44,612 nucleotides of DNA from Niabella drilacis (GTDB lineage: Bacteria > Bacteroidota > Bacteroidia > Chitinophagales > Chitinophagaceae). The notes under the pieces are model-generated. The model ran no database searches. It saw only the letters and a list, made by a program, of their open reading frames with translations, and was not told the DNA's origin. The DNA lies in assembly GCF_900101395.1 (NCBI RefSeq), contig NZ_FMZO01000029.1:1-44612 (forward strand), given 5' to 3'. Shown here piece after piece: positions 1 through 44,612 of this stretch. A program made the position numbers and the translations under genes. Numbering within the stretch: position 1 is the first letter of the stretch; each line of letters starts with the position of its first letter.

Positions 1-30
1 AAGTGCCTCGTGTTTATAGCAAGATATTAA

Positions 31-191
31 GAGCCTGTTTAAAATTCATTCAATGGCTTTATTATGGCTGTTTTGGGCTGCAACTGCGTTAAATTTTTCG
101 CCATAGTGGCCTACTATGCCTGCAAAATTTTCCTTGTTTCGCTCCAAAATAGCTTCATAATAAATTCCATCAATAAAATTTAAACAGGCTC
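31..191. mobile_element. MITE-like palindromic element, no coding capacity
   Basis: A 161-bp near-perfect inverted repeat. The left end begins GAGCCTGTTTAAA at 31 and the right end closes with TTTAAACAGGCTC at 191. The arms match, with small gaps, almost to a centre at the GGCC of 108-111. It is flanked by TAA on both sides (28-30 and 192-194), which looks like a 3-bp target duplication. GAGCCTGTT-type ends and a TNA duplication resemble the IS1031 group of the IS5 family, so it may be a non-autonomous derivative; that link is from memory. The reading frames across it are by-products of the palindrome. Confidence 0.65.
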
Positions 192-254
192 TAAAGGGGA
201 AACCCCGGCTCCTGTAGGAGCCGCGTAAAATTTCGGGCCCAACAAACACGCGGC

Positions 255-345
255 TCCAAAAGAACCCGGGGGGATAAAACAGCAGATTACTATAAACACG
301 CTGCTCCTCCGGAGCTGAACAATGCTGAAATTAGATGCGTTTGCC
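255..345. repeat. Intergenic palindromic repeat, copy A (partial)
   Basis: The sequence AAAAGAACCCGG, then TAAACACG, GGAGCTGA and GCTGAAATTAGATGCGTTTG, recurs with small changes at 23697-23830, and its outer arm recurs at 15249-15425. The conserved right arm is a variant of GCTGAAAT(Y)GATGCGTTTGCC. This copy lacks a clear left arm; just upstream lie nested inverted repeats (GGCTCC 207-212 with GGAGCC 217-222, and GGAGCCGCG 217-225 with CGCGGCTCC 250-258). It lies upstream of the DUF3472 gene, and the longest reading frame of that gene would start inside it, which argues for the downstream start. Confidence 0.55.
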
Positions 346-423
346 CGGTCCGATGCAATCGGTTGTGCAGCCGAATCACCGGGTTTCACAATATATTCGC
401 ATACACACAAAAAATTACGCTTT

Positions 424-1701
424 ATGAACCGTTCCATAAAAGGATTGTTTGCAGGATTGCTGTTTTCTTCTGCTGTTATCAATGCCCAGACCGTAACCGT
501 TCCTATGGGAGGGAACGCCTGGGCACAGGAAAGAACAGGAGATGGGCTGAGGATCCGCAATAACGGGGTTTCTAACTGGACGAAAACCGGTGACGGCTTT
601 ACGGCCTATATACGGGTAACACAGCCCGGCACCCTTAAACTGTGGCTGGAGACCGGTGCCGTTGACGGCAGTCCCCAAATAACAGTATCCCTGTTTGGAC
701 AGGCCCGTAAGGCAACCCTGAAAAACGGGGCTTCTTCTTTTTATATCGGGGAATGGAATATAAAAGACAGCGGCTATGTGCCTGTTATAGTAAAGGGTAT
801 CAAAAAAGAGGGCTGTTGTTTTCCCGATGTAACAGCATTAAAGCTGGAGGGGTCCGCCCTTACCGATAAAGCCAGTTATACAAAGAACAATGAAGGCAGC
901 TTTTTTCATTGGGGAAGAAGAGGTCCTTCTGTACATATGGGTTACCAGCTACCCAAAGATGTGGATGCCGAGTGGTTCTATAATGAGGTAACGGTACCCA
1001 CAGGAAATGATGTGATCGGTTCTTATTTTATGGCCAATGGTTTTGGAGAGGGCTATTTTGGAATGCAGGTAAACTCCGCAACCGAACGCCGCATCCTTTT
1101 TTCTGTATGGAGCCCTTACCAGACTGATGATCCAAAACAGATCCCGGAAGACCATAAGATCAAAATGCTGAAAAAAGGCGAAGGCGTTTACAATGGTGAG
1201 TTTGGCAATGAGGGCTCCGGCGGCCAAAGCATCCTGCGGTACAACTGGAAGGCTGCTACTACCTATAAGTTCCTGCTGCATGTAGTACCGGATGGCGACA
1301 GTCATACCATTTATACCGCTTATTTTTACGATGGGGCAAAGAACACCTGGCTGCTGGTGGCCAGCTTCCGGCGCCCCAAACTGGCTACCTACCTGAAACG
1401 ACCCCATTCCTTCCTGGAGAATTTTAGTCCGGACCAGGGTAATATTGAGCGTAAAGTGTTTTTTGGAAACCAGTGGGTGCGCGATAGCAAGGGCAACTGG
1501 CACGAACTTACCAAAGCGCGTTTTACTGCTGATAATACGGCACGCGTAGGATATCGCAAAGATTACGCAGGTGGTGTAAAGGGGCAACAGTTCTACCTGA
1601 GGAATTGCGGTTTCTTTAATGATTATGTTCCTTACGATACGATGATCGAACGTCAGCCCACGGGCATAGCGCCACAAATCAATTTCAGCGCACTACCATA
1701 A
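424..1701 (+). CDS. Secreted DUF3472 (with DUF5077-like N-terminus) protein
   Basis: This 425-residue protein begins with a signal peptide (MNRSIKGLF then a hydrophobic stretch ending SSAVINAQ). Residues about 20-140 form a beta-rich domain of the DUF5077 type. The remainder, including FFHWGRRGPSVHMGY, YFGMQVNS and the C-terminal FYLRNCGFFNDY, reads as a DUF3472 domain. Such proteins are exported in Bacteroidota and often sit near glycan-degrading loci; no enzyme activity is established. The frame is open further upstream to 322, but that extension lies in the repeat and would bury the signal peptide, so the ATG at 424 is preferred. A strong terminator follows directly, so the gene is probably monocistronic. 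Confidence 0.8.
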   Translation: MNRSIKGLFAGLLFSSAVINAQTVTVPMGGNAWAQERTGDGLRIRNNGVSNWTKTGDGFTAYIRVTQPGTLKLWLETGAVDGSPQITVSLFGQARKATLKNGASSFYIGEWNIKDSGYVPVIVKGIKKEGCCFPDVTALKLEGSALTDKASYTKNNEGSFFHWGRRGPSVHMGYQLPKDVDAEWFYNEVTVPTGNDVIGSYFMANGFGEGYFGMQVNSATERRILFSVWSPYQTDDPKQIPEDHKIKMLKKGEGVYNGEFGNEGSGGQSILRYNWKAATTYKFLLHVVPDGDSHTIYTAYFYDGAKNTWLLVASFRRPKLATYLKRPHSFLENFSPDQGNIERKVFFGNQWVRDSKGNWHELTKARFTADNTARVGYRKDYAGGVKGQQFYLRNCGFFNDYVPYDTMIERQPTGIAPQINFSALP

Positions 1702-1721
1702 GACCGCTACGACATTTTTGT

Positions 1722-1755
1722 AAAGCCATCGCTTAAAAACGGCGATGGCTTTTTT
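1722..1755 (+). terminator. Rho-independent terminator after the DUF3472 gene
   Basis: AAGCCATCGC (1723-1732) pairs with GCGATGGCTT (1742-1751) around an 8-base loop and runs into a T tract. It lies 20 bases after the stop of the DUF3472 gene and separates it from the SAM riboswitch locus. Confidence 0.85.
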
Positions 1756-1791
1756 AAAAAACGAATAGTCTACCTGTTTTGTAGAAATTTA

Positions 1792-1823
1792 TTTTGCTGC
1801 TAATGGTTTAGCTACTACCTTTG
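1792..1823 (+). promoter_or_regulatory. Bacteroidota-type promoter for the riboswitch locus
   Basis: A perfect match to the Bacteroidota -7 element TAnnTTTG (TACCTTTG, 1816-1823) lies 19 bases after a TTTTG (-33 element, TTG at 1794-1796). Transcription would begin around 1827-1832, just before the riboswitch P1 stem. The spacing fits the known consensus for this phylum. Confidence 0.7.
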
Positions 1824-1840
1824 CTTTGTCTTAAGCAGAC

Positions 1841-1939
1841 AACTTATCAAGAAAGACTGAGGGAAATGGCCCTGGGACGTCTTAGCAACCACCAGCATAG
1901 GAGCGGTGCTACATCCATCCAAAAAAGGAAAGATAAGTG
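1841..1939 (+). promoter_or_regulatory. SAM-I (S-box) riboswitch
   Basis: The P1 stem is ACTTATC (1842-1848) with GATAAGT (1932-1938). Inside are the S-box hallmarks in order: AAGAAAGACTGAGGGA, TGGCCCTGGGACGTCTTAGC (P2, AAGAC pairing with GTCTT), the invariant GCAACC, a P3 hairpin AGCAT...GGTGCTA, and a final TCC/GGA stem before the closing GATAAG. S-box RNAs bind S-adenosylmethionine and usually lower expression of sulfur-amino-acid genes when SAM is high. No textbook terminator follows immediately. Instead there is a long leader with a Met/Cys-rich small ORF and, further on, a SusC-type receptor, so the output may be attenuation or translational control rather than simple termination. Confidence 0.9.
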
Positions 1940-2015
1940 GTCGTCAATGTTTCTGCATTGTCTTTATCCACGATTTTCTTTCCATAACTAATTTTTTAAA
2001 CGGCAATTTTTGAAC

Positions 2016-2141
2016 ATGAACACAAAAATGCAATCGTCGGGGTATGGCCATGCGTCTCCCAATTGCCGGCAGAAGAACTGTCGTAACATACAAACAGGGC
2101 AACCCGCTGCCATGATGATGGCATGTTGTTGCTGCTGCTGA
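2016..2141 (+). CDS. Leader peptide ending Met-Met-Met-Ala-Cys5
   Basis: A 41-codon ORF starting ATG AAC ACA and ending MMMACCCCC followed by TGA (ATG codons at 2112, 2115, 2118; Cys codons 2124-2138). Two more Cys lie mid-peptide in NCRQKNCR. It sits between the SAM riboswitch and the SusC gene, about 100 bases before the SusC start. A run of codons for the very amino acids whose metabolism the riboswitch senses is the mark of an attenuator leader peptide. Polycysteine leader ORFs acting as Cys-responsive attenuators are known in mycobacteria. A small secreted or metal-binding peptide is less likely because there is no signal sequence. Expression is inferred. Confidence 0.6.
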   Translation: MNTKMQSSGYGHASPNCRQKNCRNIQTGQPAAMMMACCCCC

Positions 2142-2173
2142 TCTTCATTCCTTTTTCATTTTAGTTTCAAATA

Positions 2174-2211
2174 ACGGCCGGGAGCCGGAGGACCCCCTAT
2201 GCCCCGGCCGT
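2174..2211 (+). promoter_or_regulatory. GC-rich hairpin in the leader of the SusC gene
   Basis: ACGGCCGGG (2174-2182) pairs perfectly with CCCGGCCGT (2203-2211) over a 20-base loop. It lies 33 bases after the leader-peptide stop and 33 bases before the SusC start. No T tract follows, so it is not a classical terminator. It could block or release translation or RNA decay depending on ribosome position in the leader ORF. Confidence 0.5.
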
Positions 2212-2244
2212 AGCCATCCGAATATTTTAAAACAAAACGCAACG

Positions 2245-5200
2245 ATGAACCAATTTCTAAGACAGATGATTTATGCAGTACTGCTTCTTTTCCCGTTATT
2301 GGGTACTGCACAATCGGCAACCATTACGGGAAGGGTACAGGAACAACTGTCCGGCAGCCCTTTGGCAGGGGTAACGGTAGAGGTTTCAGGAACCAACCGC
2401 CGCACGCTTACCGACGAACAGGGACGTTTTTCGATAGCGGCCGGACCGCATGCGATCCTGCTATTTTCTTATGTGGGATATGCCAACCGCCAGGTAAATA
2501 CCGATACCATACAGGGGAACCTGCTGGTACCGCTGCAAAGCTCCAATACAGCGCTTGATGAAGTAGTGGTAACCGCGCTGGGTGTAACCAAAGCAAAAAA
2601 ATCCCTGGGATATGCCACACAGGAGTTAAAGGCAAAGGATATTTCCGAGGCAAAAGAAACCAATATTGTAAATGCCCTGGCGGGAAAGATCGCCGGGGTA
2701 CGTATTACCAATACGCAAGGCGATATGGGATCCTCGCGGATCGTGATACGGGGTGAAACCTCTATCGCCGGGAATAACCAGCCGCTTTTTGTAGTGGACG
2801 GGATCCCGGTAGATAACTCACAGCTGGGTGCCGGAGGCTCGCGGGATTTCCGCAATGCGATTGCGGATCTGAACCCGGAAGATATTGAGACCATCAGCGT
2901 ACTGAAGGGGCCCAATGCCGCGGCGCTTTATGGTTCGCGCGCAGCACAGGGCGTGATATTGATCAAAACAAAAACCGGCCGGGGTAAAAAAGGGTTGGGG
3001 ATTACCTTAAATTCCAACGTGAATATTGCCAGCCTGCTGATCCTGCCGGAGTATCAGAATGTTTTCGGACAGGGCTCCGAAGCTAAGTTCAGCTATGTGG
3101 ATGGCAAGGGGAGCGGGGATAATGATGGAGTGGATGAAAGCTGGGGCCCAAAGATGGATGGACGGCTCATTCCCCAGTTCTATTCCAATGGAGAGCCGGT
3201 ACCCTTTGTACCGCATCCCAACAATGTGCGCGACTATTTCCGGAACGGTGTTACCTATAGTAACGGTATCGCCCTGGCAAATGCCGGAGATAACTATGAC
3301 TACCGTATTTCTTATAACAACGAAAAGCAGCTGGGGGTGGTGCCCAATAGTGAAGCCAGGAAAAACAACCTGTCTTTTAATGCCAGCTACAATGTAACAC
3401 CCAAATTAAAAGTAGGCGTAAATGCCAATTATATTGTGAATAACGCGCCCAACCTGCCGGGGGCCGGTGGTAAACGGGCTACCAGTACCATGCTTCAGTT
3501 TACCTGGTTTGGCCGGCAGGTAGATATCGGCCGGCTAAAGAACTATAAGGACGCCAACGGCAACGGCATCAACTGGAACAACAGTTATTACAGCAACCCG
3601 TACTGGATCGCCTATGAGAACACGGTAAGCCAGCGGCGCAACCGGATCATCGGGAACGTGAATGTCAACTATGCCATTCTCGACGGACTGAGCGCCAACT
3701 TCCGTACCGGTACCGATTATTATAACGACCGCCGTAAACTCCGGGTGGCCTATGGTACCAACGGTACACCTTTTGGCTCTTACGAAGAAGATGCGTATGG
3801 AGTAAATGAAAATAATACAGAGGCCACGCTCCGTTATAATAAAAACATCAACAGCAATTTTAGCCTTGATGCCCTGGGTGGATGGAACCTGCGTACAAAG
3901 ATCTATGAGGAAAATATACAACAGGCGCCCCGCCTGGCAGTGCCGGATGTATATACCCTGGCCAATTCAAGGGATCCGCTGGTATCCAATAATTTTTATT
4001 CCAGGTCAAAGATCTATAGTGCCTTTGCTTCGGCGCAGGTAGGATATAAGAATATTGCCTTTATTAACTTAACCGCCCGTAACGACTGGTCTTCCTCGCT
4101 GCCGGAACAGAACCTGTCCTATTTTTATCCTTCGGTAAATGCCAGCCTGATCCTGTCTGATGCGTTGAACATAAGCAGCAATACGCTGAATTTTCTGAAA
4201 CTGAGAGGCGGATGGTCAAAAGTGGGCAGCTCCGCAGACCCCTACCAGCTGATCAATATCTTTAATTTTAACGCACCATTCCTGGGCAATCCGCAGCTGA
4301 TCACTTCAACAATTGATCTGAACCCTGAGCTCAGATCGGAAACAACCAATTCGGCAGAGGCCGGGTTGGAAGCGGCGTTCTTTAACAACCGGGTACGGCT
4401 GGATCTGAGTGTATACAATACCAATAGCATTGACCAGATCTTAAAAGTGGATGTAACGGCCGCAACCGGCTATAATCAAAAACTGATGAATGCCGGTAAG
4501 ATCAACAATAAAGGCATTGAAGTGCAGCTGGGCCTGATCCCTGTAAAGGGCAGTGATTTTCAATGGAACGTAGACCTGAATTATGCGGCCAACCGGAGCC
4601 GTGTACGGATACTGGATTATGAACAACGGCTGCAGAATTATGTGCTGGGGTCTTACCGCAGCGTACAGGTGCTTGCTTCTGTAGGAAAACCCTATGGTAC
4701 CCTGTTTGGAAATGCATACCTGCGGGATGCACAGGGCAATATTGTTGTAAACAACAGCGGTATTCCGCTGGCGGACCCCAACAAGAAAGTACTGGGTAAA
4801 TTTACGCCGGACTGGGTGGGCGGTATCAGCAACAGTCTTACCTATAAGAATTTCAGTTTTTCCTTCCTGGTAGATGCCAGCATCGGCGGATCCCTGTTTG
4901 CCGGCACCAACTCCACCGGCAGCTATACCGGTGTATTGGCGCTTACCCTTCCGGGCCGGGATGCAGAGCTCGGCGGGCTTAGTTATTACTATCCCGATAA
5001 TAAAAAGATCAATGGTACCAGGGCCGGCACCAGCGGCCCCAACGGGGAAACCGTGTATGATGATGGTATGATCTTTAACGGGGTTACCGCCGGTGGTCAG
5101 GAGAATACCACCATTATCCCGGCCTCCCAGTATTACAAAGCCGCCCGGAGCATTGAAGAGGCATATGTATACGATGCCTCCTATGTAAAGTTAAGAGAAG

Positions 5201-5418
5201 TGAAGCTGGGGTATACCCTGCCACAGCAGTGGATCCGGAAGATCGGTTTTCAGGGGGCTTCCTTTTCGGTAGTGGGCCGTAACCTTTGGATCATTCATAA
5301 AAAAGTACCCAATATCGATCCGGAAGTGGCTTTCAGCACCGGCAATGCGCAGGGACTGGAAGACCTGACGCTTCCAACCGTCCGGAACATCGGATTCAAC
5401 CTGAACCTTAAATTTTAA
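2245..5418 (+). CDS. SusC/RagA-type TonB-dependent outer-membrane receptor
   Basis: At 1057 residues this is a full-length SusC-type protein. Order: signal peptide (1 to about 23), carboxypeptidase-D regulatory-like beta domain (about 25-105, ITGRVQEQLSGSPLAGVTV), TonB-box region (LDEVVVTALGV), plug domain (about 120-245, with LFVVDGIPVDNS and the motif LKGPNAAALYGSRAAQGVI), then the 22-strand barrel ending NIGFNLNLKF. It would import a large substrate across the outer membrane, powered by TonB-ExbBD, together with the SusD-type lipoprotein that starts 11 bases after its stop. The upstream SAM riboswitch and Met/Cys-rich leader suggest that the substrate supplies sulfur amino acids, for example peptides or a sulfur compound; that is inference. 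No glycoside hydrolase lies in this operon. Confidence 0.93.
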   Translation: MNQFLRQMIYAVLLLFPLLGTAQSATITGRVQEQLSGSPLAGVTVEVSGTNRRTLTDEQGRFSIAAGPHAILLFSYVGYANRQVNTDTIQGNLLVPLQSSNTALDEVVVTALGVTKAKKSLGYATQELKAKDISEAKETNIVNALAGKIAGVRITNTQGDMGSSRIVIRGETSIAGNNQPLFVVDGIPVDNSQLGAGGSRDFRNAIADLNPEDIETISVLKGPNAAALYGSRAAQGVILIKTKTGRGKKGLGITLNSNVNIASLLILPEYQNVFGQGSEAKFSYVDGKGSGDNDGVDESWGPKMDGRLIPQFYSNGEPVPFVPHPNNVRDYFRNGVTYSNGIALANAGDNYDYRISYNNEKQLGVVPNSEARKNNLSFNASYNVTPKLKVGVNANYIVNNAPNLPGAGGKRATSTMLQFTWFGRQVDIGRLKNYKDANGNGINWNNSYYSNPYWIAYENTVSQRRNRIIGNVNVNYAILDGLSANFRTGTDYYNDRRKLRVAYGTNGTPFGSYEEDAYGVNENNTEATLRYNKNINSNFSLDALGGWNLRTKIYEENIQQAPRLAVPDVYTLANSRDPLVSNNFYSRSKIYSAFASAQVGYKNIAFINLTARNDWSSSLPEQNLSYFYPSVNASLILSDALNISSNTLNFLKLRGGWSKVGSSADPYQLINIFNFNAPFLGNPQLITSTIDLNPELRSETTNSAEAGLEAAFFNNRVRLDLSVYNTNSIDQILKVDVTAATGYNQKLMNAGKINNKGIEVQLGLIPVKGSDFQWNVDLNYAANRSRVRILDYEQRLQNYVLGSYRSVQVLASVGKPYGTLFGNAYLRDAQGNIVVNNSGIPLADPNKKVLGKFTPDWVGGISNSLTYKNFSFSFLVDASIGGSLFAGTNSTGSYTGVLALTLPGRDAELGGLSYYYPDNKKINGTRAGTSGPNGETVYDDGMIFNGVTAGGQENTTIIPASQYYKAARSIEEAYVYDASYVKLREVKLGYTLPQQWIRKIGFQGASFSVVGRNLWIIHKKVPNIDPEVAFSTGNAQGLEDLTLPTVRNIGFNLNLKF

Positions 5419-5429
5419 AACCGGCAGCT

Positions 5430-6872
5430 ATGTTTAAGAATATCATTACACTATTTATTATTTTAATTACGCTTTTCGTTACCGCCTGCAAAAAGAACCT
5501 GGCGGAGATCAACCGGAACCCCAATGCAGTGGAGGATCCGCAGCCGGATTATCTTTTAACGGCGGCAGAAAAAACGGCTGCGGATAATTACTGGGGTGCC
5601 GATAATAATTTTAATTCCAGTTTGCTGCTCATCCAGCACTGGGCCAAGATCCAGTATACAGAACCCGACCGGTATATCTTCAGTAACAGCAGCTTTACCT
5701 CACTGTGGAACACCGGCTATGCGCAGGTAATCACCAACCTCAATACGATTATCCGGTTCCCTGACGAAAAAGCCAATAAGAATTATAAGGCGGTAGCAAC
5801 GATTTTGAGGTCCTGGACCTTTCAGCTGCTGACCGATGCGTATGGAGCTATTCCCTATAAGGAGTCCGGAAAAATAAAGGAAACCCTTACCCCGGTATAT
5901 GATTCGCAAAAGGAGGTATACTTTGGGTTGCTGGATGAGCTAAAAACCGCTGCAGATGCATTGGATCCCGCTGCCGGCAGCATTTCCGGGGATGTTTTGT
6001 TTGGCGGTAGCCTGGACGGCTGGAAAAAATTTGCGCGGGCGCTCCGGTTGCGCATCGCCCTGCGTATTGCCGACCGGGAACCGGAAAAAGCCCGGGAAGT
6101 GATCAGTGAAGTAACGGCCAGTCTCTCTCTGCTGATCGCCGGTAACGGGGAAGCGGCCAGATTGGTCTATGATAAACCTCCGTTGCAAAACCCCATGGCC
6201 GCCTGGTTTTCAACCCGGGACGATTACCGGGTGGGCAAAACCATTATCGATAAATTATATGCGCTGAACGATCCCCGGCTGGCGGTATTTGCTGATAAAC
6301 CTGCCGATCTTTCGGTTACCAATTACGTAGGTGTGCCCAGCGGGCTCACCAATAGTGACGCCAACAACCTGGGATTTTCAAAAACATCAAAACCGGATTC
6401 GGTATTTTTCCGCTCGGATGCCAATCCTGCCATGATCCTGAGTTATCCGGAAGTGCTGTTTAACCTGGCTGAGGCTGCTGCGCGGGGATTGTATAACGGT
6501 AACGCTGCAGACCTGTACAAACAGGCGGTAACCGCTTCCTTGCAGCAATACCAGATCGCCGATAATACGGTGATCAGTACATACCTCAATCAGCCTGCGG
6601 TGGCCTACAACCCCGCAAACTATAAAAAGTCCATTGGCGAGCAAAAATGGATCGCACTTTATGGACAGGGACTGGAAGCTTTTGCAGAGTGGCGCCGGCT
6701 GGATTATCCGCAACTGGCACCGGGAGCATCTGGGGTACTGGATGGAAAGATACCGGTGCGGTTTATTTATCCCGGCACGGAGCAATCGCTCAATGGCGCT
6801 AATTATAAAGCCGCAGTGGCGGCCCAGGGTACAGATAACCTGCTTACAAAGTTGTGGTTTGATGTAAACTGA
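5430..6872 (+). CDS. SusD/RagB-type lipoprotein (SusD-like_2 class)
   Basis: This 480-residue lipoprotein has a type II signal (MFKNIITLF...FVTAC, lipobox Cys at about residue 20) and continues with the NRNPNAVEDPQPDYLL start typical of the SusD-like_2 family, which is distinct from the glycan-type SusD fold variants. Near the C-terminus, IGEQKWIALYGQGLEAFAEWRRL is a conserved feature of the class. It would cap the SusC-type barrel and capture the substrate at the cell surface. It is co-transcribed with the receptor (11-base gap). Members of this class often partner receptors for non-polysaccharide substrates, in keeping with the sulfur-linked regulation seen upstream. Confidence 0.9.
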   Translation: MFKNIITLFIILITLFVTACKKNLAEINRNPNAVEDPQPDYLLTAAEKTAADNYWGADNNFNSSLLLIQHWAKIQYTEPDRYIFSNSSFTSLWNTGYAQVITNLNTIIRFPDEKANKNYKAVATILRSWTFQLLTDAYGAIPYKESGKIKETLTPVYDSQKEVYFGLLDELKTAADALDPAAGSISGDVLFGGSLDGWKKFARALRLRIALRIADREPEKAREVISEVTASLSLLIAGNGEAARLVYDKPPLQNPMAAWFSTRDDYRVGKTIIDKLYALNDPRLAVFADKPADLSVTNYVGVPSGLTNSDANNLGFSKTSKPDSVFFRSDANPAMILSYPEVLFNLAEAAARGLYNGNAADLYKQAVTASLQQYQIADNTVISTYLNQPAVAYNPANYKKSIGEQKWIALYGQGLEAFAEWRRLDYPQLAPGASGVLDGKIPVRFIYPGTEQSLNGANYKAAVAAQGTDNLLTKLWFDVN

Positions 6873-6890
6873 TCATCTGGTAGCTGTTTC

Positions 6891-6938
6891 GTTGCCTGAA
6901 CTTTTAGGTTCAACCAAATAACAGGCAACATTGTTTTA
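6891..6938 (+). terminator. Possible weak terminator or processing hairpin after the SusD gene
   Basis: GTTGCCTG (6891-6898) pairs perfectly with CAGGCAAC (6922-6929), followed by ATTGTTTTAAT. A small inner stem (TGAAC with GTTCA) is possible. It could reduce read-through into the thioredoxin gene, which starts 97 bases later. Confidence 0.4.
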
Positions 6939-7026
6939 ATATCGACAGATTGGGGCCGGGCAGAACAAAAAAAGGAAATTTTTAGCCGGTCTTCACCAGC
7001 TTCGCTTTAATATAAAAGAATTATAA

Positions 7027-8271
7027 ATGCATAAAATATACCGATACACCCTTCTCCTATTCATTCTGGCGGCACCGGTGTCAAGCCAGGCTCAAGGGAT
7101 AAAGCCTGGCATCTGGCAGGGGGTACTACAGCGACCGGATGGGCAAAAGATCATCTTTAATTTTGAATCGGCTACACTCAAAGGCAAGCCGGTGTGGTAT
7201 GTGATCAATGCGGGGGAACGCCTGCTGGTAGATGCCATCCGGCAGCGGGGCGATTCGCTCTGGATCCGGATGCCCTTTTTTGCCTCGGGTTTTGCATTGC
7301 AGGTGCAAAAGAACGGAAACCTGAAAGGCCTGTATATAAAAAATTATGGCGTACGGAAGGAGGAGATCCCGTTTTACGCCGCGCACAATGTAACCGAGCG
7401 GTATCCCCGCACCCAACCGCCGGCGGCGGATATCAGCGGGCGATGGGCGGCAACCTTCAATTCCGGCAATGGAAAGACCCAGCAGGCCATCGGTGAATTT
7501 GTGCAGGAAGCTGGTGGCCGGGTCACCGGCACCTTTCTCACTCCTTCGGGAGACTACCGTTACCTGGAAGGATCCGTTAGCGGTGATTCTTTACACCTTT
7601 CCGGCTTTGACGGCGGACATGCATTTGTGTTCACGGCATTATTGAATGATAAAGACAGCATCAGCAAAGCAGCGGTGTACTCCGGGCTAAAAGCCACACA
7701 AAGCTGGACAGCCCGGCGAAACGATACGGTGCAGCTTCCGGACGAAAATACCTATACCAAATTAAGGGAAGGCGAGAGCCGGCTGAATTTCCGGTTCCGG
7801 TCCACCTCCGGTGAATGGGTATCCATTGATGATCCCCGGTATAAAAATAAAGTGGTGATTGTACAGATCCTGGGCTCCTGGTGCCCCAATTGTATGGATG
7901 AAACCGCGTACCTGAGCGATTTTTATGCCCGTAATAAGGCCCGGGGAGTGGAGATCATCGGGCTGGCCTATGAGCGTACGGGGGATTTTGAAGCATCGCG
8001 CAAAGCACTCATCCCTTTTCAGAAGCGATACAATGTTAAATATCCGTTCCTGGTAACGGGCGTAGCGGTCTCCGACGAGCAACGGACAGAAAAAACGCTG
8101 CCCCAGCTGGAAAGTATTAAGGCTTTTCCTACCTCTATTGTGATTGATAAAAAAGGAAATGTGCGGAAAGTCCATTCCGGGTTTAACGGACCGGGCACCG
8201 GGAAACATTATGAGGAATTCAAAAAGGAATTCGAATCCTTTATCGATGGGCTGCTGAACGAACCGTCTTAA
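7027..8271 (+). CDS. TlpA-like secreted thioredoxin with N-terminal beta domains
   Basis: A 414-residue exported protein (signal peptide ending SSQAQG). Residues about 25-230 contain two similar beta-rich segments, GIWQGVLQRPDGQK and GRWAATFNSGNGK. The C-terminal third (about 255-410) is a TlpA/AhpC-type thioredoxin fold with the redox motif WCPNC at Cys286 and Cys289 and the cis-Pro region KAFPTSIVIDKKG. Periplasmic TlpA-like proteins reduce disulfides. It lies 154 bases after the SusD gene on the same strand, so it may belong to the SAM-controlled operon, where a disulfide reductase would suit import of cystine- or Cys-containing substrates; that role is inferred. Confidence 0.85.
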   Translation: MHKIYRYTLLLFILAAPVSSQAQGIKPGIWQGVLQRPDGQKIIFNFESATLKGKPVWYVINAGERLLVDAIRQRGDSLWIRMPFFASGFALQVQKNGNLKGLYIKNYGVRKEEIPFYAAHNVTERYPRTQPPAADISGRWAATFNSGNGKTQQAIGEFVQEAGGRVTGTFLTPSGDYRYLEGSVSGDSLHLSGFDGGHAFVFTALLNDKDSISKAAVYSGLKATQSWTARRNDTVQLPDENTYTKLREGESRLNFRFRSTSGEWVSIDDPRYKNKVVIVQILGSWCPNCMDETAYLSDFYARNKARGVEIIGLAYERTGDFEASRKALIPFQKRYNVKYPFLVTGVAVSDEQRTEKTLPQLESIKAFPTSIVIDKKGNVRKVHSGFNGPGTGKHYEEFKKEFESFIDGLLNEPS

Positions 8272-9281
8272 AAATGCACCATGGCTTTGATGACGCCCGT
8301 GGCGGGATTGAGCCAGCTTTCAAATTGTGCGGGCACTTCATCAAAAGCAACGGTATGGGTGATATAGGTCTGCGGCCGGATGCTGCCTTCTTTCATGGAC
8401 CGTATCACGTGCTCAAAATCTTCTCTTACGGCATTGCGGCTGCTCATTAAGGTGCTTTCCCGTTTATGAAATTCCGGGTGGCTGAACGAAAAGGCTTCTT
8501 TCTGCAAGCCGATCAACACATAACGGCCGCCGTGCGCCAGGTATTGAATACCGCTGTTGATCGCCCGAAGGTTGCCGGTGGCGTCGATAACTACTGTTGG
8601 GAAATCTCCGTTGGTGATCGCTTTTACCTGCTCAACCGCATCTGCATCCGTTCCATTCACAACCGCATGCACCCCCAGTTTTTCTTTACAAAAACGCAGC
8701 CGGTCTGTATTAATATCCAGGGCAATTACATGCGCACCCGCGATACGGGCCAGTTCCATAGTGCCTAATCCAATAGGGCCGGCGCCGGTTACCAGTACAT
8801 ATTCCCCCGGTTGCACAGCTGCGCGGCGTACACCGTGGGCGCCAATGGCCAGGGGTTCTACCAGTGCGAGCTCATCTGCATTAAGACCCTGGCCGTGCAG
8901 CAGGCTGCCGGCCGGTACAGCGATCTCCTCCCGCATGCCGCCATCGATATGTACGCCAAATACGTTGATGTCTGTACAGCAATTGGGTTTGCCCATCCGG
9001 CAGGCAATACAGGTGCCACAACTGAAATAGGGCATAATGGTGACCCGTTCACCCGGCTCAAACCCTTCGGCCCCGCCGGTATCGATCAGTTCACCAGACA
9101 GCTCATGCCCCAGGATGCGGGGATAGCTGAAAAATGGCTGGGTTCCCTCAAAGGCGTGGAGATCCGTACCACAGATACCCACCCGCCTGAGGCGTATACG
9201 GGCCATGCCGGTGCCGGCTTCCGGAAGGGCATCTTCACGGAAGGCAAAATGGCCGGGGGCAGTGCAAACAAGCGTTTTCAT
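8268..9281 (-). CDS. Zinc-dependent alcohol/polyol dehydrogenase (MDR family)
   Basis: A 337-residue medium-chain dehydrogenase. Catalytic zinc ligands are visible as Cys37 (GICGTD), His59-Glu60 (GHE) and Glu142. The structural-zinc cysteines are Cys88, Cys91, Cys94 and Cys102. The Rossmann motif GAGPIGLG (166-173) is followed by an acidic residue in VIALDINTDR, suggesting NAD. The family includes sorbitol, threonine and L-galactonate/L-fuconate-type dehydrogenases; YjjN/LgoD-like enzymes look closest. The neighbouring aldose dehydrogenase supports a role in deoxy-sugar or L-galactose oxidation. Its stop overlaps the convergent thioredoxin gene by 4 bases. Confidence 0.88.
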   Translation of the reverse strand: MKTLVCTAPGHFAFREDALPEAGTGMARIRLRRVGICGTDLHAFEGTQPFFSYPRILGHELSGELIDTGGAEGFEPGERVTIMPYFSCGTCIACRMGKPNCCTDINVFGVHIDGGMREEIAVPAGSLLHGQGLNADELALVEPLAIGAHGVRRAAVQPGEYVLVTGAGPIGLGTMELARIAGAHVIALDINTDRLRFCKEKLGVHAVVNGTDADAVEQVKAITNGDFPTVVIDATGNLRAINSGIQYLAHGGRYVLIGLQKEAFSFSHPEFHKRESTLMSSRNAVREDFEHVIRSMKEGSIRPQTYITHTVAFDEVPAQFESWLNPATGVIKAMVHF

Positions 9282-9398
9282 GTTGCAAAATTAATTGCTA
9301 TTTCGACAATTGATAACATTGCATCAAACTTGTTTCAACTTTTTGTAACAGCATATATACGTCGCTCCTATGGGGCGATATATCGAAGAGCGGGCCGT

Positions 9399-9496
9399 GT
9401 GAGGGCTTTGCCGTTGCAGTGGCATCCTTTTGTGTAGCCCTTCGACAAGCTCAAAATGGGGCTGGGCGCAACAAAATATACAGCGGAAAGCCCTAA
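9399..9496. repeat. Degenerate palindromic intergenic element
   Basis: AGGGCTTTGCCG near 9401 is matched in inverted orientation by CGGAAAGCCCT near 9494, with further partial pairing inward (TCCTTTTGTG against CAACAAAATA). The centre carries CCCTTCGACAAGCTCA, a phrase that recurs in many bacterial intergenic repeats. Just upstream, TCGCTCC and GGGGCGA around 9363-9379 form another small hairpin. The rest of the 254-bp gap shows nothing coding. Confidence 0.4.
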
Positions 9497-9535
9497 AAAT
9501 TTATTTTGATTCCAGCAACTTTCTCAACCTTGTCA

Positions 9536-10342
9536 TCATTTCAGCCTTTTTATTGCTTTACTTTCAATTAATGATTTCATCTGCATTATAGCCACCCGGT
9601 TTAGTTGAAGCAGTCTTTCACTTTGTGATAATCCTTGTTCTATAAGCAAAGCGTTGATGCTTTCCATATTACTCAAAACTACCAGCTGCTCCAACGTTGC
9701 GTAGTCCCTTATGTTCCCGGTTCTGCTGGGGTTACCGTCCCGCCACTCTTTAGCCGTAATGCCAAAAAGGGCTACGTTTAGTAAGTCGGCCTCGTTGGCA
9801 TACACAAAACCTGCTTGTTGTCTGGTAATTTCTTTCGGAATTAAACTTTCCTTTATGGCGTCTGTATGAATGTGGTAATTGATCTTGGATATGGTACGCT
9901 GTAGGCTCCATTCTAAATTTAAGCGATTGTTTTCATCATCTTTCAGGCGTTGAAACTCCTTTATAAGATAAAATTTAAACTCTGCACTCAACCATGTAGC
10001 AAACTCGAATGTAATATCTTTATGAGCAAACGTACCTCCATATCTCCCTGTTTTTGAAATAATTCCTACGGCATTTGTACTTTCGATCCAGCGTTTGGGC
10101 GTTAAGGAAAAACTGTTAGAACCGGACATATTTTTAATTCCATCGAATTCGATGGAATTAAAACCAGGATTATGAAATGTTTCCTATAAACCTATAAATT
10201 CAATGGTACTTCGGTTTCGCATCCAGTTTTGAAGAATATAATCGCTTCTTTCGGTATCCCGATATCGCGCTATGTCGGTAAGGGAAATGAAATCATTATT
10301 ATTGTCTTCATACAAAACAATGTCAAGACCCTGAACATTTAT
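9536..10342 (-). pseudogene. KilA-N domain protein, broken by a nonsense codon
   Basis: The open frame 9536-10129 gives 197 residues that match the C-terminal two thirds of a KilA-N protein (SLTPKRWIESTNAVGIISK, GGTFAHKDITFEFATWLS, FKFYLIKEFQRL). Reading the same frame upstream recovers the missing N-terminus, including NNDFISLTDIARY and ILQNWMRNRSTIEFIGL, but it is stopped by TAG at 10186-10184, where relatives normally have Trp (GLWE). No in-frame ATG lies between the upstream stop at 10381 and this region; an ATA at 10342 may be a lost ATG. KilA-N proteins are DNA-binding factors of phages and mobile elements. Either this is a pseudogene or only the shorter product is made from the ATG at 10129. 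Confidence 0.8.
10132..10163. repeat. Perfect 32-bp palindrome inside the KilA-N gene
   Basis: The half-site TTTTAATTCCATCGAA is followed by its exact reverse complement, centred on GAATTC. It encodes part of NSIEFDGIKN, which fits the normal KilA-N alignment, so it is not an insertion. It lies immediately upstream of the ATG at 10129 that could start the shortened protein, where it could act as an operator. Confidence 0.8.
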
Positions 10343-10689
10343 TTTCTTATTTTTTCTTCGTGTAATTGGATAATCTTTTCAACAGGATTATAGTTGTTAA
10401 CAATTACGCCTGTTGCACTATCATTGAATGTACTTGCAATAATATTAATCGCCTGTTCCTCATCAAAATTCTGAAAAGCCTCCGCAGGTATTTTTAAGGC
10501 AGCGGATATCTGTTGGAGCAGGGGCGCGTCTATGGTTTCTTTGGTTTCCAGTATGAATATTTTCTTCTGGTTCCAATCATCGCCTAACTCAAAAGCCAGG
10601 GCATCCTGTTTTATACCCAGCATTTCGCGAAAGCGCTTTACGTTGCGGCCGGGATGTATTTTTTTGTCCATAGCATCTGTATTTGTCAT
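10339..10689 (-). CDS. XRE-type helix-turn-helix regulator
   Basis: About 116 residues (start MTNTDAMDKK; an alternative start is the ATG six codons later at 10671, beginning MDKKIHPGRN). Residues about 12-65 form a helix-turn-helix (NVKRFREMLGIKQDALAFEL), followed by a short acidic and helical tail ending HEEKIRK. Small regulators of this type are common in Bacteroidota mobile regions and often precede a KilA-N gene, as here; the stop nearly coincides with the first KilA-N codons. An in-frame GTG at 10728 would add residues without domain support. An inverted repeat just upstream (10741-10782) may be its own operator. Confidence 0.75.
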   Translation of the reverse strand: MTNTDAMDKKIHPGRNVKRFREMLGIKQDALAFELGDDWNQKKIFILETKETIDAPLLQQISAALKIPAEAFQNFDEEQAINIIASTFNDSATGVIVNNYNPVEKIIQLHEEKIRK

Positions 10690-10740
10690 AGGTTCAAATT
10701 TAAGCGTTAATAAGGAATGGTGTTTCACTTATAAAAATAC

Positions 10741-10782
10741 GTAAAATACAGCGGTTAAAAACAGATACTTCTGGTATTTTAC
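10741..10782. promoter_or_regulatory. Candidate operator of the XRE gene
   Basis: GTAAAATAC (10741-10749) and GTATTTTAC (10774-10782) are perfect inverted half-sites separated by 24 bases, about 50 bases upstream of the XRE start. A third partial AAATAC lies at the edge. Autoregulation through such sites is common for XRE repressors; binding is inferred. Confidence 0.35.
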
Positions 10783-10819
10783 AGCATTTATCGGGTGCTC
10801 ACCTGCTACTATTCATAGT

Positions 10820-11839
10820 TTACAAATACGGATAATCTTCAGCGATCAACCCGTCTTCTTTTAACCGGTTCCAGAAATCAACCGGGATCTCGATATGTCC
10901 CATTTCTACATTTTTCCGCACACGGGCCGGGTTACTGCTGTTCAGGGCAATACTTTTTACCCCCGGCACATGCAAACCGAAATAAATGGCGGCGGCGGCG
11001 GGGTCGATCTCAAACTCACGGCAGATCTCGTAATACCGGTCGCGCCACTGGTAATAATGCGCGTGTTCCGGGTTGTTGCGATCCAGCAGGATATAATTAA
11101 AGTAGTCGCTGCCCATCAGGAAGCCGCCGTGGAACACCGCGGAGTTGATGATCGTAATGCCCTGCCGGAACAGGCTGTCCATAAAGGCGATCAGGTCCTT
11201 GGGGTGATGGTATACTGTAAAACTGTTGGCGATCATTACCCAATCCAGTTTTACATCCCGGGCAATTTTTTCAATAGCCCTCCAGTCTTTGGCCCCGATG
11301 CCGATGCCGGCCACCTCGCCTTTCTCTTTTAACTCCGTAAGTGCCCGGTAGGCACCCAGGATATCGTTGTATCGTTTCTGGTAATCGGCTTCATCCGCAG
11401 CAGCGGCCAGGTATTCGTCCGGGTCGTGTACGGAAACCAATTGTGGTATATAACCGCCCAGTAATTCATTTCCCTGCCGGAAACATTCCAAAATACCCTC
11501 GTAGCTGATCTTTTGTTCCGCATCGTTTTTCAGGCCATGCCAGATCCCTTTTTCAAAAGTAGGCTCGGGTGTTGTCAGAGGTTTTTGTACCCAGGCCAGT
11601 TTATTGCTGATCAGTACTTCGTTCCTGGCAACGCCCAGGTCCCGGAGGCATTTTCCCAACTCTTCCAGGGCCAGGCCGGCGCCGTATTTCCCCGCAGAGT
11701 CAAACAGGGGCGTGTCCCCCGCAGGCGTGGCGGCAATATATTCTTTTACAATAGCCAGCTTTTCATCATAAGGCAGTTCCCTGTACAGGTTCCCGAGCAG
11801 GCTGGTACCGGAACAAACAACGGGTAATTTTATTTGCAT
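10820..11839 (-). CDS. Aldo/keto reductase, D-threo-aldose (L-fucose/L-galactose) dehydrogenase type
   Basis: A 339-residue aldo/keto reductase. The catalytic Asp47 and Tyr52 are in PLFDSAGKYGAG and Lys80 in ISNKLAW; a later VHDPDEYL corresponds to the HDPD motif of the D-threo-aldose 1-dehydrogenase subgroup. These enzymes oxidise L-fucose, L-galactose or D-arabinose to the lactone. The C-terminal region (ALNSSNPARVRKNVEMG) holds the cofactor phosphate-binding pattern. Together with the zinc dehydrogenase 1.5 kb downstream on the same strand it could form a sugar oxidation route, now interrupted by the XRE/KilA-N pair. TAATTTTG lies 4 bases before the ATG. Confidence 0.85.
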   Translation of the reverse strand: MQIKLPVVCSGTSLLGNLYRELPYDEKLAIVKEYIAATPAGDTPLFDSAGKYGAGLALEELGKCLRDLGVARNEVLISNKLAWVQKPLTTPEPTFEKGIWHGLKNDAEQKISYEGILECFRQGNELLGGYIPQLVSVHDPDEYLAAAADEADYQKRYNDILGAYRALTELKEKGEVAGIGIGAKDWRAIEKIARDVKLDWVMIANSFTVYHHPKDLIAFMDSLFRQGITIINSAVFHGGFLMGSDYFNYILLDRNNPEHAHYYQWRDRYYEICREFEIDPAAAAIYFGLHVPGVKSIALNSSNPARVRKNVEMGHIEIPVDFWNRLKEDGLIAEDYPYL

Positions 11840-11944
11840 CCTTCAAAATTATCTGAAATAGAGAATATTAATTATTCTATATTGACTGATTTCTATATTT
11901 TATTAACTGTTTTAACATCTTTTGAGCGAATGGGGCATTCCCGC

Positions 11945-12982
11945 TTATTCTTCATTGTGGAAATATAATTTGTAGAACCGTCCTTTGTCATCTTCCCCGT
12001 GCTCGATCATGTTCCGGTCGCCATGGATATAGATATGAAAATTCTTATCCAGTTTGATGATGCTTTTATACGACCGGTTCTGCCGCTTTACCGCCGCAGG
12101 GGAGATGGAGAAATTATCGGCGATCTCAATATCCCGCTCGGCGGAATAGTGCTGTTTGTACTTGTCAAAACTTTCCACATATTCCTTGTGGTGCAATACC
12201 TCGTTATTAAAGGTTTCCTGGTCGAAATGCTGCTTTTCCTTAAAGAAATTAAGGCTCCGGTTCAGCAGGTCCGCCTGATCGGCCTTGGTTACGTTGTATT
12301 GTTCCGGTAAATGGTCTACTACATATGATTTGTACAGGGCCATGGTACTTTCTGTATTAAAATACTGATCCTGGCGCTGCTGGATCCGCAGAAAGCTATC
12401 GGTCCAGTAACGGGCTTCCGGCGATTTGTTCTTGGTATCCACAATAGATATGATATAGCCATTTTCCTTGTCGGTATTAAAGATCATACAGCCCTTATCC
12501 AGCTTGTTGATGTTGATGCCTTCCTCGCTTTCCACTTCAAAAGCATCTTCCACGGGGAGTACTTTTAAAAAAGGCTCCTTATTCTCCGATTTGAACAGCC
12601 CGATGGCGTCCACTGTTTCGCCGTTCAGCAGGCCTTCTTTAAAATATACCACATAAAATTCCCCCCCTTTGATGCTGGGGTGGGTGCCCTGGTTGTACAG
12701 GTGCTGGGCCAGGTTTTTGGATTGGGCCAGGGTTTGTTCCGGCGTTTCAAAAATGGCCGAAACATAGTTCCAGGCTTCATTGGTACTGATATGCCCCTCG
12801 GCGTAAAACTGGAAATATTCTTCTGATTTAAACGGGTTCAGGAAATAGCGGGTCATCAGTTCCTTTACCTCCGGGTCTACCGCCAGCTCCTTTTTGGAGA
12901 GCGTCAGGTATTCGTCCTCCAACTGGTTGCCCACTTTATGTACGGCGATATGGGTGATCGCGGATCCTTCAAAATACTGCAT
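11945..12982 (-). CDS. NdpA/YejK-like nucleoid-associated protein
   Basis: About 345 residues from the Met in MQYFEGSAITHIAVHKVGN, which is the usual start of this family; the frame is open 12 codons further. Family landmarks include YFLNPFKSEEYFQF, the long central GGEFYVVYFKEG, DKGCMIFN, and the C-terminal KSIIKLDKNFHIYIHGDRN. Members bind nucleoid DNA and occur widely, but the role in Bacteroidota is unclear. The gene is flanked by ordinary intergenic spacers and appears monocistronic. The 12983-13317 gap upstream holds nothing coding that I can support. Confidence 0.85.
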   Translation of the reverse strand: MQYFEGSAITHIAVHKVGNQLEDEYLTLSKKELAVDPEVKELMTRYFLNPFKSEEYFQFYAEGHISTNEAWNYVSAIFETPEQTLAQSKNLAQHLYNQGTHPSIKGGEFYVVYFKEGLLNGETVDAIGLFKSENKEPFLKVLPVEDAFEVESEEGININKLDKGCMIFNTDKENGYIISIVDTKNKSPEARYWTDSFLRIQQRQDQYFNTESTMALYKSYVVDHLPEQYNVTKADQADLLNRSLNFFKEKQHFDQETFNNEVLHHKEYVESFDKYKQHYSAERDIEIADNFSISPAAVKRQNRSYKSIIKLDKNFHIYIHGDRNMIEHGEDDKGRFYKLYFHNEE

Positions 12983-13247
12983 GCTGCTGTTTTTAAAACG
13001 ACCTGCAAAATAATACAAAACCCGGGAAACCGTCGTTGCAGCGATTGAACATTTTCAACCCCTGCTTGTACCAATTTGCGGGGTCGGAAATAATATACGG
13101 TGCAATGCAAGGGTATTCCCGGGTAATCCAGTCGGGCAGATACGCTCTGTCCTGTGTGCCGCGGGTACTAAACTACAGCCCTTTTTGTGTGTGGTGATGC
13201 CTTTTCAGCGGGATGGTTTGGCGATTATTGATGTTCATAATGGGCTG

Positions 13248-13286
13248 GTTAGAATAGTAGAAATATACAGAGAATATTATTCTAAC
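13248..13286. promoter_or_regulatory. Inverted repeat upstream of the PNGase F-like gene
   Basis: GTTAGAATA (13248-13256) and TATTCTAAC (13278-13286) are perfect inverted repeats 32 bases before the start codon. This could be a 5' UTR hairpin or a regulator site; nothing in the sequence decides which. Confidence 0.35.
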
Positions 13287-13317
13287 TTCGGGCCCAAAAT
13301 CATTTATCTACCGGCTT

Positions 13318-15237
13318 ATGAAATTGAGATTGGTATTGTTCCTGCTGCTGGCTGCAGCTTCGTTGGTTACCGGGGCACAAAAGCCTGCGGTAAGTCATGT
13401 AATTACGCATAACCGCACAACGGTCATCTGTGATCCCTCCAGGGGGGAGAAAGCGTATCCCGCCTGGGGCGTATTCCCTAAAGAAAATGCACCGGTACGT
13501 AAAATAACCATGCATCTTACCCTGGGAAGCCCGGATAATTTGCTGACTGCGCATTGGGACTACCTCGATCATATTACGTTACGCCGGAAAGGAGGAGCGA
13601 AGGGCACAGAGCTGAATTACGAGCTGGGCAGGATGCTTACCCCCTATGGAAGTATCTATAACAAAGGCTGGAGCTGGAAATGGCAGGTAGATGTTACGGA
13701 TTTTTCTCCCTGGCTGCGTGATAGCGTGGAGATCGTATACACACATTCCGGTTATGAAGGCAATACTGTGGGTTGGGCCCTGACCGTTGATTTTGAAATT
13801 GTATCCGGACCACCGGTTGTAACGCCCCTGGGTATGGTGCCGCTCTGGAACAAGGGGTATAAATATGGCGATCCAAAAGCAAAGATCGAAGACAGCCTGT
13901 TGCCGGTCAGCTATACATCAGCAGCAGGCTCCGCTATTAACCGCATCCGTATCCAGCATACCGGGCACGGGATGGACCGTCCGCGCGGGTGCAGTGAGTT
14001 TTGCAGCCGCTGGCGGGATCTGAAGCTGGATGGCAATATGATCGATCACCGCAATATGTGGAAGGATTGCGGCGGCAATCCGCTATATCCCCAGGGTGGT
14101 ACATGGATCTACGACCGTGCTTACTGGTGCCCCGGTGATCTGCAGGAACCGGATGTGATCGATGTGTTTACAAAACCCGGCCGGCATGAAGTAGCACTGC
14201 AAATGGAACCCTATACAGCCACCGGTAATATACAGGCGGTTGAAAATATTTCGGCTTATTTATTTCAATATTCCGCGCCGCGGCAAAAGACAGATGTGGC
14301 AGTTGAAGCGATTATGGTTCCCAGCGATGAGCAACGTTTTTTCAGACTGAACCCGGCAAGCTTCAATCCGCGTGTATCCATTCGAAACCTGGGGGCCGAT
14401 CCTTTGCGTTCACTCACCATCCTGTACGGGACAGAGGGCTTTGAAAAAAAGACGTTTCGCTGGAAGGGCTATCTTTCGTTTAATAAAACAGAAGAAATAG
14501 TACTGCCCGGGGAGATCGGGGAGAAAGACGGGGCCAATACCTTTAGCGTAATACTTGTGAATCCCAATGGAAAAAAAGATGCCTGGTCCGGTGATAATTC
14601 CCTTGAGGCAACTTTTACGGCCCCTGTAAAACTACCTTCGGAATTTGTACTGCAACTGCTCACCAATAACAAGCCGAAGGATAACAGGGTATTCCTGGTT
14701 AACAATAAACAGGACACCCTTTTCCAGAAAACACCGCGGCAGCTGGAGCCAGGAACGGTTTATACAGATACCATTCGTCTTACCGGGGGCAAATATTCCC
14801 TATATCTTACGGATACTGCGGGTGATGGACTGGAGTTTTGGGCGGAGCCGCGGAACGGTGATGGTTACCTGCGTTTGTTTGATATGAAGGGGAACCTGAT
14901 CCATGCTTTTGAGAGCGACTGTGGCAACGGCGAAATGCTGAGCTTTAAGGCAGTACCGGGCTTTGTGCCGGATACTACGAAGGCAAAACATGCATTCTCC
15001 CTTTATCCCCGCTCTGTGACCGATCTGACACAGCTAAGTGTGGTATCCAATAAGCTGAGCAACATGACGGTTGTAATAACGGTAGATGGAGTGGTTTGGC
15101 AAAAGCATGAATACAAAGGCATAAAAAATACCCTGTTCAGTTATGATCTTACCCATATGCCGGCCGGCAGAATTGTAGTTGAAGCTTTCATGGATGGGGT
15201 AAGCTGTTTTAAGGGCCGGATCAATAAAAGGAAATAA
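13318..15237 (+). CDS. Secreted PNGase F-like peptide-N-glycosidase with C-terminal accessory domains
   Basis: This 639-residue exported protein (signal peptide to about residue 20) carries both PNGase F domains. The N-domain has AHWDYLDHITL with the putative catalytic Asp81, then YELGRMLTPYG and VDVTDFSPWL. The C-domain has RPRGCSEFCSRWRD with Glu227 matching the catalytic Glu206 of the Elizabethkingia enzyme, and YDRAYWCPGD. The second active-site Glu (118 in the reference) is not obvious: VYTHSGYEGNTVGW is divergent. After residue 330 come a CARDB-like beta domain, a segment with DTAGDGLEFW and GDGYLRLFD, and an end (FSLYPRSVTD...MPAGRIVVEAF) resembling a degenerate type IX secretion sorting domain. 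It would remove N-glycans from glycoproteins outside the cell. Confidence 0.82.
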   Translation: MKLRLVLFLLLAAASLVTGAQKPAVSHVITHNRTTVICDPSRGEKAYPAWGVFPKENAPVRKITMHLTLGSPDNLLTAHWDYLDHITLRRKGGAKGTELNYELGRMLTPYGSIYNKGWSWKWQVDVTDFSPWLRDSVEIVYTHSGYEGNTVGWALTVDFEIVSGPPVVTPLGMVPLWNKGYKYGDPKAKIEDSLLPVSYTSAAGSAINRIRIQHTGHGMDRPRGCSEFCSRWRDLKLDGNMIDHRNMWKDCGGNPLYPQGGTWIYDRAYWCPGDLQEPDVIDVFTKPGRHEVALQMEPYTATGNIQAVENISAYLFQYSAPRQKTDVAVEAIMVPSDEQRFFRLNPASFNPRVSIRNLGADPLRSLTILYGTEGFEKKTFRWKGYLSFNKTEEIVLPGEIGEKDGANTFSVILVNPNGKKDAWSGDNSLEATFTAPVKLPSEFVLQLLTNNKPKDNRVFLVNNKQDTLFQKTPRQLEPGTVYTDTIRLTGGKYSLYLTDTAGDGLEFWAEPRNGDGYLRLFDMKGNLIHAFESDCGNGEMLSFKAVPGFVPDTTKAKHAFSLYPRSVTDLTQLSVVSNKLSNMTVVITVDGVVWQKHEYKGIKNTLFSYDLTHMPAGRIVVEAFMDGVSCFKGRINKRK

Positions 15238-15248
15238 GGATGGGATCG

Positions 15249-15425
15249 CAGGGGAAACGCATCTGAATTGGGTGAAAAGAGAGCCGGGAACATGTTCAGG
15301 TACTGTAAGCGCCCTGTGCTTACAGCAAGGTATTTCCCGGCTCCGCGTAAAACTGTCAAGGTCAAAGAAGCAGGCTGCTGCTTTTCCAGGGCCGATCCGT
15401 GCTGAAATCGAATGCGTTTGCCTGG
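15249..15425. repeat. Intergenic palindromic repeat, copy B (most complete)
   Basis: The left arm CAGGGGAAACGCATCTGAAT is inverted relative to the right arm GCTGAAATCGAATGCGTTTG near 15401. Inside, GAGCCGGGA (about 15282) pairs with TCCCGGCTC (about 15335) and CTGTAAGC (15303-15310) with GCTTACAG (15318-15325). Related copies lie at 255-345 and 23697-23830. The element sits just after the PNGase F-like gene. Confidence 0.6.
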
Positions 15426-15469
15426 ATTGGATCGCCGTGTCTGCTTTATTTGTTGATGAGAAGCCTGAT

Positions 15470-15520
15470 CTCCCGCCGACCTGCGCAAATTAAAGTGCGC
15501 CGGGAGTCGTTTTGTTTTGC
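15470..15520 (+). terminator. Terminator-like hairpin
   Basis: CTCCCG (15470-15475) pairs with CGGGAG (15501-15506), with inner pairing GCGCA/TGCGC, followed by TCGTTTTGTTTTG. It may end transcripts from the PNGase F-like gene. The stretch 15521-15649 holds a 22-codon frame (15558-15626) with no recognisable function. Confidence 0.45.
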
Positions 15521-15649
15521 CTGCCGGCGGACCTGCGGTAAGACCGGCACTCATTTGATGGAAAACTCTGTTAAACCGAAAAAACTTAAACACTTTGATG
15601 TTTGGAAAGACGAATATGTAAATTGACATCATCTAAAACTGGATCTCAT

Positions 15650-16096
15650 ATGGAAAATCAAGCTTCAACAAAACAATCCGGAAAACTCCTATTTCTTGGG
15701 CTATTATTATTTTTATTGGGACTTATTATTGGATTGTTTGTGCATAATATGGCGAACCCCCGTATGGCACTTTCTGCCCACCTGGAGGGGGTGATGAACG
15801 GGATCTTTTTAATGGTACTGGGATTGATCTGGAAACGGATCAGGCTTTCAAAAAAAGCGCTTGCCATAACCTTCTGGTTAGCGGTATATGGAACCTTCGC
15901 CAACCTCGCTGCGGTGATCATTGCGGCCGTTACCGGTTTTGGTAAAATGATGCCCCTGGCAGGGGGGCAGGAGGGACCGGCATTTTTGGACGGGGTCATT
16001 TCGTTTTTGCTGGTATCTCTTTCGCTGTGTATGGTGGCGGTTTGCATCCTTTCGTTAACCGGTGTTTACAGGCATATGAAGCAAGGGCATGAATAG
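15650..16096 (+). CDS. Four-helix membrane protein of the hydroxylaminobenzene mutase / styrene-oxide isomerase type
   Basis: 148 residues starting MENQASTKQSG. Four hydrophobic segments are visible at about 13-33, 45-65, 75-100 and 115-137. Between the first two is NPRMALSAHLEGVMNGIF; the pattern AHxxGxxNG is shared by hydroxylaminobenzene mutases and styrene-oxide isomerases, in the latter of which the His binds heme. The length and helix count fit that superfamily. These enzymes isomerise their substrate within the membrane without a redox change. The natural substrate here is unknown, and no aromatic-degradation genes are nearby. The frame extends 16 codons upstream without a start that fits better. 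Confidence 0.6.
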   Translation: MENQASTKQSGKLLFLGLLLFLLGLIIGLFVHNMANPRMALSAHLEGVMNGIFLMVLGLIWKRIRLSKKALAITFWLAVYGTFANLAAVIIAAVTGFGKMMPLAGGQEGPAFLDGVISFLLVSLSLCMVAVCILSLTGVYRHMKQGHE

Positions 16097-16165
16097 AAAA
16101 AGAGACCCGGTTTTGTGGGTGATAACCCGGCATTTTAATTATGGGAAAACGACAAATTGTATTAG

Positions 16166-16264
16166 CAACATTTTTATGATTACGATGAAAGCAAAATCAA
16201 TCAAATAATTTATGAACTTTACGACTTGACAACAGACGAGATAAAGTTGATAAAAAGCAAATGA
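16166..16264 (+). pseudogene. C-terminal remnant of a DNA methylase / type IIG restriction enzyme
   Basis: The frame gives YDYDESKINQIIYELYDLTT followed by DEIKLIKSK and a stop. This closely resembles the extreme C-terminus of N6-adenine DNA methylases of the Eco57I/type IIG class (pattern INQxxYELYxLTxEEI). The rest of the gene is absent: a stop codon lies just upstream at 16163-16165 and the DUF-like membrane gene precedes it. The segment is much richer in A+T than its surroundings. Confidence 0.55.
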
Positions 16265-16274
16265 TTTTATAGCT

Positions 16275-16706
16275 ATGTGTACAGTATCCGATAAATTAAA
16301 ATTATGCACTTGCAAAACTGAAAATGTTGAACAATTGAAACATTCTTGGATTTTGTATAAATACCATAAGAGTGAAGTGATTTTGATGGGAGAACCTATG
16401 TTACCGCAAGAATACGAAATAGGTAAAGAAAATGAGGAATATAATAAAAAGAAGTTAGAAACATTACTCAACGAAAGGAACTGCTTTGATGTGGATTTGA
16501 CAATAAACAACAAAGATATTTTGGAACTTAACTTTAGTTGCACATCAAAAGCAAATCCAGACAGAACGATACACTTAGTTTACGAATTTATATACAAAAA
16601 AGACAAGTGGACAGTCAGTGAATACGACCCCTTCAATACAGATAAATTGCAAAAACAACAAGGTAAAATTAAAACCTCGTTTACTAAATTTCAAACGAAC
16701 GAATAA
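16275..16706 (+). CDS. Conserved hypothetical protein (MCTVSDKLKLCTC family)
   Basis: 143 residues, AT-rich, starting MCTVSDKLKLCTCK, a start I recall for a small family of unknown proteins in Bacteroidota. No signal peptide or membrane segment is seen. Residues 60-130 alternate charged and hydrophobic positions suggestive of an alpha/beta fold (FDVDLTINNKDILELNFS, VYEFIYKKDKWTVSEYDP). It starts 10 bases after the methylase remnant, suggesting that both arrived together. The function is unknown. Base composition unlike the flanks suggests transfer. Confidence 0.6.
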   Translation: MCTVSDKLKLCTCKTENVEQLKHSWILYKYHKSEVILMGEPMLPQEYEIGKENEEYNKKKLETLLNERNCFDVDLTINNKDILELNFSCTSKANPDRTIHLVYEFIYKKDKWTVSEYDPFNTDKLQKQQGKIKTSFTKFQTNE

Positions 16707-16807
16707 GCACAACACAGCCACCAACAAGCGGTTTTGAAAGAGAGCGGGTAAACGGCTTCGGGTCAAAGTTTTGTTTTTCAAAAATCACCTTGAAATCCCT
16801 TTTATAA

Positions 16808-17224
16808 AATCCTGATTTTGCAACATGTTTTAAGTGGCTTTCGATAATCGGCGCGACGGGTATTTTGTGGACAATCCTTGTTTATTCGACGCTATTCTAT
16901 GCAGGAACACAGGCTTCGGTTTTGAACATATCGCAGAAATGCAATTAAACAGCCTGGTGAAAAACATCGGGTTCTATAAACTATCACACGGACAATATCC
17001 TGAAAGGTTGGAACAACTTCGGGAAGATGATCAACTGGCATCGATCCATGATGCCGCGCAGGGAATGAACACAAAGGGGCACTTATTATAATTATGAGAA
17101 AATCGGCAACAACTATTGACTTTTCTCATCCAGACAAGACGGAATACCCCATACAAAGGATGATTTATTTCCGCAAATAATCATTACAGACAGTAGTAAG
17201 ATTGGGTTGATAAAACTCCGTTGA
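16808..17224 (+). pseudogene. Decayed gene with GspG-like C-terminal motif
   Basis: Three frames must be joined. Frame one (16808-16948) encodes a membrane segment, FKWLSIIGATGILWTILVYS. Frame two (to 17091) gives LNSLVKNIGFYKLSHGQYPE and RLEQLREDD. Frame three (from 17084) gives YYNYEKIGNNY, a stop (TGA 17117-17119), then LFSSRQDGIPHTKDDLFPQI and a natural end at 17222-17224. The pattern of a helix, YPxxLxxL and a final DGxxxTxDDIxP resembles small pilin-like proteins. At least two frameshifts and one nonsense codon make it a pseudogene. The single open frame 16834-17091 should not be taken as a gene. Confidence 0.6.
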
Positions 17225-17366
17225 AAAACACAACAACGGACCGCAGTTGAGGGGCAGACCCAATCGTATTCCTCCCCCAAAATTGTCGTATTTGCACTGC
17301 AATAACAGGGGGCTTATTAGCGAGCTTTGTATCGTAAAAGATACTTTTAAAAACTTTAAACGCAAC

Positions 17367-17372
17367 AGGAGG
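17367..17372 (+). promoter_or_regulatory. Perfect Shine-Dalgarno AGGAGG
   Basis: AGGAGG lies 8 bases before the ATG at 17381. Strong Shine-Dalgarno sites are rare in Bacteroidota and the other genes here lack one. It fixes the start of the DHFR-like gene and may mean that the gene came from elsewhere. Confidence 0.7.
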
Positions 17373-17380
17373 GCACTACT

Positions 17381-17974
17381 ATGCGGAATATAATCGTTTC
17401 AGAAATGATTACACTGGATGGCGTGATGCAGGCGCCTGGCGGGCCGGAGGAAGATATCTCCGGAGGGTTCAAATATGGAGGCTGGACGGCGCCTTACGGA
17501 GATGAGGTGAGCGCTAAGATCCTGCAAAAACAGCTGGAACCTGCCGATTATCTTTTGGGACGGAAAACATTTGAGATCTGGGAAAACTACTGGCCGCACC
17601 ATGGCGACTTTTGGCCGGGTATCAATGCCGGTACCAAATACGTCCTGTCTGCTACCCGGAAAAACTCGGATTGGAACCACTCGGTCTTTCTCGGCAATGT
17701 GGAAGAAATCAAAGCGCTCAAGGATACAGCCGGTCCTGACATCCAGGTTTGGGGCAGTAGCAAACTCGTGCAACTGCTGCTGAAACAGGACCTGGTAGAT
17801 GTGCTTTGGCTCAAGATTTACCCGGTAATACTTGGCAGTGGGAAAAAGCTGTTTGAAGACGGCTCTATTCCTGCAGCGTTCCAATTAACCGAGAGTACCA
17901 TTACGCCAGGTGGCGTGATCATTGCCAACTACAAACGGGCCGGGGAGGTTAAGACGGGTACGGCTGGCGGGTAA
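17381..17974 (+). CDS. DHFR/RibD C-terminal-like reductase
   Basis: 197 residues matching the RibD-C / YyaP-YwjB-like dihydrofolate reductase fold: an N-terminal strand IIVSEMITLDGVMQAPGG, the middle YLLGRKTFEIW and YVLSATRK, then the nucleotide-binding IQVWGSSKLVQLLLKQDLVD and LWLKIYPVILGSGKKLF. Cytosolic, probably NADPH-dependent; the true substrate is not known for this subgroup and it is not the main folate enzyme. A strong Shine-Dalgarno precedes it. The stretch 17225-17380 upstream holds only a short hairpin (GTATC/GATAC) and no gene. Confidence 0.85.
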   Translation: MRNIIVSEMITLDGVMQAPGGPEEDISGGFKYGGWTAPYGDEVSAKILQKQLEPADYLLGRKTFEIWENYWPHHGDFWPGINAGTKYVLSATRKNSDWNHSVFLGNVEEIKALKDTAGPDIQVWGSSKLVQLLLKQDLVDVLWLKIYPVILGSGKKLFEDGSIPAAFQLTESTITPGGVIIANYKRAGEVKTGTAGG

Positions 17975-18129
17975 ATCGCGGATGAGGATATGCATTCTCC
18001 CGGATGGATTTCTGTTTTCCGGCCCGGCAGTGCATGAAAAATATCTAAATGGCTTATAGCGCCTGGAAGCGGTAATAAACACTTAAAAACAGGCCGATTG
18101 CGTATATTTAAGGAGTTGTATTGCATACG

Positions 18130-18783
18130 ATGACTCTTAATGATATTTTCCAGACATATAGTTTAAGCGCGTCCGATATAGACAGACTTAGCAAGGAAGC
18201 CCGGGATACTTCCATTGACTGCGGCAGAAAAGGTGTAAACGGGCAACTGTCTTCCGGCACATGGAACCTGTTTGATGAAATTTCGGACAAGGTCTGGTAC
18301 TCATCAATGGCCAACGCTCAAAAGATCCTTTTGGGATTTCAGCTGTATGAAATATTTCCAGGCTATTATCATTTCTTAACGCCATTTTATCATGGTATAA
18401 AAAATAAAGAGATTGCAAACCCCGGTGAAAAAGAAATGATCTGGAAGCGCTTCATGAAATATTTAGCATCAGAGAGCTATTACGCGGACCCAGTCGGCTA
18501 CTTTTTGTGGGTGGAGTTTTTTGAAGATGAAACGACCGTAAGGGATACATGGCAGGGATTGGTTAATAACTATGCCAGCAAAAAATCGTTGCTGTGCTTG
18601 CTGGGGCATGCCGGTCCCGTACCGTTTGATTTAAAAGAACAAAAAATTATTCCCCCCTTTTTACATACTTCTCTAACCACTGGTATTCCTCCCAAAGCAG
18701 GTGCAGAAGGTTTTCCCTGGCTGCATAGCCATGCGATTCAAAAGGAAGTTGTACAAAGCGCACCGTACCGCCATGGCCCTTGA
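18130..18783 (+). CDS. Unknown protein whose 3' end runs into the S9 peptidase gene
   Basis: 217 residues from ATG (a TTG three codons upstream is also in frame). No signal peptide; the N-terminal part is helical and acidic (LNDIFQTYSLSASDIDRLSK), and the centre has several aromatic residues (LYEIFPGYYHFLTPFYHG). I do not recognise the family. The last 45 or so codons, from about IIPPFLHTS, lie antisense to the final codons of the peptidase and look like random read-through. The original 3' end seems to have been lost in a deletion, so the gene may be non-functional. Confidence 0.55.
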   Translation: MTLNDIFQTYSLSASDIDRLSKEARDTSIDCGRKGVNGQLSSGTWNLFDEISDKVWYSSMANAQKILLGFQLYEIFPGYYHFLTPFYHGIKNKEIANPGEKEMIWKRFMKYLASESYYADPVGYFLWVEFFEDETTVRDTWQGLVNNYASKKSLLCLLGHAGPVPFDLKEQKIIPPFLHTSLTTGIPPKAGAEGFPWLHSHAIQKEVVQSAPYRHGP

Positions 18784-21046
18784 TGGCGTTGAACAGCCGT
18801 TCGCTTTGAACGGGGAACGTACCGGGGTTGTTATCCGCCTCTCCGTGGATAAGCAACAGCGGCGTTTTTATTTTATCTGCGTAACTAAAGGGGCTCATAC
18901 GATTGTATACCTGTGGAGCCTGCCAGTAAGTACGCTCTTCGTTCTGAAACCCAAAGGGGGTAAGGGTCCTGTTATAGGCTCCGCTGCGGGCAATACCTGC
19001 TTTAAACAGGCTGGTATGGGCCAGCAGGTTGGCTGTCATAAACGCGCCATAGCTATGACCCGCAACGGCTACGCGGGTGCTGTCGCCAATGCCCATGGAG
19101 GCAATTTTGTCAATGGCCGCCCTGGCGTTCCACTCCAGCTGCTCTACAAAATTATCGTTGGGGTAGTTGCTGCCTTCGCCCACAATGGGAAACTCGGCAT
19201 TGTCCATAACCGCATAACCTTCCAGCGCAAAGAATACAAAACTCCCGTAGTTGATCTGCGTAAAGGTGTTCTTACTGCCGCGTACCTGGGCGGCATCGGA
19301 AGCCTGTTTATACTCTCTGGGGTAGGCCACAATGATCACCGGGAGTTTGCCATCCTTTGCCGGATCATAGTTTTTTGAAACGTATACATTGGCGGTAAGC
19401 TGGATGCCATCCTTACGGGTATAGGTGACTTTTTCTTTTTTTAGATCGCGCAGCTCCGGTTGCGGGTCCGGGAAGCTGGTAAGGGGTGTTTCTTTTTTGC
19501 CGCTTATAATAAAATAGTTGGGCGGCTGGGCATTGCTCTGCCGGCTGGTTACAAAGGACAGCCCTTTTTGCTGCAACAGCAATTTAACCGGTACTTCATA
19601 ATAGGGGTCCTTTGCCTGCCATAGCTTTTCCTTTTTTAAGGAAGTAAAATCGAAAGTGCCCACAAAAGGATAATCGCCTTTGGGGGAAGCTCCCTGTCCG
19701 CTCATGACGAATTTTGTTTTCTGGTAAATAAGCGGCACCTGTCGGCCAAATTCGTTTCTTACGGTGAATGGTGTACCGGGGTCATTATAAGCGTCGTTGG
19801 TGCTGCGGTCATCCAACGTGGTGAGCACTTTGGTTTGCAGATCCAGCCGCTGCCAGATGCGTTTTTGCAGGGCAAAAGAGCCCTGGGTTACCAGTGCCAT
19901 ATCCTTGTTTACAAAGCTCACATTGTACATGCGCATGGGCGTGGCTGCTACGGTTTGCGGAGTTGCAGTAAACGGAGCATCGAGGGTTACATACTGATCG
20001 TGATTGGGCACATTGTGTTTGATAAAGCCACTATCCAGCGGCTCGATCCAGCCCAGCGTGGCGGGTTTTGTGGCGATCCAGTTATGAGCACGCGGTGCGT
20101 TCAGTACATTATCAAAGCCGCTGGGTGCCAGCTCCGAAGAAGGGATCTTTGCAATGGTCTTCACCGGGTTGCCTTTGGCATCCCATACTTCAATAGCGGA
20201 GGCAAAGCCATAATAGGGCACCAGGTAGGAAAGGTCGCCTGTGAGGCGTTCTACCAGCAAGTAATTTTTATCAGGCGAAAGCTGGATGGATGCATACAGA
20301 CCCGGCTTACCGACAGGGGTTTCCACACCATTGTTGTTGAGCATAGGTTGCGCTGTTGCAAAAAAGCGGAACAGGGCTTCATCGTATTTGTTTTTGATGA
20401 GGTCCTGGTAGGTGCGGGAGGCAGCCACCTTGCCCAGGTTTTGCTGGATAACCGGCCCATCCGGTGCGGCGGGTTTTTGAGGCAGGGCCGAAGGAGCGGC
20501 TGTGGTTGCCTGGTAGAACAACTGGTCATTGTCCCACCAGCTGAAATCATGGCCCGTAGCGGTATTGAGCGGTGTGCGGTTTATTTTAACTGCCTGCGCC
20601 GCCTTTATGTCCACGATATAAAGATCTATTGCTGTCCGTGTTTCCTGCAGAAAGGCCAGCTTATTGCCCGCGCGGTTCCAGGAAACGGAGGAGGCTCTTA
20701 ATGGCTCCGGCAGCCCGCTGATGCCCACTTCTTTACCCGTGCTTACATTTTTTAACGTGAGGCCTGTGTAATAACTGCCCCTGCTGGGACTGAAATTGGC
20801 AGGGTTGATGCGCAGCCCGGCGATCCTCAGCTCCGGCTGTGCCAGGTCTTCTACGGTAGGACCGGTACTGCGCTGCATGAGCACCATCCACGAGCCGTCG
20901 TCGTTAAAACTGACACCGGGATTAAAGGTGGCGAGGAGCAGCTTTTCTATGAGAGCCGGTGGTTTTTGGTAACTGCTGCTTTCCTGGGCCGGCAAAGTGG
21001 TAACAAAAAAGAACAGCGCTAAAAGCGGCAACAGGCTTCGTTTCAT
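18647..21046 (-). CDS. S9D-type glutamyl endopeptidase (prolyl oligopeptidase family)
   Basis: A 799-residue exported serine peptidase (signal peptide ending TLPAQ). The N-terminal two thirds form a beta-propeller; the last 270 residues are an alpha/beta hydrolase. The triad is Ser665 in AGHSYGAFM, Asp738 in HGEADNNPG and His772 in PFESHGY. GHSYGAFMTANLLAH followed by GIARSGAYNRTLTPFGFQ matches plant and bacterial S9D glutamyl endopeptidases almost word for word. It probably works in the periplasm, trimming peptides after acidic residues. A TATTTTCG sits 25 bases before the start as a poor promoter match. Its stop is overlapped by the convergent unknown gene. Confidence 0.9.
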   Translation of the reverse strand: MKRSLLPLLALFFFVTTLPAQESSSYQKPPALIEKLLLATFNPGVSFNDDGSWMVLMQRSTGPTVEDLAQPELRIAGLRINPANFSPSRGSYYTGLTLKNVSTGKEVGISGLPEPLRASSVSWNRAGNKLAFLQETRTAIDLYIVDIKAAQAVKINRTPLNTATGHDFSWWDNDQLFYQATTAAPSALPQKPAAPDGPVIQQNLGKVAASRTYQDLIKNKYDEALFRFFATAQPMLNNNGVETPVGKPGLYASIQLSPDKNYLLVERLTGDLSYLVPYYGFASAIEVWDAKGNPVKTIAKIPSSELAPSGFDNVLNAPRAHNWIATKPATLGWIEPLDSGFIKHNVPNHDQYVTLDAPFTATPQTVAATPMRMYNVSFVNKDMALVTQGSFALQKRIWQRLDLQTKVLTTLDDRSTNDAYNDPGTPFTVRNEFGRQVPLIYQKTKFVMSGQGASPKGDYPFVGTFDFTSLKKEKLWQAKDPYYEVPVKLLLQQKGLSFVTSRQSNAQPPNYFIISGKKETPLTSFPDPQPELRDLKKEKVTYTRKDGIQLTANVYVSKNYDPAKDGKLPVIIVAYPREYKQASDAAQVRGSKNTFTQINYGSFVFFALEGYAVMDNAEFPIVGEGSNYPNDNFVEQLEWNARAAIDKIASMGIGDSTRVAVAGHSYGAFMTANLLAHTSLFKAGIARSGAYNRTLTPFGFQNEERTYWQAPQVYNRMSPFSYADKIKTPLLLIHGEADNNPGTFPVQSERLFNAIKGHGGTVRFVQLPFESHGYAARENLLHLLWEEYQWLEKYVKRGE

Positions 21047-21136
21047 TCTTTTGAAGATTTGGTATTCGAGCCGAAAATAGCAAAAAAAAACGGGGTCTGT
21101 TGCTTCAAAATTATGAGGATGGCTGTGGCGGAGGAA

Positions 21137-21271
21137 CTAACGGAGCAGATCGAGTAAAACATAGATAAACAGTCCAACCGTAGCCACTGTGCCACAGATA
21201 AAAAAGCCGGCCAGGAATTCCATGTACCCGATTTTTTTGTGCTTTAGGGAGAGTTCATGTTTAAGGGACAT
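21137..21271 (-). CDS. Small single-helix membrane protein
   Basis: A 44-codon frame starting MSLKHELSLKHKKIGYMEF with one transmembrane helix (about residues 18-41, FLAGFFICGTVATVGLFIYV) and ending DLLR. The hydrophobic segment and the basic, amphipathic N-terminus argue that it is real rather than random. It lies alone between the peptidase and the alpha-galactosidase, upstream of the former on the same strand. I do not recognise a family. Confidence 0.5.
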   Translation of the reverse strand: MSLKHELSLKHKKIGYMEFLAGFFICGTVATVGLFIYVLLDLLR

Positions 21272-21326
21272 ATGCTTTTGTTTTGTTTCGGCTATAAAGT
21301 TCCGGTTGCGGGCAGACGTATTAAAG

Positions 21327-21360
21327 CGTAAAAACCCGTTTTTTTTATAGGGTTTTTACG
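21327..21360. terminator. Hairpin terminator between the GH36 and small membrane-protein genes
   Basis: CGTAAAAACCC (21327-21337) pairs perfectly with GGGTTTTTACG (21350-21360) around a T-rich loop. It lies 60 bases after the alpha-galactosidase stop (minus strand) and can act on that strand. A second short stem (TACCAG/CTGGTA) follows at about 21374-21400. Confidence 0.55.
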
Positions 21361-21419
21361 GTAAGGGCGTCAGGTACCAGCCGTTCGCTTTTAGCTGGTA
21401 GCTGACTCTTAAGTGCTGT

Positions 21420-23621
21420 CTACAATGCCTCAATGCTCAGTACCACACTGGTGCGGCCCGATGTTACATTGGGATTGAATCCTACGGTCATCAGGAAATC
21501 GCCGCTATAGGTCTTGCTTTCGTCCAGCGTGGTCTTTTGCTTATCGTAGAGGTTGAGCTCTTTGATCCGGTATTTTTTTGCGGGATCAAGACCCTGTAGC
21601 TTAATGGGGTCAACATTAGCTTCACTGATATACCGGTTATTGGTAAGATAGTTGAACATGATGGCCCTGTTTCTGCCCTGATTTACAAACATGAGTGAAG
21701 CCAGGTCCTTTTCATAGGGACTGGCCAGGCGGTACAGGTCGCCATGCCACACAATATCCTTGAAGCCATCGTAGTTTTTAACGGCCTGCTGGCAGAAAGC
21801 ACGGTCTTCCGGCTTAAGCTCATTGGCCCGGATGTCGAAGCCGAGTTTGCCCATGGATGCCACGTCTACCCGGTATTTCAGCGGTTGCTTACCCCAGTCG
21901 GTTACGTGATTGCACATGGAAATGGCGGGGTAATAGTAGGAATAGTTCCATTGAATGAATACACGCTCCAACGGATCTGTATCATCGCTGAGCCAGAATT
22001 CGGTAAAGTATTTCAGGGAACTGTAATCTGAGCGGCCGCCACCACCGGAGCAAAGCATCATCGGCACTTTCGGATATTTGGCCCGGATGCGCTGTAATAC
22101 TTTCTCCAGGCCGCGGGTATATTCTACATATAAATGTGATTGCGGGATCTTATTTTGCTCAAGGTATTGGGAGTGCCCGTTAAAAATGGGAGCATTGCAA
22201 TCCCATTTGATAAAGGCCAGATCGGGGTTCTTTTTAAATAAGCCGTCTACCACCCCAAATACAAAATCCTGTACCTGCGGGTTGGTAAGGTCCAGCACCA
22301 GTTGATTGCGGTAGTAGATCTCCGGGCGCTTTTCTTCCCGCAATACCCAATCCAGATGCTGTTCATAAAGTTCGCTTTTAGGATTGACCATTTCCGGTTC
22401 GATCCAGATACCGAATTTGATGCCCTGTTTGCCGGCCTCCTTCACCAGGTAGGGAAGTCCGTCGGGTAGTTTCTTTTTATTCTCCTGCCAATCGCCCAGC
22501 CCTGCTTTGTCTCCGTTCCTGGGGTATTTATTGCCAAACCAGCCATCGTCGAGCAGGAAGAGGTCTACCCCCAGGTCTTTGGCGCCGTTAAAAAGGCCTA
22601 CCAGTTTTTCCTGGTCAAAATCAAAATAGGTGGCTTCCCAGTTGTTCAGCAGGGTAAGCCTTCGGCCTTTTCCATCCAGTAACTGGTGGTTACGCAGCCA
22701 TGCCTGCAGGTTGCGGCTCCCGGTACCGGTACCGGTAAAGGACAGTGTATAGGTGAACCGTGGTGTTTCAAAGGGTGTGCCGGGTTTGAGATCATAGGCC
22801 GACTGGTAGGGGTTGATTCCCGCTACCAGGTGCATTTTTTTATTGATGTCGGTCTCAAATTGTATAGAATAATTTCCGTTCCAGGCGATCTGGCCCAGCA
22901 TGACGGTGCCGCTGGTTTCTGTGGCCGGGGCATCCAGGGCCAGCATGAAATTGGGCGATCCGATCAGGTTCTCGCGGGTGCCCAGCCGCGACTGGATGGT
23001 ATGCATGCCCTGCTTCAGCTGTGTTTGCTCGGGCTGCATCTCTTTTGCCCAGTTGCCGTTATAGCTGGTGAGGTAATAGTCCCTGTTATAGAAATAAAGA
23101 TTGGCTGAGGCGTATTTGTTAAGGGTTACTTTTCCTTTTTCCGTGTGCCGGATCACGCTCCATTGTTCAATGACATCTTCATCCTTCCAGGCTTTGAAAA
23201 ACAGATCTACATAAAACGGGTAGACTGCATCTTTTAAAGTGATTTTTGTGAGCACGGCGCCGTCTTCACTGGTGAGGGTTTTATTCTCGTAGCGAAGATC
23301 GAGCGAGTTGTTGCCATCTGCATGTACTACAGCAATGGCTGGTTCGGAGAAATTGTTATCGATCCCCGCTACCGCAAAAGCGCTATTGTTGGAACTGCCG
23401 CCATCCCCGGTGAGGTGGTACATCCGGCCGGCTGCCGTGTACTCCTCCGGTTCCTGCAATTTTTTTCCGGTATGAATGATCCTTAGATGATTGTTTTTAT
23501 CTGTTTGCAGTACCACGGCAACGTTTCCTGTTTCAACAGGAATGGTAATTTGTGCTGCAACGGATCCTGTAAGATCAATGATAAGGGCAAGGCCGGCTGT
23601 GAATAAGCGCAATTTTTTCAT
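21420..23621 (-). CDS. GH36 alpha-galactosidase, secreted
   Basis: A 733-residue glycoside hydrolase family 36 enzyme with a signal peptide (MKKLRLFTAGLAL...SVAAQ). An N-terminal beta-sandwich (about 25-310) precedes the TIM barrel, where DLFLLDDGWFGNK, GIWIEPEMVNPKSELY and FIKWDCNAP give the nucleophile Asp474, and EFWLSDDTDPLERV the acid/base Asp546 or Asp547. A C-terminal beta domain ends SVVLSIEAL. It releases terminal alpha-galactose from oligosaccharides or glycoproteins in the periplasm or at the surface. It is not in a SusC/SusD operon here. Length and motifs indicate an intact enzyme. Confidence 0.93.
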   Translation of the reverse strand: MKKLRLFTAGLALIIDLTGSVAAQITIPVETGNVAVVLQTDKNNHLRIIHTGKKLQEPEEYTAAGRMYHLTGDGGSSNNSAFAVAGIDNNFSEPAIAVVHADGNNSLDLRYENKTLTSEDGAVLTKITLKDAVYPFYVDLFFKAWKDEDVIEQWSVIRHTEKGKVTLNKYASANLYFYNRDYYLTSYNGNWAKEMQPEQTQLKQGMHTIQSRLGTRENLIGSPNFMLALDAPATETSGTVMLGQIAWNGNYSIQFETDINKKMHLVAGINPYQSAYDLKPGTPFETPRFTYTLSFTGTGTGSRNLQAWLRNHQLLDGKGRRLTLLNNWEATYFDFDQEKLVGLFNGAKDLGVDLFLLDDGWFGNKYPRNGDKAGLGDWQENKKKLPDGLPYLVKEAGKQGIKFGIWIEPEMVNPKSELYEQHLDWVLREEKRPEIYYRNQLVLDLTNPQVQDFVFGVVDGLFKKNPDLAFIKWDCNAPIFNGHSQYLEQNKIPQSHLYVEYTRGLEKVLQRIRAKYPKVPMMLCSGGGGRSDYSSLKYFTEFWLSDDTDPLERVFIQWNYSYYYPAISMCNHVTDWGKQPLKYRVDVASMGKLGFDIRANELKPEDRAFCQQAVKNYDGFKDIVWHGDLYRLASPYEKDLASLMFVNQGRNRAIMFNYLTNNRYISEANVDPIKLQGLDPAKKYRIKELNLYDKQKTTLDESKTYSGDFLMTVGFNPNVTSGRTSVVLSIEAL

Positions 23622-23696
23622 ATGAACGAATTCTGTACTTGTATATGGGGCGAAAATACTTCATTCGTGGTTATTTTACCGCGGGGGCTGCAATGA

Positions 23697-23830
23697 TTCA
23701 GGGCAAATGCGTCTAAATCGGATGAAAAGAAAGAACCCGGCTGATCAGAACGATCTGTTTGCGGTAAACACAACGCTCCCCGGGAGCTGATCAACGCTGA
23801 GATCCGGTGCGTTCTTCCTGTGCAATGATG
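23697..23830. repeat. Intergenic palindromic repeat, copy C
   Basis: The left arm CAGGGCAAATGCGTCTAAAT, AAAGAACCCGG, GTAAACACAACGCTCC, GGGAGCTGATCAACGCTGAG and the right arm GGTGCGTTCTTCC align with copies at 255-345 and 15249-15425. The ends are inverted repeats of each other. It fills most of the gap between the alpha-galactosidase and the glucan synthase. Confidence 0.6.
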
Positions 23831-23844
23831 GTAAAGCGCAGACG

Positions 23845-26800
23845 TTATAACGTTACTTCTATATAGTGCTCATTGCCGTCATCCTTTAATGCAATAAACG
23901 GTTCATTTGAAGTTTGCCCGTTTTCGCTGAACCGGACACGGCCCTCTTTTTTTTCATTCTTAAACTGTAAATGATAGAGCGTATTGCCGAACCGGTACCG
24001 GATCTGGTAGCCTTCCCACTCATCCGGGATGCAGGGTGTCAGGTACAGGCGGTCTCCCTGCCGGTTGATGCCGAGGATGGAACCAATGGCCAGCTGGTAG
24101 GTCCAGCCGGCAGAGCCGGTGTACCAGGTCCACCCGCCGCGGCCTTCATGGGGCGGAGCCCCGTAAACATCTGCCGCCATCACATAAGGCTCTACTTTGT
24201 ATTTTTCAACATCCTGTGCGCTGCGGGTATGATTAACGGGGTTTACCATGGAGAACAATTCCCATACCCGCTCTTTGTCTTTGAGGGCAGCAAAAGCCAT
24301 GATCGTCCAGATGGCCGCATGGGTATATTGCCCGCCATTTTCACGCACCCCGGGCACATATCCTTTGATGTAACCGGGGTAAAGATCCGATTTGTCGAAA
24401 GGAGGAGTGAGTAGTTTGATGATCTTATTCTTTCGGTCGATCAGCTGTTCATTCAGCGCTTTCATACCCTGCAGGCTCCGTTCCGGAGCTCCCCCGCCCG
24501 AAAGCAATGACCAGCTTTGGGAAATGGAATCGATCTTACATTCCTCATTGGTGGCGGAGCCAAGCGGGGTGCCGTCGTCAAAATAGGCCCGGCGATACCA
24601 TGCGCCATCCCAGGCATTTTCATGAATATGCGTTTTTAAATTTTCGGCTTCCGTGTTGCAAAGGATTGTAAAGTCGGTATCGCCATAGTTTTCTGCGATG
24701 GCCGCAAAATGCGTAAGCACATCATACAGGAAAAAGGCCAGCCATACACTTTCGCCTTTCCCATGCTCACCCACTTTATCCATGCCGTCATTCCAGTCGC
24801 CGGAGCCGATCAGCGGCAACCCATGCTGCCCGAATTTTAATCCATAGCGGATGGCATGCTTACAGTGATTGTAGAGTGTTTCCCAGTGATTGAGGAACAC
24901 CGGCAGGTCGTAGTAGGACTCTTCATCAGGCTGTAGCGGACGTCCATCGATAAACGAAACGTATTCATTCAAAACGGCAGCATCGCCCGTGGTGGTAATA
25001 TACCGGGAGGCAACATAGGGTAGCCAGAGGTAATCATCCGAGCAGGTGGTACGTACCCCGCGGCCGGTGGGGGGATGCCACCAGTGCTGTACATCGCCTT
25101 CTTTAAATTGCCTGGAGGCGGCCAGCAACAGCTGTTCCCTTGTGATCTCCGGGGTGGTATGCATCAGGGCCAGCACATCCTGCAGCTGATCCCGGAAACC
25201 GAAGGCGCCGCCCGACTGGTAAAAGCCGCTGCGGCCCCAAATACGGCAGGCCAGCGTCTGGTACAACCACCAGCCATTGGTCATAATATTCATGGCATCA
25301 TCCGGGGTGCTTACCACAACGGCGCTTAAAATATGGTTCCACTGATCGTGCACTTTCAGGCGGGCCTCATGGGCATAGGCTTTCCCCTTTATTCTGGCTA
25401 CCAGTTCCTGCGTTTCCTGTTCGTTCTTGCCCGCACCCAGTCTGAATACCAGCTCCTTTTCTTCTTCCGGCGCCAGGTGTACGGGTACCTGCAATGCGGT
25501 ACAGGGATCGATGCCGGCACCAGCCCTTCCGGACAGGTGCTTTCTTGACAGGGCCTCGGGGTTACGGAGACTGCCGTTCCTCCCGATAAACTCGGTACGG
25601 TCGCAGGTGAATGTTTTTTCTGCGGTATCCGTATCAAAAAAAGCGATCTTTTCTGCGAAGGCAGTATTGTAGCGGTTCCTGGCGAAAAGCACATTTGTTT
25701 GCGGATCCTTATCGACTACAACAAACATTTTGTTTTTATGTACCATATCGCCCAGTACCCACTCCACGTAGCCGGTTACGGACAGCCGGCGGTCCTGTGC
25801 TGTAAGATTGCGCAGTTTCAGTACTACATATTTTACGGGCAGGTCTTTATCCACATAGACCCACAGTTCGGAGAAGACGCCCTGATGGATATGCTCATAA
25901 ACAGAATAGCCGAAACCGTGCCGGGTAATATAGGCATTTTTGCCGGCAGCCGGCAGCGGCGTGGGCGACCAGTAGCTTCCGGTTTCTTCGTCCCGGATAT
26001 ACCAGGCTTCACTGCACCTGTCGGATACCGGGTCGTTTTGCCAGGGTGTGAGCCGGAAGGCCTGGGCATTATCGACCCAGGTATAAGCAGACCCGCTTTC
26101 AGAAAGCATGGATCCTATCTCTTTATTGGCAATGATATTGCACCAGGGGACAGGTGATTTCTTTTGCTGACCGGAGATCTGAATATACTCTTTTCCGTCT
26201 TCGGTAAATCCGCCGGTGCCATTGTTAAACCGGAGATGATCCGGTAAAGTAAGGCTTTGCTCCGGCAATGTTTTGATGCTGGAGGGTTGTACCGGAAGCG
26301 GCTCCGGAAGCCCTTTTGGTGTTCGCTTTTTTAGGACCTGTTCCGCCAGGGTACCTTTATCGTCGTCAAAGATAACACGGGCAACGGTCTGGAACAGGAT
26401 GCGGTCCTCATTGGAGATCTGGTCTCCGGCTCTTACAAAGATGCCCCCCGGCTGATCCAGTACACCACCACTGGTTGCGGTAATAAAGCCGATCACCTGG
26501 TCGTGGAACACCTGCCGGTAAGACCCGAAATCATCATTCCAGATAACGAGGTCTACCCGCAGTGCTTTTAGCGACCAGTAGGAATGCGCCTTGATGAGTT
26601 GTTTAACCAGGTCTATATTATTGCTGTCCTTTACCCGCACCAATACAATGGGCAGGTCCCCGGAAATGGCATAACTCCACAGGCCCGACTGTCCCTTTAA
26701 ATTGCTTTCGATAACCGATGGTGTGGCCCTGAAGCTGTTGTTGGCATAGATAATGGAACCCGCAATAGCGTTAAAGAGCTGGGCCTCTACCTCCGTTGCA

Positions 26801-29800
26801 TTGATCTGGCGCAAAAGGACCTGGCTATGGGTCCAGGCCAGTTCAAATACCCGGTTTTTAATGTAACGGTCCCGGTATTTGATGAGCAATGCCCTGCATA
26901 TTGTTTCTGATTCCCCAATCCCTACTACGAGATCAACTGTTACGGTTTGCCGGGCCTTGAGGATGATCCGGTGCCGGATGGCCATTACGGGGTCCAGCAC
27001 AGAACCCTGTGTTCCGGAAAGCGGTTCCTGCTGCAGCAGCGCAGCCGGAGTTGCAATGGACTGGCCGCGGCCGATGAACCGCATCCGGTCCGTTTCGTAA
27101 GAGACCGATTCACTGGAGGCACCATGCAGCATCAGGGTATGAAACATCCAGGGTGGGTTTTCCTGGCGGGCCCTGGGTCGCCGGGAACAAAGGATGGCAT
27201 CTGCTTCCGTATCTATTTCCGTTTGTACAAATAAGTTACTGAAAGCCGGGTGCGCTTCGTCTGCCGCCTGGTCGGTAAGAACGACTTCGCCAAAGCTGGT
27301 CACTTCGATGGTTTTTGATGTAGCGGACCGGTTGGTGATCCGGATGCGGCGGATCTCCACATCATCCTCCGGGGAAATGACCATATCTGTTTTGGTTTCA
27401 AACCCATCATCTACCCGGCGGAAGACCACGTGTCCCTGTGAGAAGACGGTTTCGTAAGATTTGCTTTTTCTTAAAGTGGGCTGGTAGGTATTGGACCAGA
27501 AATGACCGGTACCAAGGTCTTTAATATAACAGAATATGCCCCAGTTATCCCTTGTTGTATCCTCCCGCCAGCGGTTGAGCGCCACACCTTTCCAGCGGCT
27601 GTAGCCTCCTCCGCTGTTGGTGATAGCCAGGGAATAACGGCCGTTAGAGAGCAGTTGTATCTCGGGGATGGGTGTATTGGGTGTGTTGAGTACCCGCATG
27701 TGCGACTCATGGGAGATGGTTTGCCGGGCGCTTTCATCCTCTGTATGGGAATAAAAATTGGTGGAGCGCGGCGCTTTTTCCTGGAGCAGGAGGAGGGCCG
27801 ACTGAAATTGCGGATCCCGTGTAAACCGGTCGTGCATTTTGCGGTTCTGCAACAGGTAGGCCAGGGAAAGAAAACTCATCCCCTGGTGGTGCACCATAAA
27901 GGATTTAATAACGGCAAAAGATTGTCCTCTTGGCATACGGGAGGGGGTGTAATCGATGGCTTCATAAAAGCCATAGCGGCCCTCAAAACCTTTTGACGAC
28001 AGGGTTTTGAGATTTTCCAGCGCTTCTGCGGGAGCCACCATCAGGGCCATCATCGTGGCATAGGGAGCAATAACAAGGTCGTTGGCGAGGCCTCTTTTTA
28101 AGCCGAGGCCCGGTATACCAAAAGACTGGTACTGATAATGCAGGCTGGTATCAACCAGGTTGTAGCCCGATTCCGAGATTCCCCAGGGCACATTGTTCTT
28201 GTTGCCGTAATAGATCTGGTTCCTTACAGCTCCTTTCGTACTGCGTTCCAGTAAGGTGTTTTCGTAAACGGGCATCAGCAGTTGCGGCATCAGGTATTCA
28301 AACATTGATCCGCTCCAGGAAAGCAGCACAGGGCTATTGCCCAGGTTGGTTACCAGGCGGCCCAGTGTAAACCATGCTGCCTGGGGGATCTTGCCCTGGG
28401 CAATGGCCGTATAAATGCCGATGCGCGCTTCTGAAGCCAGCATATCATAATAGCTCTTGTCAGCAGCATCCTCGCTTACGTTGTAGCCGATATGAAAAAG
28501 GTTTTGCTTCTTATTATAAAGGAAGTCATAATCTGCTGCGGCAAAGTCCGCACAGCGGTGTTTCATTTTTTCAATACCTGCTAAAAAGCCGGTGGCTGCG
28601 GATGCGCCTGTTTCCAGGCTTTTTAATAGATGAAGCAGTAATTCTTTTTCATCATTATGGCTGGTTGCTGCCAGATATTCGTTTATATGTACGGGCAGTA
28701 CACGCTGCAGCTCCAGTATGTTATTAAGCGAGGGGATCTCCTGGAGGATCTGGAGCCGGCTGAACCGGTCCGGTACCGGAAGATAGGCTGCCCAGGGGCA
28801 AAAAGTGCGGGTACAGGTAACCAGGTCTGCCAGCTGGAGCTCCAACCGTCCGGCCCAGTTTAGCGCTTCCGCGTTTCCGGCGATCGCCGGGTTGTTTTTA
28901 AAGGCTGCAGTTTGTTCCTGGAGTGTGTTCAGCCGGAATAAAAGCTCCTGCAGCGTATGCGGATAAGCGGCCTTAAGCCCGTTTATGGTTTTATCGAGTA
29001 AGCCCGCCTGCTCCGGCAGCGCCTTTTTATCGATGAGGCCTTTGAGTACGGAAAAAGTATCCAGCAGCCCGTTTGCATGCTGCTCCTTAAATAGTTTTTC
29101 CTGCCGGATCTCGTCAAGTCCCTCCCGCAGCAGGATCATGCCGGCAATAAAGTTGCCGCTGTCAACAGTAGAAACATATTTAGGATGCAGAGGTACCAGC
29201 GATACAGTATCATACCAGTTATAGAAATGTCCCTTGTAGCGCTCCAGTGCCGCCAGTGTTTCAAAGGTGTTATGTGTCTGCTCCGCCAGCTTGTTAACAG
29301 AAAGATAGCCAAAATCGTAGGCCGCAAGATTAGAGAGCAGTGCAAGGCCGATATTGGTTGGCGAAGTGCGGTGGGCCAGCGATTCCACCGGGTGCTCCTG
29401 GTAATTGTCCGGAGCCAGCCAGTTGTCCTCCTGGGTAACAAAGTCTTCAAAATAAGCCCAGGTTTTGCGGGCGTAGCAATGAAGTAAATCTATGTTCTTT
29501 GAAGAGAGGGCAATGATTTTTTGATAAGAAGGACTACTGATCCGCCAGGCTACAGCAGGTGCCAGCACCCATGCCGCCAGCAGGGGGGCTGCCAGCCAAA
29601 GAGCAGCGGGGTTGAGTACCGCCAGCAACATTATAATGCCGGCGGGAAGGACCACCGATGCCCACATGTAGCGATATGCCTGGATGAGGTTTTTTTGTTT
29701 GCCATTGGATGCGCCGGAGGGGGTCCATTGCAGCAGCCGGCGATGGGAGATGAGCATACGCCAGTTGGCACGGAAGATCGCGTCAAGGTTTTTAGCAGCT

Positions 29801-32535
29801 TCAAAGGGAAGACAGATGATCCCGAACAGGATATGTGTAAGACCGGAAAAGATATGGTCTTTTGTTTCAGAAAAATGCGCGCGCCAGTGCATACTTTCCG
29901 GTTTATGGAACAGTTGCCAGATAGTGGTTGCCATCAGTGGCAGCAACCAGGCTATCAGCAATAACAGGGTCCACAGCCGGGCATCGGGCAGCAGGGCCCA
30001 GCCCAGGACCAGAAAGGCAATCGCCGCCGGCGCCACCAGGCTTCTGCGGATATTGTCCCATATTTTCCAGCGGGAGAGGCTGGATATAAAATTTTTACGT
30101 ACCTTATTTTCCCTGCCGGGTACAAAGGGGGTGCCCCAGCTGGCAATCTGCCAGTCGCCCCGTATCCACCGATGGCGGCGGCTTACATCGGCCCAGTAGG
30201 TTTCCGGGTATTCTTCAAACAGCTCAACGTCTGTCAGTAAACCTGAACGTACATAGGATCCTTCCAGCAGGTCGTGACTTAAGATGCGGTTGGGAGGAAA
30301 AGTATCGCCCAGCACTTTTTCAAATACATCAATATCATAGATGCCTTTGCCAACAAAGGAACCTTCGGAAAACAGGTCCTGGTACACATCGGAAACCAGC
30401 CGCGTGTAGGGATCCAGGCCGGAGTCGCTGCTATGCATCCTTGCATAATAGCTACTGTCAGAACCGGGGATGCTTACCGAAGTTCGTGGCTGTAAAATAC
30501 CATACCCATCTATTACGCGGGTTTTATGGGTATTCAGCACCGGTTTATTTAACGGGTGTGCCATGGTAGCCACGAGTTTCCAGGCTGCCTCACGCGGAAG
30601 CTGGGTATCGGCATCGAGGGTGATCACGTACCGGACCTGCTTCAGCCCGGTGGTGTTGCCGGCGATCTTCATAAAATCATAGTGCCCCGTATTTCTTAAA
30701 AAACTATTCAGCTCAGCCAGTTTTCCGCGTTTACGTTCCTGCCCCATCCATACTCTTTCACAGGTATTCCATTTGCGGGGCCGGTGAAACAGGAAAAACC
30801 GGCTCCTGCCGGCACTTTCTTTAACATACCGGTGGTTCAGTGCTTCTATGCGTTTGACGGCGTAGGTCAGCAATGCATCATCTTCCGGCATTTTTTCTTC
30901 CGGGGCATCCGTAAAGTCGGTCAGTAAGGCAAAATACAGATACTCCTCGGGGTTGGAAAGATAGCGGACTTCCAGTGCATCGGCCAGTTCTTCAATAGCC
31001 TTTTCGCTGGAAAGCATGCTGGGCACCGCTACCAGGGTACATTCCGATTCAGGGATCCCCTCTGAGTAATCCATTTTGGGCAGGGGGCGGGGTTTGATGA
31101 TCAACGTTGCGATCCAGTTTGTAAGGATAATGATGGCCTGGCTCAACGCAACAAAGCATACCAGGCTAAAGGCTATGGCCTGGTAAATGCCGGGAACCCG
31201 CTGGTATACATAAAAGCCGGCCCACACACTGAGCAGGAGGGTAAGCAGCAATGCAGACCCTGCATAGGACAGGAGCCTGTTGTACCTGAGCAGGTTTTTA
31301 AAGCGGTGCCTGACCGTTATCCGCATGCCCGATTTTTTGATCAGCACGTGCTGCCCTTTCTCGTCAACAAGAAAATATCCGACATGGTGCTGCCGGACAG
31401 GTTCGTTGTTGCGGGCGCTTTCTTTTGTCAGGTCAATGGCCATTTGAGCAACCTGGAACTCCTGCAGGGTACTGTTTTTACCCACCCATTCCACAACATG
31501 CCGGTAGCGGTCGCGGGTTATAAAGTCCATCTGGCTGTAAATACCACTTGCATCAGTGCTCAGGATCTTTTCAACAATGCTGACCTCTTCTACAAAACTG
31601 CGCCAATCCGTGCTGCGGATCAGCCGGATACTTTCTATGGAATTGCGGATAGATACCTGGTCGGTTGCCTGTTTCTGGTTTTCAATGTTGACGAGTTCAA
31701 CAGAAGAGCTCCCGGTTTCTGCCAGCCGTTCTTCCAGCCAGGTAAGCGGCAGGGATAATCCCTGGCCCCGGCCCTGCAGCCGCCGGATGAACTCTGCAAC
31801 AAAAGCACTGTCGAGCCTCAGTCTGGACCGGGCCATATCCGCTATAATGATGATGATATCGCGCGGTTTCTTTTGGGCGGATTCGATTAATTGCTCCGAC
31901 CAGTAAACCGCAACATTTTTATCCAGGCGGTCGAGGGCAACACGCGAGGCGATGCGGCGGATATTTTCAATAATGGCCAGGCGCAACATAATGGGTATGG
32001 CCCAAAGCTCCCCCAGGGTCAGCTGGGTCACGGTCTGGTAGGACTCAATGAACGCGGTGAGGGTGGCAATGCTGATGTGTCCGTCGCTGTGGGCGATGAG
32101 CTCCAGTGCGATATCATACACCCGGGGAAAACCGGCCGACCTTCCTTTTGCGAGGATCGGGAGGGTTTCGCTGTACCCTTTGGGTAAATGGGTTCTTCCG
32201 AGCGCTATTTGTTCTTTAACCAGGTAATAGTTGTCGAGGAACCATTCGCTGGCAGGGGCGATCGGCTGCTTGGAATTTGCAGAATCATTGAGCAGGTCAT
32301 ATACTTTTGCAATGACGGTTTCATTGTCGTCCAGCCGGGGTAATACCTTATCCGGAGGATGACCCCCGGTTACCACATGTGCGTGCGCTACCTGTGCTCC
32401 ATGCAGCTGCATTTGGTCATGACTGAACAATTCTAACCGGAACGGTTCTTCTTTCTGAAATTCAGGCGTGGCATCTCCTGTAAAGAGTTCGCGCATGCGC
32501 ACTACGAAATCATCAACGGGTTTTGAAATTTTCAT
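23845..32535 (-). CDS. NdvB/ChvB-type cyclic beta-1,2-glucan synthase
   Basis: At 2896 residues this is the largest gene here and close to the roughly 2830 of rhizobial NdvB. Membrane segments lie at about 425-485, 835-870 and 955-995. Between them is the GT84 glycosyltransferase with D641-A-D643 (TLDADTQLP), EGSFVGKGIYD, HDLLEG and RRHRWIRGDW near 790. A glycoamylase-like domain follows (about 1350-1565, NVPWGISESGYN, MVHHQGMSFL), then two GH94-type beta-sandwich/barrel modules, the last with SGDWNDGMD (Asp2583, general acid for chain-length control) and TCSDDYLWLPY. It polymerises UDP-glucose on itself, shortens the chain by phosphorolysis and cyclises it. Its role in a Bacteroidota cell, perhaps osmotic or host-related, is inferred. 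No exporter gene (NdvA) is adjacent. Confidence 0.9.
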   Translation of the reverse strand: MKISKPVDDFVVRMRELFTGDATPEFQKEEPFRLELFSHDQMQLHGAQVAHAHVVTGGHPPDKVLPRLDDNETVIAKVYDLLNDSANSKQPIAPASEWFLDNYYLVKEQIALGRTHLPKGYSETLPILAKGRSAGFPRVYDIALELIAHSDGHISIATLTAFIESYQTVTQLTLGELWAIPIMLRLAIIENIRRIASRVALDRLDKNVAVYWSEQLIESAQKKPRDIIIIIADMARSRLRLDSAFVAEFIRRLQGRGQGLSLPLTWLEERLAETGSSSVELVNIENQKQATDQVSIRNSIESIRLIRSTDWRSFVEEVSIVEKILSTDASGIYSQMDFITRDRYRHVVEWVGKNSTLQEFQVAQMAIDLTKESARNNEPVRQHHVGYFLVDEKGQHVLIKKSGMRITVRHRFKNLLRYNRLLSYAGSALLLTLLLSVWAGFYVYQRVPGIYQAIAFSLVCFVALSQAIIILTNWIATLIIKPRPLPKMDYSEGIPESECTLVAVPSMLSSEKAIEELADALEVRYLSNPEEYLYFALLTDFTDAPEEKMPEDDALLTYAVKRIEALNHRYVKESAGRSRFFLFHRPRKWNTCERVWMGQERKRGKLAELNSFLRNTGHYDFMKIAGNTTGLKQVRYVITLDADTQLPREAAWKLVATMAHPLNKPVLNTHKTRVIDGYGILQPRTSVSIPGSDSSYYARMHSSDSGLDPYTRLVSDVYQDLFSEGSFVGKGIYDIDVFEKVLGDTFPPNRILSHDLLEGSYVRSGLLTDVELFEEYPETYWADVSRRHRWIRGDWQIASWGTPFVPGRENKVRKNFISSLSRWKIWDNIRRSLVAPAAIAFLVLGWALLPDARLWTLLLLIAWLLPLMATTIWQLFHKPESMHWRAHFSETKDHIFSGLTHILFGIICLPFEAAKNLDAIFRANWRMLISHRRLLQWTPSGASNGKQKNLIQAYRYMWASVVLPAGIIMLLAVLNPAALWLAAPLLAAWVLAPAVAWRISSPSYQKIIALSSKNIDLLHCYARKTWAYFEDFVTQEDNWLAPDNYQEHPVESLAHRTSPTNIGLALLSNLAAYDFGYLSVNKLAEQTHNTFETLAALERYKGHFYNWYDTVSLVPLHPKYVSTVDSGNFIAGMILLREGLDEIRQEKLFKEQHANGLLDTFSVLKGLIDKKALPEQAGLLDKTINGLKAAYPHTLQELLFRLNTLQEQTAAFKNNPAIAGNAEALNWAGRLELQLADLVTCTRTFCPWAAYLPVPDRFSRLQILQEIPSLNNILELQRVLPVHINEYLAATSHNDEKELLLHLLKSLETGASAATGFLAGIEKMKHRCADFAAADYDFLYNKKQNLFHIGYNVSEDAADKSYYDMLASEARIGIYTAIAQGKIPQAAWFTLGRLVTNLGNSPVLLSWSGSMFEYLMPQLLMPVYENTLLERSTKGAVRNQIYYGNKNNVPWGISESGYNLVDTSLHYQYQSFGIPGLGLKRGLANDLVIAPYATMMALMVAPAEALENLKTLSSKGFEGRYGFYEAIDYTPSRMPRGQSFAVIKSFMVHHQGMSFLSLAYLLQNRKMHDRFTRDPQFQSALLLLQEKAPRSTNFYSHTEDESARQTISHESHMRVLNTPNTPIPEIQLLSNGRYSLAITNSGGGYSRWKGVALNRWREDTTRDNWGIFCYIKDLGTGHFWSNTYQPTLRKSKSYETVFSQGHVVFRRVDDGFETKTDMVISPEDDVEIRRIRITNRSATSKTIEVTSFGEVVLTDQAADEAHPAFSNLFVQTEIDTEADAILCSRRPRARQENPPWMFHTLMLHGASSESVSYETDRMRFIGRGQSIATPAALLQQEPLSGTQGSVLDPVMAIRHRIILKARQTVTVDLVVGIGESETICRALLIKYRDRYIKNRVFELAWTHSQVLLRQINATEVEAQLFNAIAGSIIYANNSFRATPSVIESNLKGQSGLWSYAISGDLPIVLVRVKDSNNIDLVKQLIKAHSYWSLKALRVDLVIWNDDFGSYRQVFHDQVIGFITATSGGVLDQPGGIFVRAGDQISNEDRILFQTVARVIFDDDKGTLAEQVLKKRTPKGLPEPLPVQPSSIKTLPEQSLTLPDHLRFNNGTGGFTEDGKEYIQISGQQKKSPVPWCNIIANKEIGSMLSESGSAYTWVDNAQAFRLTPWQNDPVSDRCSEAWYIRDEETGSYWSPTPLPAAGKNAYITRHGFGYSVYEHIHQGVFSELWVYVDKDLPVKYVVLKLRNLTAQDRRLSVTGYVEWVLGDMVHKNKMFVVVDKDPQTNVLFARNRYNTAFAEKIAFFDTDTAEKTFTCDRTEFIGRNGSLRNPEALSRKHLSGRAGAGIDPCTALQVPVHLAPEEEKELVFRLGAGKNEQETQELVARIKGKAYAHEARLKVHDQWNHILSAVVVSTPDDAMNIMTNGWWLYQTLACRIWGRSGFYQSGGAFGFRDQLQDVLALMHTTPEITREQLLLAASRQFKEGDVQHWWHPPTGRGVRTTCSDDYLWLPYVASRYITTTGDAAVLNEYVSFIDGRPLQPDEESYYDLPVFLNHWETLYNHCKHAIRYGLKFGQHGLPLIGSGDWNDGMDKVGEHGKGESVWLAFFLYDVLTHFAAIAENYGDTDFTILCNTEAENLKTHIHENAWDGAWYRRAYFDDGTPLGSATNEECKIDSISQSWSLLSGGGAPERSLQGMKALNEQLIDRKNKIIKLLTPPFDKSDLYPGYIKGYVPGVRENGGQYTHAAIWTIMAFAALKDKERVWELFSMVNPVNHTRSAQDVEKYKVEPYVMAADVYGAPPHEGRGGWTWYTGSAGWTYQLAIGSILGINRQGDRLYLTPCIPDEWEGYQIRYRFGNTLYHLQFKNEKKEGRVRFSENGQTSNEPFIALKDDGNEHYIEVTL

Positions 32536-32578
32536 AGTATTGCCAGATAAAAAAAGTTACAGACCCCGATGGGGAGTG

Positions 32579-32612
32579 TAAAGTTAATTTTTATTCCACA
32601 GAAGCCGGGCAA
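32579..32612 (-). promoter_or_regulatory. Candidate promoter of the glucan synthase gene
   Basis: Read on the minus strand, TAACTTTA (7 of 8 to TAnnTTTG) at 32586-32579 lies 23 bases after a TTG at 32612-32610. The start codon is at 32535, giving a leader of about 38 bases. Confidence 0.35.
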
Positions 32613-32770
32613 AACACAGGGAGCCCCACGCAATAACAGCGGCGGGCGGTTTACGGCCTGTTGAAAAAATATCTGTGTATAACAACCAAGAAGCGTGCCA
32701 TGCGGTGTGAGTCCCTGTTGTTTATTTATACTGTTTTTTTTTAATGTAGCGGGTGGAACTCCTGTAAAGA

Positions 32771-32809
32771 TAAAAGCGCTGCAGCGAAAAGTGACTGGCA
32801 GCGCCTTTA
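32771..32809. terminator. Hairpin, possible terminator
   Basis: GCGCTGC (32776-32782) pairs with GCAGCGC (32798-32804), flanked by A and T runs (TAAAA / CTTTAA). On the minus strand it would follow the truncated regulator region and end transcripts of the PLP enzyme gene. Elsewhere in the 32536-32889 gap I see nothing coding. Confidence 0.4.
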
Positions 32810-32889
32810 AGAAATGTTTGTTCCGGCCGTTATACCGGCGTCGATCCCTTTCTGCCGGAAAATGATTATTTTACCGGTGAATTACTTTT

Positions 32890-33207
32890 ATGGAGCGTTT
32901 TTTACAAACCATTATTTTACTGGGCGTGGTTCAGGGGTTTATTGTAAGCAGCCTTTTATTCTTTTCCCGTTGTTTGCGTGTACCCAGCCGCATACTGGCC
33001 GTGCTGATTTTTTTACTGACGCTTGCAAGTTTGTGCTTATATGGATCCTATATCGACTGGTTTGGTTCAAAATGGCTGAATTTCCTGTCAAACCTTGTAC
33101 CGATGATCGTGGTAATGCCCGTAGGCCCCTTGCTGTATTTTTATACCCGTTCATTCCTGGAGCCTGGGCATTTACTTGTTTTGCGTCCGGGGTTCGTGTC
33201 AGATTAA
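32890..33207 (+). pseudogene. N-terminal fragment of a membrane-bound AraC-type regulator
   Basis: 105 residues with helices at about 5-25, 33-52 and 63-82 (ILLGVVQGFIVSSLLFFS, LVPMIVVMPVGPLLYFYTRS). This is the start of the Bacteroidota regulator family that has an N-terminal multi-helix membrane domain and a C-terminal AraC helix-turn-helix. The rest, about two thirds including the DNA-binding domain, is missing: the frame stops (TAA at 33205-33207) exactly at the end of the convergent PLP gene. A deletion therefore joined the two. The fragment is unlikely to regulate anything. Confidence 0.6.
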
Positions 33208-34442
33208 GCAGGTAACCCGGCAAGCGCCTGTTGCAGGTCGGCTAGAATATCATCCGCGGCTTCAATGCCCACGCTCATCCGGATCAGTCCGTCGGTAATG
33301 CCCGCTTTTAACCGTTCTTCGGGTTTCATGATGGCATGTGACATTGATGCCGGGTGTGAGATTAATGTATCCACCGTACCCAGGGATACGGCCCGGGTGC
33401 ACATCTGCAGGCGGTTGATGAACTGTTTGCCGGCAGCGATGCCTCCCTTTAATTCAAAGCTGAGCACAGCGCCGGGGTGCCGCATCTGGCGGGTGCTTAG
33501 TGCATAGTCAGGGTGTGTTTTCAGCCCGTTATAGTTCACTTTAGCTACAGAAGGGTGTGCATCCAGCCAGGTGGCAACGCGTTCCGCATTGGCACTGTGC
33601 TGGCGCATTCGCAGGGGGAGGGTCTTAATACCATTGATGAGCAAAAACGCGTCAAAGGGATTGGCGTTGGCGCCCAGCAGTTTGAAGGTTTTTGTGGCAG
33701 TAGTCTTCATAAATTCGATGTCTTTTCCAACGAGCGCACCTCCAATGGCCGTGCCATGACCATTTAAGAATTTAGTGGTTGAGTGGTATACGAAGTCCAC
33801 TCCAAATGCAAAAGGCTGCTGCAGGTAGGGGGTGGCAAAGGTATTATCAATACTCACTTTTATACCATAGGGAGCTGCCAGTTTACAGATTGCCTCAATG
33901 TCAGTGCAACCCATCAGCGGGTTGGTGGGCGATTCAATATGAATCAACCGGATCTGCGGGTGCTGTTGCAGGGCCGCATCTACGGCATCCAGGTCGGAAA
34001 GGTCGATAAAGCATGTATCAATGCCGGATTTAGACAGCAGGTATGCAAAAAACTCATGCGTGCCGCCATAGAGTGCCGTATTGGTCAGCACCATATCCCC
34101 GCTTTTCAGCAGCGAAAAACAAAGTGTGGAAAGAGCGCCCTGCCCGCTGGCATGAAGCAGTGTTTTTAATTGCAGCGGCTCGTTCCGTTCGTTTTTCAGT
34201 CCAAAGGCCTCCAGCGCGGCCACCAGTTTTTCGGCGGCAGTTGTAGTAGGATTGGCAAAGCGGGAGTAAATATACCCCGGCTCCGTGCCGGCAAAGCGGT
34301 TCATGCCCTGTTCGGCACTGTCAAATACAAAGGTAGATGTGGCATGAATGGGGATCGCATGGCTGCGCAGGCTGCCTTCATCCTGTACTCCGTGGATGGC
34401 CGCGGAGCAAAAATCTTCAAAATGTGGTTGGTCGGAACTCAT
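33204..34442 (-). CDS. PLP-dependent Cys/Met metabolism enzyme (trans-sulfuration family)
   Basis: 412 residues of the cystathionine gamma-synthase / methionine gamma-lyase / O-acetylhomoserine sulfhydrylase family. YIYSRFANPTT supplies the Tyr and Arg that hold the PLP phosphate, ALYGGTHEFF is the active-site loop, IESPTNPLMG and SIDNTFATPYLQQPF precede the PLP Lys224 in HSTTKFLNGHG. The Cys typical of methionine gamma-lyase (YGC) is Gly here (YGGT), which favours a synthase or cystathionine gamma-lyase. It handles sulfur amino acids in the cytosol. No SAM riboswitch is seen upstream of this gene. Confidence 0.88.
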   Translation of the reverse strand: MSSDQPHFEDFCSAAIHGVQDEGSLRSHAIPIHATSTFVFDSAEQGMNRFAGTEPGYIYSRFANPTTTAAEKLVAALEAFGLKNERNEPLQLKTLLHASGQGALSTLCFSLLKSGDMVLTNTALYGGTHEFFAYLLSKSGIDTCFIDLSDLDAVDAALQQHPQIRLIHIESPTNPLMGCTDIEAICKLAAPYGIKVSIDNTFATPYLQQPFAFGVDFVYHSTTKFLNGHGTAIGGALVGKDIEFMKTTATKTFKLLGANANPFDAFLLINGIKTLPLRMRQHSANAERVATWLDAHPSVAKVNYNGLKTHPDYALSTRQMRHPGAVLSFELKGGIAAGKQFINRLQMCTRAVSLGTVDTLISHPASMSHAIMKPEERLKAGITDGLIRMSVGIEAADDILADLQQALAGLPA

Positions 34443-34576
34443 CTTCTTATGTACTATTTTAAAACCGGGGCCGCTTTTCTGATCGGCTCCTTATATTTAC
34501 CAGTACTGTGCAATCGGTTGTTCAATAGTTGAGCACAGTTCTTGCGGAATCATTATTCAAAAATCTGCAGGTCATT

Positions 34577-35977
34577 ATGAGATTATCGGTATTTATGAAG
34601 CCCTGGTTGGTTGCCAGCCTTTTAATATTTATGGTCCTTGGCTGCCAAAAGGCAGCCCCGGTAAAAGCTGAAGAGCGTCCTGTTCCGGGCGGGGAGCCAG
34701 GCAATCCAAAAAATACGGATACTCCGGTGAAGGTAGCAAAAAATGCAATTGGCTCCGAAATACAGGAGTTTAATGAAAAAACAGATGCTTTTAAGGAATC
34801 GGTTGACCGGCTGCGGCAGGGCAATCCCTGGTCTGATTTTGAGCCTACCGGTTTTTACCTGCCGCCCAATACCGTATTAACATTAAAGGTTGAACAGCTT
34901 GCGGGGAGTGCACTTCCCAAACTGCTGATCGGCACGTACTCTTTTGATACGCTTCGCTGGGATCCTTTATCGGTGAAGCTTACAGCAGGAACCAATACCA
35001 TTGCGGCTGATCCGCTGGGAGGCCTGCTGTGGGTCCGTTATACCACAACGGGTACCCCTGCGGCTAAAGTGCGGATCACGTTTCAGACCGGTGCGGTAAG
35101 GGCGCCGGTATTTATAAAAGATGAAACCGTTGACTGGCAGGCGCAGCTCAATACTTATACCGGGGCGCCGGCAGCCTTGCTGCTTAATAAAAATGTATAC
35201 CTTGTTGTTAAAAGGAGCCGTGCGCTCAGTACCGGCAGCGATGCCGCTAATTTTATATTACAAACGATTGATAAAGGTGTTGATAAGGGCGAAAATTATA
35301 TCAGCGGGCTGGACGGGTCTGCACCTGAACACCAGTTACCCACCCATAAGATCCTGATGACGGAGTCAAATAAACGCGGCCTGTGGGGAGCTGCGAGCTA
35401 CTACCGTACATGGTTTGCGCCGGGCCTGATGGATGAGGCACTAACCGCTCAAAAGATCATCGCAAGCGGCTGGGGCGCCTGGCATGAGCTGGGACATATG
35501 CGTCAGCAGCAGGCATGGAAATGGTCGGTATTGGGGGAAGTAACCGTAAATATTTATACAATGGCAGCGGAGCGGGCGATCAATGGCGGCGGTGCAACGC
35601 GGCTAAAGGGCGCTCCCACAACGAATGCGATGAATTTTCTGGCGTTAACCGATCCCAACAAAGATTTCAACTCCAATACCCAGATGGCAGATGGTAATTT
35701 TACCCGGCTGTTTATGTTTCATCAATTATGGCTGGCGTTTGGCGATAACTTTTATATCAGGCTGCATCAGCAGACCCGGTCGGAAAGACCTGATTTGTCT
35801 GCGGATGCCGATAAAATGCGCTACTTTATGTTAAAGGCCTGTACGATTTCCGGCAGGAACTTAAGCCGGTTCTTCCGGAAATGGGGCTTCAGGGTTAGTG
35901 AATCTGTTTATACAGAAATTGCCGGCTTAGGTTTGCCGGAGCCGGAAACAGATCCCAGCACCCTGAAAGACAGCTGA
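34577..35977 (+). CDS. M60-like (enhancin-type) metallopeptidase lipoprotein
   Basis: 466 residues starting MRLSVFM, with a lipobox (VLGC, Cys about 24). Residues about 75-200 form a beta domain, then the peptidase M60 core: LMTESNKRGLWGAASYYRTW, the zinc site HELGH (His303, Glu304, His307) and a downstream Glu321 in GEVTVNIYT that fits the gluzincin pattern. M60 enzymes cut mucin-type or other glycoproteins. As a surface lipoprotein it could act with the PNGase F-like and alpha-galactosidase genes on glycoprotein, though they are in separate transcription units. The frame is open 16 codons further; the ATG at 34577 gives the signal peptide. Confidence 0.85.
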   Translation: MRLSVFMKPWLVASLLIFMVLGCQKAAPVKAEERPVPGGEPGNPKNTDTPVKVAKNAIGSEIQEFNEKTDAFKESVDRLRQGNPWSDFEPTGFYLPPNTVLTLKVEQLAGSALPKLLIGTYSFDTLRWDPLSVKLTAGTNTIAADPLGGLLWVRYTTTGTPAAKVRITFQTGAVRAPVFIKDETVDWQAQLNTYTGAPAALLLNKNVYLVVKRSRALSTGSDAANFILQTIDKGVDKGENYISGLDGSAPEHQLPTHKILMTESNKRGLWGAASYYRTWFAPGLMDEALTAQKIIASGWGAWHELGHMRQQQAWKWSVLGEVTVNIYTMAAERAINGGGATRLKGAPTTNAMNFLALTDPNKDFNSNTQMADGNFTRLFMFHQLWLAFGDNFYIRLHQQTRSERPDLSADADKMRYFMLKACTISGRNLSRFFRKWGFRVSESVYTEIAGLGLPEPETDPSTLKDS

Positions 35978-36340
35978 CGCGACCTTTTCTCATAAATAAA
36001 CGATTGCAAAATATACAGGGCTATAACCGGCCCCGAGGAAGATTTAAAAAATGTTTTAGAATCTTACCTGTATTTTACGGATTGTAACACAAATGAATGC
36101 CTGTTATTGCAAATCAAACATCAGTCGGGCGTCAAAAAATCGATTTTTCAATATTTTTTTTGATTCTATTTAACAATGAGTTAACATTGCTGAATTATTT
36201 TTAATTTTTATTTAATTATTAAAAATATTTCATTTTGTTTCATTTTATTTTAGTTATTTGCAGCAACGATTGTTTGGCCTTGCCAATAAACTAAAAAGCA
36301 AACCAGAATATATAAAAATAAACTTAAACTAAACAGTCCA
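35978..36340. other. AT-rich leader region of the second Sus locus
   Basis: A 363-bp gap with very low G+C in its second half. It holds a 14-bp palindrome AAAAATCGATTTTT (36135-36148) that may act as a terminator hairpin after the M60 gene. No exact TAnnTTTG promoter or riboswitch fold could be read with confidence before the SusC start at 36341. Confidence 0.5.
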
Positions 36341-39300
36341 ATGTTTCTAAAGAGATTACTAGGGGCTCTTTTGTTGCTCTTTTGTTTTGCAACAGGATTT
36401 GCGCAAACCAGGAGTATCACGGGAGTAGTTAAGAATGCAGATGATGGTACCGTTATAGCAGGGGCTACCATAACCAACCTGAAAACGAGTTTTCAAACAG
36501 CCTCCAACCAGAACGGCGAGTTTAAAATTGATGCTGCCTCCGGCGACTCTGTTTTGTTCTCCCATGTAGGAAGAAGAGATCAGACCGTCGTTGTTAGTGA
36601 AAAAAGCATCCTTGAGGTCGTAATGTATGCCGGCAAAAGCGAAATGGATGAGGTTACCGTGGTAGCCTTTGGTAAGCAGAAGAAAACCAGCGTGGTGGGT
36701 GCTGTTACCACGGTGAGTGTAGAGGATCTCCGGATCCCCTCTTCCAATTTTACCAGCTCTTTTGCGGGCCGTATCCCGGGGATGATCTCCTTTTCTCCTT
36801 CGGGCGAGCCGGGTGCAGATAATGCCCAGTTCTTTATCCGGGGGGTAACCACCTTCGGGTACCAGGCATCACCGCTCATTTTGATTGATGGATTTGAATC
36901 CTCCACGGATGTATTAGCCCGTCTTCAGCCGGATGATATTGAGTCCTTTTCTATTTTAAAAGATGCTTCGGCTACGGTACTGTATGGTGCCCGGGGGGCC
37001 AATGGTATCATCATGGTCAATACAAAATCGGGAAAAGAAGGGCCGGTACGGCTGAGTGCCCGTTTTGACCTGAATGTGAGCGCTTCCTCAAGAATTCCAA
37101 AAATGCTGGATGGGGTGTCCTATATGAAGCTTTATAATGAAGCCCGTATATCCAGGGATCCTATCCTGGGGGCGTATTATTCCGAGCAAAAAATTCAATC
37201 AACCGCCAGCGGAGAGAATCCCATGATCTTCCCCAATATCGACTGGTACAACACCTTATTTAATCAAACAACGCAAAATAAAAAGCTCAACTTAAATATC
37301 AACGGCGGCGGACAGGTGGCTACTTATTATGTTGCGCTTGGTATTGATAAGGAATCCGGGTTACTGAAGGTGGACAAAAGGAACAACTTTAATAATAATA
37401 TCGACATCAACCGGTTTTACATCCGCTCCAATGTGATCTTTAAGCTGACGCCTACTACCAAGCTGGATACAAGGATCCAGGGACGTTTTGAGCGGTATAA
37501 CGGTCCTTTTGTTTCTGCTACCGATGTATATAATATGGTAATGAACACCAACCCGGTAGATTTTCCGGCCACCTATGAGCCGGATGAAAAGCATTCAAGC
37601 GCGGATTATACCCTGTTTGGAAACACCTATCTGGGTGGAGGGCTGAAACGCAATCCTTATGCGGAAATGGTGCGGGGGTATGAAGGACGCAACGAGAGTG
37701 ATATCACTACCAATGCTACGCTTTACCAGGACCTGAAATTTATTACCCGGGGCTTAAAACTGGAGGCCCGCGCTTCCGTGGATACCTGGAGCAAATACTC
37801 CGGCCGCCGCAGCTATAATCCGTATTATTTTGACCTCGAAAGCTATAACCAGGTTACGGGTGAGTACAAACTGTTTGACCTGAACCCCAACGATGGCAGC
37901 CCCTATTTGGGGAACGTACTCCCCGGGAGGGATGCCAACGGGCACTATTACTTCCAGGTAATGCTGAATTATGACCGGACTTTTGGCCGGCACAATATCG
38001 GGTTAATGACGGTGGGTATGTCGGATGAAAAGCTGCTTACCGCGGGTAACAGTAATTCAATTTACGAAACGCTCCCCGAGCGGAACCTGGGTAACTCCGG
38101 CCGGGCAACCTATAACTATGACAACCGCTACTTCTTTGAATTTACGTATGGTTATAACGGTTCCGAAAAATTCTCAAGCAATACCCGCTTTGGATTCTTC
38201 CCCTCCTTTGGTGGTGGCTACCTGGTTTCCAATGAAGATTTCTGGGAGCCTATAAAAGATGTGGTAAGCACACTGAAGTTCAGGGGTACCTGGGGACTGG
38301 TAGGTAACGATGCGATCGCTGGCCGCAGCGGCCGTTTCTTCTATTTATCGGATATAGAGCTGGGCGGTGGTGCCTACCGCTGGGGCAGTTCCTTTATGAA
38401 TGCCTATCCCGGCTATACCATCAACCGCTATGCAAACCCTGATATTACCTGGGAACTTTCTAAAAAACTGAACCTGGGGATGGATCTGAACCTGTTCAAG
38501 GATGCGGTGAAATTCCAGATCGATTTTTACAGGGATATGAGATCCGGGATCTACATGCAGCGCCAGAACTTCCCATCTACGGCAGGGCTGGAAGCTTCTA
38601 TCAGCGGAAACGTGGGAAAGGTTTCATCAAAAGGGTTTGAGGCGCATGTGGATTATTCCAAATCATTTCAGAATGGCCTGATGGTTCAGATCATGGGTAA
38701 CTTTACCTATGCCACCAATAAACTGGTGGAAATTGATGAAAAAAATTATTCCGATGCCTACCTGAGACGCCTGGGAAGCAATATTAACCAGCAATGGGGC
38801 TTAGTGGCGGAGCGGCTTTTTGTAGATTCTGCAGAAATTGCCAACTCCCCCAAACAGGATTTTGGTCGCTATATGGCCGGGGATATTAAATATAAAGACG
38901 TAAATGGCGATGGAGTGATCAACGCCAACGACCGGGTGGCCATGGGCTATCCTACGGTTCCGGAGATCCAGTACGGTTTTGGCGCCTCCGCCTCTTTTAA
39001 GAATTTTGACCTGAACTTTTTCTTCCAGGGTAACTCCCGCGTTTCTTTCTTTATTAACGCTGGCGCAGGGGATGGAGGCATTGCTCCGTTTGCCAGCAGA
39101 AGAAATGCCTTAGCCCTTATTGCCGATGATCACTGGAGCGAAACCAACCCCAATATTCATGCTTTCTGGCCCCGCCTTTCCACGGATCCGATGGACAATA
39201 ATACACAGCAATCGTCCTGGTGGCTGAGAGACGGCTCTTTTTTAAGATTAAAGAAGGTAGAAGTGGGGTATAGCCCTCCCGCATCCCTGCTGAAGCGGAT

Positions 39301-39451
39301 TGGCATTTCGCCCGGTACCCGCACCTACATAAGTACGGAAAATGCGGCAGTATTTACTCCCTTTAAGCTCTGGGATCCGGAAATGGGACGTAATGGATTG
39401 GGTTACCCTCCTAACAGAAGATTTGCCTTTGGTATTCAAGTGATGTTCTAA
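36341..39451 (+). CDS. SusC/RagA-type TonB-dependent outer-membrane receptor (second locus)
   Basis: 1036 residues: signal peptide (MFLKRLLGALLLLF...GFAQT), carboxypeptidase-regulatory-like domain (about 25-95, ITGVVKNADDGTVIAGATI), TonB-box DEVTVVAFGKQKK, plug (about 110-235; FFIRGVTT, LILIDGFESS, ILKDASATVLYGARGANGI) and a barrel to the end FAFGIQVMF. It probably imports a glycan or glycoconjugate in partnership with the SusD-type protein 4 bases after its stop. The two sets of accessory lipoproteins downstream suggest a complete surface uptake system. The substrate cannot be told from sequence. Confidence 0.94.
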   Translation: MFLKRLLGALLLLFCFATGFAQTRSITGVVKNADDGTVIAGATITNLKTSFQTASNQNGEFKIDAASGDSVLFSHVGRRDQTVVVSEKSILEVVMYAGKSEMDEVTVVAFGKQKKTSVVGAVTTVSVEDLRIPSSNFTSSFAGRIPGMISFSPSGEPGADNAQFFIRGVTTFGYQASPLILIDGFESSTDVLARLQPDDIESFSILKDASATVLYGARGANGIIMVNTKSGKEGPVRLSARFDLNVSASSRIPKMLDGVSYMKLYNEARISRDPILGAYYSEQKIQSTASGENPMIFPNIDWYNTLFNQTTQNKKLNLNINGGGQVATYYVALGIDKESGLLKVDKRNNFNNNIDINRFYIRSNVIFKLTPTTKLDTRIQGRFERYNGPFVSATDVYNMVMNTNPVDFPATYEPDEKHSSADYTLFGNTYLGGGLKRNPYAEMVRGYEGRNESDITTNATLYQDLKFITRGLKLEARASVDTWSKYSGRRSYNPYYFDLESYNQVTGEYKLFDLNPNDGSPYLGNVLPGRDANGHYYFQVMLNYDRTFGRHNIGLMTVGMSDEKLLTAGNSNSIYETLPERNLGNSGRATYNYDNRYFFEFTYGYNGSEKFSSNTRFGFFPSFGGGYLVSNEDFWEPIKDVVSTLKFRGTWGLVGNDAIAGRSGRFFYLSDIELGGGAYRWGSSFMNAYPGYTINRYANPDITWELSKKLNLGMDLNLFKDAVKFQIDFYRDMRSGIYMQRQNFPSTAGLEASISGNVGKVSSKGFEAHVDYSKSFQNGLMVQIMGNFTYATNKLVEIDEKNYSDAYLRRLGSNINQQWGLVAERLFVDSAEIANSPKQDFGRYMAGDIKYKDVNGDGVINANDRVAMGYPTVPEIQYGFGASASFKNFDLNFFFQGNSRVSFFINAGAGDGGIAPFASRRNALALIADDHWSETNPNIHAFWPRLSTDPMDNNTQQSSWWLRDGSFLRLKKVEVGYSPPASLLKRIGISPGTRTYISTENAAVFTPFKLWDPEMGRNGLGYPPNRRFAFGIQVMF

Positions 39452-39455
39452 AAAA

Positions 39456-41420
39456 ATGATTATGAAATTGTATAAAATTATTCTATTTACTCTTTTGCTG
39501 ACCGGGGGTGTTTCCTGCTCCAAATTCCTGGACGTGGTGCCGGATAATACCATGCGGCTTGAAAATATTTTCCAGAAAAAGGAAGACGCCTGGAACGCCC
39601 TGGCCAAGGTATACAGCTATATGCCTCCGGATGATAATACACACAACACCTCCTGGCTGTTGGGCGATGAATGGATCGGCCGCCTGGATTTAAATGACGT
39701 TACCGGCAACATTCATGGGATAAGGGTCATGCGGGGTTTACAGTCGAAATCATCTCCGCAGCTGGGCTACTGGTCGGGCAACAACGGTGCTACCCCGCTT
39801 TACCAGGGGATTCGTCAATGCGACGTGTTCTTACAGAATATTGACCGGGTAAGCGACATGACGGAGACAGAACGCAACGACTGGAAGGCGCAGGTGAAAA
39901 TGATGAAAGCCTATTATGTTTTCCTGCTGATACGCTATTATGGCCCGGTAGTGCTGCCGACAAAAATGGCCACTCCCGAATCTTCCAAGGAAGAGCTTTT
40001 TATTCCCCGCTCCAAAGTAGAAGACTGTTTCAAATTTGTGCTGGACCTGATGGACGAAGCCATTCCCCAGCTAAAAGAGAGGGCCGGTGAGAACGATCTC
40101 GGGCAGATCGATAAGATGGTAGCACTGGCCATTAAGGCGAAAGTATTGTTTTTCAGGGCCAGTCCTTTTTACAATGGTAACCGGGAGTATTTCGGGGATT
40201 TCCTGGATAGCGATGGTAAACCGTTTTTCTCCATGGAATATGACCGGGAAAAATGGAAATTGGCCATTGATGCTATTAATGCCGCCATTGCATCTGCAGA
40301 AGGAAATGGCCATGGCCTTTATACTTATGAAAAGCAACCCTACCTCTATGATTCAGCGGCCTTCCGGTTGAATGGCGACAAAATGAAGACCCTGTATGAT
40401 CTGCGGATGTTGATCTGTGATCCCTGGAACAAGGAAGTGGTATGGGGCTACTCCAACCTGAATTACTATGGCCAGGGCGAAATAGCACACTCCACCAATA
40501 TCCGCCTGCCATTGGGTTATGGAGACGGCGTTACCAATTCGGCAACATTTTCATGGCAGTGGCTGGCCGCTACTTACCAGATGGCCGAACGCTACTATAC
40601 AAAGAATGGTCTGCCCCTGGATGAGGACCGGACCTTTGATATGAACCTGAAGTATGAACAGTTAACAACACCCGGCGCGGCTGATGCAGAGTATAGACCG
40701 CTCATGGGATATATGCAGCCGGGTGCAGAAACGATCAACCTTTATATGAACCGGGAGCCGCGCTTCTACGCCAACCTGGGCATCACCGGCGGATTCTGGA
40801 GGGCGCATACGGTACGGATCAACACCAAAATGTTTGCGAACTCCGATGGTGGGTTTAACTCATCAATCAATGCCACAGACTATTTAACCACGGGGATCGG
40901 GGTACAAAAAATGGTACACCCGGAGTCCATGTCGGGTGCCTGGCAGCGGACGATCAAATTCCCTTACCCGCTTATCCGGATGGCAGACCTCTATTTGATG
41001 AGGGCAGAAGCACTCAATGAATATTCCGGGCCAAGCAGCGAAGTATATAACGAGATCAATAAAATACGCCGCCGTGCCGGGATACCGGATGTGGAAGCTG
41101 TTTGGGCCGACCCTAGTCTTACACGTGACCCCGGTAAACATTTAACAAAAGAGGGGCTCCGGGATATTATCCTTTATGAGCGCTCTGTAGAGCTGGCTTT
41201 TGAAGGGCAGCACTACTGGGATATGATCCGGCATAAACGTGCACCGGCGGCCTTCTCCGCACCAGTTTGGGGATGGACGGTTACAGGAGCAGACGCTAAA
41301 ACGTTCTTTAACCTGGAAGTAAAACAACAGCGGAAATTTACGATCACGGATTGCCTGTGGCCTATTGATCTGAATGAGATGAATACAAACGGCAAACTGA
41401 TTCAGAACCCGGGATGGTAA
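39456..41420 (+). CDS. SusD/RagB-type surface lipoprotein (second locus)
   Basis: 654 residues with a type II signal (lipobox GVSC, about residue 22) followed by SKFLDVVPD, the classic SusD start. Middle TPR-like helices (YYVFLLIRYYGPVVLP) and the C-terminal RagB domain (KFPYPLIRMADLYLMRAEAL, LAFEGQHYWDMIRHKRA) are complete. It is the nutrient-binding lid for the adjacent barrel. The start may be the second ATG at 39462. It sits directly after the SusC gene. Confidence 0.93.
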   Translation: MIMKLYKIILFTLLLTGGVSCSKFLDVVPDNTMRLENIFQKKEDAWNALAKVYSYMPPDDNTHNTSWLLGDEWIGRLDLNDVTGNIHGIRVMRGLQSKSSPQLGYWSGNNGATPLYQGIRQCDVFLQNIDRVSDMTETERNDWKAQVKMMKAYYVFLLIRYYGPVVLPTKMATPESSKEELFIPRSKVEDCFKFVLDLMDEAIPQLKERAGENDLGQIDKMVALAIKAKVLFFRASPFYNGNREYFGDFLDSDGKPFFSMEYDREKWKLAIDAINAAIASAEGNGHGLYTYEKQPYLYDSAAFRLNGDKMKTLYDLRMLICDPWNKEVVWGYSNLNYYGQGEIAHSTNIRLPLGYGDGVTNSATFSWQWLAATYQMAERYYTKNGLPLDEDRTFDMNLKYEQLTTPGAADAEYRPLMGYMQPGAETINLYMNREPRFYANLGITGGFWRAHTVRINTKMFANSDGGFNSSINATDYLTTGIGVQKMVHPESMSGAWQRTIKFPYPLIRMADLYLMRAEALNEYSGPSSEVYNEINKIRRRAGIPDVEAVWADPSLTRDPGKHLTKEGLRDIILYERSVELAFEGQHYWDMIRHKRAPAAFSAPVWGWTVTGADAKTFFNLEVKQQRKFTITDCLWPIDLNEMNTNGKLIQNPGW

Positions 41421-41452
41421 TTACAATATTGAAAATGAAATATAAAGTTATT

Positions 41453-42724
41453 ATGGAAAAAAGAATACTTGCCTTCCAGTTGTTTCTTTGCGTACTGGTA
41501 GTCATGGGATGTTCTAAAACAGAAGGTTTTAAGACCCAGGGCAACGACAAAACGCCCCCCGGCGCCGTTACATTGAAAAAATATACGCCTTTATATGGCG
41601 GCGCCCGCTTTTTTTACACCATACCTACTGATGAGGACCTGGTTGGAGTAGAAGCGGAGTATACCAATAAAAACAACGAGGTCTTTAAGTTTATGTCTTC
41701 CTATTTCCAGGATTCACTGGATGTTTATGGCTTTGCCAGTATTGATCCGCAAAAGGTAAAACTCTATGCAGTAGACAGGTCCGGAAACCGGTCGCAGCCT
41801 GTGGAAGTAGATGTGGTATCCCTGGAGCCGGCTTATTCGAGGGTGGCTAACTCCATGACGGCTAGAGCCGGATTCAGCTCTTTCTTTGTGGATTGGAAAA
41901 ATGAGCTGAAGCAGAACATTAATGTTTATGTGGATTATGAGTTTAAGCAAAATGGCGCCGATCGAAAATTGACAACAGTTTTCTCATCTAATCTTGAGCA
42001 GGATCGCCGGTTTGTCAACGACCTGGTCCTGGGTGCAGACGGTAAAGTGAAAGTAAAAGTAAGGGTAGAAGATAAATATGGCAATATGACCACCCCCATC
42101 GATAAAGGCGAATTGACCCTGCTGGAAGATGTGGTGATCCCGAAGCTGGCCTGGAAATTGCCGAATGCCAATGATACCATTGGTGGGGTTCCCATGGTTT
42201 TTGGTGACGGTTTGGAGGGCAGGACCGCCAAGGTTATTGACGGGATCATCGACCGGGGCGATAACCTGAATTTTATGCATACACAAAGCCGTGGACGTAC
42301 CGGTAAGGCGGTTGATGGAAATATGCCCTGGAACCTGATGATCGACCTGGGCGACTATTATGAGATCAGCCGGATCGTAACCGTGCAGCGGCACTCCGGG
42401 GGATTGGCGAATATCATCCGCGGGCAATATTATAAGACAGAAAACGTAGGGATCTACCGGTTCTATACCTGGAACGATACTCAGAACAAATGGGATACGG
42501 TAATGCAAAAGAAAATTGATGTTCCCGTGGGCCTTACCGAACTGGAGTTTGTGAAAATGGGAGAAGCCGGTGATATGGCCTATATGTACCCGGATAACCC
42601 GCAATATACCAAGCCTACCCGTTGGATCCGGTACGAGGCCGTAATGGGGTTCACCAGCAACTACACCCTTGCGGATGCAAACTGCCTTTCTGAGGTAACA
42701 CTTTATGGTAGAAAAAAGAATTGA
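41453..42724 (+). CDS. DUF4959/DUF5000-type surface lipoprotein
   Basis: 423 residues from the third in-frame ATG, chosen because it gives a compact lipoprotein signal (MEKRILAFQLFLC...VVMGC). The N-terminal part (GGARFFYTIPTDEDLVGVEA) and middle (YEFKQNGADRKLTT) match the DUF4959/DUF5126 type, and the last third (DLGDYYEISRIVTVQRH, WIRYEAVMGF) is DUF5000, a galactose-binding-like fold. Such proteins occur right after SusD in polysaccharide utilization loci and may bind glycan at the surface. The two earlier ATGs overlap the SusD stop or precede it by little. Confidence 0.8.
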   Translation: MEKRILAFQLFLCVLVVMGCSKTEGFKTQGNDKTPPGAVTLKKYTPLYGGARFFYTIPTDEDLVGVEAEYTNKNNEVFKFMSSYFQDSLDVYGFASIDPQKVKLYAVDRSGNRSQPVEVDVVSLEPAYSRVANSMTARAGFSSFFVDWKNELKQNINVYVDYEFKQNGADRKLTTVFSSNLEQDRRFVNDLVLGADGKVKVKVRVEDKYGNMTTPIDKGELTLLEDVVIPKLAWKLPNANDTIGGVPMVFGDGLEGRTAKVIDGIIDRGDNLNFMHTQSRGRTGKAVDGNMPWNLMIDLGDYYEISRIVTVQRHSGGLANIIRGQYYKTENVGIYRFYTWNDTQNKWDTVMQKKIDVPVGLTELEFVKMGEAGDMAYMYPDNPQYTKPTRWIRYEAVMGFTSNYTLADANCLSEVTLYGRKKN

Positions 42725-42748
42725 TCATTTGCCAAAAAAAGAGACTTT

Positions 42749-44425
42749 ATGAGCAAAAAAAGATATATACACCTGCTGGTTTGTCTATCGGTAATAACCG
42801 TTACGATAGCCGCCTGCGGTAAAATGTATGATAACATTGACAAATATGCGGGAGAAGTGGTTTACCCGGGGAAATTTGATACGATCGTTGCCCGTATCGG
42901 TTACGAGCGGGTGGAGCTTGATCTGTCCAGGGCCGGAAGGATCCCGGCTTCCGGGATGAACCTCGGCAAGGCCAAGAAAACGGTTATAGAGTATGATAAT
43001 GTAAAGATCGTTAAGGACTCTGTGGTGTCCTGGGTAAATGTTACAGATCTGAAACAATCAAAATTGTATCGTATTAAAGTGTATACGATCGATGAGTTTG
43101 AGAATAAATCGGTGCCCCAGGAAATAGGGGTGATTCCCTACACATCCAGTGATCTGGAACTGCTGCAGATGGCAGCGCCGAGGGTGCTGGCATCTCCTTC
43201 TACTGTTGCTCTTGACTGGCCAACAGGATTGTCCTCTATTTTGTCCAATTATTATGGCCTGAGTTATAGCTATAAGGATCGGTTCGGCGAGGTGAAGACC
43301 GGCGAGCGGAGGGACAAACCCAGGATCTTTATGGCCAATCTTGTTCAGGGAGAGGCGGCACAGATAGCGATCAAATATAAGGTCGTTCCCAAGGTAAACA
43401 ATGTGCCCATCCTGGATACTGTTACCCTGGACCAAACCCTCCAGATCAATACGCCCACGCCCACCACAGTGTTTAAACCTGCAGAGGCCGATATTCTTAA
43501 AGCGAACGGTGTTACTGACTTCACTGCAAACGGAACAGCTTCTGTTCAAAAGCTTACCTTCCCCGTACATACCCTTACCTTACAGGATATTTTTTATTTT
43601 CCGAATGTAAAAGAGATTGATCTTACCGGGGGTACACTGTTCCAGATGAAAACGAATGCGTATAACAGGAACAGCGTTACCAAAACGATCGGAGGCGGAA
43701 GCCAGGTTAGTTTTGCACGGCGTGTGGGTGATATGCCCGAGGCAAACGTATTTTTCCTCCTGGATATGCTGGAGGCCGGCCAGCTAACCAAGGTGAAATA
43801 TATCCCCGGTTCCCTGGGTATTGACGCTTTGCTGCAGCCTTATGTAGATAAAGGGATCGTGGAGCTGGTACCCCTGCCGAATGATGAGCTGATACCTTAT
43901 GACCGCTTCTTTATTGATGGGCGGGTACAAACCGCTGCGTTTTACATGGATCCCAAGCCTGTAGCTTCCGAGTATCCCGCAGGTACGGATCTGCAAAATG
44001 TGTTTAAAGGAACGATCTTGGCCAAAGATGCTTCCATTGTAATGATGCTGCCGAAGGAGTATGAGTTTAATGTATCGCAGTATAAATACATCCGTTTTAA
44101 AGTGTACGGTCCGCCAAAGACGGATATATCCAATAACTATAAGGATTACCAGATCCTGTGGCCCCGGTTTATGAACTACTTATGGGCATTTGGTACAGAA
44201 AGTACTTTTGGACAGCAGGGATGGGATCTCGGGAAGTCCGATTATAAGCTGCCCGATGCCGCACTCCAGACCTGGTATGATGTAAGGCTGGATCTTTCCC
44301 AGGCGGTGGGCCGGCATAACCGGGTTTTGGTGCTCAATATCGGGGGCGAAACCTCTACAGCGTTTACGGCGCCGGCTCAGCCCATTGTGTTTTATTTTGC
44401 TAATTTCAGGTTCAGTAAGAATTAA
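42749..44425 (+). CDS. DUF4998-type lipoprotein
   Basis: 558 residues with a lipoprotein signal (MSKKRYIHLLVCL...TIAACGKMYD). The N-terminal 200 residues match DUF4998 (YAGEVVYPGKFDTIVARIG, TDLKQSKLYRIKVYTIDEF). The rest is beta-rich, with IDLTGGTLFQM and a final jelly-roll-like DVRLDLSQAVGRHNRVLVLN. It completes a four-gene operon (SusC, SusD, DUF4959/5000, DUF4998). These DUFs are mostly seen in loci for host or plant glycans. It is followed by a strong terminator, so the locus ends here. Confidence 0.8.
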   Translation: MSKKRYIHLLVCLSVITVTIAACGKMYDNIDKYAGEVVYPGKFDTIVARIGYERVELDLSRAGRIPASGMNLGKAKKTVIEYDNVKIVKDSVVSWVNVTDLKQSKLYRIKVYTIDEFENKSVPQEIGVIPYTSSDLELLQMAAPRVLASPSTVALDWPTGLSSILSNYYGLSYSYKDRFGEVKTGERRDKPRIFMANLVQGEAAQIAIKYKVVPKVNNVPILDTVTLDQTLQINTPTPTTVFKPAEADILKANGVTDFTANGTASVQKLTFPVHTLTLQDIFYFPNVKEIDLTGGTLFQMKTNAYNRNSVTKTIGGGSQVSFARRVGDMPEANVFFLLDMLEAGQLTKVKYIPGSLGIDALLQPYVDKGIVELVPLPNDELIPYDRFFIDGRVQTAAFYMDPKPVASEYPAGTDLQNVFKGTILAKDASIVMMLPKEYEFNVSQYKYIRFKVYGPPKTDISNNYKDYQILWPRFMNYLWAFGTESTFGQQGWDLGKSDYKLPDAALQTWYDVRLDLSQAVGRHNRVLVLNIGGETSTAFTAPAQPIVFYFANFRFSKN

Positions 44426-44450
44426 AGAATACTGCTTTTTTACAGATTTT

Positions 44451-44483
44451 CTGCCGCAGCGTTTTGTCTGCGGCAGTTTTTTT
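44451..44483 (+). terminator. Rho-independent terminator of the second Sus operon
   Basis: CTGCCGCAG (44451-44459) pairs perfectly with CTGCGGCAG (44468-44476), followed by a run of T. It lies 26 bases after the DUF4998 stop. Confidence 0.9.
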
Positions 44484-44532
44484 ATGGGGGGCTGTTTCAT
44501 AATAAGCCGGCATCAAAATTATTTCTTTTCTC

Positions 44533-44588
44533 GGTCAGTGAGGACACTGACCGTGGCGTGGGCCGTGGTTTGTGTCCTCACAAACCAC
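44533..44588. repeat. Tandem hairpins with complementary loops
   Basis: Hairpin 1: GGTCAGTG (44533-44540), loop AGGA, CACTGACC. Hairpin 2: GTGGTTTGTG (44565-44574), loop TCCT, CACAAACCAC (44579-44588). Both stems are perfect. GTGAGGACAC (44538-44547) and GTGTCCTCAC (44572-44581) are reverse complements, so the loops can kiss or the two arms can pair with each other. It resembles a REP/BIME-type intergenic repeat. Confidence 0.75.
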
Positions 44589-44612
44589 TAGTAATTACGC
44601 ATTTTAATAAAA

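Follow-up and report, generated by a model that had tools for sequence, protein, structure and literature searches.

A putative two-stage sulfur-responsive leader, a SAM-I riboswitch followed by a cysteine-codon ORF, upstream of a SusCD operon in Niabella

Polycysteine attenuators have been shown experimentally in mycobacteria. In Actinobacteria, short ORFs with consecutive Cys codons close to their end, and with sulfur genes next to them, were described upstream of the cys operon in Mycobacterium and Propionibacterium and upstream of cbs in Bifidobacterium (PMC1262725); the excerpt of that paper reports no conserved terminator hairpin, proposes Rho and mentions no riboswitch. Tandem Cys codons also occur in uORFC-8-2, a leader ORF before cysS in Rhodobacterales for which ribosome-mediated attenuation was proposed (PMC8632094); there the Cys codons usually occupy positions 14-15 inside a stem, a U-run terminator is present, and the excerpt again mentions no riboswitch. 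Leaders with two sensors are known from mgtCBR and mgtA of Salmonella, in which ATP or Mg2+ is sensed along with proline, the latter through codons, and two RNA gates in series, the tandem SAM and B12 riboswitches, precede metE of Bacillus clausii (both as excerpted from PMC3641672). In Bacteroidota, leader peptides are mentioned, in a general way only, for Flavobacterium psychrophilum and Bacteroides thetaiotaomicron, and the excerpt of PMC6429828 adds nothing on Cys leaders.

The locus described here lies in Niabella drilacis, within a stretch of 44,612 nucleotides that was analysed as a whole (the window). It resembles the actinobacterial leaders in its short ORF, its Cys run near the stop codon, the putative sulfur link of the adjacent genes and the lack of a conserved terminator hairpin, but it belongs to another phylum, precedes a probable importer (MetY or MetX in relatives) rather than biosynthesis genes, and carries a SAM-I riboswitch. 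With uORFC-8-2 it shares the tandem Cys codons, whereas the placement of these codons, the terminator and the target gene differ. Like the Salmonella leaders it would hold two sensors, one of them codon-based, yet in place of the ATP or Mg2+ and proline of a proteobacterium it pairs an aptamer of the curated SAM family with Cys codons, both belonging to sulfur metabolism; and like the B. clausii leader it would place serial gates, one of them SAM-sensing, before a sulfur gene, the second sensor being an aptamer there and a ribosome here. The components are of known kinds; their combination, and its place before SusCD or MetY in this phylum, was not found among the open-access matches listed, and neither was any other Cys leader or SAM-plus-leader design in Bacteroidota. 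The author of the sequence-only reading knew of no such dual control in the phylum. We propose, with a probability of roughly 0.7, that the SusC operon is governed by a two-stage sulfur-responsive leader, in which a SAM-I riboswitch is followed by a Cys-codon leader that derepresses SusCD.

The SusC leader and its conservation in the genus

Table 1. Features of the SusC leader and operon in the window
Feature	Coordinates	Strand	Details
Terminator-like hairpin of the preceding DUF3472 gene	1725..1755	+	8-bp stem, 9-nt loop, T run; read from the sequence
Palindromic operator candidate, AGTCTAC-N7-GTAGA	1767..1785	+	8/8 genus loci; 4 matches in own genome
Promoter candidate	1793..1823	+	TTTG 1793-1796, 19 nt, TACCTTTG 1816-1823
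SAM-I riboswitch aptamer (RF00162)	1841..1939	+	68.6 bits (cutoff 44.4), E 4.8e-14
Possible expression platform	1937..1983	+	Hairpin 1937-1971, then GATTTTCTTTCC; RNAalifold, 8 sequences
Leader ORF	2016..2141	+	41 codons ending MMMA-CCCCC-stop; translation, shuffles, relatives
Five in-frame Cys codons, TGT TGT TGC TGC TGC	2124..2138	+	Abut stop codon TGA
Hairpin region	2174..2211	+	Long stem 2175-2182/2203-2210 (this genome), or small hairpins 2175-2187 and 2189-2198
SusC/RagA TonB-linked outer membrane protein	2245..5418	+	TIGR04056, 624.6 bits (cutoff 368.25)
SusD-like lipoprotein	5430..6872	+	PF12771
Thioredoxin/TlpA-like protein, possibly third operon gene	7027..8271	+	PF08534/PF00578; ResA-like below cutoff

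The presence of a 41-aa, Cys-ending ORF between the SAM-I riboswitch and the SusC/SusD operon (Table 1) was confirmed: the frame with three Met and five terminal Cys codons behind a SAM riboswitch, as first read from the letters, was recovered both by translation (MNTKMQSSGYGHASPNCRQKNCRNIQTGQPAAMMMACCCCC*) and by the covariance model. The ORF starts 76 bases past the end of the riboswitch, and the SusC gene follows 103 bases past its own end. The RF00162 match exceeded the gathering score, and SAM binding is predicted from the covariance model, while the receptor downstream belongs to the SusC/RagA family, scoring above the TIGR04056 cutoff and having a SusD neighbour. A permissive Rfam search of 1700-2300 returned the SAM match and three others far under their cutoffs, leaving SAM as the sole known RNA family above cutoff in that interval and none behind the leader ORF; no Pfam family was found for the leader peptide. 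None of 4000 dinucleotide shuffles of 1940-2244 yielded an ATG ORF with at least four Cys in its last eight residues (five are observed), and 17 of the 4000 reached three. Among the 587 ATG ORFs of 7-80 aa on both strands of the window, four have at least three Cys in their last eight residues, and the leader ORF is the only one that ends in a Cys run longer than two.

Upstream, a terminator-like hairpin, which the terminator scan missed on account of its loop limit of 8, closes the DUF3472 gene, a sign that the SusC leader may be transcribed as a unit of its own. It would be transcribed from the promoter candidate, which we take to follow the Bacteroidota promoter consensus. The palindrome pattern had four matches in the 6.1-Mb genome (two for a reversed control pattern), and the three matches outside the SusC operon adjoin sulfate-assimilation genes: two (L064, positions 1501 and 1667) precede a TonB-dependent receptor, beside a TauE/SafE protein with a CysG-like N-terminus, and one (L066, position 1501) precedes a uroporphyrinogen-III methyltransferase and a flavodoxin, beside CysN. 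Since the palindrome stands at sulfur genes, a sulfur regulator seems to act on the SusC operon too. The site common to the SusC operon and the sulfate-assimilation and siroheme genes is a candidate for the binding site of some such regulator. A short ORF, MANDKEKGAPAFMKITTSYYCS, was also seen behind a palindrome upstream of a 61% SusC orthologue (L041), in a genome whose sole listed SAM riboswitch stands elsewhere.

As to the first gate, TCTTTCC (1977-1983) in the possible expression platform is able to pair with GGAAAGA (1927-1933) of the aptamer, a pairing that by RNAalifold is kept in 8/8 sequences with one G-U and no two-sided change, and that would compete with the aptamer. The single-strand fold z of the platform region was -1.58, and scans returned no stage-1 terminator in the window or in 7/8 genus loci. 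A strong stem with a T run does stand behind the riboswitch in seven MetY/MetX relatives (L164, L030, L028, L202, L009, L017 and L159).

The SusC protein was searched against 59 genomes, 17 of them of the same genus as the window, and an orthologue of 83-100% identity was found in 8 of these 17, the own genome counted; the best matches in other genera reached at most 61%. A further search returned a SusC of Niastella with 70% identity over the best segment, without a SAM riboswitch. All eight genus loci with a SusC orthologue carry the palindrome, the promoter region, the riboswitch (scored by the covariance model in four and placed by alignment only in the other four) and the Cys-ending ORF. 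Thus, relatives that keep the riboswitch and the SusC gene have not lost the frame, and its tail does not vary freely, being CCCCC in two genomes, CCCC in three, CCCC-RS in one and CCC in two, with an in-frame 3-base indel inside the run. The Met3 run was found in 2/8 genomes and was rejected as a conserved part of the signal; since it is not conserved, Cys is the likely signal of the leader. The proposal of a second, ribosome-based sensor of Met and Cys supply, with a conserved MMM/CCCC tail, is therefore supported in its Cys half (three to five Cys in 8/8) and weakened in its Met half.

The start block MNTKMQ is present in 7/8 loci. L040 has ATA in place of the first ATG, and through the loss of one base it has acquired another ATG that is in frame with the Cys run; its assembly is fragmented and 90% complete, such that a sequence error is possible. 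Across the 35-codon body of the peptide in six close genomes, differences at codon positions 1/2/3 numbered 99/94/112 (1335/713/6383 for SusC), and this near-even distribution speaks for a body without clear protein-level constraint. Synonymous changes, which had been expected to dominate, do so within the Cys codons, whose number still ranges from three to five, and not in the body. A kept start block and Cys tail with an almost neutrally drifting body is the pattern predicted for a codon sensor rather than for a functional small protein, though as a substitution pattern it is no proof that the leader is translated.

RNA behind the leader and the proposed mechanism

The hairpins between the leader stop and the SusC start fold more stably than shuffles (z -2.75), and both small hairpins show two-sided changes among the genus loci, whereas one arm of the long hairpin is absent in L035 and L038. 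In the named structure, which includes the helix between Cys run and SusC start, 91.3% of cells were paired (34-55% in slid controls); its pair types were not above those of shuffles, 398/500 of which scored as high. By scan, no U-tract terminator was present in 2142-2245 of the window and no U run follows the hairpins; the only match on the + strand, 2108-2123, lies inside the ORF. For the second switch of the window, translational control and Rho are both candidates, and classical attenuation is plausible in some relatives, to judge from their hairpins.

We propose the following course of events. When SAM is bound, the SAM-I riboswitch would stop transcription before the ORF, as expected from the family and from a weak platform fold. 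Transcription that proceeds past the riboswitch would allow the 41-codon leader to be translated, and when charged tRNA-Cys is scarce the ribosome would stall on the Cys run. The stalled ribosome would either keep the RNA at 2174-2247 (the hairpins, or the pairing with the start codon) unfolded or block Rho, and SusCD would be made when Cys is short; with plentiful Cys the ribosome would leave, and the downstream RNA would repress. That the stalled ribosome acts as an activator we infer by analogy with described codon leaders.

Cysteine-ending leaders beyond the genus

We examined the upstream regions of the best 80 of 397 SusC orthologues, which, like the MetY loci considered below, are related to one another, so that none of these counts are independent. 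An upstream ATG ORF with at least two Cys in its last eight residues was present in 39/80 (shuffle mean 4.3, maximum 8 in 40 sets; reverse strand 12/80), and one with at least three in 13/80 (0.3 in shuffles; 0/80 on the reverse strand). When regions were matched for length (at least 300 bases), 35/69 SusC upstream regions had such an ORF, as compared to 14/169 other upstream regions of the same loci. Among these best 80, ORFs with at least two Cys occurred in Niabella (3/3), Pedobacter (8/13), Flavobacterium (15/31), Chitinophaga (3/6), Sphingobacterium (0/4), Bacteroides (1/2), further Flavobacteriaceae (2/2) and other or metagenome-assembled genomes (7/19), while the SAM riboswitch, as judged by the covariance model, was present in 15 of the 80, namely 3 Niabella and 12 Pedobacter loci.

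Eleven of the 12 riboswitch-bearing Pedobacter loci have an ATG leader with Cys as its last or last-but-one residue that is dissimilar to the window ORF; in the twelfth, L081, no Cys-ending ORF was found. The leader ends read TAYCC, RQSC, RQPC, CFC, RLYCC, FGHC, MCCD, HRCCR, MCCCCS (twice) and MRCC, with at least two Cys in 8/11, the three with a single Cys being weak evidence alone. A scan run without shuffle control found a terminator-like site behind the leader in 5/11 Pedobacter loci versus 0/8 loci of the Niabella genus. In L079 and L080 a hairpin with GTTTTTG behind it takes up the Cys and stop codons in its 5' arm, an arrangement in which a stalled ribosome would prevent the hairpin before CGTTTTTG from forming.

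Flavobacterium and two other Flavobacteriaceae have a leader of 7-8 aa, mostly MKKRMCCR, without a riboswitch. The MK[KR]RM frame is present in 33/33 Flavobacterium-type loci, 27 of which have at least one Cys and 6 none. In Flavobacterium, a strongly conserved element stands behind the MKKRM leader, ~120-150 bases before susC, and comprises a hairpin CCATTTCTG..CAGAAATGG and AAGCTTAAAGAAATTG; the leader region of one such locus (L101) gave sub-cutoff Rfam matches only. In L128, a 257-aa gene stands ahead of SusC, and an ORF ending MRMCCCMSC was seen upstream of that gene, as if the leader headed a longer operon.

Leaders of the same kind recur behind SAM riboswitches elsewhere in the family. 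We examined 92 such loci (32, and 60 of the next 68, with G128, G148, G141, G283, G152, G142, G073 and G041 passed over) for an ATG ORF with at least three Cys in its last 12 residues between riboswitch and gene. Such a Met/Cys-cluster leader was found in 14/23 MetY loci, 0/36 MetB-type, 0/8 Hom and 5/25 others; including L164, whose leader was missed by the filter and which was first classed among the others, the MetY tally is 15/24, versus 0/44 for MetB and Hom, and nine of the 24 MetY loci lack a leader. The group of others also holds several MetB-type and MetX-like loci. Controls for the 23 MetY loci gave a mean of 0.25 (maximum 3) in shuffles and 3 on the reverse strand. Long 5' regions are where these leaders are found: one was present in 14/15 MetY loci whose gene starts more than 400 bases behind the start of the stretch taken at that locus, and in 0/8 below that distance. 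The five other leaders belong to the window, a MetX locus (L159), an OsmC-like locus (L209) and L206 and L213; inspected by eye, one of six MetX-like loci had a leader (L022, L029, L159, L177, L194 and L211). MetY and MetX behind like leaders fit a match to the sulfur amino acids. In L206 and L213, two copies of one arrangement, the leader behind the SAM riboswitch has ACCCCN as its last residues and stands ~280 bases upstream of a gene, which in L206 has no Pfam match.

The genome of the window itself has a MetY leader, MKQNSTKFVVCMNESATYKISCITPVMCCCICCMP, before O-acetylhomoserine sulfhydrylase; at this locus (L001; G000:C29, ~269.4-269.8 kb) a 35-aa leader whose last residues are VMCCCICCMP stands behind the SAM riboswitch. 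This genome has two further short ATG ORFs with CCCC at their end, 88 bases before a 155-aa ORF (L071, C29:391772) and 362 bases before a 136-aa ORF (L073, C30:310715).

In 14/15 MetY leaders (L001, L006, L008, L009, L011, L012, L017, L028, L030, L164, L165, L191, L202 and L208) an ATG codon immediately behind the Cys run opens a hairpin, as compared to 144/3000 shuffles. Its arms are ATGCC/GGCAT in nine and compensated to ATGGC/GCCAT, ATGTGC/GCACAT or ATGTG/CGCAT elsewhere, and this hairpin may explain the recurring MP after Cys. A terminator-like site follows the leader in 7/15 (33/750 shuffles). Palindromes similar to that of the SusC operon (at most two mismatches; 11/910 in the shuffle control) lie between riboswitch and leader in five MetY loci (L006, L009, L028, L155 and L208) and in MetX locus L159, and also occur in L173 and L187, which lack a leader. 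Those of the six leader-bearing loci overlap promoter-like sequence, and because this sequence stands between riboswitch and leader, some MetY leaders may be transcribed from a promoter of their own, bypassing the riboswitch. L202 has a like palindrome at this place, with three mismatches.

The leader elements and their order are conserved in the genus and recur before sulfur genes, and from these comparisons the finding, which extends further than a single locus, is most aptly called a SAM riboswitch with a cysteine-codon leader placed in series behind it. We lean slightly towards a Bacteroidota-wide gate with two checkpoints, a SAM-I riboswitch and then stalling on Cys (or Cys and Met) codons, often with a shared sulfur operator, which would stand at peptide-importer SusCD, MetY, some MetX, OsmC-type and other genes and integrate, one after the other, the levels of SAM and charged tRNA-Cys; its second gate would be an intrinsic terminator in some loci and of another kind elsewhere, as in the window.

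Alternative readings and function of the operon

The Cys-rich nascent peptide might itself be the sensor, for instance of metal or redox state, and arrest the ribosome, in which case charged tRNA-Cys would not be the signal. Cys clusters that vary in order could act as metal ligands, a thioredoxin-like gene stands behind SusD, and a Cu-sensing uORF, CruR of Bordetella, precedes a TonB-dependent receptor (excerpt of PMC9426467). In the leaders inspected, however, the tails, with one to six or seven Cys at differing spacing, share no CXXC spacing or arrest motif, and their occurrence together with the SAM riboswitch, MetY, MetX and sulfate assimilation speaks for sulfur amino acids; we regard a nascent-peptide sensor as unlikely.

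A somewhat less probable alternative is that the run is conserved as RNA, TGTTGTTGC serving as a pairing arm and the ORF being incidental. TGTTGTTGC is present in 7/8 genus genomes, two helices between Cys run and SusC start keep 92.5% and 83.3% of cells paired, and in L036-L038 the pairing with the SusC start reaches -11.5 to -12.0 kcal/mol, with 0.3-4.7% of shuffles as good. In the window the pairing is of borderline quality, and L034, L035, L039 and L040 pair poorly, 21-62% of their shuffles doing equally well; a general rule by which the Cys run sequesters the SusC start is thus unsupported, support being absent in 4/8 genomes. Moreover, Pedobacter and MetY leaders encode the Cys tail by other nucleotide orders, in ATG frames.

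Very improbable, in our view, is a leader that merely boosts SusC translation by reinitiation or insulates the riboswitch, with amino-acid identity irrelevant: a reinitiation role has been proposed for leader genes (excerpt of PMC4833913) and the Flavobacterium-type leaders vary at their Cys positions, but the recurrence of the Cys tail in Niabella, Pedobacter and MetY leaders over controls would be left unexplained. A functionless chance ORF, to which the drifting middle of the peptide would be congenial, is scarcely credible given the shuffles, its retention in all eight relatives and its recurrence in other genera and before other genes.

Within the two-stage leader that we favour, the regulated genes would be SusCD and possibly the thioredoxin-like gene, and the operon would be linked to sulfur through the shared palindrome. 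The best-scoring solved relative of SusC is BT_2264 (PDB 5fq6; E 3.9e-127), of the Bacteroides BT_2263/BT_2264 SusCD pair, a likeness that rests on the SusC sequence; a peptide complex of BT_2264 is mentioned in the excerpt of PMC7782687. By this homology the SusCD pair is a probable oligopeptide importer, and a peptide importer is plausible as a source of sulfur amino acids.

If the proposed reading is true, a large phylum reads SAM and cysteine serially within one leader. SusCD import would gain a role tied to sulfur sensing, and the position of a SAM riboswitch before a SusC gene would be explained. The locus would also offer a test bed for repression by a codon leader without an intrinsic terminator.
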